A stretch of 64,000 nt of DNA from Chloroflexota bacterium (GTDB lineage Bacteria > Chloroflexota > Anaerolineae > Anaerolineales > VGOW01), in contig JACPWC010000001.1 in the NCBI GenBank assembly GCA_016197225.1, forward strand, positions 1-64,000, given 5' to 3'. Both the position numbers and the translations under genes were made by a program. Shown here in pieces: positions 1-64,000 of this stretch (position 1 is its first letter; the number at the start of each line of letters is the position of its first letter). The notes under the pieces were generated by a model. The model made no database searches, was not told the origin of the DNA, and saw nothing but the letters and a program-made list of their open reading frames with translations.

Positions 1-1512
1 CCCCAGCACAAAGTTGATCACAATCGAATTCGTCAACTGCTCCACCGGGGCCACGTCGTCGGTGAAGATGGTTGTGGCGTAAAGGGTGGGTTGAAGTGTG
101 CTGACAGCGCGCTGGAGGGCGAAGCGCAGGAGCGGGTGGGCGGTGGCGGGCAGGGCGGCCAGGTTGGCTGAAAGGTTGTCGGCGGTGGTCGGTTGAACGG
201 TGGCGACGACGATGCTGTTGAACGTGTCGGGCACGTCCATGACGTGGACGGACGGGAAGACGGCGCGCAGGGTGGCGGCCATCGCCTCAATCAGTCGCCG
301 GTCACTTGGGGTGCGCCCAACGTTGATCACCAGCGCCCCGTTTTCTGCCAGATGGGCGCGGGCTTCTTGAAAGAACTCGACGGTGGTGAGTTGGGGCGGG
401 ATGTAAGGCAAACGGTAGGCGTCCACGCCGACGACGGTGTAAGTGTTCGGGCTGTGGGCCAGCGCCCAGCGCCCGTCTTCGATGATGACATTCAGGTTCG
501 GCTCGTTCATGGCAAAGTAGTCGCGCCCGGCTTGAACGATGGCCGGATCAATTTCAATGCCGTCAATTGGAATCGGGCCGAAGACGATGGTGTACTGTTT
601 TGGAATCGTTCCGGCGGCCAGTCCGACCAGGCCCAGACTTTTCACGTCGGCGGGCGTGAAGGGCGGGGCGTTGAAGAACGGGGCGGCGAGAAAATAATCC
701 CACGTTCCGTTGGTCGCCAAATTGTTCGGGTTGTAAACCGAGTGCAAGCCCTGGCCTTCGTTGAGCAACAGGTAGCGCGTGTTGTCTCGCTCCACGACTT
801 GGATGAAATTGTAGGCCGACTCGGTTTCGTAGATGAGGCCGGCGATGGGTTTGATGGGGCCGGACGAGGCCACGACGGCCAACCCGGCGAGAATCAGCGG
901 CATCCACAAGTATATCAGCGCTCGCTTGCGATCCACGCGCCAGAGTCCGATCAGGGCAATCAACAACAACAGTCCGGCAAAGAACAAATAGGTGCGCGTT
1001 GTGCCAATCGAAGGGATGAGGATGAGCACGGGCAGGAAAGTGCCGACGAGCGAGCCGAGGGTGGAGATGGCGTAGATGCGGCCCGCCGATGCGCCGACGC
1101 CGCTGAGCATTTTGGCCGAGAGACGGATGGCGAATGGTGAGACACAGCCGAGCAGGGTGATGGGGACGACAAAAAGCAGGAGCGTGGCGGCGAATGAGCC
1201 ACCGGCCACCGGAGCGTTGAGCGTTTCGACGCCTTTGGCCGCCCATAACAAAATGGGGCGTGAGGCGGCAGGGATGAGGCCGACGGTGAAGGCGGCCCAG
1301 CACAACAGTTGGTAGAAGGTGCGTTCGCGCGGAGACTTGTCGGCCCAGCGCCCACCGAGGAAGTAGCCGGCGGTGAGGTAGAGCAGGATGAGGCCGATGA
1401 TGTTGGCCCAGACGAGGTTGCTGGTGCCGAAGACGTTGCCCAGCAGGCGCGAGGCGGCCAGTTCGACGGCAAGGGTGGTCATGCCGGAGATGAAGACGGA
1501 GAAGAGGAGCAT
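1..1512 (-). CDS. Membrane-embedded spermidine-synthase-like protein, partial at the left edge
   Basis: An open frame of 504 codons starts at ATG 1512 and runs off the left edge without a stop. Roughly the first 220 residues are hydrophobic and form several membrane segments. The rest resembles the aminopropyltransferase (SpeE) fold: a nucleotide-binding-like stretch (GLVGLAAGT), the acidic motif DGIEIDPAIVQAG, then EDGRWAL and VDAYRLPYIP. This is the layout of the fused MFS/spermidine synthase family, which may transfer aminopropyl groups or bind a related substrate at the membrane. The glycine-rich motif is not canonical (no GGGDG), so true spermidine synthesis is uncertain. No in-frame ATG lies between the upstream stop near 1534 and 1512. 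No good Shine-Dalgarno sequence is seen. Confidence 0.8.
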   Translation of the reverse strand, partial: MLLFSVFISGMTTLAVELAASRLLGNVFGTSNLVWANIIGLILLYLTAGYFLGGRWADKSPRERTFYQLLCWAAFTVGLIPAASRPILLWAAKGVETLNAPVAGGSFAATLLLFVVPITLLGCVSPFAIRLSAKMLSGVGASAGRIYAISTLGSLVGTFLPVLILIPSIGTTRTYLFFAGLLLLIALIGLWRVDRKRALIYLWMPLILAGLAVVASSGPIKPIAGLIYETESAYNFIQVVERDNTRYLLLNEGQGLHSVYNPNNLATNGTWDYFLAAPFFNAPPFTPADVKSLGLVGLAAGTIPKQYTIVFGPIPIDGIEIDPAIVQAGRDYFAMNEPNLNVIIEDGRWALAHSPNTYTVVGVDAYRLPYIPPQLTTVEFFQEARAHLAENGALVINVGRTPSDRRLIEAMAATLRAVFPSVHVMDVPDTFNSIVVATVQPTTADNLSANLAALPATAHPLLRFALQRAVSTLQPTLYATTIFTDDVAPVEQLTNSIVINFVLG

Positions 1513-1522
1513 GGGGGTTAGA

Positions 1523-1547
1523 GTGAACAGTGGTCAGTGATCAGTGA
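1523..1547. repeat. CAGTGA-type intergenic repeat
   Basis: A short run of related units (GTGAACAGTGGTCAGTGA) sits in the 48-base gap between the two minus-strand genes. Similar CAGTGAACAGT repeats occur at 10919-10966 and 37897-37968. Confidence 0.6.
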
Positions 1548-1560
1548 AAGGCTGGCGGGA

Positions 1561-2748
1561 TTATATCATTCTGATGTGGGCGAGGATTTTTGAGACGCCG
1601 GCCTGGAAGATGGCGGGCGGGGTGAGCAGGCTGAGGACGAGGATGCCGTCCTGGTCGAAGTCGTAGAAGTAGCCGGGGTGGACGAAGATGTTGTCCTGTT
1701 CGAGTAGTTGTTGGACTCTTTCGTCGTCGGACACTTGCGCGCCGTCATCGTCAATTTCGAGCACGGCGTACCAGCCGCCTTCGCGGAGCAGGGGGCGGCA
1801 GTTTGGAAGTTTAGCGCATTGAGCTTCAAGGAAGCGGTGGTTGTCGTCGAGGCGGGCGATGATTTGCTTTTGCATTGCTTGGCGTTGGGCCAATAACCGC
1901 TCTGCCGCGTGCTGGACGGGCGTGGCAACCGAGAGGTAGGTGTCGGCGATGAACTCGAGGCGGCTTTGGGTTTCGGCCACCAGTGAGGCCGGGCCGCTCA
2001 CCTGAATCCAGCCCAGCTTGACTTGTGGCAGGCCGATAATTTTGGAGAGGCCGCTCAACACGAAGGTGAGCGCCCCCTCGTTGCCAACGGCGGTTTCGAC
2101 TTGGTCTGCCGCGCTTTGATAACGGTAGTCCGAGAACACTTCGTCTACGATCAGGGCCAGGTTGTTTTTGGCGCAGAGGGCATTGAGCTGGGCAAGCTCG
2201 TTTGTTTTGAGGTAGGAGCCGGTTGGGTTGTTGGGGCTGACGACGACGATGGCTTTGGTCTTGTCAGTGATCAAATCGGGCAGAGTCTCAGTGTCAATCC
2301 GCCAGCCGAGTTTGGAGTTATAGGTTGTTGGATATTGAATGGGCCGGACGGAGTCGAGAGCCGTCAGGAAGTCGAGGAGCGGGTAACTGGGTTTAGGAAC
2401 GAGAACTTCGTCGCCGGGATCGGCCAGCAGTTTGAAGAGGTGGCCGTAGGCTTCGCTGGTGCTGGCGGTGAGGAAAAGAGAATCGGGGTGGATTGTTTTG
2501 TTGCGTTGCAAGTAGTAATTGGTAATTGCCAGGCGGGCGACGGGCAGGCCGCGGGGCGTTGGCTCGTACAGCATAGCTTGCGGCTGGGTCAGGGCGCTGA
2601 GGATGTCGGCGGCGGCGTAGTCGAACCCGGCGCGGGTGGGGTTGGACTCGGCGAGGTCGAGCACTTCAACTCCGGCGGCCCTTTTGGCCTGGAGTGTTTC
2701 CATCAGGCGGTTGAGGGTGAGGTCGAAGTGGAAGCGGGAGGAGAACAT
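1561..2748 (-). CDS. PLP-dependent aminotransferase, class I/II fold
   Basis: Predicted pyridoxal-phosphate aminotransferase of 395 residues, probably cytoplasmic, acting on an amino acid that cannot be named from sequence. Family marks are ESNPTRAG near the N-terminus, VVVSPNNPTGSYLK, IVDEVFSDY (the Asp that contacts the PLP ring nitrogen) and LSGLSKIIGLPQVKLGW, which holds the Schiff-base lysine and the phosphate-contacting part. A longer reading from 2775 is possible, but that ATG lies in the U-tract of a terminator. ATG 2748 begins MFSSRFHFDL and sits exactly 7 nt after a TATAAT box, so 2748 is chosen and a leaderless mRNA is likely. It points the same way as the SpeE-like gene 48 bases downstream. 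Confidence 0.88.
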   Translation of the reverse strand: MFSSRFHFDLTLNRLMETLQAKRAAGVEVLDLAESNPTRAGFDYAAADILSALTQPQAMLYEPTPRGLPVARLAITNYYLQRNKTIHPDSLFLTASTSEAYGHLFKLLADPGDEVLVPKPSYPLLDFLTALDSVRPIQYPTTYNSKLGWRIDTETLPDLITDKTKAIVVVSPNNPTGSYLKTNELAQLNALCAKNNLALIVDEVFSDYRYQSAADQVETAVGNEGALTFVLSGLSKIIGLPQVKLGWIQVSGPASLVAETQSRLEFIADTYLSVATPVQHAAERLLAQRQAMQKQIIARLDDNHRFLEAQCAKLPNCRPLLREGGWYAVLEIDDDGAQVSDDERVQQLLEQDNIFVHPGYFYDFDQDGILVLSLLTPPAIFQAGVSKILAHIRMI

Positions 2749-2755
2749 GAGGGGG

Positions 2756-2761
2756 ATTATA
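2756..2761 (-). promoter_or_regulatory. -10 box for the aminotransferase, probable leaderless start
   Basis: On the minus strand TATAAT is followed by exactly 7 nt and then the ATG at 2748. Transcription would begin at or next to the start codon. No convincing -35 box is seen and no Shine-Dalgarno precedes the ATG. Confidence 0.6.
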
Positions 2762-2770
2762 ACCGGAGCA

Positions 2771-2804
2771 AACAAAAGGCCGCCGAGTTTCAGTCCGGCG
2801 GCCT
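2771..2804 (-). terminator. Rho-independent terminator after the B-domain/LysM gene
   Basis: A GC-rich inverted repeat (AGGCCGCC...GGCGGCCT, 2777-2804) is followed on the minus strand by TTTTGTTT. It lies downstream of the gene ending at 2841 and just upstream of the aminotransferase start. Confidence 0.85.
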
Positions 2805-2840
2805 AAATTAATTGGGTTGCTCAGCAACCGAATTGCCAGG

Positions 2841-4874
2841 CTATGGAATACACAACGCCGTGCCCGGATGTATCAGGCTGGGATCGGCGATGCGGTTAGC
2901 CCCCTGCAATTCCCGCACAGTAACCCCAAAGCGGAGAGCAATACGGAATAGCGTATCTCCGGATTGAACGGTGTAGCGCGAGACGCATGCGCCAGATGCA
3001 GTTGGCGGATCACTAAAAACGGGCAGGTTATCCGGCTGGCGATTGTAGAAAGTAAATACTGAACAGGTCCCGTTAGCTATCAGGGTGATAGCGGACGAGG
3101 CTGGACTTACCGGCACCCAGCCCACCTGCGGGGTTTCCGAGACTATATAATCGCCAGAGGCAAGTTCGTTGAAGCGCACCCAGCCAGTGCCGTCGGTGAG
3201 ACCTGTTAGCGCGACCCCGCCATAAGCTGGCTTGAGAGTGATGAGCCAACTGGGCAGGCCGGCGTTATCGTAACTGTCCTTTTTGTAAACATCCAGACAG
3301 GCGAAATTGGTGCGATTCTTGAAGCGCACGTGCTCACATTCGAAAGGCCGGGTGACGGTCACGGTGAACTCGGCGGGCGTGACAGCCGTCCAGCCATCCT
3401 GCATTACTTCTGACATTACCCAGGTGCCGAGACTTAGAACGAACTGGAAGTAGCCGTTCGAATTGGTGACCTGCGTAAGTTCCTCGCCGGTGCTTGCATT
3501 GCGCGCTATGATCTGCCAGCCGCCCAGGCCCTCTTCCAGATGGTTGATTTTGTAACCATCTATACAGCCCAGCGGCTCGTTGACGAAGGTCACCTGCTTG
3601 CCAGCGCCGGGTTGGTCTAGCACGATAATCTCCTCCGTGGGGCTGATCAGTTTCCACCAAGGGTCCCGGGTCTCTTCGATAACTTTCCATTCGCCCAACG
3701 TCAGATTCAGGAAGTAAAGCTGGCCTAGGTTGTTAGTGATCCCTCTCTTGCTTGGCTGCGTTCCGTCTGGGCGAACAAGTAAGAAGCTCCAGTCTGGCAC
3801 CGGCGCGCCGCGGATATCCTCTTTCTTGACCAGGATAAAACCATCGTCGCCTATCTGATGGTTGACGAAAGTCAGGCTTTGACAAGTGCCAGGCATGCGG
3901 GGCGACTCAAGCTCGATGGCTACCCTGTCGGGATAGCCCAGCGACGGTGCCCAACCAACTCTTACCTCTTCCTGGACAATCCAATCGCCAGGGGGCAGGT
4001 TGGGGAAAAACGCCACTCCTTTGCCATCGGTCACTTGCTCCCGGCTGACATTTTCTTTGGCATTGGAGGCGGTTATTTTCCAGCCAGGGAGGCCTATCTT
4101 CGTCCTGAAGTCCTGGTTACCTCCATTATCCAGCTTGGTTACGATCAGGCAGGCCAGCGCCTCCTTCTTAAAGCGTACCTGAGCGCAGTCAGAACCAATG
4201 CCGCTTAGAGTGACCTCGAACTTGTCAGGGGTATATGGTCGCCAGCCCTCAGGCTCTATAAGCTCTACAGTGTAAGTGCCCGCACTGAGGTTACTGAACA
4301 GGAATTGCCCATTTGCGCCGGCTGTTGTTGTAATGGGGTTTTCCACGGTGGGTCTGATCTTCTTAATGGTTATCACCCACGTGGCACCGCCTCGCGGCTG
4401 TTCATATTTGTCAATGATTGACCCTGAGATGCAGGTCCCGCCCTGACCGACAATTGGTGGGTTGAAGGCACTGTTTGCATCACTGCCGGTAATGCCATCC
4501 GAGTTTACAGATGTGTCGGCGGTAAGATTTGCTTGATCTGGCTTGGCGAGTGTTTGGTCGCTGGATGGACTCAATGCCACATCCAGCAATGTGCTCGATT
4601 CGGTGGATTGTTGTGGAATCTGCGTTGGCGGTGGGGCCACCGTTGCTGCCCGGATAGTGCCTGGCGACACAACAATAAACGCGCCGGCGACCAGAGCCGC
4701 TATGGTGATAGCCCCAAGAAGGAGATGAAGCGAAGACGGTTTTTTGGAACGCCTTGTGGTTTGATTCGAGCTATGTGCTCTGGACTGCCAGTTACAGCCG
4801 CATTTCCAGCACGCAGTTCGTCGAGGATGATTGAAAGCGGCACAGTTGAGGCATTTCCAGTTTTCGATGGCCAT
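2841..4874 (-). CDS. Zinc-ribbon / TM / five SdrD-B-like domains / LysM surface protein
   Basis: A 677-residue protein of unknown role with a clear domain order. Residues 6-29 form a RanBP2-like zinc ribbon (C8, C11, C22, C25). A basic stretch and a single membrane helix follow (about 49-70), then a Thr/Ser/Pro-rich spacer, five repeated beta-sandwich domains of the prealbumin-like Cna_B/SdrD_B type (each with GxxxFxNL...GxWxVxE-like signatures), and a C-terminal LysM (YTVQSGDTLFRIALRFGV). Repeats 1, 2, 4 and 5 each have one Cys near the start and one near the end, suggesting a disulfide per domain. Repeat 3 lacks both. I infer a cytoplasmic zinc ribbon and an exported stalk whose tip binds peptidoglycan. 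A good Shine-Dalgarno (GGGAGG) precedes ATG 4874. Codon use is less GC-rich than in neighbours. Confidence 0.85.
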   Translation of the reverse strand: MAIENWKCLNCAAFNHPRRTACWKCGCNWQSRAHSSNQTTRRSKKPSSLHLLLGAITIAALVAGAFIVVSPGTIRAATVAPPPTQIPQQSTESSTLLDVALSPSSDQTLAKPDQANLTADTSVNSDGITGSDANSAFNPPIVGQGGTCISGSIIDKYEQPRGGATWVITIKKIRPTVENPITTTAGANGQFLFSNLSAGTYTVELIEPEGWRPYTPDKFEVTLSGIGSDCAQVRFKKEALACLIVTKLDNGGNQDFRTKIGLPGWKITASNAKENVSREQVTDGKGVAFFPNLPPGDWIVQEEVRVGWAPSLGYPDRVAIELESPRMPGTCQSLTFVNHQIGDDGFILVKKEDIRGAPVPDWSFLLVRPDGTQPSKRGITNNLGQLYFLNLTLGEWKVIEETRDPWWKLISPTEEIIVLDQPGAGKQVTFVNEPLGCIDGYKINHLEEGLGGWQIIARNASTGEELTQVTNSNGYFQFVLSLGTWVMSEVMQDGWTAVTPAEFTVTVTRPFECEHVRFKNRTNFACLDVYKKDSYDNAGLPSWLITLKPAYGGVALTGLTDGTGWVRFNELASGDYIVSETPQVGWVPVSPASSAITLIANGTCSVFTFYNRQPDNLPVFSDPPTASGACVSRYTVQSGDTLFRIALRFGVTVRELQGANRIADPSLIHPGTALCIP

Positions 4875-5051
4875 GACGGACCCCTCCCACAGGATTGACG
4901 GTTTCCCCCCTGTTTCAGAGACCTACTCATGCATTCTTATTCTATGAGTTTTCTCCACCTTCAATTGTTTCAAGATAGAAACAAGTTCTCAATATTTGGA
5001 AGGCTGTGGCAACCGAAGTCTGAATAGTCACCTGCGCCGTAGAGGAGAGCG
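4875..5051. other. Upstream region of the B-domain gene
   Basis: This 177-base AT-richer stretch has no gene. On the minus strand it holds the Shine-Dalgarno of the gene at 4874 and TAGAAT/TTGAAG boxes that could form a weak promoter, although their spacing (14 bp) is short. Confidence 0.4.
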
Positions 5052-5087
5052 AATAAAAAAGCTATCAGCTCTTAGTCTGATAGCTTG
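5052..5087 (-). terminator. Rho-independent terminator after the small zinc protein
   Basis: The perfect stem AAGCTATCAG/CTGATAGCTT (5059-5068 with 5077-5086) is followed on the minus strand by TTTTTTATT. It lies 27 bases beyond the stop of the gene at 5115. Confidence 0.88.
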
Positions 5088-5114
5088 AAGGTGGGAAGCT
5101 GGTACCAGGCAACA

Positions 5115-5312
5115 TCAGCTGTTCAAGCCTTTCCCCTGTTGCGCGATGATGATGTCCAGCGTGGAATTGAACATCTCCGGCGACATGTCTTCCATATCGA
5201 AAGCGTTGTAGAGAATTCTCTTGAGCTTGCAGAGCGGGCACTCTACGTTAGCCCGGTGGGCGATGTCGCATTGCTCGCAAATCACCCATGCGTTATCCAG
5301 CTTCGTATTCAT
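5115..5312 (-). CDS. Small protein with two CxxC pairs
   Basis: A 65-residue protein of unknown function. It has CEQC at 13-16 and CPLC at 25-28, fitting a single zinc site of the rubredoxin/zinc-ribbon kind, followed by a helical, acidic tail without further cysteines. A strong Shine-Dalgarno (AGGAGGG) precedes ATG 5312, and a good terminator follows, so it is probably a real single-gene transcript. The four cysteines suggest metal binding or interaction with nucleic acid or protein, but nothing in the sequence names a partner. Confidence 0.75.
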   Translation of the reverse strand: MNTKLDNAWVICEQCDIAHRANVECPLCKLKRILYNAFDMEDMSPEMFNSTLDIIIAQQGKGLNS

Positions 5313-5405
5313 TGAAACCCTCCTTGTGCCTGGTCAACAGTTTACGACAGATCGGTGTCTGTTGTTCATAGGCGAATGTCACGAGTCGGATTAAAGAATT
5401 CGCCG

Positions 5406-5415
5406 ATGTTATAAT
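5406..5415 (+). promoter_or_regulatory. Extended -10 promoter for the MFS gene
   Basis: An extended -10 element (TGT followed by TATAAT, box at 5410-5415) lies exactly 7 nt before the ATG at 5423. There is no Shine-Dalgarno, so a leaderless mRNA is predicted. Confidence 0.6.
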
Positions 5416-5422
5416 CGCGCTC

Positions 5423-6736
5423 ATGCCTGCCAATAAACCGCTGCCCCGCAACTGGTGGGCTTTCTTTTTGGATTATGTGACTTTCGGCGTCGGGCTGACG
5501 TTTGCCAGCCAAAACACGGTGCTTCCGGCCTTCGCCGCCACGCTCACTGACTCCAAAGTGCTCATCGGCTCGGTGAGCGCCGTCTGGCTGGGCGCATGGC
5601 TCCTGCCGCAGTTGTTCGCCGCCAACTTTCTGGCCGGCAAACCCCGGAAGTACGGTTACATGGTCTGGGGGTCGTTCATCAGCCGCCCGATCTTCTTTCT
5701 GTTTGCCCTGCTTCTGGTTTGGGGCGGGTTGGCAAAGTGGCCCTTGCTGGTGCTGGCGATTTTTCTCGTCGGCCTGGGCGTGTTTGCCGCCATTGATGCC
5801 TTCGTGGCCATTGCCTGGTTCGACCTGTTTGGCAAGGCGATGGGTTCAGCCGAACGCGGCAAGTTGATCGGCCTGGGGCAGGTGGTGGACGGCCTGGGGG
5901 CGATTGGGGCTGGGTGGCTGGTGGGTTACCTTCTTTCGGAACGCGGCCCGGCCTATCCGCTGAATTACGCCGCCATCTTTGGCCTGGGCGGCCTCTGTTT
6001 TTTCATCTCCGCCGCCGCCATCGCTTTAATTGTCGAAGTCCCCGAAGCCGTGCCCGAACACCTGCCCGTCGCCGGTTGGCGCGACTACTGGGGGCGCTTG
6101 GCCGATTTGTGGCGCGACGATCCAAGTTTTGCGCGGGTGAACATTGTGCGCCTGCTCAGCGGCCTGAGCGGGCTGGCCACGCCCTTCTACATCCTGCACG
6201 CCACCCAGCAGGCCGGCATCAACCCCGAAGCCATCGGCGCCTTCGCCGCCACTGCCCCCATCGGCTCTATGCTGGCCGGCCTCATCCTGGGCCGCGTTGT
6301 CGCCACACGCGGCAGTCACCGCGTCATTCAAATCGTCTCCTGGCTGGCCTTCGTCCCGCCGCTGTTGGGGCTGGGTCTCACCTTCATTCGGGCCACGGCG
6401 GCCCACACCTGGGTTTACGTCTTGTGCTACCTTGTCATCGGCATGATCGAAGGCTCGATCATGCTCGGCTTCTTCAACTACATTCTCGACCTGGCCCCGC
6501 CCGGCAAGAGGCCGATCTACATGGGCGTCGCCAACACCCTGGGCAGTTTGTTGGTGATCGCGCCCATCCTCGGCGGCTGGATTTTGGATGTGTCGTCTTA
6601 CGGCGTCTTGTTTGGGCTGACTCTGGTCGGGGTGGCCGCCTCGGCGGTGGCCGCCATCGGCCTGCCCAAAGTCCAGCATCACGTTGAGGCTGAGATCGAG
6701 GCGGCGGAGTTGTCGGCTATCAGCGAACGGGTGTAG
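5423..6736 (+). CDS. MFS transporter
   Basis: A 437-residue, strongly hydrophobic protein with about 12 predicted membrane helices and the charged central loop expected between the two six-helix halves (around residues 205-230, EVPEAVPEHLP...WRDYWGRLADLWRDD). N-terminal motifs such as DYVTFGVGLTFASQNTVLPAF and the following loop fit the major facilitator superfamily. The substrate cannot be told. It is transcribed convergently with opcA, whose end lies only 10 bases away, with no terminator visible between them. The start is set by the promoter described at 5406-5415. Confidence 0.85.
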   Translation: MPANKPLPRNWWAFFLDYVTFGVGLTFASQNTVLPAFAATLTDSKVLIGSVSAVWLGAWLLPQLFAANFLAGKPRKYGYMVWGSFISRPIFFLFALLLVWGGLAKWPLLVLAIFLVGLGVFAAIDAFVAIAWFDLFGKAMGSAERGKLIGLGQVVDGLGAIGAGWLVGYLLSERGPAYPLNYAAIFGLGGLCFFISAAAIALIVEVPEAVPEHLPVAGWRDYWGRLADLWRDDPSFARVNIVRLLSGLSGLATPFYILHATQQAGINPEAIGAFAATAPIGSMLAGLILGRVVATRGSHRVIQIVSWLAFVPPLLGLGLTFIRATAAHTWVYVLCYLVIGMIEGSIMLGFFNYILDLAPPGKRPIYMGVANTLGSLLVIAPILGGWILDVSSYGVLFGLTLVGVAASAVAAIGLPKVQHHVEAEIEAAELSAISERV

Positions 6737-6746
6737 TCAAGGCGGC

Positions 6747-7568
6747 CTAAAACATCAACGCCGCCATCGTCACCCACTTCATCGTCGCATCAAAGGCCCG
6801 GTCGCGGCCCAGATAGCTGATCTCTTCGGCCAGCAGGCGCTCGAGCGGCGCGAGGTCAATTCGGGCTGTGCGCGCCACAGACTCGCCATCCACTGCCGCC
6901 CGCGCTTCGACGGACTCGGGGCTGAGGCGGGCAACGGCAAATTCGCCGCCGGCGCATTTCATCGTCAGCGATCTCAGGGCCGGGCCGTCGCTGTCGGCGA
7001 CCTTCAACTCCACTTTGCTCATCGGGCAGTCGTCGCCCAGCCGCGAGAACAGCCAGCCGGCCATGAGCAAGCCTGCCTCCTCCTGAGCCTCAATCGTCAC
7101 CTTTTCAATGTTATTCAGCAGGGCGCGATGTTTGGCGGCGTCGAAGAACTGGGCGAACAACTGGCGGTAGGGCGTAAGCCGCGACCAGTTGAGATCGCTC
7201 ACCGAGGTTCGCGTCTTGCGCGAGCTTTCGATGTACTCGCCCAGCGCGATCAGCCCAGCGCGGCCCATCGAGGCCGAGTCCAGGATCAGCCGGTCGGCGT
7301 CGGCGGCCAGGCGGGCAAAGTCGTCGCGTTTGAAGGGCGGGCGCGGCCACCACAAAACGATGGGCAGGTCGGAGGAACACTTCAGAGGCGGCTTTGGCTT
7401 CGTCATCGGTGCTGGCCGCGGCCACCACATTGGCCACGCCGGTTCCGCCGGCAAATAGATCGGCTCCCTCATCTCGTGAAGCCGAGGCCAGCGACTTCCA
7501 TAATGCTTCAAGTTCAGATTCAACTTTGAGGACTTCGGTGAGATTCGGCCCGGCCAGCGTTGCAATGG

Positions 7569-7572
<4 letters not shown>
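6747..7572 (-). pseudogene. opcA: opcA, G6PDH assembly protein, internally deleted and frameshifted
   Basis: OpcA assists assembly or activation of glucose-6-phosphate dehydrogenase. ATG 7572 overlaps the zwf stop (ATGA), giving the expected zwf-opcA pair. Reading from 7572 gives an OpcA-like N-terminus up to about residue 65 (ending DDEAKAASEV), after which the frame goes wrong. From about 7373 a different frame continues with the typical C-terminal part (DLPIVLWWP, then LNWSRLTPYRQLF and AGWLFSRLG) to the stop at 6747. Compared with known OpcA proteins, the central piece with the HPSR motif, about 58 residues, is missing at the join. This is either a real deletion plus frameshift or an assembly error. 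The rest of the C-terminal half looks well conserved, which suggests recent damage. Confidence 0.8.
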
Positions 7573-9107
<1,535 letters not shown>

Positions 9108-9121
9108 AGCTAACGTCCTTT

Positions 9122-9218
9122 TCTCACGAAGACACTAAGTCACAAAGACACAAAGGAAACTTGGTGGCTTCGTGGCTTCGTGTCTTTGTGTTTATATCAA
9201 CTTTGTGTTTATATCAAC
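9122..9218. repeat. CGAAGACAC-type palindromic repeat plus 17-bp tandem duplication
   Basis: An imperfect inverted repeat (arms at 9125-9155 and 9173-9190) of the class also found at 11227, 19484 and 24308. It is followed by two perfect tandem copies of TTTGTGTTTATATCAAC (9185-9201, 9202-9218). The second copy supplies the stop codon of the histidine phosphatase gene. Confidence 0.75.
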
Positions 9219-9882
9219 TGTTTGTCGCCCACCAGCCTGAAAGATGAACGTGTTCCTGATCCGGCTCGCCTTCGTAGTGTGAGACGTCGTTGAGCAACAT
9301 TAGGCGGGCGCGGGCCAGGTCACGAAAGTCGAGAATGTTGAGGCAAGCCGGTTGCTGGTCGAGCCGGTCGCGGTAGCCGCGCAGTTCAATGCCCAGATAA
9401 TGCCCAATGATAAGCCGGTTGGTCGCTTTGTGCGAGATGACGAAAATTGACTGATTCGGATGGGACATGACGATCTCGCGGATGGCCGGGATGGCGCGAG
9501 CCAGCACCGCCGCGCCGGTTTCGCCGCCGGGCGGGGCGTAACCGAACGGGTCGGAGTCCCAGGCCTCCATCTCGCCGGGGTAGCGCGTCTTCACCTCAGC
9601 CCGGCTCAGGCCCTCCCAGTGGCCGTGATCGATCTCGCGCAAGCCGTCCACTGATTGCGGCTTGAGGCTGTGCGGCGCGCCAAGAATCGTCGCCGTCTCA
9701 ACCGTCCGATCCAGCGGACTGCAATAGATCGCCGCCGGCTTTTGCGCCGCCAGCCGTCTAGTCAGATGTTGCGCCTGATTTCGCCCAACGTCAGAAAGTT
9801 GCACGTTCGACGCCCCGGCGAATCGATCTTCGGCAGAGGCCGTTGTGGCCGCGTGGCGGATGAGATGAACGCGTGTGGTCAT
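9214..9882 (-). CDS. Histidine phosphatase family protein (phosphoglycerate mutase-like)
   Basis: A 222-residue protein of the phosphoglycerate mutase/acid phosphatase branch. The catalytic RH pair lies at residues 9-10 in VHLIRHAAT. SPLDRTVETA follows near 56-65, REIDHGHWEGLSRAEV gives the usual acid region, and VISHKATNRLIIGHYLG carries the second catalytic His. The substrate is unknown. Its place between gnd and zwf hints at a sugar-phosphate or related metabolite, which is inference only. No clear Shine-Dalgarno precedes ATG 9882. The last codons and stop come from an intergenic tandem repeat, so the C-terminus may have been changed by repeat growth. Confidence 0.85.
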   Translation of the reverse strand: MTTRVHLIRHAATTASAEDRFAGASNVQLSDVGRNQAQHLTRRLAAQKPAAIYCSPLDRTVETATILGAPHSLKPQSVDGLREIDHGHWEGLSRAEVKTRYPGEMEAWDSDPFGYAPPGGETGAAVLARAIPAIREIVMSHPNQSIFVISHKATNRLIIGHYLGIELRGYRDRLDQQPACLNILDFRDLARARLMLLNDVSHYEGEPDQEHVHLSGWWATNS

Positions 9883-9887
9883 GATGG

Positions 9888-9985
9888 GGCCTCGCCCCCA
9901 CCCCCGGCCCCTCCCTCTCTCCTGAGCGAAGCAACACCGCTCAGGAGAGGGGGAGGGGTGGCCGAAGGCCGGGGAGGGGGTGAGG
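9888..9985. repeat. Long GC-rich hairpin repeat between gnd and the phosphatase gene
   Basis: A near-100-base inverted repeat built from GGGGAGGGG/CCCCTCCCC-type arms around a CTCCTGAGCG...CGCTCAGGAG core. A weaker relative lies at 23175-23228. It fills the whole gap and could fold into a very stable RNA hairpin that separates the two genes. Confidence 0.8.
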
Positions 9986-10900
9986 TCAGTTTGCCTTCTT
10001 CACCGCATGTCCGCCAAACTGGTTGCGCATGGCGGCCAGCACTTTGGCCGTATAGTCGCCGTTACTGCGGCTGTAGAAGCGGGCGAAGAGCGACAAGGTG
10101 ATCACTGGCGTTGGCACGTCAAGATCAATCGCGTCCACAATTGTCCAGCGGCCCTCGCCTGAGTCGGAGACGTAAGGCGCAAGGTCGGTAAGCTCGGGAT
10201 CGTCCTTCAGCGCGGCGGCGGCCAGATCGAGCAACCACGAACGAATGACGGTTCCCACTTGCCACGTCTTGGCGACGTGGGCCATATCAAGGTTGAACTC
10301 TTTCTTGGCCCGCAAAATCTCAAAGCCTTCGGCGTAAGCCTGCATCATGCCGTACTCGATGCCGTTGTGCACCATCTTGACGTAGTGGCCCGCGCCGCTC
10401 GGCCCCATGTAGCCCCAGCCTTCATCTTTCCCCGGGGCCAGCGTCTCGAAGATGGGCCGCATGTTCTCGACAACTTCCTTCTCGCCGCCGATCATCATGC
10501 CGTAACCGTTGGCTAGGCCCCAGATGCCGCCGCTCGTGCCCACGTCCACGAAGTTGAAACCTTTGGCTTTAAGCATGGCGTGACGGCGTTGGGTGTCCTT
10601 GAAGTTCGAGTTGCCGCCGTCAATCATCACGTCGCCGGGCGAAAGCAGGCTCATCAGTTCGTTGAGGGCCTTTTCGGTGACTTCGCCTGCCGGAAGCATG
10701 AGCCAGACGTGACGCGGCGCTTTGAGAGCCGCCACCACCTCTTTGAGTGAGGCCGCTACTTCGCCGCCGCCTTCCTCTTTCTTGATCCCTTCGGCGACGG
10801 TGATGTCGCGGTTGTACAACACCACCCGATGCCCGCCGCGCAACAGCCGCCGCGCCATGTTGCCGCCCATTCGGCCTAAACCGCACATTGCAATGTCCAT
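9986..10900 (-). CDS. gnd: 6-phosphogluconate dehydrogenase, decarboxylating, short form
   Basis: Converts 6-phosphogluconate to ribulose-5-phosphate with CO2 release. ATG 10900 (MDIAMCGLGRMG) has a good Shine-Dalgarno (GGAGG), so the frame upstream of it is not used. The 304-residue product matches the short Gnd type rather than the 470-residue form. Visible marks are the GLGRMGGNMARRL dinucleotide fold, YNRD after the second strand, MIDGGNS, VGTSGGIWGL and the catalytic KMVHNGIEYGMMQ. I cannot decide between NAD and NADP. The gene ends at the edge of the GC-rich hairpin repeat. Confidence 0.95.
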   Translation of the reverse strand: MDIAMCGLGRMGGNMARRLLRGGHRVVLYNRDITVAEGIKKEEGGGEVAASLKEVVAALKAPRHVWLMLPAGEVTEKALNELMSLLSPGDVMIDGGNSNFKDTQRRHAMLKAKGFNFVDVGTSGGIWGLANGYGMMIGGEKEVVENMRPIFETLAPGKDEGWGYMGPSGAGHYVKMVHNGIEYGMMQAYAEGFEILRAKKEFNLDMAHVAKTWQVGTVIRSWLLDLAAAALKDDPELTDLAPYVSDSGEGRWTIVDAIDLDVPTPVITLSLFARFYSRSNGDYTAKVLAAMRNQFGGHAVKKAN

Positions 10901-10918
10901 GAGAGCCTCCAGAAGAAT

Positions 10919-10966
10919 AGTGAGCAGTGAACAGTCAACAGTGTTTGTCACTGTTCACTGTTTACT
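10919..10966. repeat. CAGTGAACAGT-type inverted repeat
   Basis: The arms AGTGAGCAGTGAACAGTC and CACTGTTCACTGTTTACT form an imperfect palindrome between gnd and the 78-residue gene. It touches the stop codon of the latter. Confidence 0.7.
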
Positions 10967-11201
10967 AACTCTTCGTGTATTTGATTTCCACTTCGTCTTT
11001 GTCGCCGAGCGCCTTTTCGATGATGGCCTGCAAGTTCGGGCTAATGCCCTGGTCTTTGAGAAACTCGAAGGTCATCCGGTCTATCGTGTAGTCCTCGTCG
11101 GTCAGGCTTTCTTCTTCAAGGTGGCCTATCAGAAAGTTCAGGTCGTCGTCTGAAATGTGGCCGAGGTGAGTATTGTCGGATTTGAGATAGAGTTCAGGCA
11201 T
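10965..11201 (-). CDS. Small acidic protein of unknown function
   Basis: I do not recognise this 78-residue protein. It starts MPELYLKSDNTHLGHI, is rich in Asp and Glu, and has the look of a compact helical protein (ISDDDLNFLIGHLEEESL...MTFEFLKDQGI). GGAGA sits five bases before ATG 11201, which favours this start over ATG 11213, which has no Shine-Dalgarno. It lies between tal-pgi and gnd on the same strand, so it may be co-transcribed with the pentose phosphate genes. No metal-binding or membrane features are present. Confidence 0.7.
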   Translation of the reverse strand: MPELYLKSDNTHLGHISDDDLNFLIGHLEEESLTDEDYTIDRMTFEFLKDQGISPNLQAIIEKALGDKDEVEIKYTKS

Positions 11202-11226
11202 GTCGGTCTCCAATCAAAAAGGATTG

Positions 11227-11299
11227 AACCGCGAAGGCGCGAAGAACGCAAAGCTAATTTCCTTATTTTCTTCGTGCCCTTCGCGTCTTTGCGGTGAGA
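11227..11299. repeat. ACCGCGAAGGCGC-type palindromic repeat overlapping the end of tal-pgi
   Basis: The inverted arms 11228-11253 and 11270-11299 belong to the class seen at 9122, 19484 and 24308. One arm is translated as the last dozen residues of Tal-Pgi. Confidence 0.8.
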
Positions 11300-14091
11300 T
11301 TTTTCTTTGCCTTCTTCGGCGCGAGCAGGGCGGCTACGGCGGCCAGGTCAGCTTCGGGCTTAACGCTGAGTTGAACGCGCAGAGCGCGGCGGTTGCGTGA
11401 GCGGAGCGATTGGAAGTCGCCCAGCGCCTGGGCCGCGATGAGTGTGCCAAACGAGAAGGCTTCGCCGGGGACAGCTTCATCTTTCGCAACGTTGGCAGTG
11501 AACTGGATGCCGAGGAAGTTGTCCGCGCCGCCCTTGTGCAGTTGGCCGGTGGAGTGCAAAAAGCGCGGGCCGTAACCAACGGTCGTCGCCACCTTGTATT
11601 TGTCGCGGATGGCGGCCCGAATGGCGCGCAACGTTTTTTCAGTCTTGGCGGTTCGGGCAACGTAGGCCGTCAGGGCCACATAGTCGCCGGGCTTCGTCTG
11701 CTTGAGATGCAGTTTGAGTTGAGTGGCAAAGTCGCGGCGGCCAGCAGGGATGGTCGGATCAGCAGGCGGCCATGCGACGCCGCTGGCGGCGTCATCGAGG
11801 AGCCGTTTGGTGTTGTCCTTCGACTCTTGCACGTTGGGCTGATCAAACGGGTCGCTATCCAGAGACAGGCTCGACACGGCAGTGGCGATCTCCCACCGCA
11901 AAAATTCGCCGCCCAGGTCGTAGATGTCGCGCAGGTCAAACCGGATCACCGGGTGACCCGCCTCTTCAAGTTTGGCGACGGCGCGATCATATTTGGAGTT
12001 GAGCCGCAAATAGATGAACAGCCGATCGTTGCCGTAAGCTTTGGGGTCGCCGACGGGTTCACCCTCAACCGGCACGATACCCCGGCCCTCTTTGCCGGTC
12101 GACTCGGCGATCAACTGCTCCGTCCAGTAGCCGAAGGTGGAAATGGGATCGGAGACGATGAAGGTGATCTTGTCGTGGCCGGCTTTGGCGAGCGTGCCCA
12201 TGACCGCGCCGAGCCACAGGCCGGCGTTGCGGGCTGACGGAATGATATCCGACGAGGCCAGGGCCATTTCTTTGGCGCGAGCGAGAAGTTTGCCTACGTC
12301 CATGCCGAGCAGGGCGGCAGGCACGAGGCCGAAGAGCGAGAGGGCCGAGTAGCGTCCGCCGATGTCGGGCGGGTTGATGAAGACGCGGCGGAAGTTATGC
12401 TCCTGGGCCAGCTTGCCGAGCGATGTGTCCGGGTCGGTGATGGCGATGAAGTTTTCACCGGCTCGATCTCCTTTGACCGCTTTCACCTGCTCCCAGAAGA
12501 ATTTGAAGAACGAGGTCACTTCGGTGGTGCCGCCGCTTTTGCTGGAGACGAGATACAACGTTTTAGCAGGACTGCTTCGCGCCAGGGCGGCGCGCACCGC
12601 GTCGGGGTGAGTCGAGTCGAGCACGCCCAGGTCAAGGCCGCCACGCGCCACGCCGAACGTCTCGCGCAGAACTTCGGGGCAGAGCGAGGAGCCGCCCATG
12701 CCGCACAGAAGCGCGTGAGTGAACCCGGCCTTCTTCGCTTCTTTGGCAAAGGTCATGAGGTCGGGAACGTGCTGGCGCATGTCGTCGGCCAGTGTGAGCC
12801 AGCCCATGCGAATTTTGATTTCGGCTTGATGCGCCGGGTCGTCTTTCTTCCACAGCGTCGAGTCTTTTTGCCACAGCCGGGCCGGAACTTTTTGGGCGTC
12901 GAGGACGGCGAGGTGAGTTTGCACGTCGGCGGCAAGCTCTGCGCCAAGTGAGACGTGCGTGCGCGCGCCTGCCAGTTCGGCCTGGCGACGAGTCTCGATG
13001 ACGTTGAGCAGAGATTCGAACGACTTGAAGAAGGCGGCCACCCCGTCGTCTTCCAGTTTTTGCGTCACCCAGTTCATATCCACGCCAGCTTCGGCCAGCT
13101 TGTCCAGCAGGTCATTGGCTTCGGGCAAACCTTCGGTGAGCGTGACGCGGGCGAGGCCGTGATCCTTGAAGGCCTTGATCGTGGCCGGTGGCATGGTGTT
13201 GACTGTGTCCGGGCCGATCAAGTTGTCAATGTAAATCACGTCAGGATAGTTGGGGTTCTTGGTGCTGGTGCTGGCCCAGAGCGGGCGTTGCACCTGCGCG
13301 CCTGCCGCCTTGAGATCGGCGAACTCATCTTTATAATAGCGATTGGCGAAGAGATCGTAAGCGAGCTTGGCGTTGGCGATGGCGGCCTTGCCCTTGAGTG
13401 ACTCCAGTGAAGCCGCCGTGGACGGGTCGGCTTTGATCTTGTCGTCAAGCATCTTGTCAATCAACGTGTCCACCCGGCTGACAAAGAAGCTGGCGACTGA
13501 GGCGATGCCGCTTACTTTCTTGCCAGCAGCCAGGCGGCGCTTGAGTCCGTTCAGATGAGCCGTCATCACTTCGTCGTGGCGCTCAAGCGAGAAGATGAGA
13601 GTGACGTTGACGTTGATGCCTGCGGCAATGGTCTCTTCGATGGCAGGCAGACCGGCCTTCGTCGCCGGAATCTTGATCATCACGTTGGGGTGGCCCACCG
13701 CTTTCCACAACCGCTTGGCCTCGCTGATCGTCTTCTTCGTATCGTGGGCGTACTTGGGCGAGACTTCGATGCTGACGTAGCCATCCTTGCCGCCGGTGCG
13801 CTCGTAGACGGGCCTGAACACGTCGGCGGCATCGCGGATGTCTTCGATGGCAAGCGCGTCGAAGATGCCCTCGGCGTTCTTGCCGTCGCGGGCGAGATCG
13901 CGCAGGGTGGCGTCGTAGTCGGTCGAGTTGGCGATGGCCTGCTCAAAGATGGTGGGGTTGGAGGTCAGGCCGGTGATGTCACCGTCGGCCACCATCTTTT
14001 GCAGTTCGCCGCTATCCAGCAAACTGCGCCGGATGTTGTCGTGCCAGGGGGATTGGCCGAGGTGTTGGAGGTGGAGGAGGGGAGTGGTCAT
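11263..14091 (-). CDS. tal-pgi: Bifunctional transaldolase / glucose-6-phosphate isomerase
   Basis: A 942-residue fusion. Residues 1 to about 370 are transaldolase: GDITGLTSNPTIFEQAI near the start and NVMIKIPATKAGL with the probable Schiff-base Lys140. Residues of about 400 to 930 are phosphoglucose isomerase, with LVSSKSGGTTEVTSFF binding the sugar phosphate and GKEGRGIVPVEGEP and HKGGADNFLGIQF further on. The fusion joins transaldolase (sedoheptulose-7-P plus glyceraldehyde-3-P to fructose-6-P plus erythrose-4-P) to the isomerase that returns fructose-6-P to glucose-6-P, the substrate of Zwf encoded nearby. The last residues (KNLTAKTRRARRK) are translated from an intergenic repeat arm. AAGGA precedes ATG 14091. 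Confidence 0.95.
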   Translation of the reverse strand: MTTPLLHLQHLGQSPWHDNIRRSLLDSGELQKMVADGDITGLTSNPTIFEQAIANSTDYDATLRDLARDGKNAEGIFDALAIEDIRDAADVFRPVYERTGGKDGYVSIEVSPKYAHDTKKTISEAKRLWKAVGHPNVMIKIPATKAGLPAIEETIAAGINVNVTLIFSLERHDEVMTAHLNGLKRRLAAGKKVSGIASVASFFVSRVDTLIDKMLDDKIKADPSTAASLESLKGKAAIANAKLAYDLFANRYYKDEFADLKAAGAQVQRPLWASTSTKNPNYPDVIYIDNLIGPDTVNTMPPATIKAFKDHGLARVTLTEGLPEANDLLDKLAEAGVDMNWVTQKLEDDGVAAFFKSFESLLNVIETRRQAELAGARTHVSLGAELAADVQTHLAVLDAQKVPARLWQKDSTLWKKDDPAHQAEIKIRMGWLTLADDMRQHVPDLMTFAKEAKKAGFTHALLCGMGGSSLCPEVLRETFGVARGGLDLGVLDSTHPDAVRAALARSSPAKTLYLVSSKSGGTTEVTSFFKFFWEQVKAVKGDRAGENFIAITDPDTSLGKLAQEHNFRRVFINPPDIGGRYSALSLFGLVPAALLGMDVGKLLARAKEMALASSDIIPSARNAGLWLGAVMGTLAKAGHDKITFIVSDPISTFGYWTEQLIAESTGKEGRGIVPVEGEPVGDPKAYGNDRLFIYLRLNSKYDRAVAKLEEAGHPVIRFDLRDIYDLGGEFLRWEIATAVSSLSLDSDPFDQPNVQESKDNTKRLLDDAASGVAWPPADPTIPAGRRDFATQLKLHLKQTKPGDYVALTAYVARTAKTEKTLRAIRAAIRDKYKVATTVGYGPRFLHSTGQLHKGGADNFLGIQFTANVAKDEAVPGEAFSFGTLIAAQALGDFQSLRSRNRRALRVQLSVKPEADLAAVAALLAPKKAKKNLTAKTRRARRK

Positions 14092-14144
14092 AGGAATTTT
14101 CCTTTCAGCATGAGTTGCTGGCTGGCGGGGCTCTAGCTATCAAG

Positions 14145-14603
14145 CTAAGTTGCTCGTAGGTGTTTGAAATCTTCCGCTCTCAAAGCGGTTTTTCTCACAG
14201 GCTTTCTATTACTCAAGTCTTTGCGTATGGCAAGTATGAACTCCCCAACTGCTTTTTCTTTGTCGGCGTCTGAGAATTCCTGATCTACACCCGTTTGGAC
14301 CATGTGAAGAAACCTATATGCTTTCAGAATTACATCATCGGGGCAATACAGCCAGCATAAATTCAACTGGATCAAAAAGTCCTCCTTAAGTTCTTTGCTA
14401 GCTGACGGAATGTAGAAGCCCTTTAGGCTCTTAATTAGTTCTATGTATCGTTCTTCTTTTCGCTTGTATTCCTCGTCTGTTCTCTTGCTTTTCTCATTTA
14501 AGAACCAAGTCAGCAAGCCACTTCCAACGGCGACCAGCGCACCGATAAATGTGAGGAACATACCGGTCACTTGAATTAGAGTGTCAATAGTGGATTGTGC
14601 CAT
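14145..14603 (-). CDS. Membrane-anchored protein of unknown function, AT-richer than its neighbours
   Basis: A 152-residue protein with one N-terminal membrane helix (about residues 10-33, VTGMFLTFIGALVAVGSGLLTWF), a charged coiled-coil-like stretch (KSKRTDEEYKRKEERYIELI), and a C-terminal domain containing NLCWLYCPDDVI and FILAIRKDL. I recognise no function. A strong Shine-Dalgarno (GAGGAG) precedes ATG 14603. Base composition and codon choice are clearly more AT-rich than in tal-pgi and tkt, which suggests transfer from elsewhere. It interrupts the pentose phosphate block. Confidence 0.8.
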   Translation of the reverse strand: MAQSTIDTLIQVTGMFLTFIGALVAVGSGLLTWFLNEKSKRTDEEYKRKEERYIELIKSLKGFYIPSASKELKEDFLIQLNLCWLYCPDDVILKAYRFLHMVQTGVDQEFSDADKEKAVGEFILAIRKDLSNRKPVRKTALRAEDFKHLRAT

Positions 14604-14705
14604 AATGCTCCTCGAGATATGCTCTTATTTGAGCTACACAAGGGCGCTCATTCGTTTATCCGTTTCCCCATTCGTTGACAAGTTGCCCGTTTTTAGCCCT
14701 CGCAA

Positions 14706-15422
14706 CTACTTTGGCTTCCTCGCCACAAACACATCCCGGCCAAACTGATCGATCACGCTCTCGGCTTGAAATCCGGCCTCGGTCAACCACTGGAGCCAAT
14801 CAGCGCGGGGGAAGAGGCCGTGCAGGTGCGTCTCATGCTCAAAGTGGACTTCGCCATTTTCCCGCAACAGAAAGGCAAAATGGGTTAAGCAGGTGCTGTC
14901 TGTCGGGTCAGGGTCGTACTGCCATTCCAGGACACGCAGGGCGCGCCCATCCTCGCCATCGCGTGCGTCGTGGTCGGTGGTCGCCTTGAAGGTTTCGCGC
15001 ACGTGGTCGGGAACGAACAAGGCCGCGCCGCCCGGCTTGCAATGGAGGAAGGCCGTCGCGAAGGCCTGACGCAGATCGGCTTCCGTCGTCATGTAATCAA
15101 TCGCATCGTGGATAAAGACCAGATCGAACTGCCGCCCCAGCCGCGCCGAGCGCATGTCGCCTGCCAGATGTTCGCAATCGGGGTTAATGGCTCGACTGAC
15201 GGCCAGCATCTCCGGCGAAATGTCCACCAGCGTCAACGTATAGTGTGCCTTGAGGTGAAAAGCGTTACTTCCACCGCCACTGCCAAACTCGACCAGGGTG
15301 CGCGCCTGGGGCGCGGCCTCTTTCAACACCTGCGCGAAGAACGTCGCTTCTTCCAGATAATCTTCAGGCGGCGACCACAGGGGCCACCAGGCGGCCAGTT
15401 CCTGATAAAGCTTGAGTGGCAT
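14706..15422 (-). CDS. Class I SAM-dependent methyltransferase
   Basis: A 238-residue soluble methyltransferase. Motif I is VEFGSGGGSNAFHL near residue 43, followed by LVDISPEML, GDMRSARLGRQFDLVFIHDAIDYM and a C-terminal YDPDPTDSTCLTHFAFLL. The acceptor is unknown; the family includes small-molecule methyltransferases. ATG 15422 (MPLKLYQELAAWW) is chosen because the longer frame from 15473 would overlap the upstream gene by about 45 bases. The gene follows the glycine-zipper gene after five bases. Confidence 0.85.
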   Translation of the reverse strand: MPLKLYQELAAWWPLWSPPEDYLEEATFFAQVLKEAAPQARTLVEFGSGGGSNAFHLKAHYTLTLVDISPEMLAVSRAINPDCEHLAGDMRSARLGRQFDLVFIHDAIDYMTTEADLRQAFATAFLHCKPGGAALFVPDHVRETFKATTDHDARDGEDGRALRVLEWQYDPDPTDSTCLTHFAFLLRENGEVHFEHETHLHGLFPRADWLQWLTEAGFQAESVIDQFGRDVFVARKPK

Positions 15423-15427
15423 GTTGT

Positions 15428-15640
15428 CTATGATTTGTTTGAGGGATCGTTCTTGTTGTCCTGTTGTGACCACATGGCGCCGATCCCGACGCCGATTGCC
15501 AGGCCAATTGCTACGCCAACGGCGACGTTGCCCATCGCCGCGCCAATTCCGGCCCCAATGGCAATGCCGGCGCCCACGCCCAGGCCGATTTTGCTGTTGT
15601 TGCGTTTAGGTGCAGTTGAATTATCTGGCTTTTGTTCCAT
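15428..15640 (-). CDS. Small glycine-zipper membrane protein
   Basis: A 70-residue protein with a polar N-terminus, a long Gly/Ala/Ile/Val segment with GxxxG-type spacing (GVGAGIAIGAGIGAAMG, then GVAIGLAIGVGIG) and a polar C-terminus. Glycine zippers of this kind pack two helices into a hairpin in the membrane. Function is unknown. A strong Shine-Dalgarno (GGAGGG) precedes ATG 15640. The gene sits 13 bases after rpiB and five before the methyltransferase gene, so the three are probably co-transcribed. Confidence 0.75.
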   Translation of the reverse strand: MEQKPDNSTAPKRNNSKIGLGVGAGIAIGAGIGAAMGNVAVGVAIGLAIGVGIGAMWSQQDNKNDPSNKS

Positions 15641-15653
15641 GGTATTTGCCCTC

Positions 15654-16100
15654 CTATCCTTTTTCTTCCATCGCCTTCACCTTCCCCAGCCGCCGCACGT
15701 GTCGTTCCTCGTTGGTGAACTGCGCGCCGAGGAAAGCGTGGATGAGTTCGGCGGCGACTTCGACGCCGACGATGCGCGCCCCGAGGCAGAGCACGTTGAT
15801 GTCGTCGTGCTCGACGGCTTGGTGGGCCGAGTAGGTGTCGTGGCACAGTCCGGCGCGGATGCCGCGCATTTTGTTGGCGGCCACGCACGCCCCGACCCCA
15901 CTGCCGCAAATCAAAATCGCCCGGTCAGCCTTGCCTTGCTGAATGGTTTCGCCGACGGCGCGGGCGTAGTCGGGGTAGTCCACCGGGTCGGCGGTGAAAG
16001 TGCCGAGGTCGAGAATCTCGTGGTCGGCTTGCATCACAACTTTGAGGGCGCTCTCTTTGAGCGGGAAGCCGCCGTGGTCGCAGGCAATTGCTATTCTCAT
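15654..16100 (-). CDS. rpiB: Ribose 5-phosphate isomerase B
   Basis: Interconverts ribulose-5-phosphate and ribose-5-phosphate. The 148-residue product has the RpiB/LacAB marks: IACDHGGFPLK at the N-terminus, ICGSGVGACVAANK with the catalytic Cys65, and HDTYSAHQAVEHDDINVLCLG with the phosphate-binding His/Arg region. The length is normal for the family. It lies downstream of tkt on the same strand, separated by an 80-base palindromic repeat region. No strong Shine-Dalgarno is seen. Confidence 0.95.
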   Translation of the reverse strand: MRIAIACDHGGFPLKESALKVVMQADHEILDLGTFTADPVDYPDYARAVGETIQQGKADRAILICGSGVGACVAANKMRGIRAGLCHDTYSAHQAVEHDDINVLCLGARIVGVEVAAELIHAFLGAQFTNEERHVRRLGKVKAMEEKG

Positions 16101-16108
16101 AACAAGCT

Positions 16109-16182
16109 TTGCCGCGAATTACGCTAATTTGCGCGAATTATTCCGATCCTAATTCGCGATAATTCGTGAAATTCGCGGCTGA
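16109..16182. repeat. GCGAATTA-type palindromic repeat
   Basis: Imperfect inverted arms of GCGAATTACGCTAATT-like units fill the gap between tkt and rpiB. No other copy of this class was found in the window. Confidence 0.75.
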
Positions 16183-16191
16183 AATTTCTGG

Positions 16192-18366
16192 CTACTTCTT
16201 CCTCTGCCCAGGCTTCAACTTGGCTGTGGTCTCCGCCTTTGCTTTCGCTTTAGGCCTGGCCTTTGCTTTTGCTTTGACCGGGGCAGGCGGGCGATTGGCG
16301 GCTAACACAGCCTTAGCTTTTTCAATCACGTTGCGCGGCGTGAAGCCAAACTTTTCAAACAGCACATTCGCTGGAGCCGAAGCACCATAGCCCGTCATGC
16401 ACACGCAGTCGCCCTTCGAGCCGAGCCACTTGTGCCAGGGCATGGCGATGCCGGCCTCAATCGCCAACCGGGCGGTGATGTTTGGCGGCAGAACCGCGTC
16501 ACGATAGTCTTGAGATTGCCCCTCGAACAGTTCCATGCTGGGCATGGAAACGAGCCTGACGTTGACGCCGTCGGCGGCCAACCCGATTCCGGCCTCGACC
16601 ATCAAGCCCACTTCACTACCAGCCGCCATCAGAATAATTTCCGGCTCGCCTTCGCCGATGTCGGCCAGCACGTAAGCGCCCCTGCTCAGTTCGGTTGCGG
16701 GCGCGTAGATGCGACGGTCAAGCGTGGGCACGTTCTGGCGGGTGAAGATGAGGAGAGTCGGGCCGTGTTGGGGCGTACGATTGTACGCCCTTACAATGGC
16801 GACTCGCCACGCCTCAACCGACTCGTTAGCGTCGCCCGGCCGGATGACGGTGAGGCCGGGGATGGCGCGCAAGGCGGCCACTTGCTCGACGGGCTGATGC
16901 GTTGGGCCGTCTTCGCCGAGGCCAATGCTGTCGTGAGTGAAGACGAAGATGGCGTGGAGTTTGGCGAGCGCGGCCAGCCGAATCGCAGGCCGCATGTAAT
17001 CGGAGAAGGTGAGGAAGGTGGCGGTGTACGGGATGAAGCCGCCGTGCAGGGCCATGCCGTTGACGATTGCGCCCATACCATGCTCACGCACTCCGAAGGC
17101 GATGTTGCGCCCGTCGTAGCCCCAGCCGCCGCCGACTAAACCCTGAGCGCCATCGGGCGAGCGAAGCGGCGATTGAAAGTCACCATAGCCTTTGAGCCAG
17201 GTGAAGGTTGAAGGGTTGAGGTCGGCAGAGCCACCCATGAGTTCGGGCAGAGTCTTGGCCAGGGCTTGCAGGGCGGCCTCGGAGGCTTTGCGGGTGGCGA
17301 GACCTTTGGTGTCAGCGTTGAATGTCGGCAGAGTCGAATCCCAACTGGCAGGTAGTTCGCCATTCAAACGCCGCTTGAGTTCGGCGGCGAGGTCGGGGTA
17401 GGCCTCGGCGTATTTGGCAAAGGCGGCTTCCCATTCCGCCTGCCACGTCTTGCCTTGCTTGAGGTCTTGTCGGAAATTCTCCCGCACTTCATCCGGGATC
17501 AAGAAGACGGGTTCAGTCGGCCAGCCCAGATTCTTTTTGGCGTTGATGACTTCGTCCGGGCCGAGCGGCGAGCCGTGGGCCTCGAAGGTGTCTTGCTTGT
17601 GCGGCGAGCCGTAGCCGATGATGGTGCGGACGCAGATGAGGGATGGGCGAGTCGAGTCGGCGCGGGCGGCGGCGATGGCCGCCGAGACGGCTTCCACGTC
17701 GTTGCCGTCGCTCACGTGTTGAACCTGCCAGCCGTAGGCTTCGAATCGTCCGCCGACGTCTTCGGTGAAGGTGATGGACGTTGATCCGGCCAGTGAGATT
17801 TTGTTGTCGTCGTAAAGCACGATCAGCTTGCCGAGGGCGAGATGCCCGGCCAGCGAGCAGGCTTCGGAAGTCACGCCTTCCATCAGGTCACCGTCGCTGG
17901 CGATGACGTAAGTGGTGTGGTCAATGATGGTGTGGCCGGGTTTGTTGTATCGGGCCGCCAGGTGGGCTTCGGCGATGGCGAAGCCGACGGCGTTGCTGAG
18001 GCCCTGGCCGAGCGGGCCGGTGGTGGCCTCGACGCCGGGGGTGAGGTGGCTCTCCGGGTGGCCCGGAGTCTTGCTCTCCCACTGGCGGAAGTTCATCAGG
18101 TCTTCCAGCGACAGGTCGTAACCGGCCAGGTGCAGGAGCGAGTAGAGCAACATGGAGCCGTGGCCGCCGGAGAGAATGAAGCGGTCGCGGTTGGGCCAGC
18201 GCGGGTCGGCCGGGTTGTGTTTGAGGAAGCGCGACCAGAGAGCGTAGGCCATGGCCGCCGTGCCCATCGGCAGGCCGGGGTGGCCGGAGTTGGCCTTTTG
18301 CACGCCGTCCACCGAGAGGAAGCGGATGGTGTTGATGCTGAGGGTGTCGAGGTCGGTTTGGGTCAC
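16192..18366 (-). CDS. tkt: Transketolase
   Basis: Thiamine-diphosphate enzyme that moves two-carbon units in the non-oxidative pentose phosphate pathway. The 724-residue protein shows [10 protein letters not shown] near residue 26, [16 protein letters not shown], the ThDP motif GDGDLMEG-like segment ([14 protein letters not shown]), [11 protein letters not shown], and in the pyrimidine domain [22 protein letters not shown] 18366 is the start, with GGAGG at a good distance. Two oddities: a palindromic repeat at 16769-16800 is translated in frame as an extra loop (VRAYNRTPQ) just before [11 protein letters not shown], and the C-terminus carries a Lys/Ala-rich tail ([15 protein letters not shown]) beyond the usual end. 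Confidence 0.95.
16769..16800. repeat. GGGGCGTAC palindrome inside tkt, in frame
   Basis: The palindrome GGGCGTAC-GATT-GTACGCCC (16771-16790) with flanking bases adds about eight to nine residues to transketolase without breaking the frame. Confidence 0.75.
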
Positions 18367-18451
18367 GAAGCCTCCAGGAAATCATCTGCTCCAGCGGAGC
18401 AGTTTGTGATGTTTAGTCTGTGAAGACGGAGATGTGTTTCATCCTAATCGG

Positions 18452-18479
18452 AACTGAGGGAAATTTCTTTCCCTCAGTT
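18452..18479. terminator. Strong hairpin between fba and tkt
   Basis: The perfect 12-bp stem AACTGAGGGAAA/TTTCCCTCAGTT has a 4-base loop. Neither strand has a clean U-tract, so it could end the fba transcript inefficiently or act as a processing or stability element before tkt. Confidence 0.5.
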
Positions 18480-18510
18480 TCCGTGTTTCCCATATTTCCC
18501 TGCGAAAATA

Positions 18511-19437
18511 TTACTTCATCTCGCCCTTGTAAATCTTCATCATCGAACCTAGCAGGTCGAGCGCTTCGGGCCGGGGGCGCTGGAAGGAGTTGCGGCCAAT
18601 GATCGAGCCGAAACCGCCGCCGTCGCGGATGGCGCGGGCCTCGTTGAGCACGGTCTCGGTGTCGCTTTTCGCGCCGCCGGAGAAGATGACGATGCGGCGG
18701 CCATTGAACGACGACTGCACCACATGCTTCACCCGGTCGGCCAAAGTGCTGACGGGGATGTTGTACTTCTCGTAGACCTTCTTGGCTTCGGCTTGCTCCA
18801 CGTGCTCGGTAGAGAGTTTGACTTTGATGATGTGCGCGCCCAACTGGGCCGCGATCTGGGCCGCATAGGCGGTCACGTCAACGCCGGTCTCGCCGGCTTT
18901 GCTCAAGTCGCTTCCGCGTGGATACGACCAGACGACGACGGCCAGCCCGGCCTCTTTGGCCTCCAGCGTCAACGCTTGGAGTTGCTCGTAAAGGAAACGG
19001 CGGTCGGCAGTGCCAGGGTAAATGGTGTAACCGACGGCCACACAGCCAAGCCGCAGGGCGTCGTCTACGCTGGAGGTGATCGCGCCCATCGGGTCTTTCT
19101 CGTCGTACAACACGTCGTGGTTGTTGACTTTGAGGATGAGGGGGATGTCACCGGCATAGTCGGCGGCCACTGCTTCGATGAAGCCGAGCGGGGCGGCGTA
19201 GGCGTTGCAGCCAGCTTCAATCGCCAGTTCGACGTGGTAGCGCGGATCGTAACCGCCGGGGTTGGGCGCGAAGCTCCGAGCCGGGCCGTGCTCAAAACCC
19301 TGATCCACCGGCAGGATGACGAGCTTGCCCGTGCCGCCCAGCTTGCCGTGATTGAGCAGGCGGGCCAGGTTGGTGAGAGTGCCGGGGTTGTCGCTCCGGT
19401 ACCACGAGAGAATTTCTTTGACGCGATCGGTTGCCAT
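18511..19437 (-). CDS. fbaB: Class I fructose-bisphosphate aldolase
   Basis: Cleaves fructose-1,6-bisphosphate to two triose phosphates by a Schiff-base mechanism. The 308-residue protein fits the bacterial/archaeal DhnA/FbaB type: ILPVDQGFEHGP near residue 42, ILKVNNHDVLYDEKDP, YPRGSDLSKAGETG and HIIKVKLSTEH, whose lysines (205 or 207) hold the Schiff base, then VIFSGGAKSDTE for phosphate binding. Aldolase next to transketolase suggests coordinated supply of triose phosphates. AAGGA lies upstream of ATG 19437. Confidence 0.93.
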   Translation of the reverse strand: MATDRVKEILSWYRSDNPGTLTNLARLLNHGKLGGTGKLVILPVDQGFEHGPARSFAPNPGGYDPRYHVELAIEAGCNAYAAPLGFIEAVAADYAGDIPLILKVNNHDVLYDEKDPMGAITSSVDDALRLGCVAVGYTIYPGTADRRFLYEQLQALTLEAKEAGLAVVVWSYPRGSDLSKAGETGVDVTAYAAQIAAQLGAHIIKVKLSTEHVEQAEAKKVYEKYNIPVSTLADRVKHVVQSSFNGRRIVIFSGGAKSDTETVLNEARAIRDGGGFGSIIGRNSFQRPRPEALDLLGSMMKIYKGEMK

Positions 19438-19483
19438 AGGTCGAGAATCCTTTTCCTGTTGTAGTTTTGATGGTGAGCCAGAG

Positions 19484-19558
19484 ATTTACCGCGAAGACGC
19501 TAAGGGCGCTAAGATGATTTGAAAAGAACTTTGCGTTCTTTGCGCCTTCGCGGTGAAG
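19484..19558. repeat. ACCGCGAAGACGC-type palindromic repeat
   Basis: Inverted arms (19486-19513 and 19526-19557) of the same class as 9122, 11227 and 24308 fill the gap between the cyclase gene and fba. Confidence 0.8.
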
Positions 19559-19563
19559 TCTTT

Positions 19564-20199
19564 TTATTTTTCGATGAGTATCGCCCTAGCCGGAGCGCCG
19601 TCGCTGTCCTTCAACTTCAGCGGCAGGCAATAAAATTCGTAGTCGCCCGGCTCGATTGCCGACAGATTCAAGCCTTCGACGATGACGACGCCGGCGTTGA
19701 GCAGAATTTCATGTGTGGCCCGCCCCGCGCCCTTCGGCCCCACCGAAAGATAGTCCACGCCGATCAAGCCGATCTTATTCGCCACAATCCATTGTGCGCC
19801 ATCGTCAGTAATTCCGGCAAAGTCGGCTCGAAATTCGTGCGGGCCAAGTTTCCAGAGATCAGAGTTGCGGGTCTTGAGCAGGACGCGCGGCGTGCCGAAC
19901 GGGATTCGGGCGCGTTCGAGGCTGTCAGCGGTGATGTTGCCTTCCGGCAAGTTGAGGGCAAAGACTGTGGCCGGGCCGGTGAGCAGTTCGAGCGGCAGTG
20001 TATCCACGCCAGACGCGCCGGGGATGAAGTGGACGGGAGCGTCCACGTGCGTGCCGGTGTGACAGCCGAGCGAGAGGCGCGAGACGTTGGACGAGGCCCC
20101 AGCCGCCATATCGTTCACACGCACCAGTTCAAAGTCCGGGTTGCCCGGCCAGATGGGAATGCCGGGTTCGAGGGTGACGCTGATGTCGTGGATTTTCAT
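19564..20199 (-). CDS. Cyclase family protein (kynurenine formamidase-like metal hydrolase)
   Basis: A 211-residue protein of the putative cyclase/arylformamidase family. The metal-binding signature HTGTHVDAPVH lies at residues 47-57. GVDYLSVGPKGAGRATHEILL and EGLNLSAIEPGDYEFYCLPLKL complete the fold. Family members hydrolyse formyl-amides or cyclise small molecules; this substrate is unknown. ATG 20199 overlaps the stop of the upstream gene (ATGA), so the two are translationally coupled. A longer frame upstream is an overlap artefact. Confidence 0.88.
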   Translation of the reverse strand: MKIHDISVTLEPGIPIWPGNPDFELVRVNDMAAGASSNVSRLSLGCHTGTHVDAPVHFIPGASGVDTLPLELLTGPATVFALNLPEGNITADSLERARIPFGTPRVLLKTRNSDLWKLGPHEFRADFAGITDDGAQWIVANKIGLIGVDYLSVGPKGAGRATHEILLNAGVVIVEGLNLSAIEPGDYEFYCLPLKLKDSDGAPARAILIEK

Positions 20200-22925
20200 C
20201 TCGTCTGCGGCCTCTCGTGCCTCGTCTGCTTCAACCTCCCCACCACCGTCCGCGCCGTCAGCTTGCCGTCGCGCTGCAAATACCAGCCGTCGCCGGGGAA
20301 GTCGGGGTTGTTGAGGCCAATGTCGTCGTGGATGGCCAGGCACCAGGGCATCATGGCCTGCAAGGGCGAGTTGGCTTCCAGCCAGTCGAACATCTTCACC
20401 ATCAGCGCCGCGTGGACATCGTCGTTCGGCAGGCGCTCGTGGCCGCCCATCGAGTGCGACTCGGGCGTGAACACGCCGCTCTCGGTGGACATGATGGCGT
20501 AATCCACGCCAGCGGTCAGCCCCAGGTTTTGTTTGATGTAGAACATGGGAATCTCGTAAGCCCGCAAGCACTGATCCCAGCCCCGGCCTTGCGGGAACGG
20601 CTCGAAGTCCAACGGAAACTCGTACACAGCCACGTGCACAGCCACCCAGCCGCCACGCTTGAAGATGCTGAGGGCGCGGTTGCGTCGCCCACCGTCGGCG
20701 GCGATGTATTGCCAGAACTTCTCGTTGAACTTGGTTCCCGAAAGTTGCGGGTGCGGACGGCCATCGCCCCAGTCCACCGGAGCCATCGCGTAGTAAGCCG
20801 GGCGCGCGCCGATGCTCAATGCTTCTTCTGAGTCGGCCAGCCAGGCCTCAGCCAGCACCCGAATGCACTCCGGGTTCTGCCAGTTCACAAAATCCTTCGG
20901 GCTACTCCACTCAATATCCAAATTCGGCTCGTTGCCGATCTCGGCCCACAGGATGCCCTCGCGCACGTACTGCTTCATCTTCTCAAAGCGATCGTGGTCG
21001 AGCCGGTTGGGGAATTGGTGGCCCATTTGATAGCGGATGACGGGCGTGATTCCGGCGTCACGCAGGGCCAAGGCCCAACGGAAGATGGAACCGTCGCCGG
21101 TGTCGTTTGGCCCGGTGCTGTCGCATTGCTTATACCACTTGATGCCCATCGCCTTGAGTTCAGAGAGCCAGAAGTCCCACTTGTCGCGCGGCGGCACAGC
21201 CGAGCCAGCCGAGCCGTGCACGCCCCAGATGCGCCCATCAACTTTGCCCTTGCCCGGCGCAGGCGTCGCCGGAAGCGCGAGCGTATCAGGTTTGCTGGCC
21301 TCAATGGCGGCCTTTGTCAAATCAGCAGGTGACAGTCGCAGAGCTTCGGCAATGGCGGTCTTGCGGTCGTTGCCAAGACCGGGCAGGGCGGCGATTGCCG
21401 GGCCGGAGTAGGCGGCTTTGCGGTTGACGTAGATCGAAGTGAGTCCGGCAGAGCCGATCATGTTCTGCCAGTTGTCGTTGAACTTCGCGGCGGCGACGAT
21501 GAAGGCGTTGATGACATCCTGATTCGTCGTCGGCGTTGACGACGGGGCGGCGGGCGTTGTTGGGGTGGTTGGTGGTTGTCCAGAACCCTGCGGCCCCTGC
21601 AGAGCCAGGCGACGGGCTTCCGAGATCGCCACTGAAGCAGGGACGGCTGACACTGGAACCCAGCGCACCCCGGCAAAAGCCACCGCTTGCGGCGGGCGCT
21701 CGTCGCTGAAATCGGTGATGTTCACCCGGCCATCGTCCGCCCGGCGCGGATCGAGATCGAAAACGCCGAGCGACACCCACTCATCCGACTTGGAAGACTG
21801 ATCGATCTTCACCTGCCGTTCTTTGGGCTGGCCGCCTTCGTAATAGTTCACGTGATAGTCGGCGCGCTTGCTGTCGGCGTTGTCGCGCGGAATGAAAACG
21901 TCAACGCTGTAGCGGCCCGGCGCGGGCAGTTGCGGCACGTAGCTCACCGACACGTCGTTGCTGGCCGAGGTGAGCTTCCAGCGCGCGCCCCGTCCAAAAA
22001 TATCGCGGAAGTCGTGCCAGGGCCGGTCGGGCGCAGACTCATAAACATATTCGGTGTAGCCACGCGGCTCGTCGGGCCAGCGGCCCATCGCGCCCTCGGG
22101 CAGTGGCTCTGCCGGGGCGGCGACCTTGCCCTGATGTTGTTGCTTACCTGCCGAAAAGTTGATGGCGGCCACGGCGGCAAATTCGGGCGCGTTCATGTGG
22201 CGGTCGCCCAAACAGAAAAAGGATAACCCGACCGCGCCACGCTTCACGGCTTCGTTGCCCTGCAAGGTGATGTCGGCGGGCGGGATGCCGTTGTACGACT
22301 GCAACATCGGAATCACCGGCTTGCCAAAGCCGGACAGGAAGCTGAAGCCCGTGTCAAGCGCCTCGGCCACCGACTTCCCAAAGTCACGCGGATAAATCAT
22401 CGGGTGCATGCTGTCCATGAACGGAAGCCAGGGATCAATGTAGACGTTGAAAGGGCGGTTGCGTCTGGCGTCGAGGATGAAGCCAATGTGGAAGTTGGGG
22501 CCGAGGGCGTTGCGGATCAGAGTCATCAACTGGCGCGCGGCGTCGGCGCTTCCGCGGTAGTAATGTTGGCCGTGTTCCACGTCGAGCAGGAGCGATTTGA
22601 CGCCCGGCGCTTTGGCCGCCTGAATGAACTTGTCGGCTTCGGCCTGCACATCGAGGCCGTGCGGGATGCCCCAGACGTGCGTTTCGAGGCTCCGTGACTC
22701 CATCGCCGCGACCCATTGCTTGACCATGTCCGGCCCGTTGACGGCCTTGGAGTCGTTGTCGAACTTGCTCTGCCACTCTTTGCCTTGCGAGGTTTGCAGG
22801 AACACGCCGTCCACGTTCGGCATGGAGTCCACGATTAGCCGCGAGGCGTCGCCAAGCGACTTGCGGGGCAGGAACGAGCCTTTGACTTGCACGAGATAGA
22901 TTTTGCCGTCGTAGGGAGTGGGCAT
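20196..22925 (-). CDS. Two-barrel glycoside-hydrolase-like protein with golvesin-type domain
   Basis: A 909-residue multidomain protein. Residues 1-265 look like a TIM barrel (VDGVFLQTSQGKEW, LLLDVEHGQHYY, HPMIYPRDFG). About 290-425 resemble the golvesin/Xly carbohydrate-binding fold (GRYSVDVFIPRDNADSKRADY). A Pro/Thr/Ser linker follows near 440-470, then a small helical module and a second barrel from about 560 (KWDFWLSELKAMGIKWYKQC, ILWAEIGNEPNLD), with the Glu of NEP as a plausible catalytic acid. No signal peptide is visible although such proteins usually act outside the cell. AAAGGA precedes ATG 22925. It is coupled to the cyclase gene. Confidence 0.75.
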   Translation of the reverse strand: MPTPYDGKIYLVQVKGSFLPRKSLGDASRLIVDSMPNVDGVFLQTSQGKEWQSKFDNDSKAVNGPDMVKQWVAAMESRSLETHVWGIPHGLDVQAEADKFIQAAKAPGVKSLLLDVEHGQHYYRGSADAARQLMTLIRNALGPNFHIGFILDARRNRPFNVYIDPWLPFMDSMHPMIYPRDFGKSVAEALDTGFSFLSGFGKPVIPMLQSYNGIPPADITLQGNEAVKRGAVGLSFFCLGDRHMNAPEFAAVAAINFSAGKQQHQGKVAAPAEPLPEGAMGRWPDEPRGYTEYVYESAPDRPWHDFRDIFGRGARWKLTSASNDVSVSYVPQLPAPGRYSVDVFIPRDNADSKRADYHVNYYEGGQPKERQVKIDQSSKSDEWVSLGVFDLDPRRADDGRVNITDFSDERPPQAVAFAGVRWVPVSAVPASVAISEARRLALQGPQGSGQPPTTPTTPAAPSSTPTTNQDVINAFIVAAAKFNDNWQNMIGSAGLTSIYVNRKAAYSGPAIAALPGLGNDRKTAIAEALRLSPADLTKAAIEASKPDTLALPATPAPGKGKVDGRIWGVHGSAGSAVPPRDKWDFWLSELKAMGIKWYKQCDSTGPNDTGDGSIFRWALALRDAGITPVIRYQMGHQFPNRLDHDRFEKMKQYVREGILWAEIGNEPNLDIEWSSPKDFVNWQNPECIRVLAEAWLADSEEALSIGARPAYYAMAPVDWGDGRPHPQLSGTKFNEKFWQYIAADGGRRNRALSIFKRGGWVAVHVAVYEFPLDFEPFPQGRGWDQCLRAYEIPMFYIKQNLGLTAGVDYAIMSTESGVFTPESHSMGGHERLPNDDVHAALMVKMFDWLEANSPLQAMMPWCLAIHDDIGLNNPDFPGDGWYLQRDGKLTARTVVGRLKQTRHERPQTR

Positions 22926-23043
22926 TTTTTAGGTTCCTTTCGAGCGAGAACTCGTCGGCTGTATTTTACTGCGGAATAGGTCTCAGAGGGTGTCCCCTGT
23001 ATTGCCGATAGTGTACTGGAGATTTGAAGTTTGGCAACTTGGA

Positions 23044-23110
23044 GAGACAACGGACGCTTCGCGCGAATGGAACGGATTCAATCCGCCGAATTCACCAAAT
23101 CGGTTGTCTC
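23044..23110. repeat. GAGACAACGGA palindromic repeat
   Basis: The outer arms GAGACAAC and GTTGTCTC enclose AACGGAT-like units. The 11-base start of this repeat (GAGACAACGGA) is found again inside a coding sequence at 28546. Confidence 0.65.
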
Positions 23111-23174
23111 AAAAGCCGGCAACCCTCCCGTAACTTTCCCCGGAACAAGCGGCAACTTTGTATTGGGATGATTT

Positions 23175-23228
23175 TCTCCCCTCTCCTGCGACGTGCAGTT
23201 CGTCGTGGGACAGGGGTCGGGGGTGAGA
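23175..23228. repeat. GC-rich hairpin repeat
   Basis: An imperfect palindrome (TCTCCCCTCTCCTG with CAGGGGTCGGGGGTGAGA), a shorter relative of the long hairpin at 9888-9985. It abuts the stop of the C45-type gene. Confidence 0.6.
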
Positions 23229-23229
23229 G

Positions 23230-24279
23230 TCAACCCCACACCCTCTCAAACTCCCCAACACAAGGATTGCCCACCGTCGCCTCCATCGTCCCCTCCGTCA
23301 AATCAATCAGCGCCGAGAAGACGGTCTTCACGTTCGCGTCATGGCGGCAGAGCGTGGCCGGGGTTGAGTTGTGGTCGGCGAGGAAAGTTTTGAGCAGGGG
23401 CAGGGTGACGGGGCCGCCAGGGCGAGACCGTAGCAGTTCGCGGGCGCGGTCGTAGCGGCTCACCGATTTTTCGGTTTTGTCAGGATACTTCTCGTACTGT
23501 TTCATGCGCGGGTGAGTGTAGTGGTTGGTGTGAACGTGCCAGCCATCCTCAGGCAGGATTAATTCGTGGTCGGTGGCCGAGGCTTCCACACTGGCGATCT
23601 GGCCGTCGCCGGTTGAGATCAGGTTGTTGTAGGACGAAGCCCGGTCAGGGTGCAGGGCGATGTTCACCGCCTCGTCAAAGGTTCGGGCCGAGAGCAGGGC
23701 GCGGGCGATGAGCAGGCGGGGGATTCCGGGGCGCTCGTCGTTGGGCGAAAGTTCGTTGCCGGTCAGCGCCAACTTCGCCGCGTTCACGCCAATGCTCAGG
23801 AAAATTCCGCCAACGCCGATGGTGAACAGCCGAGGATGATCGGGCAAGTCCCAATCCACTGCCACCAGCTTGTCTTGCGAAGCCGGGTGCAGGTCGTTGT
23901 TGTGAGCCAGCAGAACGTGGCCGTCGGTGGCCGGGGCGCAGGCGGCAAAGTCGGAGCAACGGCTGGCCTTCTCCAGTTCAGGCTTCACCGGCTCGGGCGA
24001 GCCGCCGAAGAGTTCTTCAATTGAGATCGTGAAGAGATCGAGGAAGTCAATGTTTGCGCCCTCCGCGCCGCCGCGCAGTTCTTCGACGAGCCACGGAAAG
24101 GCGCGCTCGGTGGCGGTCAGGTAAGGCCGGGCGGCGTTTCGGTAGTCGTCCCAGCGCAGACCGTCGGGCAGGTGGGCCTGGGTTTCGGTGATCCAATCGC
24201 GCAAGGTGTCGGCGCAGGCCACGCCGATTTGCTGGCCGCAGGAATAGTGAGTGCCGGAGACTCTTAGAAGTTTGATCAT
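23230..24279 (-). CDS. C45-type peptidase / acyl-CoA:6-APA acyltransferase-like protein
   Basis: A 349-residue member of the Ntn-hydrolase C45 family, whose members self-cleave before a Cys and then act as amidases or acyltransferases. The likely nucleophile is Cys108 in SRCSDFAACAP, followed by DGHVLLAHNNDL, the Asn/Asp pair typical of the family. TGNELSPNDERPGIPRLLIARALL and NNLISTGDGQIASVEAS follow. ATG 24279 (MIKLLRVSGTHYSCG) is chosen over 24303 because GGGAGG lies at the right distance. The substrate is unknown. The residue before the nucleophile is Arg, so self-processing is not certain. Confidence 0.82.
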   Translation of the reverse strand: MIKLLRVSGTHYSCGQQIGVACADTLRDWITETQAHLPDGLRWDDYRNAARPYLTATERAFPWLVEELRGGAEGANIDFLDLFTISIEELFGGSPEPVKPELEKASRCSDFAACAPATDGHVLLAHNNDLHPASQDKLVAVDWDLPDHPRLFTIGVGGIFLSIGVNAAKLALTGNELSPNDERPGIPRLLIARALLSARTFDEAVNIALHPDRASSYNNLISTGDGQIASVEASATDHELILPEDGWHVHTNHYTHPRMKQYEKYPDKTEKSVSRYDRARELLRSRPGGPVTLPLLKTFLADHNSTPATLCRHDANVKTVFSALIDLTEGTMEATVGNPCVGEFERVWG

Positions 24280-24307
24280 AACGCGACCTCCCGCCGCAAC
24301 CAAAGCA

Positions 24308-24370
24308 ATCCACGAAGAACACGAAGCTTCACTAAGGAGCCTTAGTGTTCCTTTGTGTGACTTCGTGGAT
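24308..24370. repeat. CCACGAAGAACACGAAG palindromic repeat
   Basis: Arms 24308-24326 and 24351-24370 belong to the class also seen at 9122, 11227 and 19484. The right arm touches the gyrA stop codon. Confidence 0.8.
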
Positions 24371-26937
24371 CAATCTCTTCTCTTCGCTTTGGCTTTTGGC
24401 GTCTCAGCCTTTATTAGCGCCATCTGCTTCCCGGACTCTGATTTTTTGCCGCGCGACTTCTTCTTCGGCGGTTCAGGAAGGGCCACCTCCAGGCGCGGCA
24501 GGAACGGCAGAATGGCTTCCACGGCGTCGCCGGGTTTGAGCTTGATCACGGTTCCCCCGCGAGCCGGCCTCCCCCGGCGCGGCGCTTCGTCGAACTTGCC
24601 GACGCGCGCCCCGCCTTTCGTCATCATCACCAGCTTGTCGTTTGGCGAGCCAATCGCCGCGCCCACAATCTTTGCTTTGCCCATCACCGCCATCGCCATC
24701 GTGCCCACGCCGTAGCGCCCCTGAGTCGGAAAATCTTTCAGCGGCACGCGCTTGCCCATGCCAACGTCGGTGATGATGAAGGCTTCGGCTTTCGGGTCAA
24801 CGACGCTCATCGCTACAATCACATCACCCGGCTTGGCCAGCTTGATAGCCTGCACGCCCGCCGCGCCCGCGCCCATCGCCCGCACTTCGGTCTCGCTGAA
24901 GCGGATGCTCTGGCCGAGGGCCGAGATCAATAGCACTTCATCGTTGCCGTTCGATAGGCCTGCCGAGACAATCTGATCGTCTTCGCTCACGCTCATCACC
25001 TCGCCCACTTTGGACGATGGGGCCGGGAGGTCCTGGGCGGCGATTTTCTTGATCATGCCCTTCGCCGTGGCGGCAATCAAAAACGTCCCGGTGGTGGCCG
25101 CCTCTGTTTCCTCACCGTTTGTGGTTGTTCGGGCCTCGGCTGGAACGGCCACCGCCGTCACCACCCGCGCCGCCGAGTCCAGCGGGCCGAGGGCCGAGAA
25201 CGGCGTGCCGTTGGCCGGGTCATCGCTTTCAGGGATCGAATAAACCGAGATGGCCGAGGTTCGGCCTTTTTGGGTGATGAGATACAGCAGGTCGCGAGTG
25301 TTGGCTTGAACGAGAGCGCGCGGGGCGTCGTCTTTGGCGGGCTTGGGTTGTTTGCCGCCATAAGCCCGTGAGAGCAGACCGGAGCGGGTGAGCGTCACCC
25401 AGGCCGTTTCGTCCGGCACGAGGTCTGCTGCTTTCATCGAGGCCCGTTTGCTGGCATCCACAATCTGAGTGCGCCGCCGGTCACTGTATTTCCGTTTCAA
25501 TTCCTTCAACTCTTCGGAAATCACTTCGCGCATCAACTTGGGCGAAGCCAGCAATTTCTCAAGATGCTTGATCAACGCCTTCTTCTCTTTGTATTCGTCT
25601 TCGATCTTTTGCCGTTCGAGTTGGGCCAGGCGCTTGAGCGGCATGTCGAGAATGGCATTCGTTTGCAGTTCGCTCAACTTGAAGCGCTTCATTAATCGCG
25701 CTCGCGCTTCTTCGGTGTCTTTGGAGTTGCGAATGATGCGGATGACATCGTCCAGATGTTTGAGGGCGATGAGCAGACCTTCGAGGATGTGGGCGCGTTC
25801 TTTGGCTCGAGCCAGGTCGAACTCAGTGCGCCGCTTCACGACTTCCAGCCGGTGATCGAGAAAGACGCGCAGAGCCTGCTTAAGGGTGAGCGTGCGCGGC
25901 TCGCCGCCCACCAGGGCCAGCAGGTTGATGCTGAACGTGCCCTGCATGGGCGTGTGCTTGAACAAGGCGGCGATGAGTTTATCGGGGTCGGCGGTCTTGC
26001 TCAGTTCGATGACGATTCTCATGCCCTGCCGGTCGGATTCGTCGCGCAGGTCGGCCAGGCCTTCCAGTCGCCCGTCGCGGGCCAGTTCGGCGATGCGCTC
26101 GATAAGCGACGACTTGTTGGTTTGATACGGCAGTTCGGCGACGATGAGGCGGCTTCGCCCGCGCTCCATCTCTTCGACGTGGACTTTGGCCTGCACCACG
26201 ATCTTGCCCCGGCCCGTTCCATAAGCGGCGGCCAGCCCTTCCTCTTCGTCGGTTGATTTGAGAATCACGCCGCCGGTCGGGAAGTCCGGCCCCTGAATGA
26301 ACTTCATCAGGTCTTCCACCGAGACATCGTCGAGCTTCGTCCACTGCTGAAGCATGTAGAGCAGAGCCTCAATCACTTCGCCCAGATTGTGCGGCGGAAT
26401 GGACGTGGCCATGCCCACGGCGATGCCGGTGGCCCCGTTGATCAACAGGTTGGGCAGGGAGGCGGGCAGAACTTCCGGCTCGGTGAGGGTGTCGTCGAAA
26501 TTGGAAACGAAGTCAACCGTGTCCTTGTCAATCGTATCCAACATCTCGGCGGCGGCGCTATGCAGGCGGGCCTCGGTGTAACGCATGGCGGCGGGCGCGT
26601 CGCCGTCTATCGAGCCAAAATTGCCCTGACCGTCCACCAGCAGATAGCGCATCGAAAAATCCTGCGCCAGGCGGGCCATGGTGTCGTACACCGCCGCGTC
26701 GCCGTGCGGGTGATACTTGCCCAGCACTTCGCCGACGATGCGAGCCGATTTTTTGTAGGGCGTGTCGGGGCGGATGCCCATGTCGTGCATGGCGTAGAGA
26801 ATGCGCCGCTGAACGGGCTTGAGGCCGTCGCGGGCGTCGGGCAGGGCGCGCGAGACAATGACCGACATGGCGTACGAGAGGTACGCGCTTTGCATTTCGT
26901 GTTCAATATCAACTTTGCGGATGAGGCCTGCGTCCAT
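24370..26937 (-). CDS. gyrA: DNA gyrase subunit A (or ParC-type)
   Basis: Breaks and rejoins DNA in the type II topoisomerase. The start is ATG 26937 ([15 protein letters not shown]), giving 855 residues; the frame upstream runs through an intergenic repeat. Tyr120 in [10 protein letters not shown] is the DNA-linking residue, equivalent to E. coli Tyr122. The quinolone region reads [12 protein letters not shown], so the usual Ser83 position is Ala81, while the Asp87 equivalent (Asp85) is kept. The C-terminal domain has a beta-pinwheel pattern but no clear GyrA box ([10 protein letters not shown] is the nearest), so assignment to GyrA rather than ParC is not certain. The protein ends in a Lys-rich tail ([13 protein letters not shown]). 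Confidence 0.88.
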
Positions 26938-26947
26938 GAAGCACCTG

Positions 26948-26980
26948 GGGTTGGAGATTAGAGAATTGGAGATTGGAGGT
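26948..26980. repeat. GGAGATTAGAGAATTGGAG-type repeat upstream of gyrA
   Basis: Short direct units of TTGGAGATT lie just before the gyrA start region, so the gyrA leader contains the repeat. Confidence 0.5.
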
Positions 26981-27009
26981 AGCGGGAGGATTTTATCATA
27001 GTGAGGAAG

Positions 27010-27045
27010 CGAAAAACAAAAATGCCGCAGACTCCTCTGCGGCAT
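27010..27045 (-). terminator. Rho-independent terminator after the SIMPL gene
   Basis: The stem ATGCCGCAG/CTGCGGCAT (27022-27045) is followed on the minus strand by TTTTTGTTTTT. It lies 25 bases after the SIMPL stop and before the gyrA promoter region. Confidence 0.9.
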
Positions 27046-27070
27046 CAATAACGAATAACCAATAACCCTT

Positions 27071-27808
27071 CTACTTGATCTCGTACGTCACACTCACCTG
27101 CAAGTTCACCTGAATTTGCCCGGTGGACACCGGCACGGGCGCGCCGCCACCAACACCGGCGGCCAACCCTTTCACGTCCGCCGCATAAATTACGGGCGGG
27201 GCGCTGGTGTATTCGCTGATGGACATCGGCCCGCCGAGAGTCACCCCGGCGGCTTTCGCCAGTTGCTCGGCGCGAGCCTTGGCGTCGGCCATGGCCTTGT
27301 CGCGAGCTTCGGCTTCGAGCTTGGATTGATCACTGACGCTGAAGCTCACGCCGTAGATGTTGTTGGCCCCGGCGGCCACGGCCTTGCCTAGCGCATCGCC
27401 CACCTTGTTGAGGTCGCGTACGGTGATGGTTACGGTGTTGTCGGCCACGTAGGTGATGTTGGTGGGCTGACCGTTGGTGTCGTAGTTCTGCTGGGCGTAC
27501 ACCGAGAAGTTCGCGGTCTGAATGTCTTTCTCGTCAATACCCAACTCTTTGAGGGCGGCAATGATGGCCTGCATCTTATCGGTGTTCTCGCTGACTGCCG
27601 CGCCCGGATTCTCGTTGCGGGTCTGCACGCCGACACTGGCCACGGCGATGTCGGGCGTGCCAAAAGCCACACCATTGCCGGTGACGGCGACGGTCTTGGA
27701 AGGTGATTGATCGCCTCCGCCAGCCAGGGGCGTGCCACAGGCGCTGAGGACGAGCAGGCCGACAATGGCGGCCAGAACAATTGAAACGAATTTGATTTTG
27801 TGGGGCAT
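27071..27808 (-). CDS. SIMPL (DUF541) domain lipoprotein
   Basis: A 245-residue exported lipoprotein: a hydrophobic signal ends in the lipobox LSAC (Cys about 23). The rest is a SIMPL/DUF541 domain ([62 protein letters not shown]). Family members are periplasmic or surface proteins of poorly known role, some linked to oxidative-stress defence. ATG 27808 has AGGAGAAG at the right distance; the longer frame from 28000 is not used. It is transcribed divergently from the gene at 28024 across a 215-base gap. Confidence 0.9.
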
Positions 27809-28010
27809 GTTTTCTTCTCCTGTTATTGGTTGTTTGTTACGGTTGAGACGCCGAGGGTGGGGCTTTGGTTCCCGGCTAATCACTTTCAACGGATGGCTAA
27901 ACAGACGTTTGAGCCAGTGTAGCTCAGATTGAAATACTGGTGGGTCAGGAGCGCCCAACAAAACAATAGCCGAAGGAATCTGTTGAAGGCTCACCAGCAT
28001 TCAACTGCGC

Positions 28011-28016
28011 TATAAT
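28011..28016 (+). promoter_or_regulatory. -10 box of the gene at 28024, probable leaderless start
   Basis: TATAAT lies exactly 7 nt before the ATG, the same spacing as at 2748 and 5423. No Shine-Dalgarno is present. Confidence 0.6.
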
Positions 28017-28023
28017 CACGCCC

Positions 28024-28599
28024 ATGACCGACAAAACCGCTCAATTCCTTCCCTTTCATGCCCTCAACGAGTTCATGCGCCACGATTACCGGCTGACGGT
28101 GATCCGCACGGCCCTGAACGCTCTGCCCGGTTTGCCCGGCCACTTTCGCCAGCCGATTGACAAGATGACCAAACAGGTAGTGCGCGTGCCGGGCTTTCGC
28201 AACGGGGCGCAAGCGCCGGCCTCGCTGAAAGTTGTGCCCGTCGCCGAAGCTTTTGGCAAAAGCCCGGAACTGGTGGCCGCCATTTTGGCGGCCTGGGCCG
28301 AGGCCAGGACGGATCTGCGCCAGCAGGTTTACGACTTGCTCAAGGGACGCGGCTGGGAAGTTCTGCCGCCGGAGGCCGACCGCGCGAAGTTGCCCGGCTT
28401 CCTCACCAAGTGGCCGAAGGGTGAAGACTTTGATTTGCTCAACAAAGCTTTTGCCGAAGCACACCCGGACTCTACAGCCACGACCGACGATGTGAGTTTG
28501 ATGGCCGTGTGGGTAAGCGGGCGTTTGCCGTTGGAAGCGGAAGAAGAGACAACGGATGAAACGGATAGAACGGATACAATGAACACAACGAATGAATAG
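28024..28599 (+). CDS. Protein of unknown function with a repeat-derived tail
   Basis: A 191-residue soluble protein that I do not recognise. It begins MTDKTAQFLPFHALNEFMRHDYRL and contains KVVPVAEAFGKSPELVAAILAAW and LKGRGWEVLPPEADRAKLPGF. The pattern is helical with no cysteines, membrane helices or motifs of known enzymes. The last 17 residues (about TTDETDRTDTMNTTNE) come from a repeat with AACGGAT units that also occurs between genes at 23044. The start is set by the -10 box described separately. It heads a plus-strand run with the DUF4236 and GGDEF genes. Confidence 0.7.
   Translation: MTDKTAQFLPFHALNEFMRHDYRLTVIRTALNALPGLPGHFRQPIDKMTKQVVRVPGFRNGAQAPASLKVVPVAEAFGKSPELVAAILAAWAEARTDLRQQVYDLLKGRGWEVLPPEADRAKLPGFLTKWPKGEDFDLLNKAFAEAHPDSTATTDDVSLMAVWVSGRLPLEAEEETTDETDRTDTMNTTNE
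28546..28599. repeat. GAGACAACGGA repeat forming the 3' end of a gene
   Basis: Tandem AACGGAT-like units run to the stop codon of the gene at 28024 and are translated as a Thr/Asp/Glu-rich tail. The first 11 bases match the intergenic repeat at 23044. Confidence 0.65.
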
Positions 28600-28614
28600 G
28601 CTGACAAACTAACC

Positions 28615-29670
28615 ATGTCCTTCCGACTCAACAAACGAATCAACATCGGCAAATTCTTGCGGCTCAACATCAGCAAGAGCGGGGTAAGCGTGAGCGCAGG
28701 CGTGCCGGGCGCGCGCGTCACCGCCGGGCCGGGCGGCAAGCGCCTCACGCTGGGCATCCCCGGAACCGGCATCAGCTACGTCAAGAAGCTCGACGAGCCG
28801 AAGAAAAAGAAGACGACGACTCGAACACCACGGGCGAAGGCCGCGCCGCCCGAACCCGAGCCGGAAGAATTTGCCCCGACTCCGGTCGCGCCGACTCCCG
28901 GCCCCTTTGCGCCCGCTGAAGAATTGGCCTTCGCGCAAGGTCTGGCCGACTATCAAACAGGGAAAGAGGCCGAGTCCCTTTCCCATTTTGTGGCGGCGGC
29001 CCCGTCCGAGCCGGGCGCGGCCATTCTGGCCTCCGCCATTTTGCTGGAGCAGAATCGAACGCCGGGTCTGGCCCAGGCCGAGTCGTTGCTGGAAGGCGTG
29101 TTGGAACGCGACGAGTCCTTGCCAACGCCGCTCATGGAAAAGTATGCGCTCGACGCGTCCCTCCAGGTCAACATCACACCGGGCGTTCAAGCCAACGTGC
29201 CGCTGGGCGGGTTGGCGGCGACGCTCTTGCTGGCCGAGGTCTATCAGGCGCGCAACAAACTCGACGAGGCGATGGACGTGCTGGAAGGCGTGCAGGATGT
29301 GGTGGCTGACCCGGCCCTCACGCTCTCCATTTGCGAGTTGTACGGCCTGCGCGAAATCTGGGACGGCATTGTGGAACGCGCCAGCCGGACGGCAGTGACT
29401 GACGACGTGACCTTTGAGACGATGATCTGGTACGGGCGGGCGATGCAGGGCAAGAGCCTGCACGAGGCGGCAGTCACCATCTTCACCGAACTACTCAAAA
29501 AGAAAAAAGATCGTCGCCCCAGTTTGCTGGCCGAAGCCACCTACTGGCGAGCGATTTCGTATGAGGCGCTTGGCAAGAAGAGTCAGGCCAATCGTGAATT
29601 CCAAAAAGTGTACGCCCTCTCGCCCAACTTGCGCGATGTGGCGGCGCGGATCAGCCCGGCCAACGTTTGA
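28615..29670 (+). CDS. DUF4236 protein with TPR-like C-terminal half
   Basis: A 351-residue protein. The first 60 residues match the DUF4236 pattern: SFRLNKRINIGKFLRLNISKSG, then a Gly/Arg-rich stretch ending GIPGTGISYVKKL. A basic Lys run and a Pro/Glu-rich linker (about 60-105) follow, then repeated helices with TPR-like spacing (AEELAFAQGLADYQTGKEAESLSHF, LLLAEVYQARNKLDEAMDVLEG, YEALGKKSQANREFQKVYAL). It is probably a scaffold or adaptor; no catalytic residues are seen. The gene lies 15 bases after its neighbour and 14 before the diguanylate cyclase gene, so the three look like an operon. Confidence 0.8.
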   Translation: MSFRLNKRINIGKFLRLNISKSGVSVSAGVPGARVTAGPGGKRLTLGIPGTGISYVKKLDEPKKKKTTTRTPRAKAAPPEPEPEEFAPTPVAPTPGPFAPAEELAFAQGLADYQTGKEAESLSHFVAAAPSEPGAAILASAILLEQNRTPGLAQAESLLEGVLERDESLPTPLMEKYALDASLQVNITPGVQANVPLGGLAATLLLAEVYQARNKLDEAMDVLEGVQDVVADPALTLSICELYGLREIWDGIVERASRTAVTDDVTFETMIWYGRAMQGKSLHEAAVTIFTELLKKKKDRRPSLLAEATYWRAISYEALGKKSQANREFQKVYALSPNLRDVAARISPANV

Positions 29671-29684
29671 GGTGAAGGGAGTCT

Positions 29685-30995
29685 ATGCCTGCTGTTTATT
29701 TTGCCATTGGCCTGCTCAACCTGATTCTGTCCATCGTCGTGGTCGGCGCGGTGGTCCGCTTCTGGTGGCGGCACCGCCACGAGGGGTTGAGCATTGGTTG
29801 GTGGTTGTTGGCGCTGGCCTTCGGCGCGTTCGCCGTATCTGAGACATTGGAGTTCCGCCGCCTCATTTCGGACGGCGAGGCCCTCAACAACCTGGAGCTG
29901 ACCTCCCGCTTCGTCTTCATGGGCATCTTGATCTACGGCCTCTCGCGCCTCTTCGACGACGTGCTGTCGGCCAAACAAAAATTGCTTGACGAGGCGCAAA
30001 ACACTATCCGCTTGCAGGCGGAGGCTATGCGCCAGGGCCAGGAACTGCAACTGCTTCACAACACTCTTCAATCCTTGATCGGCACGCTGGAATTGGAAAA
30101 AGTTTTGCAGGAACTCTGCCAGTCCACCCGCGATCTCATCGGCGCCGACAGCGTCTCGGTTCGCTTGCCCACGCCCATGGCCGACGGTTTCCGTTTTGTC
30201 GTTGATTTCGCCTCAGCCCTCAAATCCAAACCCAACCGCCTCGACCCGCGCATTGATGCCCTGTGCTGGAAAGTGGTGCAGGCCGGGCGACCGGCCATCA
30301 TCGAAGACGCCCCCAGCCACCCCATGTTCGGCCCCGAAGTGCCGCCCTGGCTCAAAGCCCTGGGCGCGTTTCCTCTGCGGCGCGGCCCGGAAGTGATTGG
30401 CGTGCTGACAACCGTGTTCGAGAAGCCGCGCCTGCTCACCGTCGCCGAGCAACGCCTGCTGGCGGCGCTGGCCGATCAGGCCGCCATTGCCGTGCATAAC
30501 GCCCAATTGCACGAGCGCGCCGAGCGCAACGCCCGCACCGACAGCCTCACCGGCCTGGCCAACCGCCGCCACTTCGACGAGATCCTCAACGCCGAAGTCC
30601 GCCGCGCCCAGCGCAACCAGACTCCGATTTCGCTGATGATGATTGACCTCGACGATTTCAAAGTCCACAACGACCGTTACGGTCACTTGGCCGGCGACGT
30701 GATCCTGCGCGCCTTCGCCGACCTGCTCCGGCAACAGGCGCGGGTGAGCGACCTGGTGGTGCGTTACGGCGGCGATGAGTTTGTGGTCGTCATGCCCGAA
30801 ACCAACACCGCCGAGGCCGAGCACGCCGCCAACCGGATTCGCGAAGCGGCCAGCCACTACAGCGTCGAATGGGACGGAGTCCACATTCCGATTCGGGCCA
30901 GTGTGGGTGTGGCCGGCTGGGAGCAGGGGCGCTTGCCGGAGCCGGAAGAACTGATCGAGGCCGCCGACGTGGCCTTGTACGCGCACAAAAATTGA
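29685..30995 (+). CDS. Membrane GAF-GGDEF diguanylate cyclase
   Basis: A 436-residue signalling protein that should make cyclic di-GMP from GTP. The N-terminal 100 residues hold about three membrane helices. A coiled-coil-like linker (LLDEAQNTIRLQAEAMRQGQEL) leads to a GAF domain of about 125-275 (LELEKVLQELCQSTRDLIGADSVS, then AALADQAAIAVHNAQLHERA). The catalytic domain reads TDSLTGLANRRHFDEIL and RYGGDEF, with GGDEF at 362-366. An intact RxxD inhibitory site lies five residues upstream (353-356), so product inhibition is expected. GGGAG precedes ATG 29685. The GAF ligand is unknown. Confidence 0.92.
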   Translation: MPAVYFAIGLLNLILSIVVVGAVVRFWWRHRHEGLSIGWWLLALAFGAFAVSETLEFRRLISDGEALNNLELTSRFVFMGILIYGLSRLFDDVLSAKQKLLDEAQNTIRLQAEAMRQGQELQLLHNTLQSLIGTLELEKVLQELCQSTRDLIGADSVSVRLPTPMADGFRFVVDFASALKSKPNRLDPRIDALCWKVVQAGRPAIIEDAPSHPMFGPEVPPWLKALGAFPLRRGPEVIGVLTTVFEKPRLLTVAEQRLLAALADQAAIAVHNAQLHERAERNARTDSLTGLANRRHFDEILNAEVRRAQRNQTPISLMMIDLDDFKVHNDRYGHLAGDVILRAFADLLRQQARVSDLVVRYGGDEFVVVMPETNTAEAEHAANRIREAASHYSVEWDGVHIPIRASVGVAGWEQGRLPEPEELIEAADVALYAHKN

Positions 30996-31005
30996 TGGAG
31001 TGGAA

Positions 31006-31560
31006 ATGCTATTGTGGGATATTTTTACCCTCTTCACCCGCGTGGCTCTGTTCTCGTGGGGCGGCGGCCCGGCCTCGCTGGCCCTCATGCAACGCGAAAC
31101 TACAGCCGCCGGTTGGGTGACATCGGCTGAATTTGCCGACGCAGTAGCCGTTGGCAACGCCCTACCTGGCCCGATTGCCCCCCAAGTCTCGGCCTACGTA
31201 GGCTACAAGCTGGCCGGAGTCGCCGGGGCAATCGCCGCGGCGGGGGGAACCGTTTTGCCCACTACCCTCCTGATGCTGATCATGGTCGTCTTCTTCTTCG
31301 GCATCAAAGACAGCCCGAATGTCAAAGCCATGCTCACCGCCGTCCGCCCGGTCGTCATCGGCCTGCTGGTGTGGACGGCCTACGACATGGCCGGCACCGT
31401 CTTTGGCGTCAAGAAGCTGGGCTGGGGCGTTGCCATGACTCAAGGCTGGGATAAGCTCATCATCGTGGCCGCTTCATTTGGCCTGCTCACTTTCACGACG
31501 ATCAACCCGGTCTTCATCATCCTCGGCGCGGCAGTGCTGGGGCTGGTTGTCTACAGATAG
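31006..31560 (+). CDS. Chromate transporter, single-domain (half-length) ChrA
   Basis: A 184-residue membrane protein with the CHR family marks: FTRVALFSWGGGPASLALMQRE, AVAVGNALPGPIAPQVSAYVGY (the LPGP signature) and about five to six helices. Half-size CHR proteins normally work as pairs encoded side by side. Only one is here, so it may form homodimers or have a partner elsewhere. Chromate may not be the physiological substrate. GGAG lies six bases before ATG 31006, preferred over the GTG at 31000. It follows the diguanylate cyclase gene by 10 bases. Confidence 0.85.
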   Translation: MLLWDIFTLFTRVALFSWGGGPASLALMQRETTAAGWVTSAEFADAVAVGNALPGPIAPQVSAYVGYKLAGVAGAIAAAGGTVLPTTLLMLIMVVFFFGIKDSPNVKAMLTAVRPVVIGLLVWTAYDMAGTVFGVKKLGWGVAMTQGWDKLIIVAASFGLLTFTTINPVFIILGAAVLGLVVYR

Positions 31561-31561
31561 C

Positions 31562-31620
31562 AACCACCGATTTCACGGATTACACTGATTACAATTCCCA
31601 ATCCGTGAAATCCGCGGTTA
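31562..31620. repeat. CCACCGATTTCACGGATT-type palindromic repeat
   Basis: The arms AACCACCGATTTCACGGATT and AATCCGTGAAATCCGCGGTT form an imperfect palindrome right after the ChrA stop. Related repeats lie at 52872 and 63793. Confidence 0.8.
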
Positions 31621-31637
31621 AAACCCAGGAGGTCGTT

Positions 31638-31760
31638 ATGGTAGTCACAGGAGGCGGTGGCGGAATCTCATTCCCGTTTGGCGGCGTTGCCGGGCTGTGC
31701 CTGGGAGCCTTGTTCATCCTGGCCGTCGTCTTTGCCGTCAAATACTTTTTGGACAATTGA
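31638..31760 (+). CDS. 40-residue single-pass membrane protein
   Basis: A small ORF of 40 codons: a Gly-rich start (VVTGGGGGISFPFGG), one membrane helix (LCLGALFILAVVFAVKYFL) and a short polar end. A strong Shine-Dalgarno (AGGAGG) sits five bases before ATG 31638, and the stop overlaps the next start (TGATG at 31758-31762). These two facts support a real gene despite its size. Function is unknown; it may be a membrane partner for the zinc protein translated right after it. Confidence 0.65.
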   Translation: MVVTGGGGGISFPFGGVAGLCLGALFILAVVFAVKYFLDN

Positions 31761-32146
31761 TGGCCCTGGCCGGCTCCCGCCATCTCATTATCGCCTGCGA
31801 CCGCTGTGGCCGTGCCGCCGCCGAGTTCTCGCTCCTGCCGGCTTCCGTCAAAGGCGAAGGCCTATGGCAAGATCGCGACCGGCTGGAGCGCACCGATTTT
31901 ATAGGCGCAGTGACCAAGTTCGGCGGCGCCGAGGAACTGACGGCGCTTTTCGAGGCCCTTCGAAGCGGTGATTACGAAGCCGCCTGCCGGTTCGATATTG
32001 ATTTTGTGGCCTTCCATTGCTGGTCGTGCGGGAAGAGTTATTGCGAAGCTTGCTGGCAGATCGGCCCGCCGGTGTTCGACGAGGGGTTTTACGATTACAC
32101 GCTGGGGACTTGCCCGGAAGGGCACGAGCAGACGGTGGATGATTGA
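31760..32146 (+). CDS. Zinc-binding protein of unknown function
   Basis: A 128-residue protein with three cysteine clusters: CDRCGR near the start, CWSCGKSYCEAC in the second half and TCPEGH near the end, likely holding two zinc ions. Between them is an acidic helical part (GGAEELTALFEALRSGDYEAA). ATG 31760 overlaps the stop of the 40-residue gene, so the two are translationally coupled. A longer frame from 31697 overlaps that gene and is not favoured. I know no function for this layout. Confidence 0.75.
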   Translation: MALAGSRHLIIACDRCGRAAAEFSLLPASVKGEGLWQDRDRLERTDFIGAVTKFGGAEELTALFEALRSGDYEAACRFDIDFVAFHCWSCGKSYCEACWQIGPPVFDEGFYDYTLGTCPEGHEQTVDD

Positions 32147-32152
32147 ACCAAT

Positions 32153-32572
32153 CTAAGCCGGCCCCGCCTGCGGCAGGTAGTTCTGCACCAGCCGTCCCAG
32201 CCGGTCGAGATCAAACGGCTTGAAGAGGTAGTCGTTGCACCCGGCCACCATCTCCGAACAACGCTCGCTCAGTCGGAGCGCGCCGGTGATGGCGATGACG
32301 GGCATGGTTTCGGTCTGCTTGCTGGCCCGTAAATGCCGGAGCGTGTCCAGGCCGTCCATGCCGGGCATGTCAAAGTCGAGCAGAATCAGCTCCGGCAGGC
32401 CGGTGTCGGCCAGTTGGACGCCCTGCCAGCCGTTTTCGGCAAAGCAAAAGACGAATTCCCCAAACCGGGCCAGGCACAATTCCACAATGCGCCTCAGGTT
32501 GGGGTCGTCGTCAATCACTAAAACCAGGTGCGGGGAAACCTTCTGGTTGTCGGGCTGATAATTCTCATTCAT
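32153..32572 (-). CDS. Stand-alone response regulator (receiver domain)
   Basis: A 139-residue single-domain receiver. It has the acidic pocket IDDDP near residue 20, the phospho-acceptor Asp in LILLDFDMPGMDGL (about residue 65), the Thr/Ser switch position in VIAITGA and the lysine in DYLFKPFDL. No output domain is attached, so it probably acts by protein contact, for example on a histidine kinase or a diguanylate cyclase. No kinase gene is nearby. The gene is convergent with the zinc protein at 32146. Confidence 0.92.
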   Translation of the reverse strand: MNENYQPDNQKVSPHLVLVIDDDPNLRRIVELCLARFGEFVFCFAENGWQGVQLADTGLPELILLDFDMPGMDGLDTLRHLRASKQTETMPVIAITGALRLSERCSEMVAGCNDYLFKPFDLDRLGRLVQNYLPQAGPA

Positions 32573-32619
32573 GGCTGGTTATAACTATATATCGCCTTTG
32601 GGCTGAAAAAGTTACGTTT

Positions 32620-32671
32620 TTAGCCAAAACAAAACCACCCTTCACTAATTGGCTCAAGTGAAGGGTGGTTG
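32620..32671 (-). terminator. Rho-independent terminator after rpoC
   Basis: The 14-bp stem AACCACCCTTCACT/AGTGAAGGGTGGTT (32633-32646 with 32657-32670) is followed on the minus strand by TTTTGTTTTGG. It lies 15 bases beyond the rpoC stop. Confidence 0.92.
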
Positions 32672-32685
32672 TCGTTAGAGTTGCC

Positions 32686-36927
<4,242 letters not shown>

Positions 36928-36997
36928 TAGAGGCCTCCAGGAAAAATGATCTAAACGCTATTTATCGAACATTCGTGCTATACCTGAGACAAAGCAA

Positions 36998-37033
36998 AAC
37001 GAGCGCATCGAGTTTATTTTTCTCGAAGCGCTC
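36998..37033 (-). promoter_or_regulatory. Hairpin in the rpoC leader
   Basis: The inverted repeat GAGCGCTTCGAG/CTCGATGCGCTC lies in the 125-nt leader between the predicted start of transcription and rpoC. A broken U-rich stretch (CGTTTTGCTTTG) follows, so it could attenuate or stabilise the rpoC message. Confidence 0.5.
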
Positions 37034-37060
37034 TATGTGCTGGGGAATAAGGTTGACTGA

Positions 37061-37088
37061 ATTTTAATCGCAAACGCCCGAATGTCAA
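37061..37088 (-). promoter_or_regulatory. Sigma-70-type promoter of rpoC
   Basis: A consensus -35 box TTGACA (37083-37088) is followed after 16 bp by TAAAAT (37061-37066) on the minus strand. It lies between rimM and rpoC and gives rpoC its own transcription start. Confidence 0.75.
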
Positions 37089-37118
37089 TAGACGATTTCT
37101 ATTAAGGTTTGATAAGAA

Positions 37119-37670
37119 CTACCGCAAGCCTTCCATCAAGTGAACCATTATTTGCCCGGATTCAATCTTGAGAATGACCGACTTGATGGCAGGAAGCAAA
37201 AGCTCGCCGTCCGGCCCGTTCACGACATACACATCGTTGGCCCCGGTCTCCAAAATTTCGGTGACCATCCCCAGCGCCTCGCCCTCATCGGTGACAACTT
37301 TCAGGCCAATGATCTGATGGTGATAATACTCGCCCGGTTTGAGCGGGGCGGCGTCGGTAATGGCGACAAAGATGATCTCGCCCCGGAGCGATTCGGCGGT
37401 AGCGCGATCATCGTAGCCGCCGACCTTGATCAACAGTTGACTCCGGTGAAGCCGACTCTTTTCCAGGCGCAGAGGAGTGTGAGTTTCGCCGACATACACC
37501 GTTTCCACCTCGGCCAGGTGGGTCGGCGAGTCGGTGTGAACTTCAAGCAGAAGCTCGCCGCGAACGCCGTGCGGGCGAAGCACCTTGCCAACGGCCAGAA
37601 AGCGCGGTTGAGCAGTCGAGGCTTTGCTTTTATTTCGTCGCCGGGTTGGGCGATGATCCGTCGAGGTCAC
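37119..37670 (-). CDS. rimM: Ribosome maturation factor RimM
   Basis: Binds S19 and helps mature the 30S subunit. The 183-residue protein has a basic N-terminal extension, then the RimM domain (FLAVGKVLRPHGVRGELLLEVHTD, VGGYDDRATAESLRG) and the PRC-barrel part (YYHHQIIGLKVVTDEG, NDVYVVNGPDGELLLPAI, VHLMEGL). GTG 37670 overlaps the khpA stop (GTGA), so translation is coupled. The usual next genes trmD and rplS are absent; rpoC follows instead. Confidence 0.93.
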   Translation of the reverse strand: MTSTDHRPTRRRNKSKASTAQPRFLAVGKVLRPHGVRGELLLEVHTDSPTHLAEVETVYVGETHTPLRLEKSRLHRSQLLIKVGGYDDRATAESLRGEIIFVAITDAAPLKPGEYYHHQIIGLKVVTDEGEALGMVTEILETGANDVYVVNGPDGELLLPAIKSVILKIESGQIMVHLMEGLR

Positions 37671-37894
37671 TCGATTTCAAGCTGAACACGTTGCCGGTCG
37701 CGGGCGGCGGCAGTGCGCACCAGCGTCCGGATGGCATTGGCTACTTTGCCGCCTTTGCCGATAATGCGGCCCATGTCCTCTTCGGCCACGTGCAGTTGAA
37801 TGATGACCTGCCCGCCTTCGTCAAATTCTTTCACTTTGACCTGATCGGGGTGATCGGCTAGCGAGCGAGCAATGTAGATGACGAGGTCTTTCAT
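37667..37894 (-). CDS. khpA: KH-domain RNA-binding protein KhpA
   Basis: A 75-residue single KH domain protein with the GRIIGKGGKVANAIRTLV signature. In other bacteria it binds RNA, often with KhpB, and affects cell growth. Its place between rpsP and rimM is the conserved one. A palindromic repeat (37897-37968) ends two bases before ATG 37894, so no Shine-Dalgarno remains. Translation may depend on the repeat hairpin or on coupling. Confidence 0.93.
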   Translation of the reverse strand: MKDLVIYIARSLADHPDQVKVKEFDEGGQVIIQLHVAEEDMGRIIGKGGKVANAIRTLVRTAAARDRQRVQLEIE

Positions 37895-37896
37895 AA

Positions 37897-37968
37897 GACA
37901 GTGAACAGCAGGCAGTGGGCAGTAGGCAGTTGACGCTTGCCTGCCTTCTGCTCACTGCCTGCCGCCTT
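37897..37968. repeat. CAGTGAACAGCAGGCAGT-type inverted repeat
   Basis: The arms run 37897-37933 and 37938-37968 and fill the gap between rpsP and khpA. The same class occurs at 1523 and 10919. Confidence 0.75.
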
Positions 37969-37973
37969 AAAAA

Positions 37974-38390
37974 CTAACTGGCTGTTGCCGCCGCTTCCTT
38001 GGCTTTAGCCTTCTTGGACTTGCCCTTCGAAGCCTGGCCGGTGTTCTCGTCGCGGCGGGTCTTCATATTCACAGTCCGGGCCGCCGCGGCGGCCTCGGCC
38101 TCAGCCACCAGCATCTCCAGCGCTTCGCCTTTGCGAAGCCGGGCCAGCCGATCCAACGTGCCGCTGTTTTTGAATATGCGGGCCACCGGTTCGGAAGGTT
38201 GGGCGCCATTCTTGAGGTGGTGCAGGGCGCGGGCCTCATTCACTTTGATGTAGGCCGGGTTGGTGCGCGGATTGTACTCGCCCACCACTTCCAGAAATCG
38301 GCCATCGCGGGGGTGCTCCTGCTCGGCCACCACCAGCCGGTAAACGGGCTGGGCTTTCGCGCCTTCACGGCGCAATCGGATACGAAGCAT
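37974..38390 (-). CDS. rpsP: 30S ribosomal protein S16 with long C-terminal tail
   Basis: The start is ATG 38390 (MLRIRLRREGAKAQPVYRLVVAEQ), preceded by GAGGAG; the longer frame from 38564 overlaps ffh and is rejected. The first 85 residues are ordinary bS16 (YNPRTNPAYIKVNEARALHHLKNGAQPSEPV). About 50 more residues follow, with an Ala/Glu-rich helix (VAEAEAAAAARTVNM) and a Lys/Ala tail (KGKSKKAKAKEAAATAS). The tail could contact rRNA. It lies in the conserved order ffh-rpsP-khpA-rimM. Confidence 0.95.
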   Translation of the reverse strand: MLRIRLRREGAKAQPVYRLVVAEQEHPRDGRFLEVVGEYNPRTNPAYIKVNEARALHHLKNGAQPSEPVARIFKNSGTLDRLARLRKGEALEMLVAEAEAAAAARTVNMKTRRDENTGQASKGKSKKAKAKEAAATAS

Positions 38391-38511
38391 GTTGTCGAAC
38401 TCCTCTTGTTCTAAATCGTTGACGGTTGCCCAGTCGTCGCCGTTTGCGGGCACTCTCCCGGAGAGTCGGCTGAAGGGAGCCGCGGGAGGTTGCCGGCAAG
38501 GGCGACATGAG

Positions 38512-39837
38512 CTAACGGAAATTTCTAAATAAGTCTTGCAGGCCCCGGCCTTTGTTCCGGCCAAGTTGTTTCATCATTTTCTGCATGTCGCGGAACTGCT
38601 TGACCAGCTGGTTGATCTCCTGCACCGATGTGCCCGACCCGGCGGCCACGCGCCGCTTGCGGCTGGCGTTGAGCACTTGCGGGTTATAACGCTCGTGAGG
38701 CGTCATCGAGTTGATGATGGCCTCGGTGCGGTTGAGACTGCGATCCAGGTCTTGCTGATCAATTTGGCCCGCCATCTTGTTCATGCCGGGAACCATCTCC
38801 AGCACTTGCCCCAGCGGCCCCATCTTCTTGATCTGCTTCATCTGGTCGCGGAAATCTTCCAGCGTAAACTCGCCGGAAGTTAGTTTCTCTTGCGCCTTCA
38901 ACGCCTCCTGGGCATCGAAGACCGTCTGGGCTTTTTCGATCAGGCCCAGCATGTCGCCCATGCCCAGGATGCGCCCGCTCAGCCGATCCGGCGCGAAGAC
39001 TTCGATGCCGTCTATCTTCTCGCTTGTGCCCAGGAACTTGATCGGCACGCCTGTCACCGAGCGCATGGAAATGGCCGCGCCGCCGCGCGCGTCACCGTCC
39101 ACTTTCGTCAGGATCAGGCCAGTGAGACCAAGCTTCTTGTTGAAGCCGTCGGCGATGCGAACCGCTTCCTGGCCGGTCATTGAGTCGGCCACCAGCAGAA
39201 CTTCGCCGGGCGTCGTTCGCTCTTTGACAGCCAGCACTTCGGACATCATCATCGTGTCAATCTGCAAACGTCCGGCAGTGTCGAGGATGACAACCGTATA
39301 GCCGATATCGCCGGCGTGCTTGACGGCTTTGGCGCACAGGTCAGCGGGCATGTCCGGCCCGCTGAACACCGGCACGTCAATCTGTGTGCCGAGAGTCTTC
39401 AATTGTTCTGCCGCCGCCGGGCGGTACGGATCAGCGGCGACGAGCAAGGGCTTTTGGCCTTGAGTCCGCAGCCAGCGGGCCAGCTTGGCGGCCATCGTCG
39501 TCTTGCCTGCGCCCTGCAAACCCACCAGCATGATCACCCGCGGCGGCTGGCCGCTCAGGTTCAGCTTACCCGGCTCGCCCAGCGTAGCGATCAATTCTTC
39601 GTGAACGATCTTGATCACCTGCTGGCCGGGGTTTAAGGCCCGCGACACTTCGGCGCCAATCGAGCGCTCGCGCACCCGCGCCAAAAATTCTTTGACGACG
39701 GTAAAGTTAACGTCGGCTTCGAGCAGGGCCAGGCGCACTTCGCGCAAGGCGGCATCCACGTCGGCCTCGCTTAGTTTGCCGCGCCGGGTGATTTCCTTGA
39801 AAACGTTTTGTAGCTTGTCGCTAAGGTTTTTGAACAT
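38512..39837 (-). CDS. ffh: Signal recognition particle protein Ffh
   Basis: The GTPase of the signal recognition particle, 441 residues. Marks are GLQGAGKTTMAAKLA (P-loop), ADPYRPAAAEQL, LDTAGRLQID and LTKVDGDARGGAA, then the methionine-rich M domain (MKQIKKMGPLGQVLEMVPGM, SRKRRVAAGSG). ATG 39837 is preferred to TTG 39849. No strong Shine-Dalgarno is present; a perfect 8-bp GC hairpin (39853-39873) lies just upstream. Confidence 0.97.
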   Translation of the reverse strand: MFKNLSDKLQNVFKEITRRGKLSEADVDAALREVRLALLEADVNFTVVKEFLARVRERSIGAEVSRALNPGQQVIKIVHEELIATLGEPGKLNLSGQPPRVIMLVGLQGAGKTTMAAKLARWLRTQGQKPLLVAADPYRPAAAEQLKTLGTQIDVPVFSGPDMPADLCAKAVKHAGDIGYTVVILDTAGRLQIDTMMMSEVLAVKERTTPGEVLLVADSMTGQEAVRIADGFNKKLGLTGLILTKVDGDARGGAAISMRSVTGVPIKFLGTSEKIDGIEVFAPDRLSGRILGMGDMLGLIEKAQTVFDAQEALKAQEKLTSGEFTLEDFRDQMKQIKKMGPLGQVLEMVPGMNKMAGQIDQQDLDRSLNRTEAIINSMTPHERYNPQVLNASRKRRVAAGSGTSVQEINQLVKQFRDMQKMMKQLGRNKGRGLQDLFRNFR

Positions 39838-39852
39838 CAGGTGACACAATGC

Positions 39853-39873
39853 GACGGGGCAAATGGCCCCGTC
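39853..39873. promoter_or_regulatory. GC-rich hairpin in front of ffh
   Basis: GACGGGGC/GCCCCGTC with a 5-base loop lies 16 bases upstream of the ffh ATG. It has no U-tract and may affect translation or mRNA stability. Confidence 0.35.
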
Positions 39874-39936
39874 AGCGGAACGGCATTGTAACGCGGGCTA
39901 AATCATCCGTCAAGCGGCGCGCCGGGTTTTTTAGCA

Positions 39937-39942
39937 TATAAT
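39937..39942 (+). promoter_or_regulatory. -10 box upstream of the GDSL gene
   Basis: TATAAT lies 19 nt before ATG 39962, giving a short leader that contains the GGAGG ribosome-binding site. Confidence 0.5.
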
Positions 39943-39961
39943 CCGGCTTCGGAGGATGGCG

Positions 39962-40855
39962 ATGAGAGACAAACTGCTGATGGCGTTGATTGTAGCAATG
40001 ATGGTTGTTTCGGCGTGCGGCGCAGGCGAGAGCACGACTGCCGCCCCGGCGGCGACGGTGGCCGCTACTCAGGAATCGGTTGCCCCAACAGAGACGGCGG
40101 CCCCGGTTGAGCCGTCTCCGGTCGTGGAAGCGTCTGCCACCACGCCGCCTGCCGCCTCGGTCGAGTCGCTCCCGCCCGGCCCGATCACCCTGATCATGCT
40201 CGGCGACAGTTTGACTCAGGGCGACGGCGACGAGACCGGGCGCGGCTACCCGGGCCGGTTGCTCGATATGGTGAACGCCGTTCGCCCCGGTTCAACCGTC
40301 GTCAACCTGGGGCAGTCTGGGTGGAGCTCCGAGGCGTTGATTAACGGCGACCAAGGCCTCGCCAGCCAGCTGGATCGCGCGGTTGAGCAGGCGGCTTCGG
40401 CGAGCGGGCCGGTGGCCGCGTTTGTGTGGATCGGCAGTAACGATATGTGGTATCTCTACGAATACGGCGAAGGCTCGGACGAGGCCGACGCGCAAGACGT
40501 GGAACGCTTCGCCAACAACATCGAGACTATCGTCAGCCGCCTGCGCGATGCCGGGGCGGCGGTGTTTATCGCTCTGCTGGACGATCAATCGAAGCGCCCG
40601 GTTGCGCTCAAAGGTGAAGCCTTCCCCGGCACAACGCCCGACGAGCTGGCGCGTATGTCGCAGATTGTGGTTCGCTACAACACTGTGATCGGTAACACGG
40701 CAGTCAAGCACGGCGCAGTCACGGTTGACTTTTACAACACCACCATCTTCACCGACCCGGCCACGCTTTACGACGACGGCAATCATCCCAACCCAGCCGG
40801 TTACGACCAAATCGCTCAACTCTGGTTTGCCTCATTGGAGCCTTTGCTCAAATGA
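39962..40855 (+). CDS. SGNH/GDSL-type hydrolase lipoprotein
   Basis: A secreted lipoprotein of 297 residues. The signal peptide ends in VVSAC (lipobox Cys about 18); a Thr/Ala/Pro-rich linker follows to about 70, then the SGNH fold: LGDSLTQGDGD (nucleophile Ser), NLGQSGWSS (Gly), WIGSNDMW (Asn) and DDGNHPNPAG (Asp/His pair). All four blocks are intact, so it should be an active esterase or deacetylase on the cell surface. GGAGG is six bases before ATG 39962, which is preferred to ATG 39956. Confidence 0.9.
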   Translation: MRDKLLMALIVAMMVVSACGAGESTTAAPAATVAATQESVAPTETAAPVEPSPVVEASATTPPAASVESLPPGPITLIMLGDSLTQGDGDETGRGYPGRLLDMVNAVRPGSTVVNLGQSGWSSEALINGDQGLASQLDRAVEQAASASGPVAAFVWIGSNDMWYLYEYGEGSDEADAQDVERFANNIETIVSRLRDAGAAVFIALLDDQSKRPVALKGEAFPGTTPDELARMSQIVVRYNTVIGNTAVKHGAVTVDFYNTTIFTDPATLYDDGNHPNPAGYDQIAQLWFASLEPLLK

Positions 40856-40921
40856 AAGCCGCCCGAATCCTTCTTTGCCTGACTCTGTAGTCGGGAGAGC
40901 CGCTCTTTGGAGTGGGCGCGC

Positions 40922-41674
40922 ATGAAACTTCTCCAGGCGCTTAAAGTGGCTCCGGGTGACGTCGTCGCCTTTGTAGGCGGCGGGGGCAAGACCACAGCCA
41001 TGTTCCGGCTGGCGGCGGAAATCATGGAGTCGGGCCAGCGGGTCGTTACCACCACCACCACCCGCATCTTCGCCGCCCAGACCCGCCTCGCGCCCGTTCA
41101 CGTCCAATCGCTGGCCGGCTTGCAATTCGCCCTGCAAACCTCACCTCACGTTCTGCTCACCGGCGAAGTTGATCCGGTTGAAGGCAAAGCGTTTGGTGTT
41201 TCGCCGGAAACAATCCAAAATATAAACTCCCAAATCCCAAATCCCCAAATCCCAATTCTGATTGAGGCCGACGGCTCGCGTATGAGGCCTTTCAAAGCGC
41301 CCGCCGAGCACGAGCCGGTGATTCCTGATTGTGTGACGCTGGTAGTGGCAGTGATTGGTGTTGAGGTGATTGGCAAGCCGCTGAATGAGAGGCACGTTCA
41401 CCGCCCGGAGTTAGTAGCCGACATCTACTCTGGCGAGACGGTGACACCGGAGATGGTTGCGGCGGTGTTGTCGAGTCCGCTCGGCGGGCGAAAGAATGTG
41501 CCTGCCGGGGCGCGCTTCATCCTGCTCATCAATAAAGTTGAGAGCGATGAGCAACTGCAAACGGCGCGAGCGATTGCCGGGCTGTTGCTGAAGGCGAGCG
41601 GCGTTGACGGCGTGGTGATTGGCGCAGTGGGGCGGGAGGGGGAGCCGGTGGTGGAATTGGCGAATGAGGAATGA
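40922..41674 (+). CDS. yqeC: YqeC-type accessory protein for selenium-dependent Mo hydroxylases
   Basis: A 250-residue P-loop protein (VVAFVGGGGKTTAMFRLA) followed by TTTTTRIF, LIEADGSRMRPFKAPAEHEPVIP and LLINKVESDEQL, matching the YqeC family tied to selenium-dependent molybdenum hydroxylases. No such hydroxylase is nearby. An AT-rich repeat (41214-41264) is translated in frame as NINSQIPNPQIP before LIEADGS. The C-terminus (ELANEE) runs into another repeat. ATG 40922 has GGAG upstream. Confidence 0.85.
   Translation: MKLLQALKVAPGDVVAFVGGGGKTTAMFRLAAEIMESGQRVVTTTTTRIFAAQTRLAPVHVQSLAGLQFALQTSPHVLLTGEVDPVEGKAFGVSPETIQNINSQIPNPQIPILIEADGSRMRPFKAPAEHEPVIPDCVTLVVAVIGVEVIGKPLNERHVHRPELVADIYSGETVTPEMVAAVLSSPLGGRKNVPAGARFILLINKVESDEQLQTARAIAGLLLKASGVDGVVIGAVGREGEPVVELANEE
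41214..41264. repeat. CCAAATCCC tandem repeat inside yqeC, in frame
   Basis: Near-tandem CCCAAAT units insert about a dozen Asn/Gln/Pro/Ile residues. Base composition is unlike the rest of the gene. Confidence 0.75.
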
Positions 41675-41710
41675 CGAATGGCAAATGGCAATTTGCCTTT
41701 CGTCGCAGTA
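41657..41710. repeat. GAATGACGAATGGCAAAT repeat over the yqeC stop
   Basis: Near-tandem units (GCGAATGAGGAATGACGAATGG, with a following inverted part) contain the stop codon of yqeC. Confidence 0.5.
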
Positions 41711-41772
41711 GCGGCGGTCTGAAACTTTGCCGCCGTCTCGCTGTCTAATTTCGTGAACAGGAGGAAAACAAA

Positions 41773-41967
41773 ATGAACGCAACCAAACATTCATTGCGAC
41801 GCTCGCGCCGCGACCGGGTTTTCCTGGGCGTGTGCGGCGGCCTGGGCGAGTTCTTCGGCGTCAGTTCGTTCTGGTTCCGGCTGGCGTTTCTCATCGCCTT
41901 CATCCCCGGCGGCGTGCCGGGCTTCAGCCTCTACCTGTTGTTGTGGCTGATCATCCCGAGCGAGTAG
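41773..41967 (+). CDS. PspC-domain protein
   Basis: A 64-residue membrane protein with the PspC pattern: basic start, DRVFLGVCGGLGEFFGV and a C-terminal hydrophobic stretch (LYLLLWLIIPSE). PspC-like proteins sit in the membrane and are often linked to envelope stress. A strong Shine-Dalgarno (AGGAGG) precedes ATG 41773. The stop is followed directly by a repeat and a good terminator. Confidence 0.9.
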   Translation: MNATKHSLRRSRRDRVFLGVCGGLGEFFGVSSFWFRLAFLIAFIPGGVPGFSLYLLLWLIIPSE

Positions 41968-41968
41968 A

Positions 41969-41993
41969 GCGATTTGCCCGCTTCGCGTCGCTC
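41969..41993. repeat. 25-bp dispersed repeat, copy 1
   Basis: Identical in all 25 bases to 58090-58114. In both places it begins next to the TAG stop of the preceding gene, and the flanks GTAG and ACA also match. It can form a partial hairpin (GAGCGA/TCGCTC). Confidence 0.85.
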
Positions 41994-42002
41994 AACAATA
42001 GA

Positions 42003-42047
42003 AACCCGGAAGGTTGCGCGAAGCGGCCTTCCGGGTTTTGTTTTGTA
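42003..42047 (+). terminator. Rho-independent terminator after pspC
   Basis: The 11-bp stem AACCCGGAAGG/CCTTCCGGGTT (42003-42013 with 42027-42037) is followed by TTGTTTTG. Confidence 0.9.
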
Positions 42048-42071
42048 ATAGACTTTATCGAGAATAAGGTC

Positions 42072-42139
42072 AAGACCTGTCAGGTCTCGTGCAGAGTCTG
42101 AAAATTGCAGACAACTTGCTGAGACCTGACAGGTCTTCG
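42072..42139. repeat. AAGACCTGTCAGGTCT palindromic repeat pair
   Basis: Two palindromic units, AAGACCTGTCAGGTCTCG and GAGACCTGACAGGTCTTCG, are themselves inverted to each other. The right one ends next to the stop of the membrane protein gene. Confidence 0.75.
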
Positions 42140-42140
42140 T

Positions 42141-43547
42141 TTAAACCGTCGGCGCCGTAGCCGTCAAAATAAAAAACGCAGCGAAGGCGATGGAAGCGGC
42201 CAGCACCCCCACGCCGGCCCAGACAACACGCGGACTCAACGGTTCAGCCGCCTCAGCCGGGCGGCCCAGCCCGCCCAGCCACCCGCCGAGCGACGCGCCG
42301 ACCCAGCCGAACCACAGCGCCGCAACTAAACCCATTAGGATCATGAGCGGCGCGACGCCGGCGTTGATGCGCGGATAAATCATCAGGGCTGGGATGGCGA
42401 TCAGGCTGACCACGAGCGAGGCGGTTGCCCCGACGAGGTTGCCGCCGATCAGAGTCGCGTTTGAGTCGGCGCTTTTCAGTCGCGCCCAGTGCCAGGCGTC
42501 CATCGCCAGCGCCGCCGGGAACATGAGCAGATGCGCGTTGAGGCCCATGCCAATCTCAGAATTCCAGACGCCGAGCGCGGTGAGAAGCAAGAGGCGCATG
42601 ACGAGCATGACCAGCATGACGAGCGTGGCAACCCCGGCCCGGCGCAGGGCGCGGACGGCGAAGGCACCGAAAAAGATGGAGACCGAAACGACGACGACCG
42701 GGTAGAGCCATTCGGGCCGCGACCAGAACGAGACGCGGCTGGCGTCGCCGATAGCGTGCAGGCCGTCCCACTCGGTGGTGGAAAATTGAATGCAGAACAG
42801 CAGGGCCAGAGCCATGACCAGGACGGCCAGCGCCTCTTGTAGTTGAAGGCCCGGGAGTCCGCGCCAGGCGTGGCGCGGCAAGAGTGAAAGCTGGAGGGCG
42901 ATGGCGGTGAGGGTGACGAATATGGAGCCGGTGGTGAGGAAGAGATGCGGCAGACTCCAGGCAGTGATGTCGAGGCCGTAAATCTGGTGCCAGATCAGAT
43001 CGGACGGGCCGGAGGCGCTGAGGTAGAAGGCGGCCAGGGCCAGCAGGCCGATCATCGGCTCGGCGCGGAAGCGTTGGCGGATACTGCCCCGCCCGCGCAA
43101 GGCGTTGAACAGGCCGCCAACGGCGAAGAGCGCCGTCAGCCCCATGCTTCCGTAGATGAGTTGATGGGGCCGCCAGAAGAAATCGTCGAGAACGATGCCG
43201 GAGCCAAACGTGCGGTGCCACACTTCATCCCAAAACGCGCCGACGACGAACAGCATGCTGCTGATGATGACCAGCACGCTGACGAGTTGACGCAGGGCAG
43301 GTGAGGCCGTTGCGCTTTGGGCGCGCGCGGGCGATGGCATGGGGCTGAGATACAGCCACCAGGTGAGCAGGCCGAACGCAAGGATCATGGCCGAGAGAAC
43401 GACCAGGCCGGCGATGAACAGTGGGCCGGTTTTGACCGCACCGCCCCAGTAGCCGATGGCGACTAACAGCGCCAGAGCCACGCCGCCGATCAACAGAGGC
43501 CGGGTTTTGGGCCAGAGGTTGGTTTGTGAAGGTGTTGAAGGGGTCAT
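42141..43547 (-). CDS. Polytopic membrane protein of unknown function
   Basis: A 468-residue protein with about 11-12 predicted membrane helices. I do not recognise the family. Conserved-looking polar motifs within the membrane part are FWDEVWHRTFGSGIVLDDFFWRPHQ and SDLIWHQIYGLD, plus TTEWDGLHA, which together offer several His, Asp and Glu residues that could bind metal or haem. Start at ATG 43547 with GGAG upstream; the frame continues to 43706 but runs through non-coding-looking sequence. A TATAAT box lies at 43570-43575. A short tandem run near 42600 gives VMLVMLVM. Confidence 0.7.
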   Translation of the reverse strand: MTPSTPSQTNLWPKTRPLLIGGVALALLVAIGYWGGAVKTGPLFIAGLVVLSAMILAFGLLTWWLYLSPMPSPARAQSATASPALRQLVSVLVIISSMLFVVGAFWDEVWHRTFGSGIVLDDFFWRPHQLIYGSMGLTALFAVGGLFNALRGRGSIRQRFRAEPMIGLLALAAFYLSASGPSDLIWHQIYGLDITAWSLPHLFLTTGSIFVTLTAIALQLSLLPRHAWRGLPGLQLQEALAVLVMALALLFCIQFSTTEWDGLHAIGDASRVSFWSRPEWLYPVVVVSVSIFFGAFAVRALRRAGVATLVMLVMLVMRLLLLTALGVWNSEIGMGLNAHLLMFPAALAMDAWHWARLKSADSNATLIGGNLVGATASLVVSLIAIPALMIYPRINAGVAPLMILMGLVAALWFGWVGASLGGWLGGLGRPAEAAEPLSPRVVWAGVGVLAASIAFAAFFILTATAPTV

Positions 43548-43569
43548 GTTGGGAGTCTCCTGCACGGTG

Positions 43570-43575
43570 ATTATA
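43570..43575 (-). promoter_or_regulatory. -10 box of the membrane protein gene
   Basis: TATAAT on the minus strand, 22 nt before ATG 43547. No matching -35 box is clear. Confidence 0.5.
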
Positions 43576-43757
43576 GTGCATAAAAAAGACCCTTGGTTGA
43601 CCGGTGCCTCGCGCAACAACCCGACTTTATCTAAGAGCCCATCCTTGTTTACGTCTTTCGTTCGGCAATCGGGTGCGCGTTTGCGGCCTTTAGCAAAAGG
43701 TGTCAAAAGCTGTCACTTTTGGAAAAATGGTCATCAGTTGGCGAGCAAAGAGCGGCA

Positions 43758-43810
43758 GTAAACAAAAAACCGTCTCTCGGCGATTCTTTCGACGCCGATA
43801 AGACGGTTTG
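43758..43810 (-). terminator. Rho-independent terminator with no protein gene upstream
   Basis: A nested stem (AAACCGTCT/AGACGGTTT outside, CGGCG/CGCCG inside) is followed on the minus strand by TTTTTTGTTTAC. The minus strand upstream has no ORF for 280 bases and lepA lies on the other strand, so the terminated transcript is likely a small RNA or leader. Confidence 0.8.
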
Positions 43811-43960
43811 GTTGGGCCAACTACCTGGCCGAAGCTCACGTTATTGCTCCCAAACTAAAGGCCAACACAGGGAGCGGCAGAAGCCTTACAGAACAATTGG
43901 GGGAAGAACTATAACCCGCACTCCAAGACCATATTACTCCTCTTTAGCCGTCAGAAGATA
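43811..43960 (-). ncRNA. Candidate structured small RNA
   Basis: The sequence before the orphan terminator folds on the minus strand into GCTCCC...GGGAGC with an 18-base loop, an outer CCAATT/AGTTGG pairing and a GGCCA...TGGCC hairpin, leaving internal bubbles. The layout is loosely 6S-like, and short words (GGGCCA, GAAGCCTTA) recall 6S RNA when read on the plus strand, but the evidence is not decisive. The 5' end is unknown. TAATAT and TATAGT boxes lie upstream. Confidence 0.3.
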
Positions 43961-44031
43961 GCCTCATCCGTTCTAATTTCGCTTGCCCACCTTGTCTCAC
44001 TAACCACCTTTCTCCTCCGCCCAATCTCAGG

Positions 44032-44066
44032 TATACTTCCCCTCAACGGGAGACGCAGTCTCCCGT
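44032..44066 (+). promoter_or_regulatory. -10 box and leader hairpin of lepA
   Basis: TATACT (44032-44037) is followed by a perfect 9-bp hairpin ACGGGAGAC-GCA-GTCTCCCGT (44046-44066) that would begin almost at the 5' end of the message. It ends 21 bases before the lepA ATG. Confidence 0.45.
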
Positions 44067-44087
44067 TTATCACGTTACGCGAGACTT

Positions 44088-45890
44088 ATGGACACCGCCC
44101 ACATCCGCAACTTCTGCATCATCGCTCACATTGACCACGGCAAGTCCACGCTGGCCGACCGGTTGTTGCACCTCACCGGCACTGTACCTGACCGCGACAC
44201 GACCGAGCAGATTCTGGATTCAATGGACCTTGAACGCGAGAAGGGCGTGACGATCAAGGCCTCCGCCGTTCGCATGAGCTACACCGCCCTCGACGGCTCG
44301 ACCTACGAACTCAACCTGATTGACACGCCCGGCCACGTGGACTTCACCTACGAAGTCAGCCGCGCCCTCAACGCCTGCGAGGGTGCGATTCTGGTTGTGG
44401 ATGCTTCACAAGGGATCGAAGCCCAAACGCTGGCTAACCTCTATCTTGCCCTCGGCGCGGGACTCGAAGTCATCCCCGTCATCAACAAGATTGACCTGCC
44501 CGCGGCTCAGCCCGACGAAGTGGCGAAGGAAGTGAGCAACCTGCTCGGCACGCCCGAAGAGCAGATCATCAAGATTTCGGCCAAAGAGGGCCTCAACGTG
44601 CGCGACGTGCTGGAAGCGGTGGTGAAGCAAGTGCCGCCGCCCAAAGGCGACGACGCTTCGCCGGCCCGCGCTCTGATCTTCGATTCGCATTACGACACTT
44701 ACAAAGGCGTGATCGCTTACGTTCGCCTTCTCGAAGGCATCATTAGCATGAGCGACGACTTGCTGTTGATGGCGACCGGGGTCAAAGTGAAGCCGGTGGA
44801 GATTGGCACGTTCTCGCCGAAGATGGTAGTGACCGGGCGCTTGACTCCCGGCGAAGTGGGCTACGTGGCGACCGGCCTCAAGACGGTGCGCGAGTGCCGA
44901 GTCGGCGACACGATCACACTGGCGGCCAACCCGGCCTCCGAAGCCCTGCCCGGTTATCAACGAGTCAAGCCGATGGTGTTCGCCGGGGTGTATCCGGTTG
45001 AGGGCGAAGACTACGCCCTGCTCAAGGACGCGCTGGAGAAATTGCAACTCAACGATGCCTCGCTTGAGTATCAACCTGAGACTTCGACCGCCCTCAACTT
45101 CGGCTTCCGCTGCGGCTTCCTCGGCCTCTTTCACATGGAGATTATTCAGGAGCGGCTGGAGCGCGAATACGATTTAGACATCATCGCCACTGCGCCCTCG
45201 GTGGAATACGAAGTGGTCACCGTCACTGGCGAGACGCTCCGGGTGGACTCCCCCGCCGATTTGCCCGACGAAGGCACGATCACCGAAATCCGCGAACCCT
45301 GGATGCGGATTCAAATTTTCACGCCCGACGAATACTACGGCACGATCATGGATTTGGTGACGAAGCGGCGCGGCATTTTTATCAGCCAGGAACATCCTGC
45401 GCCGCAACGTGTTCAACTGACCTACGATATTCCGCTCGGCGAATTGATCGTGGACTTCTACGACCAACTCAAGTCGCGCACGCGCGGCTATGCTTCGCTC
45501 GACTATCAGTTCGATAGCTACCGCGCCGACGATCTGGTAAAACTGCAACTGCTGGTCAACGAAGAGCCGGTGGACGCGCTGGCGATGATCGTCCACCGCG
45601 ACATGGCTTATCACAAGGGCCAGATGCTGGTGAGCAAACTCAAGGACTTGATCCAGAGCCAGCAGTTTGCGATTCCGATTCAGGCCGCGGCCGGCGGGCG
45701 GATCATCAGCCGAGCCAACGTCAAGGCCATTCGCAAGAACGTGCTGGCCAAGTGCTACGGCGGCGACATCAGCCGCAAGAAGAAACTGCTCGAAAAGCAA
45801 AAGCGCGGCAAGCGGCGGATGAAGAGGGTGGGGCAGGTGGAGATTCCGCAAGAGGCGTTTATGGCGGTGCTGAGGCTGGGCGAGGAGTGA
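44088..45890 (+). CDS. lepA: Elongation factor 4 (LepA)
   Basis: Ribosomal back-translocase GTPase, 600 residues, the usual length. G-motifs are AHIDHGKSTLADRLL, DTPGHVDF and NKIDLP. The LepA-specific C-terminal domain is shown by YHKGQMLVSKLKDLIQSQQFAIPIQAAAGGRIISR and YGGDISRKKKLLEKQKRGKRRMK. Start at ATG 44088 (MDTAHIRNFCIIAHIDHGK) with only a weak ribosome-binding site behind a stable hairpin. Confidence 0.97.
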   Translation: MDTAHIRNFCIIAHIDHGKSTLADRLLHLTGTVPDRDTTEQILDSMDLEREKGVTIKASAVRMSYTALDGSTYELNLIDTPGHVDFTYEVSRALNACEGAILVVDASQGIEAQTLANLYLALGAGLEVIPVINKIDLPAAQPDEVAKEVSNLLGTPEEQIIKISAKEGLNVRDVLEAVVKQVPPPKGDDASPARALIFDSHYDTYKGVIAYVRLLEGIISMSDDLLLMATGVKVKPVEIGTFSPKMVVTGRLTPGEVGYVATGLKTVRECRVGDTITLAANPASEALPGYQRVKPMVFAGVYPVEGEDYALLKDALEKLQLNDASLEYQPETSTALNFGFRCGFLGLFHMEIIQERLEREYDLDIIATAPSVEYEVVTVTGETLRVDSPADLPDEGTITEIREPWMRIQIFTPDEYYGTIMDLVTKRRGIFISQEHPAPQRVQLTYDIPLGELIVDFYDQLKSRTRGYASLDYQFDSYRADDLVKLQLLVNEEPVDALAMIVHRDMAYHKGQMLVSKLKDLIQSQQFAIPIQAAAGGRIISRANVKAIRKNVLAKCYGGDISRKKKLLEKQKRGKRRMKRVGQVEIPQEAFMAVLRLGEE

Positions 45891-45905
45891 AGTTTTACAA
45901 AATGT

Positions 45906-46026
45906 GCGATTGAAATCGCGGCAACGAAGAGCGCGAAGTCCGCCTTCGCGGACTAAAATCTTGCGGAAATAGCCTGCGAAGGCAGGCTTCGTGCGGTCTG
46001 TTGGTGCGGTTTCCAACCGCCGTAGA
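45906..46026. repeat. Cluster of AGTCCGC / AGCCTGC palindromes
   Basis: Three palindromic units fill the gap after lepA: GAAGTCCGCCTTCGCGGACT (45935-45954), AGCCTGCGAAGGCAGGCT (about 45971-45988) and GCGGTTTCCAACCGC near 46006-46020. Confidence 0.75.
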
Positions 46027-46052
46027 TCAAATTTGCAGAGGTCGAGCGAGGA

Positions 46053-47552
46053 GTGAAGGAGTTGCCTTCAGAGCGCGAAGCAAGCACTAACCACGCCCGC
46101 CACGTCGTCATCATCGGCGCCGGGCCGGCCGGGCTGACGGCGGCCTGGGAGTTGATCCGGCGCGACGTGCAGGTGACGGTCTTGGAAAAGTATCACCTCG
46201 TCGGCGGCATCGCCCGCACCGAGCAATACAAAGGCTACTACTTCGACATCGGCGGCCACCGCTTCTTCACCAAAGTAGACGAAGTGAACAAGCTCTGGCA
46301 GGAGTGGATGGGCGACGAGTTCCTTCTGCGCCCGCGCACCTCGCGCATTTACTACGACGGCAAATTTTTCGATTACCCTCTGCGCGCCTTCAACGCCCTT
46401 TTCAACATGGGCCTCTGGCGAAGCGCCCTGATCATGCTCTCGTACATCCGCTTTCGCCTTTTCCCCTACAAACAAGAAGACACTTTCGAACAATGGGTCA
46501 CCAACCGCTTCGGCAAGCGCCTCTTTGAAATTTTCTTCAAGACCTACACCGAAAAAGTGTGGGGCATCTCCACCAGCGAAATCCGCGCCGATTTTGCCGC
46601 CCAACGCATTAAAGGGCTATCGTTGTTCACGGCCATTCGCAATGCGTTCTTCAAACCGCGCGGCGAGCAGATCAAAACCCTCATCGAAGAATTTCACTAT
46701 CCCCGCAACGGGCCGGGCATGATGTGGGAACGGGTGGCGGAACTGGTGGCCCGGCGCGGCGGCAAAGTGTTGATGAACGCCGACGCAGTCAAAATAAAAC
46801 GCGACGGCGACAACGTGATCGGAGTGGAAGCCGTCGTGAACGGGGAAGCCTGTTTCTTCCCCGCCACCGACGTGATCTCCTCTGCGCCACTTACCGAACT
46901 CATCGCCAAACTTGATCCCCCGCCGCCGCCTGAAATCCGGACTTCGATCAAGCATCTCTCGTACCGCGACTTTCTCACCGTTGTCCTGATTCTCGACAAG
47001 CCGAATCTTTTTCCCGACAACTGGATTTACATCCACAGCCCGGAAGTGCAAGTGGGCCGCATCCAGAACTTTGGCAACTGGAGTCCGTTCATGGTTCCCG
47101 ACCCGAACACCTCCAGCCTCGGCCTCGAATACTTCTGCGCCGAAGGCGACGCACTGTGGCAAATGGCCGACGACGAATTGTTGAAGTTGGGCAAGCGCGA
47201 ACTGGAAAGGATCGGCCTGACGAAGGGCGCAACGGTGATTGACGGCACGGTCGTGCGCCAGCTCAAGGCCTACCCGGTTTACGACGCCGTGTACGCCGAG
47301 CATCTTGAGGTGATCAAAAACTACCTGGCCGGAATCCCCAACCTGCAAACGGTTGGCCGCAACGGCCTGCACAAGTACAACAACCAGGATCACTCCATGC
47401 TCACTTCGATTTACGCCGTCGAGAACATGCTCGGCCTGGGGCGGCACGACCTGTGGGAAGTGAACACTGAACGCTCTTATCACGAAGAAGTGCGGATCAG
47501 CAAAGACCAGAAGAAAGTGGAAGAGAAGCCGGTGGATATTTTGGAAGCGTAA
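46053..47552 (+). CDS. FAD-dependent oxidoreductase (amine oxidase / UDP-galactopyranose mutase-like)
   Basis: A 499-residue flavoprotein. The FAD-binding start is HVVIIGAGPAGLTAAWELI (about residues 15-33), followed by LEKYHLVGGIARTEQYKGYYFDIGGHRFF; the end has NLQTVGRNGLHKYNNQDHSM, the second FAD contact. The family (PRK07208-like) often sits in cell-surface polysaccharide or lipid clusters and resembles UDP-galactopyranose mutase and protoporphyrinogen oxidase; the substrate is unknown. Start is GTG 46053 or TTG 46062, which has GAAGGAG upstream. It heads the glycan block that follows. Confidence 0.85.
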   Translation: MKELPSEREASTNHARHVVIIGAGPAGLTAAWELIRRDVQVTVLEKYHLVGGIARTEQYKGYYFDIGGHRFFTKVDEVNKLWQEWMGDEFLLRPRTSRIYYDGKFFDYPLRAFNALFNMGLWRSALIMLSYIRFRLFPYKQEDTFEQWVTNRFGKRLFEIFFKTYTEKVWGISTSEIRADFAAQRIKGLSLFTAIRNAFFKPRGEQIKTLIEEFHYPRNGPGMMWERVAELVARRGGKVLMNADAVKIKRDGDNVIGVEAVVNGEACFFPATDVISSAPLTELIAKLDPPPPPEIRTSIKHLSYRDFLTVVLILDKPNLFPDNWIYIHSPEVQVGRIQNFGNWSPFMVPDPNTSSLGLEYFCAEGDALWQMADDELLKLGKRELERIGLTKGATVIDGTVVRQLKAYPVYDAVYAEHLEVIKNYLAGIPNLQTVGRNGLHKYNNQDHSMLTSIYAVENMLGLGRHDLWEVNTERSYHEEVRISKDQKKVEEKPVDILEA

Positions 47553-47624
47553 AGAGGGGACGCGGATGAACGCGGATTTTTCTTTCTTTATCTGCCAAAC
47601 CGGCGTTCACACTTGCCCGTCGAG

Positions 47625-47630
47625 TATAAT
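47625..47630 (+). promoter_or_regulatory. -10 box before the flippase-like gene
   Basis: TATAAT lies 31 nt before the GTG at 47662, in the 109-base gap after the FAD enzyme gene. No good -35 box is seen. Confidence 0.45.
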
Positions 47631-47661
47631 TGCGCGGTATTCTTTCTAAAGGCGGCAACTT

Positions 47662-48663
47662 GTGAAAATCAACTGGAAAGTTCTATTCGGCTTCCTCGTC
47701 AGCCTGATCTCAATCGGCATCATTCTGTGGAATGTTGACCTGGCCGAGGTGGGCAAAGAACTGGTGAAGGCCAACTACCTCTGGTTCATTCCAGCCATCA
47801 TTCTGAACATGGCTGGAACCTGGGCCAAGAGCGTGCGCTGGCAGGCTCTGCTCGACAACAAAATCTCCACCTCGCGCTCGTTCTGGATCTCCAATGCCGG
47901 CAACCTGCTCAACAATGTCCTGCCGCTCCGGCTCGGCGAACTCAGCCGCGCCTACCTTGTCAGCCGCAATAGCAATGTCACCGTGATGCAGGGTCTCTCC
48001 ACCGTCATCATCGAGCGCCTGCTCGACGTGCTCACAATCTTCGGGATGTTGATATTAGTGATTCCGTTTGTGCCCGCCGGCGGCTTTCTGGTGCAGAGCG
48101 GCACGGCCCTGGCCGCCATCGCGTTTATCGGCGTCGCCGGAATGTTCATCGCCGCCGCGTTGCGGACTCAGGCGATGGCGGTGGCCCGTTTTTTTCTCAA
48201 ACCGTTTCCGGCCAAGCTGAGCGAGACTTTACTCAAGCAAGGCGATGAATTTTTGCTGGGTGTCAGCGCCGCCGGGGGCAAACGCCTCCTGGCGGGGATA
48301 TTTTGGTCTATCATCACCTGGCTCGGCTGGGGCGGCGCGTCTTATCTCATGTTGCTCTCCTTCGTGCCGGGCGCGCAATTGAACGTGGGCATCTTTGTCA
48401 CTTGCGCCCTGGCGCTTGGTCTGAGCATTCCATCCGCGCCTTCGGGTGCGGGGTTGTATGAAGCGGGCGCAGTGGCCGGGTTGGCCGTCTTTGGCGTCCC
48501 CTCCAATGTGGCCCTGGCTTACGCCATCACCGCTCATCTCCAAAGCTTCATCCTCACCGGCATCTTCGGCACCATCGGCCTCGACCGCGAAGGCGAGAGC
48601 TTCTCTCACCTGGCCTCGGCGGCCCAAACCGTGATGGCCTCGGCCCGACCCGGCGATAAATGA
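47662..48663 (+). CDS. Flippase-like membrane protein (LPG synthase TM domain family)
   Basis: A 333-residue protein with about eight membrane helices, matching the lysylphosphatidylglycerol synthase transmembrane family: WAKSVRWQALLDN, NNVLPLRLGELSRAYLVSR and SIPSAPSGAGLYEAGAVAGL. Members without the synthase domain are thought to move lipids or lipid-linked sugars across the membrane. GTG start at 47662 with AAAGGCGG upstream. The stop overlaps the next start (ATGA), so it is coupled to the GT4 gene, fitting a role in glycolipid export. Confidence 0.88.
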   Translation: MKINWKVLFGFLVSLISIGIILWNVDLAEVGKELVKANYLWFIPAIILNMAGTWAKSVRWQALLDNKISTSRSFWISNAGNLLNNVLPLRLGELSRAYLVSRNSNVTVMQGLSTVIIERLLDVLTIFGMLILVIPFVPAGGFLVQSGTALAAIAFIGVAGMFIAAALRTQAMAVARFFLKPFPAKLSETLLKQGDEFLLGVSAAGGKRLLAGIFWSIITWLGWGGASYLMLLSFVPGAQLNVGIFVTCALALGLSIPSAPSGAGLYEAGAVAGLAVFGVPSNVALAYAITAHLQSFILTGIFGTIGLDREGESFSHLASAAQTVMASARPGDK

Positions 48664-49811
48664 AGATTCTGGTCGCGCTGACTTATTATCGCCCGCACGT
48701 CTCGGGTCTGACGATCTACGTCGAGCGCCTGTCGCGGGCGTTGGCCCGGCGCGGTCACGCCGTCACCGTGCTCACCTCACATTACGAGCCGAGCCTGCCG
48801 CTGAATGAGATGATGGACGGCGTGCGGGTGGTGCGCGCCCCAGTGCTGGCCCGCGTGAGCAAAGGCGTGCTCATGCCCACCCTGACCTTTCTGGCGACCA
48901 AGTATATGTGGCAGAACGACGCCCTCAGCCTGCACCTGCCGCAACTCGACGCCAGCGGCATCGCCACCCGCGCCAAACTTCTCAACAAGCCCAGCATCCT
49001 CACTTATCACTCCGACTTGCTTCTGCCGCCGTCGTTTGTCAACCGTGTGGCGAGCACGGTGGTGAACGCCAGCAACCATGCCGCCGCGAAACTGTGCGAC
49101 GCCATCTCGGCCTACACCGACGACTTTGCCAAACACTCACCTTATCTCTCGAAGTATCTCCACAAAGTGCGTGTCATCGCCCCGCCGGTTGAAATTCCCG
49201 AACCGGATGAGGAAGAGGTTCATGGTTTCGTGGAACGTTACGGCCTGCACGGCAAAACCGTGCTTGGCCTCGCCGGGCGTTTTGCGGCTGAGAAAGGCAT
49301 CGAATACTTGCTCGAGGCTTTGCCGGGCATCATGACGAAGTATCCAAATGTTGTCGTCGTTCACGCCGGGCCGCGTGAGGCAATTGGCGAGTCGGCCTAC
49401 TTGCGAAAGCTGGAGCCATTGCTGGAAAAGTATCGCGACCACTACGTTCACGTCGGCACCCTCAACGCCAAAGGGATGGCCGCCTTCTTCAAGGCTTGTC
49501 ACGTCACAACTTTGCCCAGCATCAACAGCACCGAAACGTTTGGCCTGGTGCAGATCGAGTCCATGATGTGCGGCACGCCGGTCGTCGCCAGCGACTTGCC
49601 GGGTGTGCGCCAGCCGACGACGATGACGGGCATGGGCCGGGTCGCGTCCATTTGTGACTCGGTTGCCCTGGCCGAAGCCATCCTCGACGTGCTGGATCAT
49701 CGCGAGAAGTACCTCCGGCCCCGGGCCGAGATTGCCGATGTGTTTTCGCCCGATGCCGTGGCCGCCCGGTACGAAGCCCTCTTTGAAGAACTGAAACATC
49801 GCCGCAACTGA
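48660..49811 (+). CDS. Glycosyltransferase family 4
   Basis: A 383-residue GT-B enzyme that transfers a sugar from a nucleotide-sugar. N-terminal domain: YYRPHVSGLTIYVERLSRALARRGH. C-terminal domain: GLAGRFAAEKGIEYLLEAL, HVGTLNAKGMAAFFKACHVTTLPS and the ExFGLVQIESMMCGTPVVASDLPG signature, with the Glu that contacts the nucleotide-sugar. Sugar and acceptor are unknown; a lipid acceptor is plausible given the coupled flippase-like gene. Confidence 0.93.
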   Translation: MKILVALTYYRPHVSGLTIYVERLSRALARRGHAVTVLTSHYEPSLPLNEMMDGVRVVRAPVLARVSKGVLMPTLTFLATKYMWQNDALSLHLPQLDASGIATRAKLLNKPSILTYHSDLLLPPSFVNRVASTVVNASNHAAAKLCDAISAYTDDFAKHSPYLSKYLHKVRVIAPPVEIPEPDEEEVHGFVERYGLHGKTVLGLAGRFAAEKGIEYLLEALPGIMTKYPNVVVVHAGPREAIGESAYLRKLEPLLEKYRDHYVHVGTLNAKGMAAFFKACHVTTLPSINSTETFGLVQIESMMCGTPVVASDLPGVRQPTTMTGMGRVASICDSVALAEAILDVLDHREKYLRPRAEIADVFSPDAVAARYEALFEELKHRRN

Positions 49812-49834
49812 AAACTCACCCGCCCTTAATCAAT

Positions 49835-50629
49835 ATGACTGATGATCTGCTCTGGCGACAACTCAAAGCCATGCCCGCCTTTCGCGGCTTGCTGAGAGCG
49901 GTCGAAGCGAAGTTTTACGATGGCCTGACCCTGCCCGAACCGGCGCTCGACCTCGGCTGTGGCGACGGCCACTTTGCTTCCGAAACGTTCGACCGCCCCC
50001 TCGCCGCCGGAATCGATCCCTGGTGGTTGCCGCTCAAAGAGGCCCGGGCGCGCAACGCTTACAAAGTTCTGGCTCAGGCCGACGGTACCCGACTGCCGTT
50101 TCCGGCCCAGCACTTCGCCAGCGCCGTCAGCAATTCGGTGCTGGAACACATCCCGGAGCTGGACCCGGTGCTGGCCGATCTCAACCGGGTGCTCAAGCCG
50201 GGCGCTACCTTCATCTTTTGTTCGCCGAGTGACTACTTCCTGGAGTTTCTATCCATCTCGCACTTTCTGCGGCAGGTAGGACTTCGCGGACTTGCAGAAA
50301 TGTACGAACGGTTCTTTAATCGTATCTCCAGACATCACCACTGCGATTCGCCCGATGTATGGCGTGAACGGCTAGCCCGGGCCGGCTTTGCCGTTGAACG
50401 CCACTGGTATTATTTTTCGCCCGGCGCGCACGCCGCCCTGGAGTGGGGGCATTATCTTGGCCTGCCCGCCGCCGTTGCCAAAACGCTCACTGGCCGCTGG
50501 ATACTCTGGCCCAGCCGCGCCAACCTGTGGCTGACCGAAAAACTCCTGCGACGCTTCTTTGAAGAAGGCAAGCAGGAGAAGGGCGCGTATATATTTTTTG
50601 TGACGAAGAAAATTCACAATGCGCCATAA
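49835..50629 (+). CDS. Class I SAM-dependent methyltransferase
   Basis: A 264-residue methyltransferase: LDLGCGDGHFASETF (motif I, about residue 33), GIDPWWLPLKEAR, AQADGTRLPFPAQHFASAVSNSVLEHIPELD and LNRVLKPGATFIFCSPSDYF. It probably modifies a sugar or lipid intermediate of the surrounding cluster, which is inference from context. No Shine-Dalgarno precedes ATG 49835. Its last codons (KKIHNAP) lie in the arm of a perfect inverted repeat. Confidence 0.88.
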   Translation: MTDDLLWRQLKAMPAFRGLLRAVEAKFYDGLTLPEPALDLGCGDGHFASETFDRPLAAGIDPWWLPLKEARARNAYKVLAQADGTRLPFPAQHFASAVSNSVLEHIPELDPVLADLNRVLKPGATFIFCSPSDYFLEFLSISHFLRQVGLRGLAEMYERFFNRISRHHHCDSPDVWRERLARAGFAVERHWYYFSPGAHAALEWGHYLGLPAAVAKTLTGRWILWPSRANLWLTEKLLRRFFEEGKQEKGAYIFFVTKKIHNAP

Positions 50630-50661
50630 ATTTACGAATTGTGCATTGAGCATTGTGAATT
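50611..50661. repeat. Inverted repeat over the methyltransferase stop codon
   Basis: AATTCACAATGC (50611-50622) and GCATTGTGAATT (50650-50661) are perfect inverted arms, with further TTGTGCATTGAG units inside. The repeat ends 11 bases before the next ATG. Confidence 0.75.
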
Positions 50662-50672
50662 GAGTATTCCTT

Positions 50673-52868
50673 ATGACTCTCTGGGACGCTTACCTCATCC
50701 TCCTCTCCCGTCTCGGGCTGGCCCCGCGGCCCACCGCCGCCGACGGCTTGCCTGTGGAACTGCCAGCGTTCGAGTCGCTTCGCTCCGCGCCCGTCCTGCG
50801 TCCCGCGCGCCAGCCTATCGATCTCACCCGGCAACTTAATCTGGCCCGCTGGCTCGGCCTGCCGCTGGGGATCGCCTTTGCCCTGACTGGGCAGTGGAGC
50901 CTCTCGCAGAACCGCGAAGCGCTGGGGCAGGGCGTCCTCCTGCTGGCAATTGGCCTCGTCATTTTTGCCGTCGTCGTCTGGCGCGAATCTTTGGATTTGC
51001 GATCAGCGCCTGCCGAGACGTTGCCTCTTCTCGATCTCGCGCCGCAAGTGGAGACTCGCGTCCGCTGGGGCGTGGCCGCGCTGGCTTTGTTGTGGAGCGG
51101 CCTGACCTACTTCTTCCTCAAGAACAACGATTTCAACATCTTTGGCCGGCTCAGTTGGGCCATGAGTCTGATCGCCTGGGTCGCCGCCTTCTGGCAGGGG
51201 CCGCTGGGCCTTAAGTTGAACTGGCACTTGTTGTGGGAACGATTGTGGCGCGGCGAGTTCAACCTTCGCCTTACGAACAAGCTCTTCTTGTTCCTCCTTG
51301 TGCTGGCCGTCTCTGCCGGGTTTCGCTTTGCCAACCTGAACAGCGTGCCGGTGGAGATGACGAGCGATCACGTCGAGAAACTTCGCGATGTGAACGACAT
51401 TTTGAGCAACGGCGTCCGCCCGATCTTTGAGGCCAGCAATGGCGGGCGCGAGCCGATGGAGTTTTATCTGGCCGCCATTGCCGCCAACGTCTTGCCCACC
51501 GGCCTCTCGCACCTCACCCTCAAACTGCTCACCTCCCTCGTCGGCTTCCTCACCCTGCCGTTCATCTTCCTGCTCGCCCGCGAAATCGCGGACGACGATT
51601 GGATCGCAATCCTGACGATGCTGGCCGCCGGGATCGGCTGGTGGCCCAATGCCATCAGCCGCAACGGCCTGCGCTTCCCGTTCGCGCCGTTCTTTGGCAC
51701 ACTGGCCTTGTGGCTCATCATCCGCGCCCTCAAGCGCCAGAGCCGAAATGATATGTTGCTGGCCGGGCTGGCGATTGGCCTCGGGTTGTATGGCTACACG
51801 CCGATCCGGGTCGTGCCGCTGGCGGCGGCAGTGGCTTTTGGGCTGTATGCGCTTCATCACTGGAACAGGGCGCAGGCCGCGAAGCTCGCCGCCTGGCTGG
51901 GCATGGCGGCGCTGATCATCGTGGCCGCGTTCGTGCCTATGATTCGTTACGCCGCCGATGCGCCGCAGGACTTCTGGCGGCGTACCCTCACCCGCGTCGT
52001 CGGCGACACCGGCGCAGAAACGCCGCCCACCTTGAGCCGGTTCCTATCGAACGAGTGGAATTCACTCCGCATGTTCTCGTGGACGGCAGACTCGGCCTGG
52101 CTGGTTAGCCCGGCAGGCCAGCCGGCGCTGGACTGGGTCATGGGTGGCCTGTTTGCCCTTGGCGTCCTTTACCTGCTCTATCGTTACGTTCGCCGCCGCC
52201 ACTGGCTGGACTTGTTCCTGCTGATTTCGATTCCGGTGCTGTTGTTGCCGTCCACGATGGCCCTGGCCTTTCCCATCGAGAACCCGTCGCTTCACCGGTC
52301 GGGGGTGGCGATCCCGGTCGTATTTTTAATAGTGGCGCTTCCCCTGCGTCTGTTGGTAGAACACAGTCAATCGCTTATCACCGGGTGGCGAGGCCGTTTA
52401 GTCGGCCTGGGGCTGGTCGGCGCGCTGGTCTTTCTCTCGGCGCAGAACAATTGGGACATCCTCTTCGTCAACTATGCGCAGCAATATCGGGACTCGGTGC
52501 AGAACGCCTCCGAGTTGGGGGCGCTGGTAAAATCGTGGGCCGAGTCGGTTGGCTCTTACGACACCGTCTTCATTCGCGCTTATCCATATTGGGTGGACAC
52601 GCGGTCGGTAGGCATTTATGCCGGGCAGTTCGGGTGGGACAACGCCATTCTGGATGCCGCCAAGTTGGGCGACATGGTGAACGACCCGCGTCCGAAGTTG
52701 TATATTTTGAACCGGCACGATGCCGAGAGCATTGCCCTCTTGCGGCAAATTTATCCGCAGGGCAAACTGGCGTATCGCGCCTCGACGTTTCACGACAAGG
52801 ATTTTGTGACATTCTTTGTGCCGGGTATCGTGGACTTTGACGAGACCACAATCCCTCTGCCGAATTAA
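50673..52868 (+). CDS. GT39-like polytopic membrane glycosyltransferase
   Basis: A 731-residue protein. After about 50 soluble residues it has some 11-13 membrane helices with an early extracytoplasmic loop carrying acidic and His residues (VEMTSDHVEKLRDVNDI), as in dolichyl/undecaprenyl-phosphate-sugar dependent GT-C enzymes. FYLAAIAANVLPTGLS and IGWWPNAISRNGLRFP follow. The C-terminal 150 residues are soluble (WAESVGSYDTVFIRAYPYWVDT, LYILNRHDAESIALLRQIYP). No Shine-Dalgarno precedes ATG 50673 because a repeat abuts it. Confidence 0.8.
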   Translation: MTLWDAYLILLSRLGLAPRPTAADGLPVELPAFESLRSAPVLRPARQPIDLTRQLNLARWLGLPLGIAFALTGQWSLSQNREALGQGVLLLAIGLVIFAVVVWRESLDLRSAPAETLPLLDLAPQVETRVRWGVAALALLWSGLTYFFLKNNDFNIFGRLSWAMSLIAWVAAFWQGPLGLKLNWHLLWERLWRGEFNLRLTNKLFLFLLVLAVSAGFRFANLNSVPVEMTSDHVEKLRDVNDILSNGVRPIFEASNGGREPMEFYLAAIAANVLPTGLSHLTLKLLTSLVGFLTLPFIFLLAREIADDDWIAILTMLAAGIGWWPNAISRNGLRFPFAPFFGTLALWLIIRALKRQSRNDMLLAGLAIGLGLYGYTPIRVVPLAAAVAFGLYALHHWNRAQAAKLAAWLGMAALIIVAAFVPMIRYAADAPQDFWRRTLTRVVGDTGAETPPTLSRFLSNEWNSLRMFSWTADSAWLVSPAGQPALDWVMGGLFALGVLYLLYRYVRRRHWLDLFLLISIPVLLLPSTMALAFPIENPSLHRSGVAIPVVFLIVALPLRLLVEHSQSLITGWRGRLVGLGLVGALVFLSAQNNWDILFVNYAQQYRDSVQNASELGALVKSWAESVGSYDTVFIRAYPYWVDTRSVGIYAGQFGWDNAILDAAKLGDMVNDPRPKLYILNRHDAESIALLRQIYPQGKLAYRASTFHDKDFVTFFVPGIVDFDETTIPLPN

Positions 52869-52871
52869 TGT

Positions 52872-52936
52872 ATCCACAGATTTCGCAGATTTTCGCAGAT
52901 TGACTCTATCTGTGTAAATCTATGAAACCTGTGGTT
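52872..52936. repeat. CCACAGATTTCGCAGATT-type palindromic repeat
   Basis: The arms TCCACAGATTTCGCAGATT and AATCTATGAAACCTGTGGTTT form an imperfect palindrome between two membrane protein genes. Relatives lie at 31562 and 63793. Confidence 0.8.
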
Positions 52937-52946
52937 TGAGTTGATT

Positions 52947-55900
52947 ATGTCTGAAAGCACAGCCGCCGACGAAATAGAAATGCCGGGTTCCGAACTTCAG
53001 CCGCCGATGACGGGCGGCGTGATTGATTCCACTCTGGCACTCACCGAAGCCCGCGAAGTTGAACGCGCCGCGCCGCGAACTGCCAGCCTGGACTGGCGCG
53101 GTCTGGCGGTTGACCTCTTGCTCGTCCTCCTCGTCGCCGCCGGTTTGTACTTCCGCTTCAGTTGGACAAATTGGAACCAGGGCACCGACCTGCACCCGGA
53201 CGAATACGGCCTCACCGGCACCCTCACTCAACTCCATATTCCCAAATCTCTGGGCGAGTATTTCAACACCCGCATCTCGCCGATGAGTCCGTATCAGAAA
53301 TATGACATTGACGGCCTGCCCATCCCGCCCGACCCGGAGTACCCGGTTCCCGACAACCGCATGAGGTGGGGCCAGTGGCCGCTCACCATCATTCGCTTCG
53401 CCGCCGAAGTCACCGGCAACACCGATTACACCAAGTTGCGACTCATGGGCCGCCAGCTCTCGGCCCTGGCCGACAGCCTGTCTTTGCTGATCATTTTCCT
53501 GATCGGCTCACGTTTATACAACCGGCGCGTTGGCTTGCTGGCCGCGGCCCTCAGCGCCCTGGCCGTCATGCAGATTCAGCAGTCGCACTTTATGACGGCG
53601 GACAACATCGCCGGGACGTTCACGGCCTTGACCATGTATTTCGCCGTCCGGGCGGCGCAGGCCGTCCCCGTCACCGGAGAGCGGGCGACAGGGAAAGGGA
53701 GTCGCTATCGCGATTGGCTTTGGTATGTTCTCTTCGGCGTTTCTTTCGGCATGGCCCTGGCCTCGCGCATCAACCTCCTGCCGCTGTTCGGCGAGATTCT
53801 GGCGGCGGCCTTCATTGCTTACACCGACCGCTGGCTCAAGGCGCAAAAAGAGGGGCGCGACCCAACCAACCTGTTGATCGAAGCCGGCTGGCGGATCGCG
53901 TTGGCCGCCGTGTTTGCTTTCATCGCTTTCCGCGTCACCCAGCCCATGTCCTTCCGCGCCGAGACAGGCGACACGACCCTCTTCACGATTAAACCGAATC
54001 CGGAATGGTCGGAGAGCATGGCTGTGGCTCAGGCCGAGTCGAGCGGCATCGGCGGCGGCCCGCCCGGCGAGCAATGGACAAATCGCCCGGCGCTGATCTT
54101 CCCCTTCATCAACATGGTGATCTGGGGCATGGGCCTGCCGCTTGGCCTGGCGGCCTGGGCCGGTTTGGCCTGGGCGGCCTGGCGCTCGCTCAACACTTCA
54201 GCCTGGCGGCTTCATCTTTTACCGCTCACCTGGGCCGGCGGTTACTTCCTGTTCATGGGCACGCGCTGGGTCAAGTCCGTTCGCTACTTCCTGCCCATCT
54301 ATCCTTTCATGGCCCTGTTTGCGGCGTGGGCGGTTTACGAGTTGTGGGCGATGGCGAAACGTGATAAAGACGAAGGACCGCTTCGCGAGACGAAGGACGA
54401 ACGCAAACCTTCGTCTATCGTCTATCGTCTGTCGTCGGCGGCGCTCTTCGCTGTCGTCACCCTCGGCACCCTCACCTGGGCCTGGGGCTTCACCAGCATT
54501 TACCGGACTGACAACTCGCGTATCCAGGCCTCCAGGTGGATTTACCAAAACGTCCCCGCCGCTTTCAACCTGACTCTCGATACAGCCGACGGCGTTTATG
54601 TTGAGCCGATCTCTGCGCCCTTCCCGGCGCAAATCGCCGGCGACCAGCCTTTGCTGGCCGTGCTTGAACCACGCGTGAGCGGCACAGTAAATTCAGTAAC
54701 AGTTGGACATGCACGCGACCTGGCCGGCGCTTCAACCGCCATCTTGCATGTCGTCCTCTCGGCCAACCCTGAAGGCACGCAACCGCTGGCTCAGACTGAC
54801 GTGATCATCGAAACGGAAGACCCCGGCCTGCCGGGCGGCACGTTCATCGCGCCGCTCGGCCCCGTCCAACTGGAGAAGGGCACGCGTTATTACCTTCTCG
54901 CCTCAGGCGGGCCGGAAAACTTTTTGGAAGTGACAGGGTCGGCCATTGCCAATGAGTCGTGGGACGAAGGCCTGCCGCTGCGAATAGAAGGGCGCGACGG
55001 GTTTGGCGGCCTCTATCGTGGCCTGACGATGGAAATGCGCTGGGGCGACGACGAGAACAAGCGCCAGATGATCATCAACAACCTGACTGAGGTTGATTAC
55101 CTCATCCTGCCCAGCCAGCGCGCCATCTGGAGCGCCTCGCGCCTGCCCAACGCCTACCTGATGACGATGGAATACTATCGCGCCTTGTTCGATGGCCGAT
55201 TAGGCTTCGACCTCGTCGCCCAATTCCAATCGCCGATCACCATTGGCCCGCTTCAAATCTCCGACGTGGCCGGGTCTGTGGCCTGGGGCCGCCAACCCGA
55301 CCTGCCGATCTCTAAAGCCGAACCCTGGAACGACAACATCTTCTCAGCCGAGGAGGCCTTCAGCGTTTACGACCACGCGCCGGTGTGGGTCTTCAAGAAG
55401 CGCGCCGACTTCACCATTGAGAAAGCCTCGGCGGTGCTTTATGCTGTTGACCTGACCCGGGTCGTCAATCAAGGGCCGCGCGAGGCCACTGCCGCCCCGA
55501 CTCTGCTCATGTTGCCGCGTGATCGCGTGACTGAGCAACAGGCGGGCGGAACCTGGTCGCAAATGTTCAACCGGAACAGCCCGCTCAATGCGATTGAACC
55601 GCTGGGCGTCGTGGCCTGGTGGCTCACCGTCGTTTTATTGGGGTGGCTGGCTTTCCCCATTACCTTCGTTGCCTTCAGCGGCCTTCATGATCGCGGCTTC
55701 GCCTTCACCCGCAACGTCTCACTGTTGCTAATTTCCTGGACGGCCTGGTTGTTAGCCAGCGTTCAACTTCTGCCCTTCACTCAGTTAACGCTGTGGCTGG
55801 TGGCGCTGGCCCTGGTTCCGGTGTCGGCCTTCATCGTCTGGCGGCGCGGGAGCGAGATCAAGGCCTGGCTGGCCGAAAACCGGCGCTATGTGTTGATCGT

Positions 55901-58088
55901 CGAAATACTCTCGCTGGGCTTCTTCGTCTTCTTCCTGCTCATCCGGCTGGGCAACCCCGACTTGTGGCATCCGTCTTATGGCGGCGAGAAGCCAATGGAC
56001 TTTTCGTACTTCAACGCCGTTCTCAAGAGCACTTCGTTCCCGCCTTACGATCCCTGGTTTGCCGGCGGTTACTTGAACTACTACTATTACGGTTTTGTCA
56101 TCGTCGCCACCGTCACCAAGATGCTGGGCATCGTGCCGTCGTTTGCCTACAACCTCATTCTGCCTATGTTGTTCTCGCTCGTCGGTATCGGCGCGTTTGG
56201 CGTGGCTTACAACTTAGTGGCGAGCAGCCGGAAACCAAAAGCTGAAGAATCAATCAATAACCAATACCCAATTACCAAAACCGCCAACCCCTACTTCGCC
56301 GGCCTCGCCGCCGCTTTGCTCTTTGTGGCGCTAGGCAACCTGGGCCAGAAGGACGTGATTATGAAGGCCCTGACGCGAGCCGGGGCGGACGTTCAAACGG
56401 CCTCGCCGCTCTTTGCCGATCTTCAGCGGGCGGCAGTGGGCGCGTGGCGCATTTACGTAGAACGCCAGCCGACGCCGATCGGCACGGGCGAGTGGTATTG
56501 GAACGCCACTCGCGTCACCCCCGAAGTGACGATTGCCGAGTTTCCATTCTTTACCTTCCTTTACGCCGACCTGCACGCACACATGATTGTGCTTTCCATG
56601 TCAGTCGTCACCCTCGGCTGGATCGTGTCGTTGGTGAACAACGCCCGGAGCGGGAAGCGGCCTGGTTGGTTAGAGACGGTTGCTCTGTGGGCAATCGGCG
56701 GGCTGGCCTTTGGCGTCATCCAGCCCTCAAACTTGTCGGACTATCAAACTTACTGGCTGCTGGGGGGTGTAGCAATTTTCTATGCCGAGTATCTCAAGCA
56801 CGGCAAGTTTAGCATCCGGTTCTTGATTGACGTGAGTTGGCGGTGCATACTTTTGATCGGCCTGGCCAGTGTGCTCTTCCGGCCTTACACGGCCTGGCGC
56901 GGCGAAGGCTACGGCGCAATCGAACTCTGGAAGGGCGACCGCACACCGCTCGACTCTTACATCATCATTCACGGCTTGTTCCTGTTCATCGCCCTCGGCT
57001 TCCTGCTGGTCGAGACGCGGCGCTGGATGCAAAAGACGACGCTCGACGAAGTGAGAGACTTGATCAACCCGGCCCTGTTCACGCTGGCCGTGTTTGTAGT
57101 ATTTGTGATCGGGTTATGGCTTGCCGGTTACAAGGTTGCCGTCATTGCCCTGCCGCTCGTCGCCTGGACGGGCTTGTTGATGATCCGGCCCGACGCCGAA
57201 CCGGAACGGCGGGTGACGCTGGCGCTGTTTGGCCTCGGCCTGCTGTTGACGATGGTGGTGGAAGTCGTCGTGGCCAAGGGCGACATTGGCCGGATGAACA
57301 CCCAGTTCAAGTTTTACCTTCAGGTGTGGACGTTCCTGAGCGTGGCCTCCGGCCCGGCTCTGGCCTGGGTCTGGGCGCAGATGCCGGAGTGGGTATCGCT
57401 CAACCGCCGGGTCTGGCAGATAGCGCTGGCCGTGCTGGTTGTGGTGGCCGCGTCTTACACGGCGACTGCGGCTTCGGCCAAAATACGCGATCGTTTCCCT
57501 CAACGCACGGCGGTCTTGGACTCAACCGAACCGGGCGTTGATTGCAAAGCCATCCCTGGAATGCCGTTGCTGTACACCCAGAGTTCAGATGTGAAAGATC
57601 AACCTCACAGTTTGGATGGCATGGATTATATGCAGTGGAGCGCGCATTGCGATCAGGGCTACTACATCCCGCTCAAGTACGATTACGACGCCATCCGCTG
57701 GATGCAGGACAATGTTCAAGGCTCGCCGGTGATTGTGGAAGTGAACACGCCGGAGTATCGCTGGGGATCGCGGTATACGATCAACACCGGCCTCCCCGGC
57801 GTTGTCGGCTGGAACTGGCACCAGCGGCAGCAGCGCGGCGTCGTCGTCTCTGATACTCTGGTCACCAAGCGCGTGGAAGACATCGGCCTGTTTTATTCGA
57901 CGCTGGACGAAACCGAAGCGCAAGCTTTTCTAAAGAAATACAATGTAAGCTACATTGTGGTCGGCGGCTACGAATTGGCCTACTACCCGCCCGAATCGTT
58001 CGTCAAGTTCGAGCGCATGGTGGATGCCGGCCTGTTGAAGGCCGCCTACCAGAATGACGGCGTGGTGATTTACGAGGTGGTGAAGTAG
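52947..58088 (+). CDS. Giant GT39-like / DUF2298 (Chlor_Arch_YYY) fusion membrane protein
   Basis: A 1713-residue membrane protein. The N-terminal half (to about 850) is GT39-like: HPDEYGLTGTL puts the DE motif in the first loop, several helices follow, then a large soluble beta-rich part. From about residue 900 comes a DUF2298/Chlor_Arch_YYY domain: MDFSYFNAVLKS, DPWFAGGYLNYYYYGF (about 1040), EFPFFTFLYADLHAHM and RMNTQFKFYLQVW, then a soluble end (YIVVGGYELAYYPPESFVKF). The function is unknown; a lipid-linked sugar transferase is likely. Repeats at 54361-54437 and 56249-56280 are translated in frame. ATG 52947 is preferred to TTG 52941. Confidence 0.85.
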   Translation: MSESTAADEIEMPGSELQPPMTGGVIDSTLALTEAREVERAAPRTASLDWRGLAVDLLLVLLVAAGLYFRFSWTNWNQGTDLHPDEYGLTGTLTQLHIPKSLGEYFNTRISPMSPYQKYDIDGLPIPPDPEYPVPDNRMRWGQWPLTIIRFAAEVTGNTDYTKLRLMGRQLSALADSLSLLIIFLIGSRLYNRRVGLLAAALSALAVMQIQQSHFMTADNIAGTFTALTMYFAVRAAQAVPVTGERATGKGSRYRDWLWYVLFGVSFGMALASRINLLPLFGEILAAAFIAYTDRWLKAQKEGRDPTNLLIEAGWRIALAAVFAFIAFRVTQPMSFRAETGDTTLFTIKPNPEWSESMAVAQAESSGIGGGPPGEQWTNRPALIFPFINMVIWGMGLPLGLAAWAGLAWAAWRSLNTSAWRLHLLPLTWAGGYFLFMGTRWVKSVRYFLPIYPFMALFAAWAVYELWAMAKRDKDEGPLRETKDERKPSSIVYRLSSAALFAVVTLGTLTWAWGFTSIYRTDNSRIQASRWIYQNVPAAFNLTLDTADGVYVEPISAPFPAQIAGDQPLLAVLEPRVSGTVNSVTVGHARDLAGASTAILHVVLSANPEGTQPLAQTDVIIETEDPGLPGGTFIAPLGPVQLEKGTRYYLLASGGPENFLEVTGSAIANESWDEGLPLRIEGRDGFGGLYRGLTMEMRWGDDENKRQMIINNLTEVDYLILPSQRAIWSASRLPNAYLMTMEYYRALFDGRLGFDLVAQFQSPITIGPLQISDVAGSVAWGRQPDLPISKAEPWNDNIFSAEEAFSVYDHAPVWVFKKRADFTIEKASAVLYAVDLTRVVNQGPREATAAPTLLMLPRDRVTEQQAGGTWSQMFNRNSPLNAIEPLGVVAWWLTVVLLGWLAFPITFVAFSGLHDRGFAFTRNVSLLLISWTAWLLASVQLLPFTQLTLWLVALALVPVSAFIVWRRGSEIKAWLAENRRYVLIVEILSLGFFVFFLLIRLGNPDLWHPSYGGEKPMDFSYFNAVLKSTSFPPYDPWFAGGYLNYYYYGFVIVATVTKMLGIVPSFAYNLILPMLFSLVGIGAFGVAYNLVASSRKPKAEESINNQYPITKTANPYFAGLAAALLFVALGNLGQKDVIMKALTRAGADVQTASPLFADLQRAAVGAWRIYVERQPTPIGTGEWYWNATRVTPEVTIAEFPFFTFLYADLHAHMIVLSMSVVTLGWIVSLVNNARSGKRPGWLETVALWAIGGLAFGVIQPSNLSDYQTYWLLGGVAIFYAEYLKHGKFSIRFLIDVSWRCILLIGLASVLFRPYTAWRGEGYGAIELWKGDRTPLDSYIIIHGLFLFIALGFLLVETRRWMQKTTLDEVRDLINPALFTLAVFVVFVIGLWLAGYKVAVIALPLVAWTGLLMIRPDAEPERRVTLALFGLGLLLTMVVEVVVAKGDIGRMNTQFKFYLQVWTFLSVASGPALAWVWAQMPEWVSLNRRVWQIALAVLVVVAASYTATAASAKIRDRFPQRTAVLDSTEPGVDCKAIPGMPLLYTQSSDVKDQPHSLDGMDYMQWSAHCDQGYYIPLKYDYDAIRWMQDNVQGSPVIVEVNTPEYRWGSRYTINTGLPGVVGWNWHQRQQRGVVVSDTLVTKRVEDIGLFYSTLDETEAQAFLKKYNVSYIVVGGYELAYYPPESFVKFERMVDAGLLKAAYQNDGVVIYEVVK
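54361..54437. repeat. GACGAAGGAC palindromic repeat inside the fusion gene, in frame
   Basis: The arms GACGAAGGACGAACGC-like and CTTCGTCTATCGTC-like are translated as a charged loop (KDEGPLRETKDERKPSS) between two membrane helices. Confidence 0.75.
56249..56280. repeat. AATCAATAACCAATACC repeat inside the fusion gene, in frame
   Basis: AT-rich near-tandem units are translated as SINNQYPITK in the loop that follows the GAFGVAYNLV helix. A similar AATAACCAATAACC stretch lies at 27048-27068 next to the SIMPL stop. Confidence 0.7.
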
Positions 58089-58089
58089 G

Positions 58090-58114
58090 GCGATTTGCCC
58101 GCTTCGCGTCGCTC
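58090..58114. repeat. 25-bp dispersed repeat, copy 2
   Basis: Identical to 41969-41993, again directly after a TAG stop, here that of the giant fusion gene. Confidence 0.85.
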
Positions 58115-58138
58115 TACAGCGGATTTTAGGCTCTGGCC

Positions 58139-58738
58139 GTGTATAACTCTGAAGAACGTGTGACCGACTTGCTTCGCGCCGCCCTGGGGGGCGACGACTC
58201 GGCGGTGGAGGCCCTCTTCCGGCAGTTCAGCCCGGCGGTGTTCCGGCTGGCGGCCAGCTTGCTCAACGACGCCGACGATGCCGAGGAAGTGACTCAGGAT
58301 ACGTTTGTGTACGCGCTGAAGAATCTGGGCCACTACGACCCGGCCCGCTCGGCGCTTCAGACCTGGCTCTTCACCATTGCCGTTAGCCGGTGCCGCAACA
58401 AGCGGCGGCGCAAGTGGCTGGAGACCGTGCCACTGGCGTGGTTTGCCCGCCACGAATCGCGGCGCGGCTCAATCCGTTCGCTGGAAGACTGGCTGGCGGC
58501 GCGAGGCGTTCAGCGCGAACTGTGGGCGGCGGTGCAAGCCCTCTCACCCAAACTGCGCGAAGCCGTCCTACTGCGCTTCGTCGGCGACCTGCCTTACGCC
58601 GAAATTGGCGAGGCCGTTGGTTGCGGCGCAAAAGCCGCTGAGTCTCGGGTGCGAACCGGCATTGTGGCGCTCAGGAAACAGTTGGCGGCTCCGGGCGCCC
58701 CGCAAGAGGAGTGGCTGGAGGCGCTGGACGCGACTTGA
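58139..58738 (+). CDS. ECF-type RNA polymerase sigma factor
   Basis: A 199-residue group 4 sigma factor. Region 2 is SPAVFRLAASLLNDADDAEEVTQDTFVYALKNL, with the basic stretch SRCRNKRRRKW after it; region 4 is VQALSPKLREAVLLRFVGDLPYAEIGEAVGCGAKAAESRV. Region 3 is absent, as expected. GTG 58139 is the probable start. It is followed by an anti-sigma gene and sits inside the glycan block, so it may switch on these or other envelope genes. No consensus ECF promoter is obvious upstream. Confidence 0.93.
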   Translation: MYNSEERVTDLLRAALGGDDSAVEALFRQFSPAVFRLAASLLNDADDAEEVTQDTFVYALKNLGHYDPARSALQTWLFTIAVSRCRNKRRRKWLETVPLAWFARHESRRGSIRSLEDWLAARGVQRELWAAVQALSPKLREAVLLRFVGDLPYAEIGEAVGCGAKAAESRVRTGIVALRKQLAAPGAPQEEWLEALDAT

Positions 58739-58751
58739 TGGCGTTGTTCTG

Positions 58752-58820
58752 AGCGGGTGCGAGTAGGAGCGCTTTGCAAGCGCGATGTTTTTAGAGAGGC
58801 CGGACGACTGTCCGGCCTTT
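58752..58820. repeat. Repeat and hairpin between the sigma and anti-sigma genes
   Basis: GAGCGCTTTGCAAGCGC (part of a palindrome) is followed by the stem AGGCCGGAC/GTCCGGCCT with TTT after it. It could weaken transcription into the anti-sigma gene. Confidence 0.5.
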
Positions 58821-58830
58821 GCCTGAAAAA

Positions 58831-59307
58831 ATGGAACACGTTTCTGAAGAACTACTACTGGTTTACATTGAAAATCGGCTCGGACCTGAGGCGCGGGCGC
58901 GAGTCAACTCGCATTTGCGCGAGTGCGAAGTCTGCCGGGCCGAGGCCGCCGAAGCCCGGCAAACGCACGCGGCTCTGAAGATTGCCGCCCAGGCCTTGTC
59001 GCGTTTGCCATTGCCACCTCTGGCCTGGGCAGGCGTGCGCGACCGGCTTGGCCGCCCCGGCATTTTGCCCGCCGTCCGACGGTCGTGGCAAGTGGCGGCC
59101 AGCACAGCGGTGGTGGTGATGGCCCTGGTTTCCAACCTCACGCTCAACGCCGCGCGGGCGGCGACGCCCAGCGTCCCGGCCATTCAGACTCCTGCCGCCC
59201 ATAGCATCGTTTTGGACACGGCAACGGTTGAAGCGACTCGTGACTTGCCGCTCACCGACTCTACGTTTACGCCGACGCTGACCCCCGGGCCGGGAGCAAC
59301 GAATTAA
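58831..59307 (+). CDS. Zinc-finger anti-sigma factor
   Basis: A 158-residue membrane-bound anti-sigma factor. The N-terminal cytoplasmic part has the ZAS motif HLRECEVC (His-x3-Cys-x2-Cys, about residues 28-35). A membrane helix follows at about 87-110 (VAASTAVVVMALVSNLTL), then a Thr/Ala/Pro-rich outer tail. It should hold the upstream sigma factor inactive until an envelope signal releases it. ATG 58831 is used rather than TTG 58819. No strong Shine-Dalgarno is present. Confidence 0.88.
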   Translation: MEHVSEELLLVYIENRLGPEARARVNSHLRECEVCRAEAAEARQTHAALKIAAQALSRLPLPPLAWAGVRDRLGRPGILPAVRRSWQVAASTAVVVMALVSNLTLNAARAATPSVPAIQTPAAHSIVLDTATVEATRDLPLTDSTFTPTLTPGPGATN

Positions 59308-59310
59308 CTT

Positions 59311-61896
59311 ATGCCTGATTTGCTTGCGTTTTTTCTGTGGTGGTTGATCGTCACCATTTTTGGTTTCGTCGCCTGGCCCATCCTTTTCTGGTTCTTCCGT
59401 TTCCTCCCCGATCGCGGTTATAGCCTTTCAAAGACCGGCGGCCTGCTGGCGGTGGGTTACGTGGGCTGGTTGCTGGGCAACTTTGGCTTTGTGCTGGTCA
59501 ACCCCGGCGGCGTGGTCGCCGCCCTGCTCATCGTCGGCGTCCTTTCTGCATTTGCCTTGCGAAGCGGCAACTCTGCCGAGATGGGAAAGTGGCTGAGGCA
59601 AAATTGGCAGGTGGTACTGATCACCGAGATCATCTTTCTGGCCGCCTTTGCTTTCTGGGCTTACGCCCGCGCCCTCAACCCCACCATCACCGCCACCGAA
59701 AAGCCGATGGAGTTTGCCTTTCTCAACTCGGTGCTTCGCACCGGAACCCAGCCGCCGGGCGATCCCTGGCTTTCGGGCTATGCCATCAGCTACTACTACT
59801 TTGGCTACATCATCATGGCCATGCTCATCTCGCTCTCCGGCGTTCTGCCGAGCGCGGGATTCAATTTGGGCATTGCCTTACTGTTTGCGCTCACGGCTCT
59901 AGGCGCATTTGGGGTGGTGTTGAATTTGATAGCAGGAGTCAGGAGTCAGGACTCAGGAGTCAGAGTTGGCAGGGCCATCATGCCCGCTCTGCTCGGCCCG
60001 CTGTTCATGTTGATCGGCAACCTCAACGGCTTCCTTGAAGTGATGCACAAGATGGGACTGTTTGGCGAGAGTTTCTGGGCGTGGCTGGACATCAAGTGGA
60101 CGAACGTGGCCCCGACTCTGCCCAGTGCCGGCTGGATGCCCGACCGTTTTCTGTGGTGGTGGCAGGCCTCGCGGGTGGTTCACGACATCAACCCTTTCAC
60201 TGGCGCAGAGATTGAAGTGATTGACGAGTTCCCCTTCTTTTCATTCTTGCTGGGCGACATGCACCCGCACGTGCTTGGCCTGCCGTTTGTTTTTCTGGCG
60301 ATTGCCTTTGCCCTGAACTTGTTTTTGATGGTGCAGACCAACGCCGACAAACCGCGTGCAACTGCTGAGACAAATGAACCAAATCAACAGATGACCTCAT
60401 TGGCTTGGCCGGAGTCGTTAGTGGTTACGGGAATTTCGAGAGCTTTCTCGTTCTTGAAATCCGATGATTGGCAACAATGGCTGCCGCCACTGGCCTGGCC
60501 TGATTTGCTGATTGGCGCAATTCTGCTCGGCGGCCTCTCGTTCCTGAACACCTGGGACTTCCCGATTTATATTTTCGTCGTCGTCGCCAGCTACACGGTG
60601 GCGCGCGGTTTGCGCGACAGTTGGGCAACGGATGTCTGGCGCGACGGCATTTCGCTCGGCGCTGGACTGGCGGTGTGCGGCGTGTTGTTATATTTGCCGT
60701 TCTACATCGGCTTCCGTTCGCAGTTGGGCGGCATTTTGCCGAACGTGATCTTTGCCACTCGCCTTCAGCAGTTCGCGGTCATGTTCGGCCCGTCGCTGTT
60801 TGTGGTGCTGGCCCTCATGGGCTGGCTTGTCGCTCGCCGCTGGCGAACAATGGAATGGCGGGGCGGGGCGATGATTGCTTTCTCTATTTTAGCCAGCCTC
60901 ATGATCGTCTGCGCGCTTTTGGCATTCTTCATCATCACCAGCGACCGGCCCGACGCGCAACAGGCTATTGACAGCATGATCGGGACGGCCAATTTGCAGG
61001 ATGTGTTGCCTCAGGTGTTGCGCCTGCGGTTGGAGCGGGCCGCCATGCCGCTCCTGCTCACGTTGCTATTGGCGGTTGCGGCGGCCTGGGTTTTCGCCCC
61101 GCGACAGAAAACGGATGACGAGCCGAGCCGGCCCAACCTTGATCTGACTCCCTTCGCCGTCATTTTGATCGCCACCGGGGCGCTTCTCACCCTCGGCCCG
61201 GAATTCGTCTACCTGCGCGATTTCTTCGGCTGGCGCATGAACACCGTCTTCAAGTTTTATTATCAGGCCTGGGTGATCTGGTCAATCGCCGCCGCGTTTG
61301 GAACGTATTTGCTTTTGCAGGCTCTGAAGCCGGTTGGCAAGACTCTGTTCGGGGCCGGGGTTGCCGCCGTGTTGGCCCTGGGCCTGATCTACCCCGTGCT
61401 GTCCACAACGACCATCACCGAAAACTGGATGGGCACAACGCGCGATCTCGAAGGCAACCCGTACGCCACGCTCGACGGCATGGCCTACATGGCAACCTCG
61501 CGAACGTCGGATTACGAAGCCATCAAGTTTTTGAATGCGACGGTGGCCGGGCGGCCCGTGATCGCCGAAGCAGTGGGCGGCAGTTACACGGAATATGCGC
61601 GGGTGGCGGCCCACACCGGTCTGCCGACGGTGATCGGCTGGCCGTTCCACGAACTGCAATGGCGCGGCAACACCGAAGCCTCCGGCGGGCGCGAGGACAA
61701 GATCAAGCTTCTTTATCAAGCGCCAACGTGGACAGAGGCGCAGGTAATTTTGGACGAGTTCAACATACGCTACGTTTACGTTGGCCCGATGGAAGCGGCG
61801 CAGTACGGCGCTGATGGCCTGGGCAAGTTTGCCCGGTTCATGCGCGTGATCTATCAGGCCGACGGCGTGACGATTTACGAACGGAAGGATAAATGA
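59311..61896 (+). CDS. DUF2298 (Chlor_Arch_YYY) membrane protein
   Basis: An 861-residue polytopic protein, the single-copy form of this family. It has MEFAFLNSVLRT, DPWLSGYAISYYYFGY (YYY at about 161), EFPFFSFLLGDMHPHVLG and RMNTVFKFYYQAW, all matching the C-terminal half of the giant fusion encoded upstream, and a soluble C-terminal domain (AHTGLPTVIGWPFHELQW, VYVGPMEAAQY). The function is unknown; the His/Asp/Glu motifs are candidates for a catalytic site outside the membrane. It starts three bases after the anti-sigma stop. A repeat at 59931-59967 is translated in frame. Confidence 0.88.
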   Translation: MPDLLAFFLWWLIVTIFGFVAWPILFWFFRFLPDRGYSLSKTGGLLAVGYVGWLLGNFGFVLVNPGGVVAALLIVGVLSAFALRSGNSAEMGKWLRQNWQVVLITEIIFLAAFAFWAYARALNPTITATEKPMEFAFLNSVLRTGTQPPGDPWLSGYAISYYYFGYIIMAMLISLSGVLPSAGFNLGIALLFALTALGAFGVVLNLIAGVRSQDSGVRVGRAIMPALLGPLFMLIGNLNGFLEVMHKMGLFGESFWAWLDIKWTNVAPTLPSAGWMPDRFLWWWQASRVVHDINPFTGAEIEVIDEFPFFSFLLGDMHPHVLGLPFVFLAIAFALNLFLMVQTNADKPRATAETNEPNQQMTSLAWPESLVVTGISRAFSFLKSDDWQQWLPPLAWPDLLIGAILLGGLSFLNTWDFPIYIFVVVASYTVARGLRDSWATDVWRDGISLGAGLAVCGVLLYLPFYIGFRSQLGGILPNVIFATRLQQFAVMFGPSLFVVLALMGWLVARRWRTMEWRGGAMIAFSILASLMIVCALLAFFIITSDRPDAQQAIDSMIGTANLQDVLPQVLRLRLERAAMPLLLTLLLAVAAAWVFAPRQKTDDEPSRPNLDLTPFAVILIATGALLTLGPEFVYLRDFFGWRMNTVFKFYYQAWVIWSIAAAFGTYLLLQALKPVGKTLFGAGVAAVLALGLIYPVLSTTTITENWMGTTRDLEGNPYATLDGMAYMATSRTSDYEAIKFLNATVAGRPVIAEAVGGSYTEYARVAAHTGLPTVIGWPFHELQWRGNTEASGGREDKIKLLYQAPTWTEAQVILDEFNIRYVYVGPMEAAQYGADGLGKFARFMRVIYQADGVTIYERKDK
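59931..59967. repeat. AGGAGTCAGGAGTC repeat inside the DUF2298 gene, in frame
   Basis: Four near-identical AGTCAGG units, one inverted, are translated as GVRSQDSGVR in the loop after the GAFGVVLNLI helix. Confidence 0.75.
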
Positions 61897-63791
61897 CGGC
61901 AATCGGTCGAGAGGCGCGAGACGCTCCCGCGTCAAGCACGCAAGCTGAAATTTTTAATTTGGAATCGGCGCTCACGGTTGAGACCGGGCTGTACGTTTTG
62001 ATTGGCCTGGCCGCCGTGTTTTTGCGGCTGCATGCGTTGGGTGAGTCGCCGCTTTCGCAGGCCGAAGCGCGCGAGGCGCTGGCCGCCTGGCGCTATGTGG
62101 TTGCCGCCGGTGAGCCTCTTCAGCCGGTGAGCGCGGCCTGGTTCACCCTTACCTCGTTTGCCTTTTCGCTATTTGGCGCGAACGAGTTCTGGGCGCGGCT
62201 CTGGCCGGCTCTGGCTGGCACGGCGCTGATCTTTACGCCGCTCACTTTCCGGCGCGAACTGGGCCGGGGCGGGGCGCTGGTTGCCAGCGGGTTGTTGGCG
62301 ATCTCATCCGTCCTCATTGCTTCGTCGCGGGTTGCCGACGGCACAACGTTGGCCGCGCTTGGCCTGTGGTTGGTCGTGGCCGGCTGGCGAATGTTTGCGG
62401 GGAACGAAAACGACGCCGAGGCGCGCGGTTTGCTTCTGGCCGGCCTGGGCCTGGGGCTTGGGCTGGCCAGCGGCCCGCGATTCTTATCCGGCCTGGCAGC
62501 GGGTGTTTTAGCGGCGTTGCTGGTGGCGCTGGTGCGGCCAACCTTTGTTCAGGAAACGCAAAAAGGTTTGACGCTATTGAAAGGCAACTGGTCTCGTTTG
62601 CTGATCCCGGCTGGGCTGACCTTCTTTCTGCTGTCGTCGGCAGTGATGATTAATCGGCCCGGTCTGAGCGCGGCGGGCGAGGCCCTCCCGGCCTGGATTA
62701 GAGGCTGGGCGCCGTCACTCGATGGGCGGCCAATCGGCCTTGTGCCACAAATTCTTGTCGTCTACGAACCCTTGCTGGTCATGCTCGGAATCGGCGGCTT
62801 GTATGTGGCCTTTCTTTCCGGCCTCTGGCACAACTTTGCCTCACGCTTCGTTCAAATTGAAACCGAACCCAACGCCTGCGATTTACCCTGGCGTGAGCCG
62901 GCCAAAGTTTTAGCGGCGGTTGCAGTGGGCGCAATTCTGTTTGGGCAGATATACAGCGGGCGTGAGGCGAGCGATGCCTTGTGGGTTGTTTTCCCGTTGG
63001 CTCTGCTGGGCGGCAGAGCACTGGCCGATTTATTCTCTGAAACCGAAGCCGCCGAAGGCGAATGGCAGACAGTAGCCGCGCAGACCGCCGTGCTGTTTGT
63101 GATGTTGACTTTTGCCTACTTCAATTTGGGCGCGTACGCCCGCTCCATCACGTTTGCTGTCAGTAGCAGTCCTTACCTGCCGCTGGCTCTGGCAGGCGGC
63201 GTGCTGGCTCTGGCGGTGGTCGTCACGGTGTTGTTCGCCCTCGGTTGGAGCAAGCGGGCGGCGGTGCGCGGCGGGGTGATTGCCCTGGGCGCGATCATGC
63301 TGGTGGGCACGATCGGCGCCGGCTGGCGGCTGACCCAGCGAAGCGACAACCCGCGTGAGCTTTGGAACCCGACGCCGACGACCGGCAATATTCACCTGCT
63401 GACGAAGACCATTGAGGACATCTCGGATCGGACCGTGGGGAGCGACGGCGACCTGGAAGTGGTGGTGTTGAACGACCCGACCTGGGACGACCGGAATGGT
63501 TTGCTGGCCTGGGAATTGCGAAACTTCTCGAAACTGAAATTTGTGGACGGGCTGTCGCCCGAAGAACTTGGCCCGGTGGTGATCACCGGCGAAACCGTTT
63601 TTGACGAGACGCTCAACGGCACTTATGTCGGGCAACGCTTTGCCCTCTTTGGCCGTTCGATCCCGCGCCTGTTTTCGCTCGACGGTTTCATCAACTGGTG
63701 GCTGTACCGGAGCGGCGGCGACGTGGAATACTCGCGCAAGGTGTTGTGGGTGCGGCAGGATGTGCAAACCCTGAGCGAAAAGAATCAATGA
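61893..63791 (+). CDS. GT39-like polytopic membrane protein
   Basis: A 632-residue protein with about 12 membrane helices and a soluble C-terminal end of about 140 residues. The first helix is followed by RLHALGESPLSQAEAREALAAW, the place where GT39 and Agl23-like proteins carry an acidic DE/DES motif. Here the acids are in QAEARE, so catalysis is less certain. The C-terminal part reads TKTIEDISDRTVGSDGDLEVVVLNDPTWDDR. ATG 61893 overlaps the DUF2298 stop (ATGA), so the two are coupled and probably act together. Confidence 0.8.
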   Translation: MTAIGREARDAPASSTQAEIFNLESALTVETGLYVLIGLAAVFLRLHALGESPLSQAEAREALAAWRYVVAAGEPLQPVSAAWFTLTSFAFSLFGANEFWARLWPALAGTALIFTPLTFRRELGRGGALVASGLLAISSVLIASSRVADGTTLAALGLWLVVAGWRMFAGNENDAEARGLLLAGLGLGLGLASGPRFLSGLAAGVLAALLVALVRPTFVQETQKGLTLLKGNWSRLLIPAGLTFFLLSSAVMINRPGLSAAGEALPAWIRGWAPSLDGRPIGLVPQILVVYEPLLVMLGIGGLYVAFLSGLWHNFASRFVQIETEPNACDLPWREPAKVLAAVAVGAILFGQIYSGREASDALWVVFPLALLGGRALADLFSETEAAEGEWQTVAAQTAVLFVMLTFAYFNLGAYARSITFAVSSSPYLPLALAGGVLALAVVVTVLFALGWSKRAAVRGGVIALGAIMLVGTIGAGWRLTQRSDNPRELWNPTPTTGNIHLLTKTIEDISDRTVGSDGDLEVVVLNDPTWDDRNGLLAWELRNFSKLKFVDGLSPEELGPVVITGETVFDETLNGTYVGQRFALFGRSIPRLFSLDGFINWWLYRSGGDVEYSRKVLWVRQDVQTLSEKNQ

Positions 63792-63792
63792 T

Positions 63793-63852
63793 GTAACCAC
63801 AGATGACACTGATTGCACGGAATGAATCTGTGAAATCTGTGTAACCTGTGGT
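63793..63852. repeat. ACCACAGATGACACTGATT-type palindromic repeat
   Basis: The arms TAACCACAGATGACACTGATT and AATCTGTGAAATCTGTG...ACCTGTGGTT enclose a short centre. It starts right after the stop of the gene before. Confidence 0.8.
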
Positions 63853-63871
63853 TGCTGTTGGAGCAAGAGCC

Positions 63872-64000
63872 ATGACCGAAGTGACATTACAACGACAACC
63901 TTCCCTGCTGGAGCGGCCTCTGGGGCCGGCGCTGGCGCTCGACTGGGAGAAGGCGGCTTATGCCGCCCTGATCGTGCTGGCGATTGCCACCCGCTTTTTC
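63872..64000 (+). CDS. Agl23-like membrane protein, partial at the right edge
   Basis: The first 43 codons of an open frame: a polar start, then WEKAAYAALIVLAIATRFF, the first membrane helix. This beginning resembles flippase-activity-associated Agl23-like proteins that accompany DUF2298 proteins in Chloroflexi. GGAG precedes ATG 63872. The rest lies beyond the window, so the assignment is tentative. Confidence 0.55.
   Translation, partial: MTEVTLQRQPSLLERPLGPALALDWEKAAYAALIVLAIATRFF

Follow-up and report, generated by a model that had tools for sequence, protein, structure and literature searches.

The two DUF2298 paralogues encoded in tandem in the window, the stretch of 64,000 nucleotides of Chloroflexota DNA analysed here, carry sequence-unrelated arrays of tandem 7-nt units in one and the same cytoplasmic loop, and in relatives that loop has acquired different heptamer arrays many times over. 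The arrays in this family lie almost exclusively on the cytoplasmic side of the inferred topology, and their units recur within the genome above chance. The features of the pair are collected in Table 1.

Table 1. Features of the tandem DUF2298 pair and its arrays (window positions)
Feature	Position	Strand	Basis or remark
Giant fusion gene P0001, 1713 aa	52947..58088	+	PMT-like GT-C module N-terminal, DUF2298/TIGR03662 domain C-terminal
Giant gene, third array, (CGAAGGA)-type then inverted (TCGTCTA)-type heptamers, RDKDEGPLRETKDERKPSSIVYRLSS	54368..54436	+	
Giant, end of pre-loop helix, GAFGVAYNLVA	56190..56222	+	AlphaFold helix 184-212 of domain model
Giant, cytoplasmic loop, model residues 213-234	56223..56288	+	AlphaFold, between helices 184-212 and 235-248
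Giant, degenerate heptamer array TCAATCAATAACCAATACCCAATTACCAAA, encodes SINNQYPITK	56250..56279	+	AATTACC-type units also on other contigs
Single DUF2298 paralogue P0002, 861 aa	59311..61896	+	PF10060 48-657, TIGR03662 4-857
Single, end of pre-loop helix, GAFGVVLNLIA	59902..59934	+	AlphaFold helix 180-211
Single, heptamer array (CAGGAGT)4.4	59933..59963	+	TRF; loop ahead of helix 219 onwards

Both genes match the DUF2298 and Chlor_Arch_YYY profiles over the full length and above the curated cut-offs, with 360 and 362 bits for PF10060 (cut-off 27.8) and 485 and 506 for TIGR03662 (cut-off 300). In the giant the matches comprise PMT_2 (149-299), Pfam PF10060 (928-1464) and TIGR03662 (886-1711), the DUF2298 domain starting at about residue 881. 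DUF2298 is present in 95 of 101 relatives, mostly as one giant and one single, so that the pair is conserved. Between the two genes of the window (58139-59307) are a 199-aa ORF resembling sigma-70 and one of 162 aa that may encode an anti-sigma factor and has an HxxxCxxC motif close to its start; in several relatives the giant and single genes are directly adjacent.

The original prediction had described two homologous helices followed by different repeat-encoded peptides, and both pairs, GAFGVAYNLVA then SINNQYPITK in the giant and GAFGVVLNLIA then GVRSQDSGVR in the single, were confirmed at their positions. The repeat units are indeed unrelated (CAGGAGT against AATAACC/AATTACC); the description of the repeats as 10-mers was wrong, and TRF and lag-7 analysis identify tandem heptamers instead. 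The array of the single, which encodes GVRSQDSGVR (59935-59964), has a lag-7 score of 18 with 0 expected, and its unit is also found on contigs C43 and C55 of the same genome. The array of the giant, CAATAACCAATACCCAATTACCAAA, is weaker (score 8, with 0.054 expected per shuffled domain) and represents a decayed AATAACC-AATACCC-AATTACC run of about three units, whose AATTACC/AACCAAT family turns up again and again at other places in the genome. In the N-terminal GT module, ahead of a hydrophobic stretch, the giant gene's third array encodes part of a K/R-rich charged linker. Six period-7 arrays are present in the whole window, against none in shuffles. At 41228-41255 a heptamer array (TCCCAAA) lies within the YqeC gene and encodes SQIPNPQIPI, and a second array (41662-41691) overlaps the end of that gene. 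Arrays of 8- to 10-nt units, apparently intergenic, occupy 9124-9219, 52871-52920 and 63825-63850, and those at 9124-9219 and 52871-52920 are paired as inverted arms (CACGAAGA.../CTTCGTGT...; ACAGATTTCGCAGATT...).

Structure prediction of both proteins places the two arrays at equivalent, not differing, positions. The AlphaFold domain models, built from 43 and 51 sequences, reached mean pLDDT values of 91.8 and 91.0, and in both the array sits between the same two helices, which fall on identical core positions of the alignment (202 and 205). In the loop of the giant the block mean pLDDT drops to 52, and such low model confidence at the array stretch suggests a flexible loop, which is rich in K+R family-wide. 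In VIA-align 2 both models adopt a GT-C fold, nearest to STT3 (Z up to 17.9 and 14.1), with further matches to PMT, DPY19, AftA/B, ArnT and PglB (Z about 10-18 over most of the model), and the transmembrane architecture of the confident models likewise assigns them to GT-C. The two paralogues are ancient tandem GT-C-fold proteins and probably glycosyltransferases. Among sequences of solved structures the DUF2298 profile matched triosephosphate isomerase only, weakly and at an E value of 0.28 or worse, which was taken as noise.

The comparison was extended to 213 non-redundant Chloroflexota DUF2298 domains (no shared 60-mer), taken from relatives' loci and a contig scan of draft metagenome assemblies. 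These contain 76 period-7 arrays where codon shuffles give 0.4, an excess of about 190-fold; period 8 (20 arrays, 0.4 expected) and period 14 (50 arrays, 0 expected) are also enriched, whereas periods 4-6 and 10-11 are at or close to expectation. The arrays span about 20-110 nt and their units are arbitrary. Of the 96 period-7/8 arrays, 39-40 fall in the loop after the GAFGVxxNL helix, carried by 30 domains (20 singles and 10 giants), and three more cytoplasmic loops hold 23, 14 and 9, with some minor sites besides; the GAFGVxxNL loop is the commonest of about five array-bearing cytoplasmic loops and not a unique site. In the giant of a congeneric species (L044, genome G002) the same loop contains a compound insert of more than 200 nt, made of the families CAGGAGN, CAGTGGT and CACTCAR. 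A second hot loop, aligned with about residue 597 of the window's single and occupied in the singles L059, L135, L186 and L066, has long pure arrays such as (CATCCTC)7 of genome G039 and is a good candidate for unit-number variation.

In a tree of the DUF2298 domains built without the array loop, the 99 giants are separated from the 114 singles, and the loop arrays require at least 21 changes by parsimony, sister sequences nearly always having different units. Together with the 30 of 213 domains occupied and the 33 of 33 loop heptamer units that are distinct, this bears out the proposal of independent insertion into one permissive loop. An array inherited by both paralogues from a common ancestor was rejected, since the units differ and most homologues have no array. 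Four other loci carry arrays in both paralogues, always of different units (0.84 expected, Fisher p = 0.003), and among four giants from the genus of the window, three have loop heptamer arrays, all different, and the fourth has none. Independence of the window's two insertions is thereby supported, the insertion events themselves being reconstructed from relatives.

A normally variable loop, which the original prediction regarded as evidence against insertion, was found in part: loops devoid of arrays do vary (median 27 and 32 residues between anchors, sd 7 and 13). As length varies where no array is detectable, the loop is permissive in general and not through repeats alone, repeats being just one of several sources of its variation; only a weak lag-7 residue, in six array-free loops (1.05 expected), points to decayed arrays. 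It is very improbable that the loop is simply long and variable and that its repeats are incidental low-complexity sequence produced by no separate process, because such an origin accounts for the variation of array-free loops but neither for an excess confined to particular periods nor for high-variance extracytoplasmic stretches being almost free of arrays.

The topology on which the last point depends was derived from the GT-C alignment and the helix order; it is also backed by alignment to STT3 from its first TM, and the K+R content agrees with the assigned side for every loop (13.6-21.1 against 0-8.7 per 100 residues). On this inferred topology 88 of the 90 arrays that lie in assigned loops are on the cytoplasmic side, whereas cytoplasmic loops account for 25% of loop residues (p = 3e-50) and 48% of length variance (p = 1e-25). 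The bias also holds when genes are counted instead of arrays (66 to 2; p = 3e-37 and 4e-19). Shared ancestry makes the counts partly non-independent, but the distinct units suggest that most arrays are separate events. The topology test excluded five arrays lying at the N-terminal edge of singles, because stop-to-stop ORFs may place them upstream of the start codon. The proposal that arrays merely follow length variability was discarded, as several high-variance extracytoplasmic stretches hold none. Near-restriction to cytoplasmic loops, and the basic character of some encoded peptides (GVRSQDSGVR, DRRQES), would also be expected if selection maintained the peptides for a role of their own in the loop, such as binding a partner or controlling topology through positive charge. 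Such a function is nevertheless the least probable of the explanations considered, since sister sequences have unrelated units and peptides, other peptides (NNQYPIT, NYQLPIT) are neutral and arrays are absent from most homologues.

Arrays of this kind are scattered through intergenic and coding DNA, the two being separated with a crude gene caller. The window's genome (G000), of which regions totalling 756 kb were sampled, the window among them, contains 64 period-7 and 32 period-8 arrays per Mb, and the genomes of two relatives 91 and 95 period-7 arrays per Mb. Besides DUF2298 genes they interrupt trpF, rsmG, yqeC and genes for a PBP, a TMEM260-like protein and a class-II glutamine amidotransferase, and the unit is free of stops on the sense strand in 71 of 76 coding arrays (93% against 74% expected), a modest excess. 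Units recur more within than between genomes and repertoires are largely genome-specific: the 48 arrays of the window's genome use 31 distinct units (46.6 expected, minimum 41 of 200). Among 301 Chloroflexota genomes, (CAATTAC)3 is found in nine, at up to 50 places (reversed control, 0), and (CAGGAGT)3 in three, at up to 42 places (reversed control, five places in two others). An inverted copy lies within 80 nt of 32 of 60 arrays in the window's genome (control, 0); such pairs are rarer in the two relatives (3 of 35 and 9 of 33). By exact-pattern search the loop units of G001 and G002 recur in their own genomes, while CCGTCCA, the loop unit of G014, forms no exact three-unit array elsewhere in that genome, so that a constant origin of loop units from elsewhere in the same genome is only partly true. 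A RAYT/Y1 transposase was considered as the mover and is not supported: the two Y1_Tnp genes have no clear heptamer array in the 3.3 kb around each, one weak 16-nt lag-7 hit being found at these loci in total.

One rival explanation concerns how an array originates, not where it is tolerated. Local birth, in which 7-nt polymerase slippage would act on a chance seed and the loop would tolerate its growth, with no copying, is possible though not favoured. It agrees with the difference among all 33 loop units and with units that are exact only at their own locus, and in other bacteria heptamer repeats have been tied to polymerase slippage, and their excess to the DNA segment contacted by the polymerase (PMC4692102, PMC4679880); but units recur within the genome above chance, single units reach tens of places in one genome, and slippage alone does not make inverted pairs. 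Slippage in place is favoured by distinct, partly locus-restricted units and copying from existing arrays by units that recur and pair in inverted orientation, each being compatible with parts of the data.

Since 7 is not divisible by 3, each unit gained or lost would shift the frame, and the arrays could switch the enzymes on and off by phase variation. The host proteins are probably builders of surface glycans, long and pure arrays do occur, as in G039, and 7-bp repeats control the phase-variable HMW1A of Haemophilus influenzae (PMC8262952). We nevertheless regard this as improbable: most arrays are imperfect, that of the giant above all, so that slippage would be damped; they lie mid-protein in loops and not close to start codons; similar repeats interrupt the housekeeping genes trpF, rsmG and that of the amidotransferase; and every domain examined is an open frame.

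The reading that we consider most probable, with good confidence, is that arrays arrive blindly and are sorted by purifying selection. In the window's genome and its relatives, many short tandem arrays of 7 nt, some of 8 nt, often in inverted pairs, would arise or arrive regardless of the gene, and purifying selection would retain only those that are stop-free, in frame and located in flexible cytoplasmic loops, of which the GAFGVxxNL loop would be the most used. The window's two arrays would then be two separate events without evident function of their own. The period of 7, the shared structural loop, the independence of the arrays, the recurrence of units within a genome and, on the topology adopted, the bias to one side of the membrane are observed; blind arrival with selection, and neutrality, are what we infer. 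A bolder and rather doubtful extension is that the heptamer arrays, many of them in hairpin pairs, constitute a true dispersing class of Chloroflexota elements, spread by dedicated or template-switch copying, with membrane proteins across the order serving as insertion screens that record topology.

A measurable rule emerges: within a single enzyme family, insertions that are independent and unrelated in sequence number in the dozens, and nearly all of them fall in cytoplasmic loops. The arrays would offer a ready natural map of insertion-tolerant protein sites, in which acceptance of a foreign peptide by a loop is directly testable, a readout of topology from DNA alone, and a setting with many replicates in which to ask why a 7-nt period is so frequent among bacterial repeats, a long-standing question, and whether such repeats spread by slippage or by copying. 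In the open-access literature we found no report of heptanucleotide repeats in Chloroflexi, an absence that is weak evidence, and nothing published on heptamers that recur in a single loop or on a cytoplasmic bias.

As to the host proteins, residues 90-833 of the DUF2298 model share the GT-C fold with STT3/AglB/PglB, PMT, DPY19 and AftA/AftB, and the model has a C-terminal globular domain like that of AglB. Unlike the known GT-C enzymes, DUF2298 proteins have three extra N-terminal TM helices, and with only 8-15% sequence identity to the structural matches their glycosyltransferase role is predicted from the fold. As to the repeats, the Chloroflexota arrays resemble REP sequences with their RAYT genes in being short dispersed repeats able to form hairpins, but they are tandem whereas REPs are non-tandem palindromes, and a RAYT gene flanked by the repeats was not found. 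Rickettsia palindromic elements are dispersed repeats lying in frame in unrelated protein genes and apparently tolerated by the fold (PMC10969869). The heptamer arrays are likewise tolerated in frame inside protein genes, although as short arrays of arbitrary unit they differ from these elements, which are of about 150 bp and of defined sequence families, and do not belong to them. The closest comparison is with bacterial heptamer repeats, namely cyanobacterial STRR, Xanthomonas GGGAATC, Nostoc GGGGAYT and Beggiatoaceae TAACTGA (PMC4692102, PMC4679880). As in STRR, the Chloroflexota arrays consist of tandem 7-nt units (in the window, the 756 kb and the DUF2298 genes) and a single unit is dispersed at several loci (the CAGGAGT and CAATTAC families, on several contigs); as in STRR and the other bacterial heptamers, units are lineage-specific and mostly intergenic, with an intragenic minority (PMC4692102, PMC4679880). 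Unlike STRR, the Chloroflexota arrays comprise many unrelated units per genome and, in the window's genome, frequent inverted pairs, and they recur in frame in defined cytoplasmic loops.
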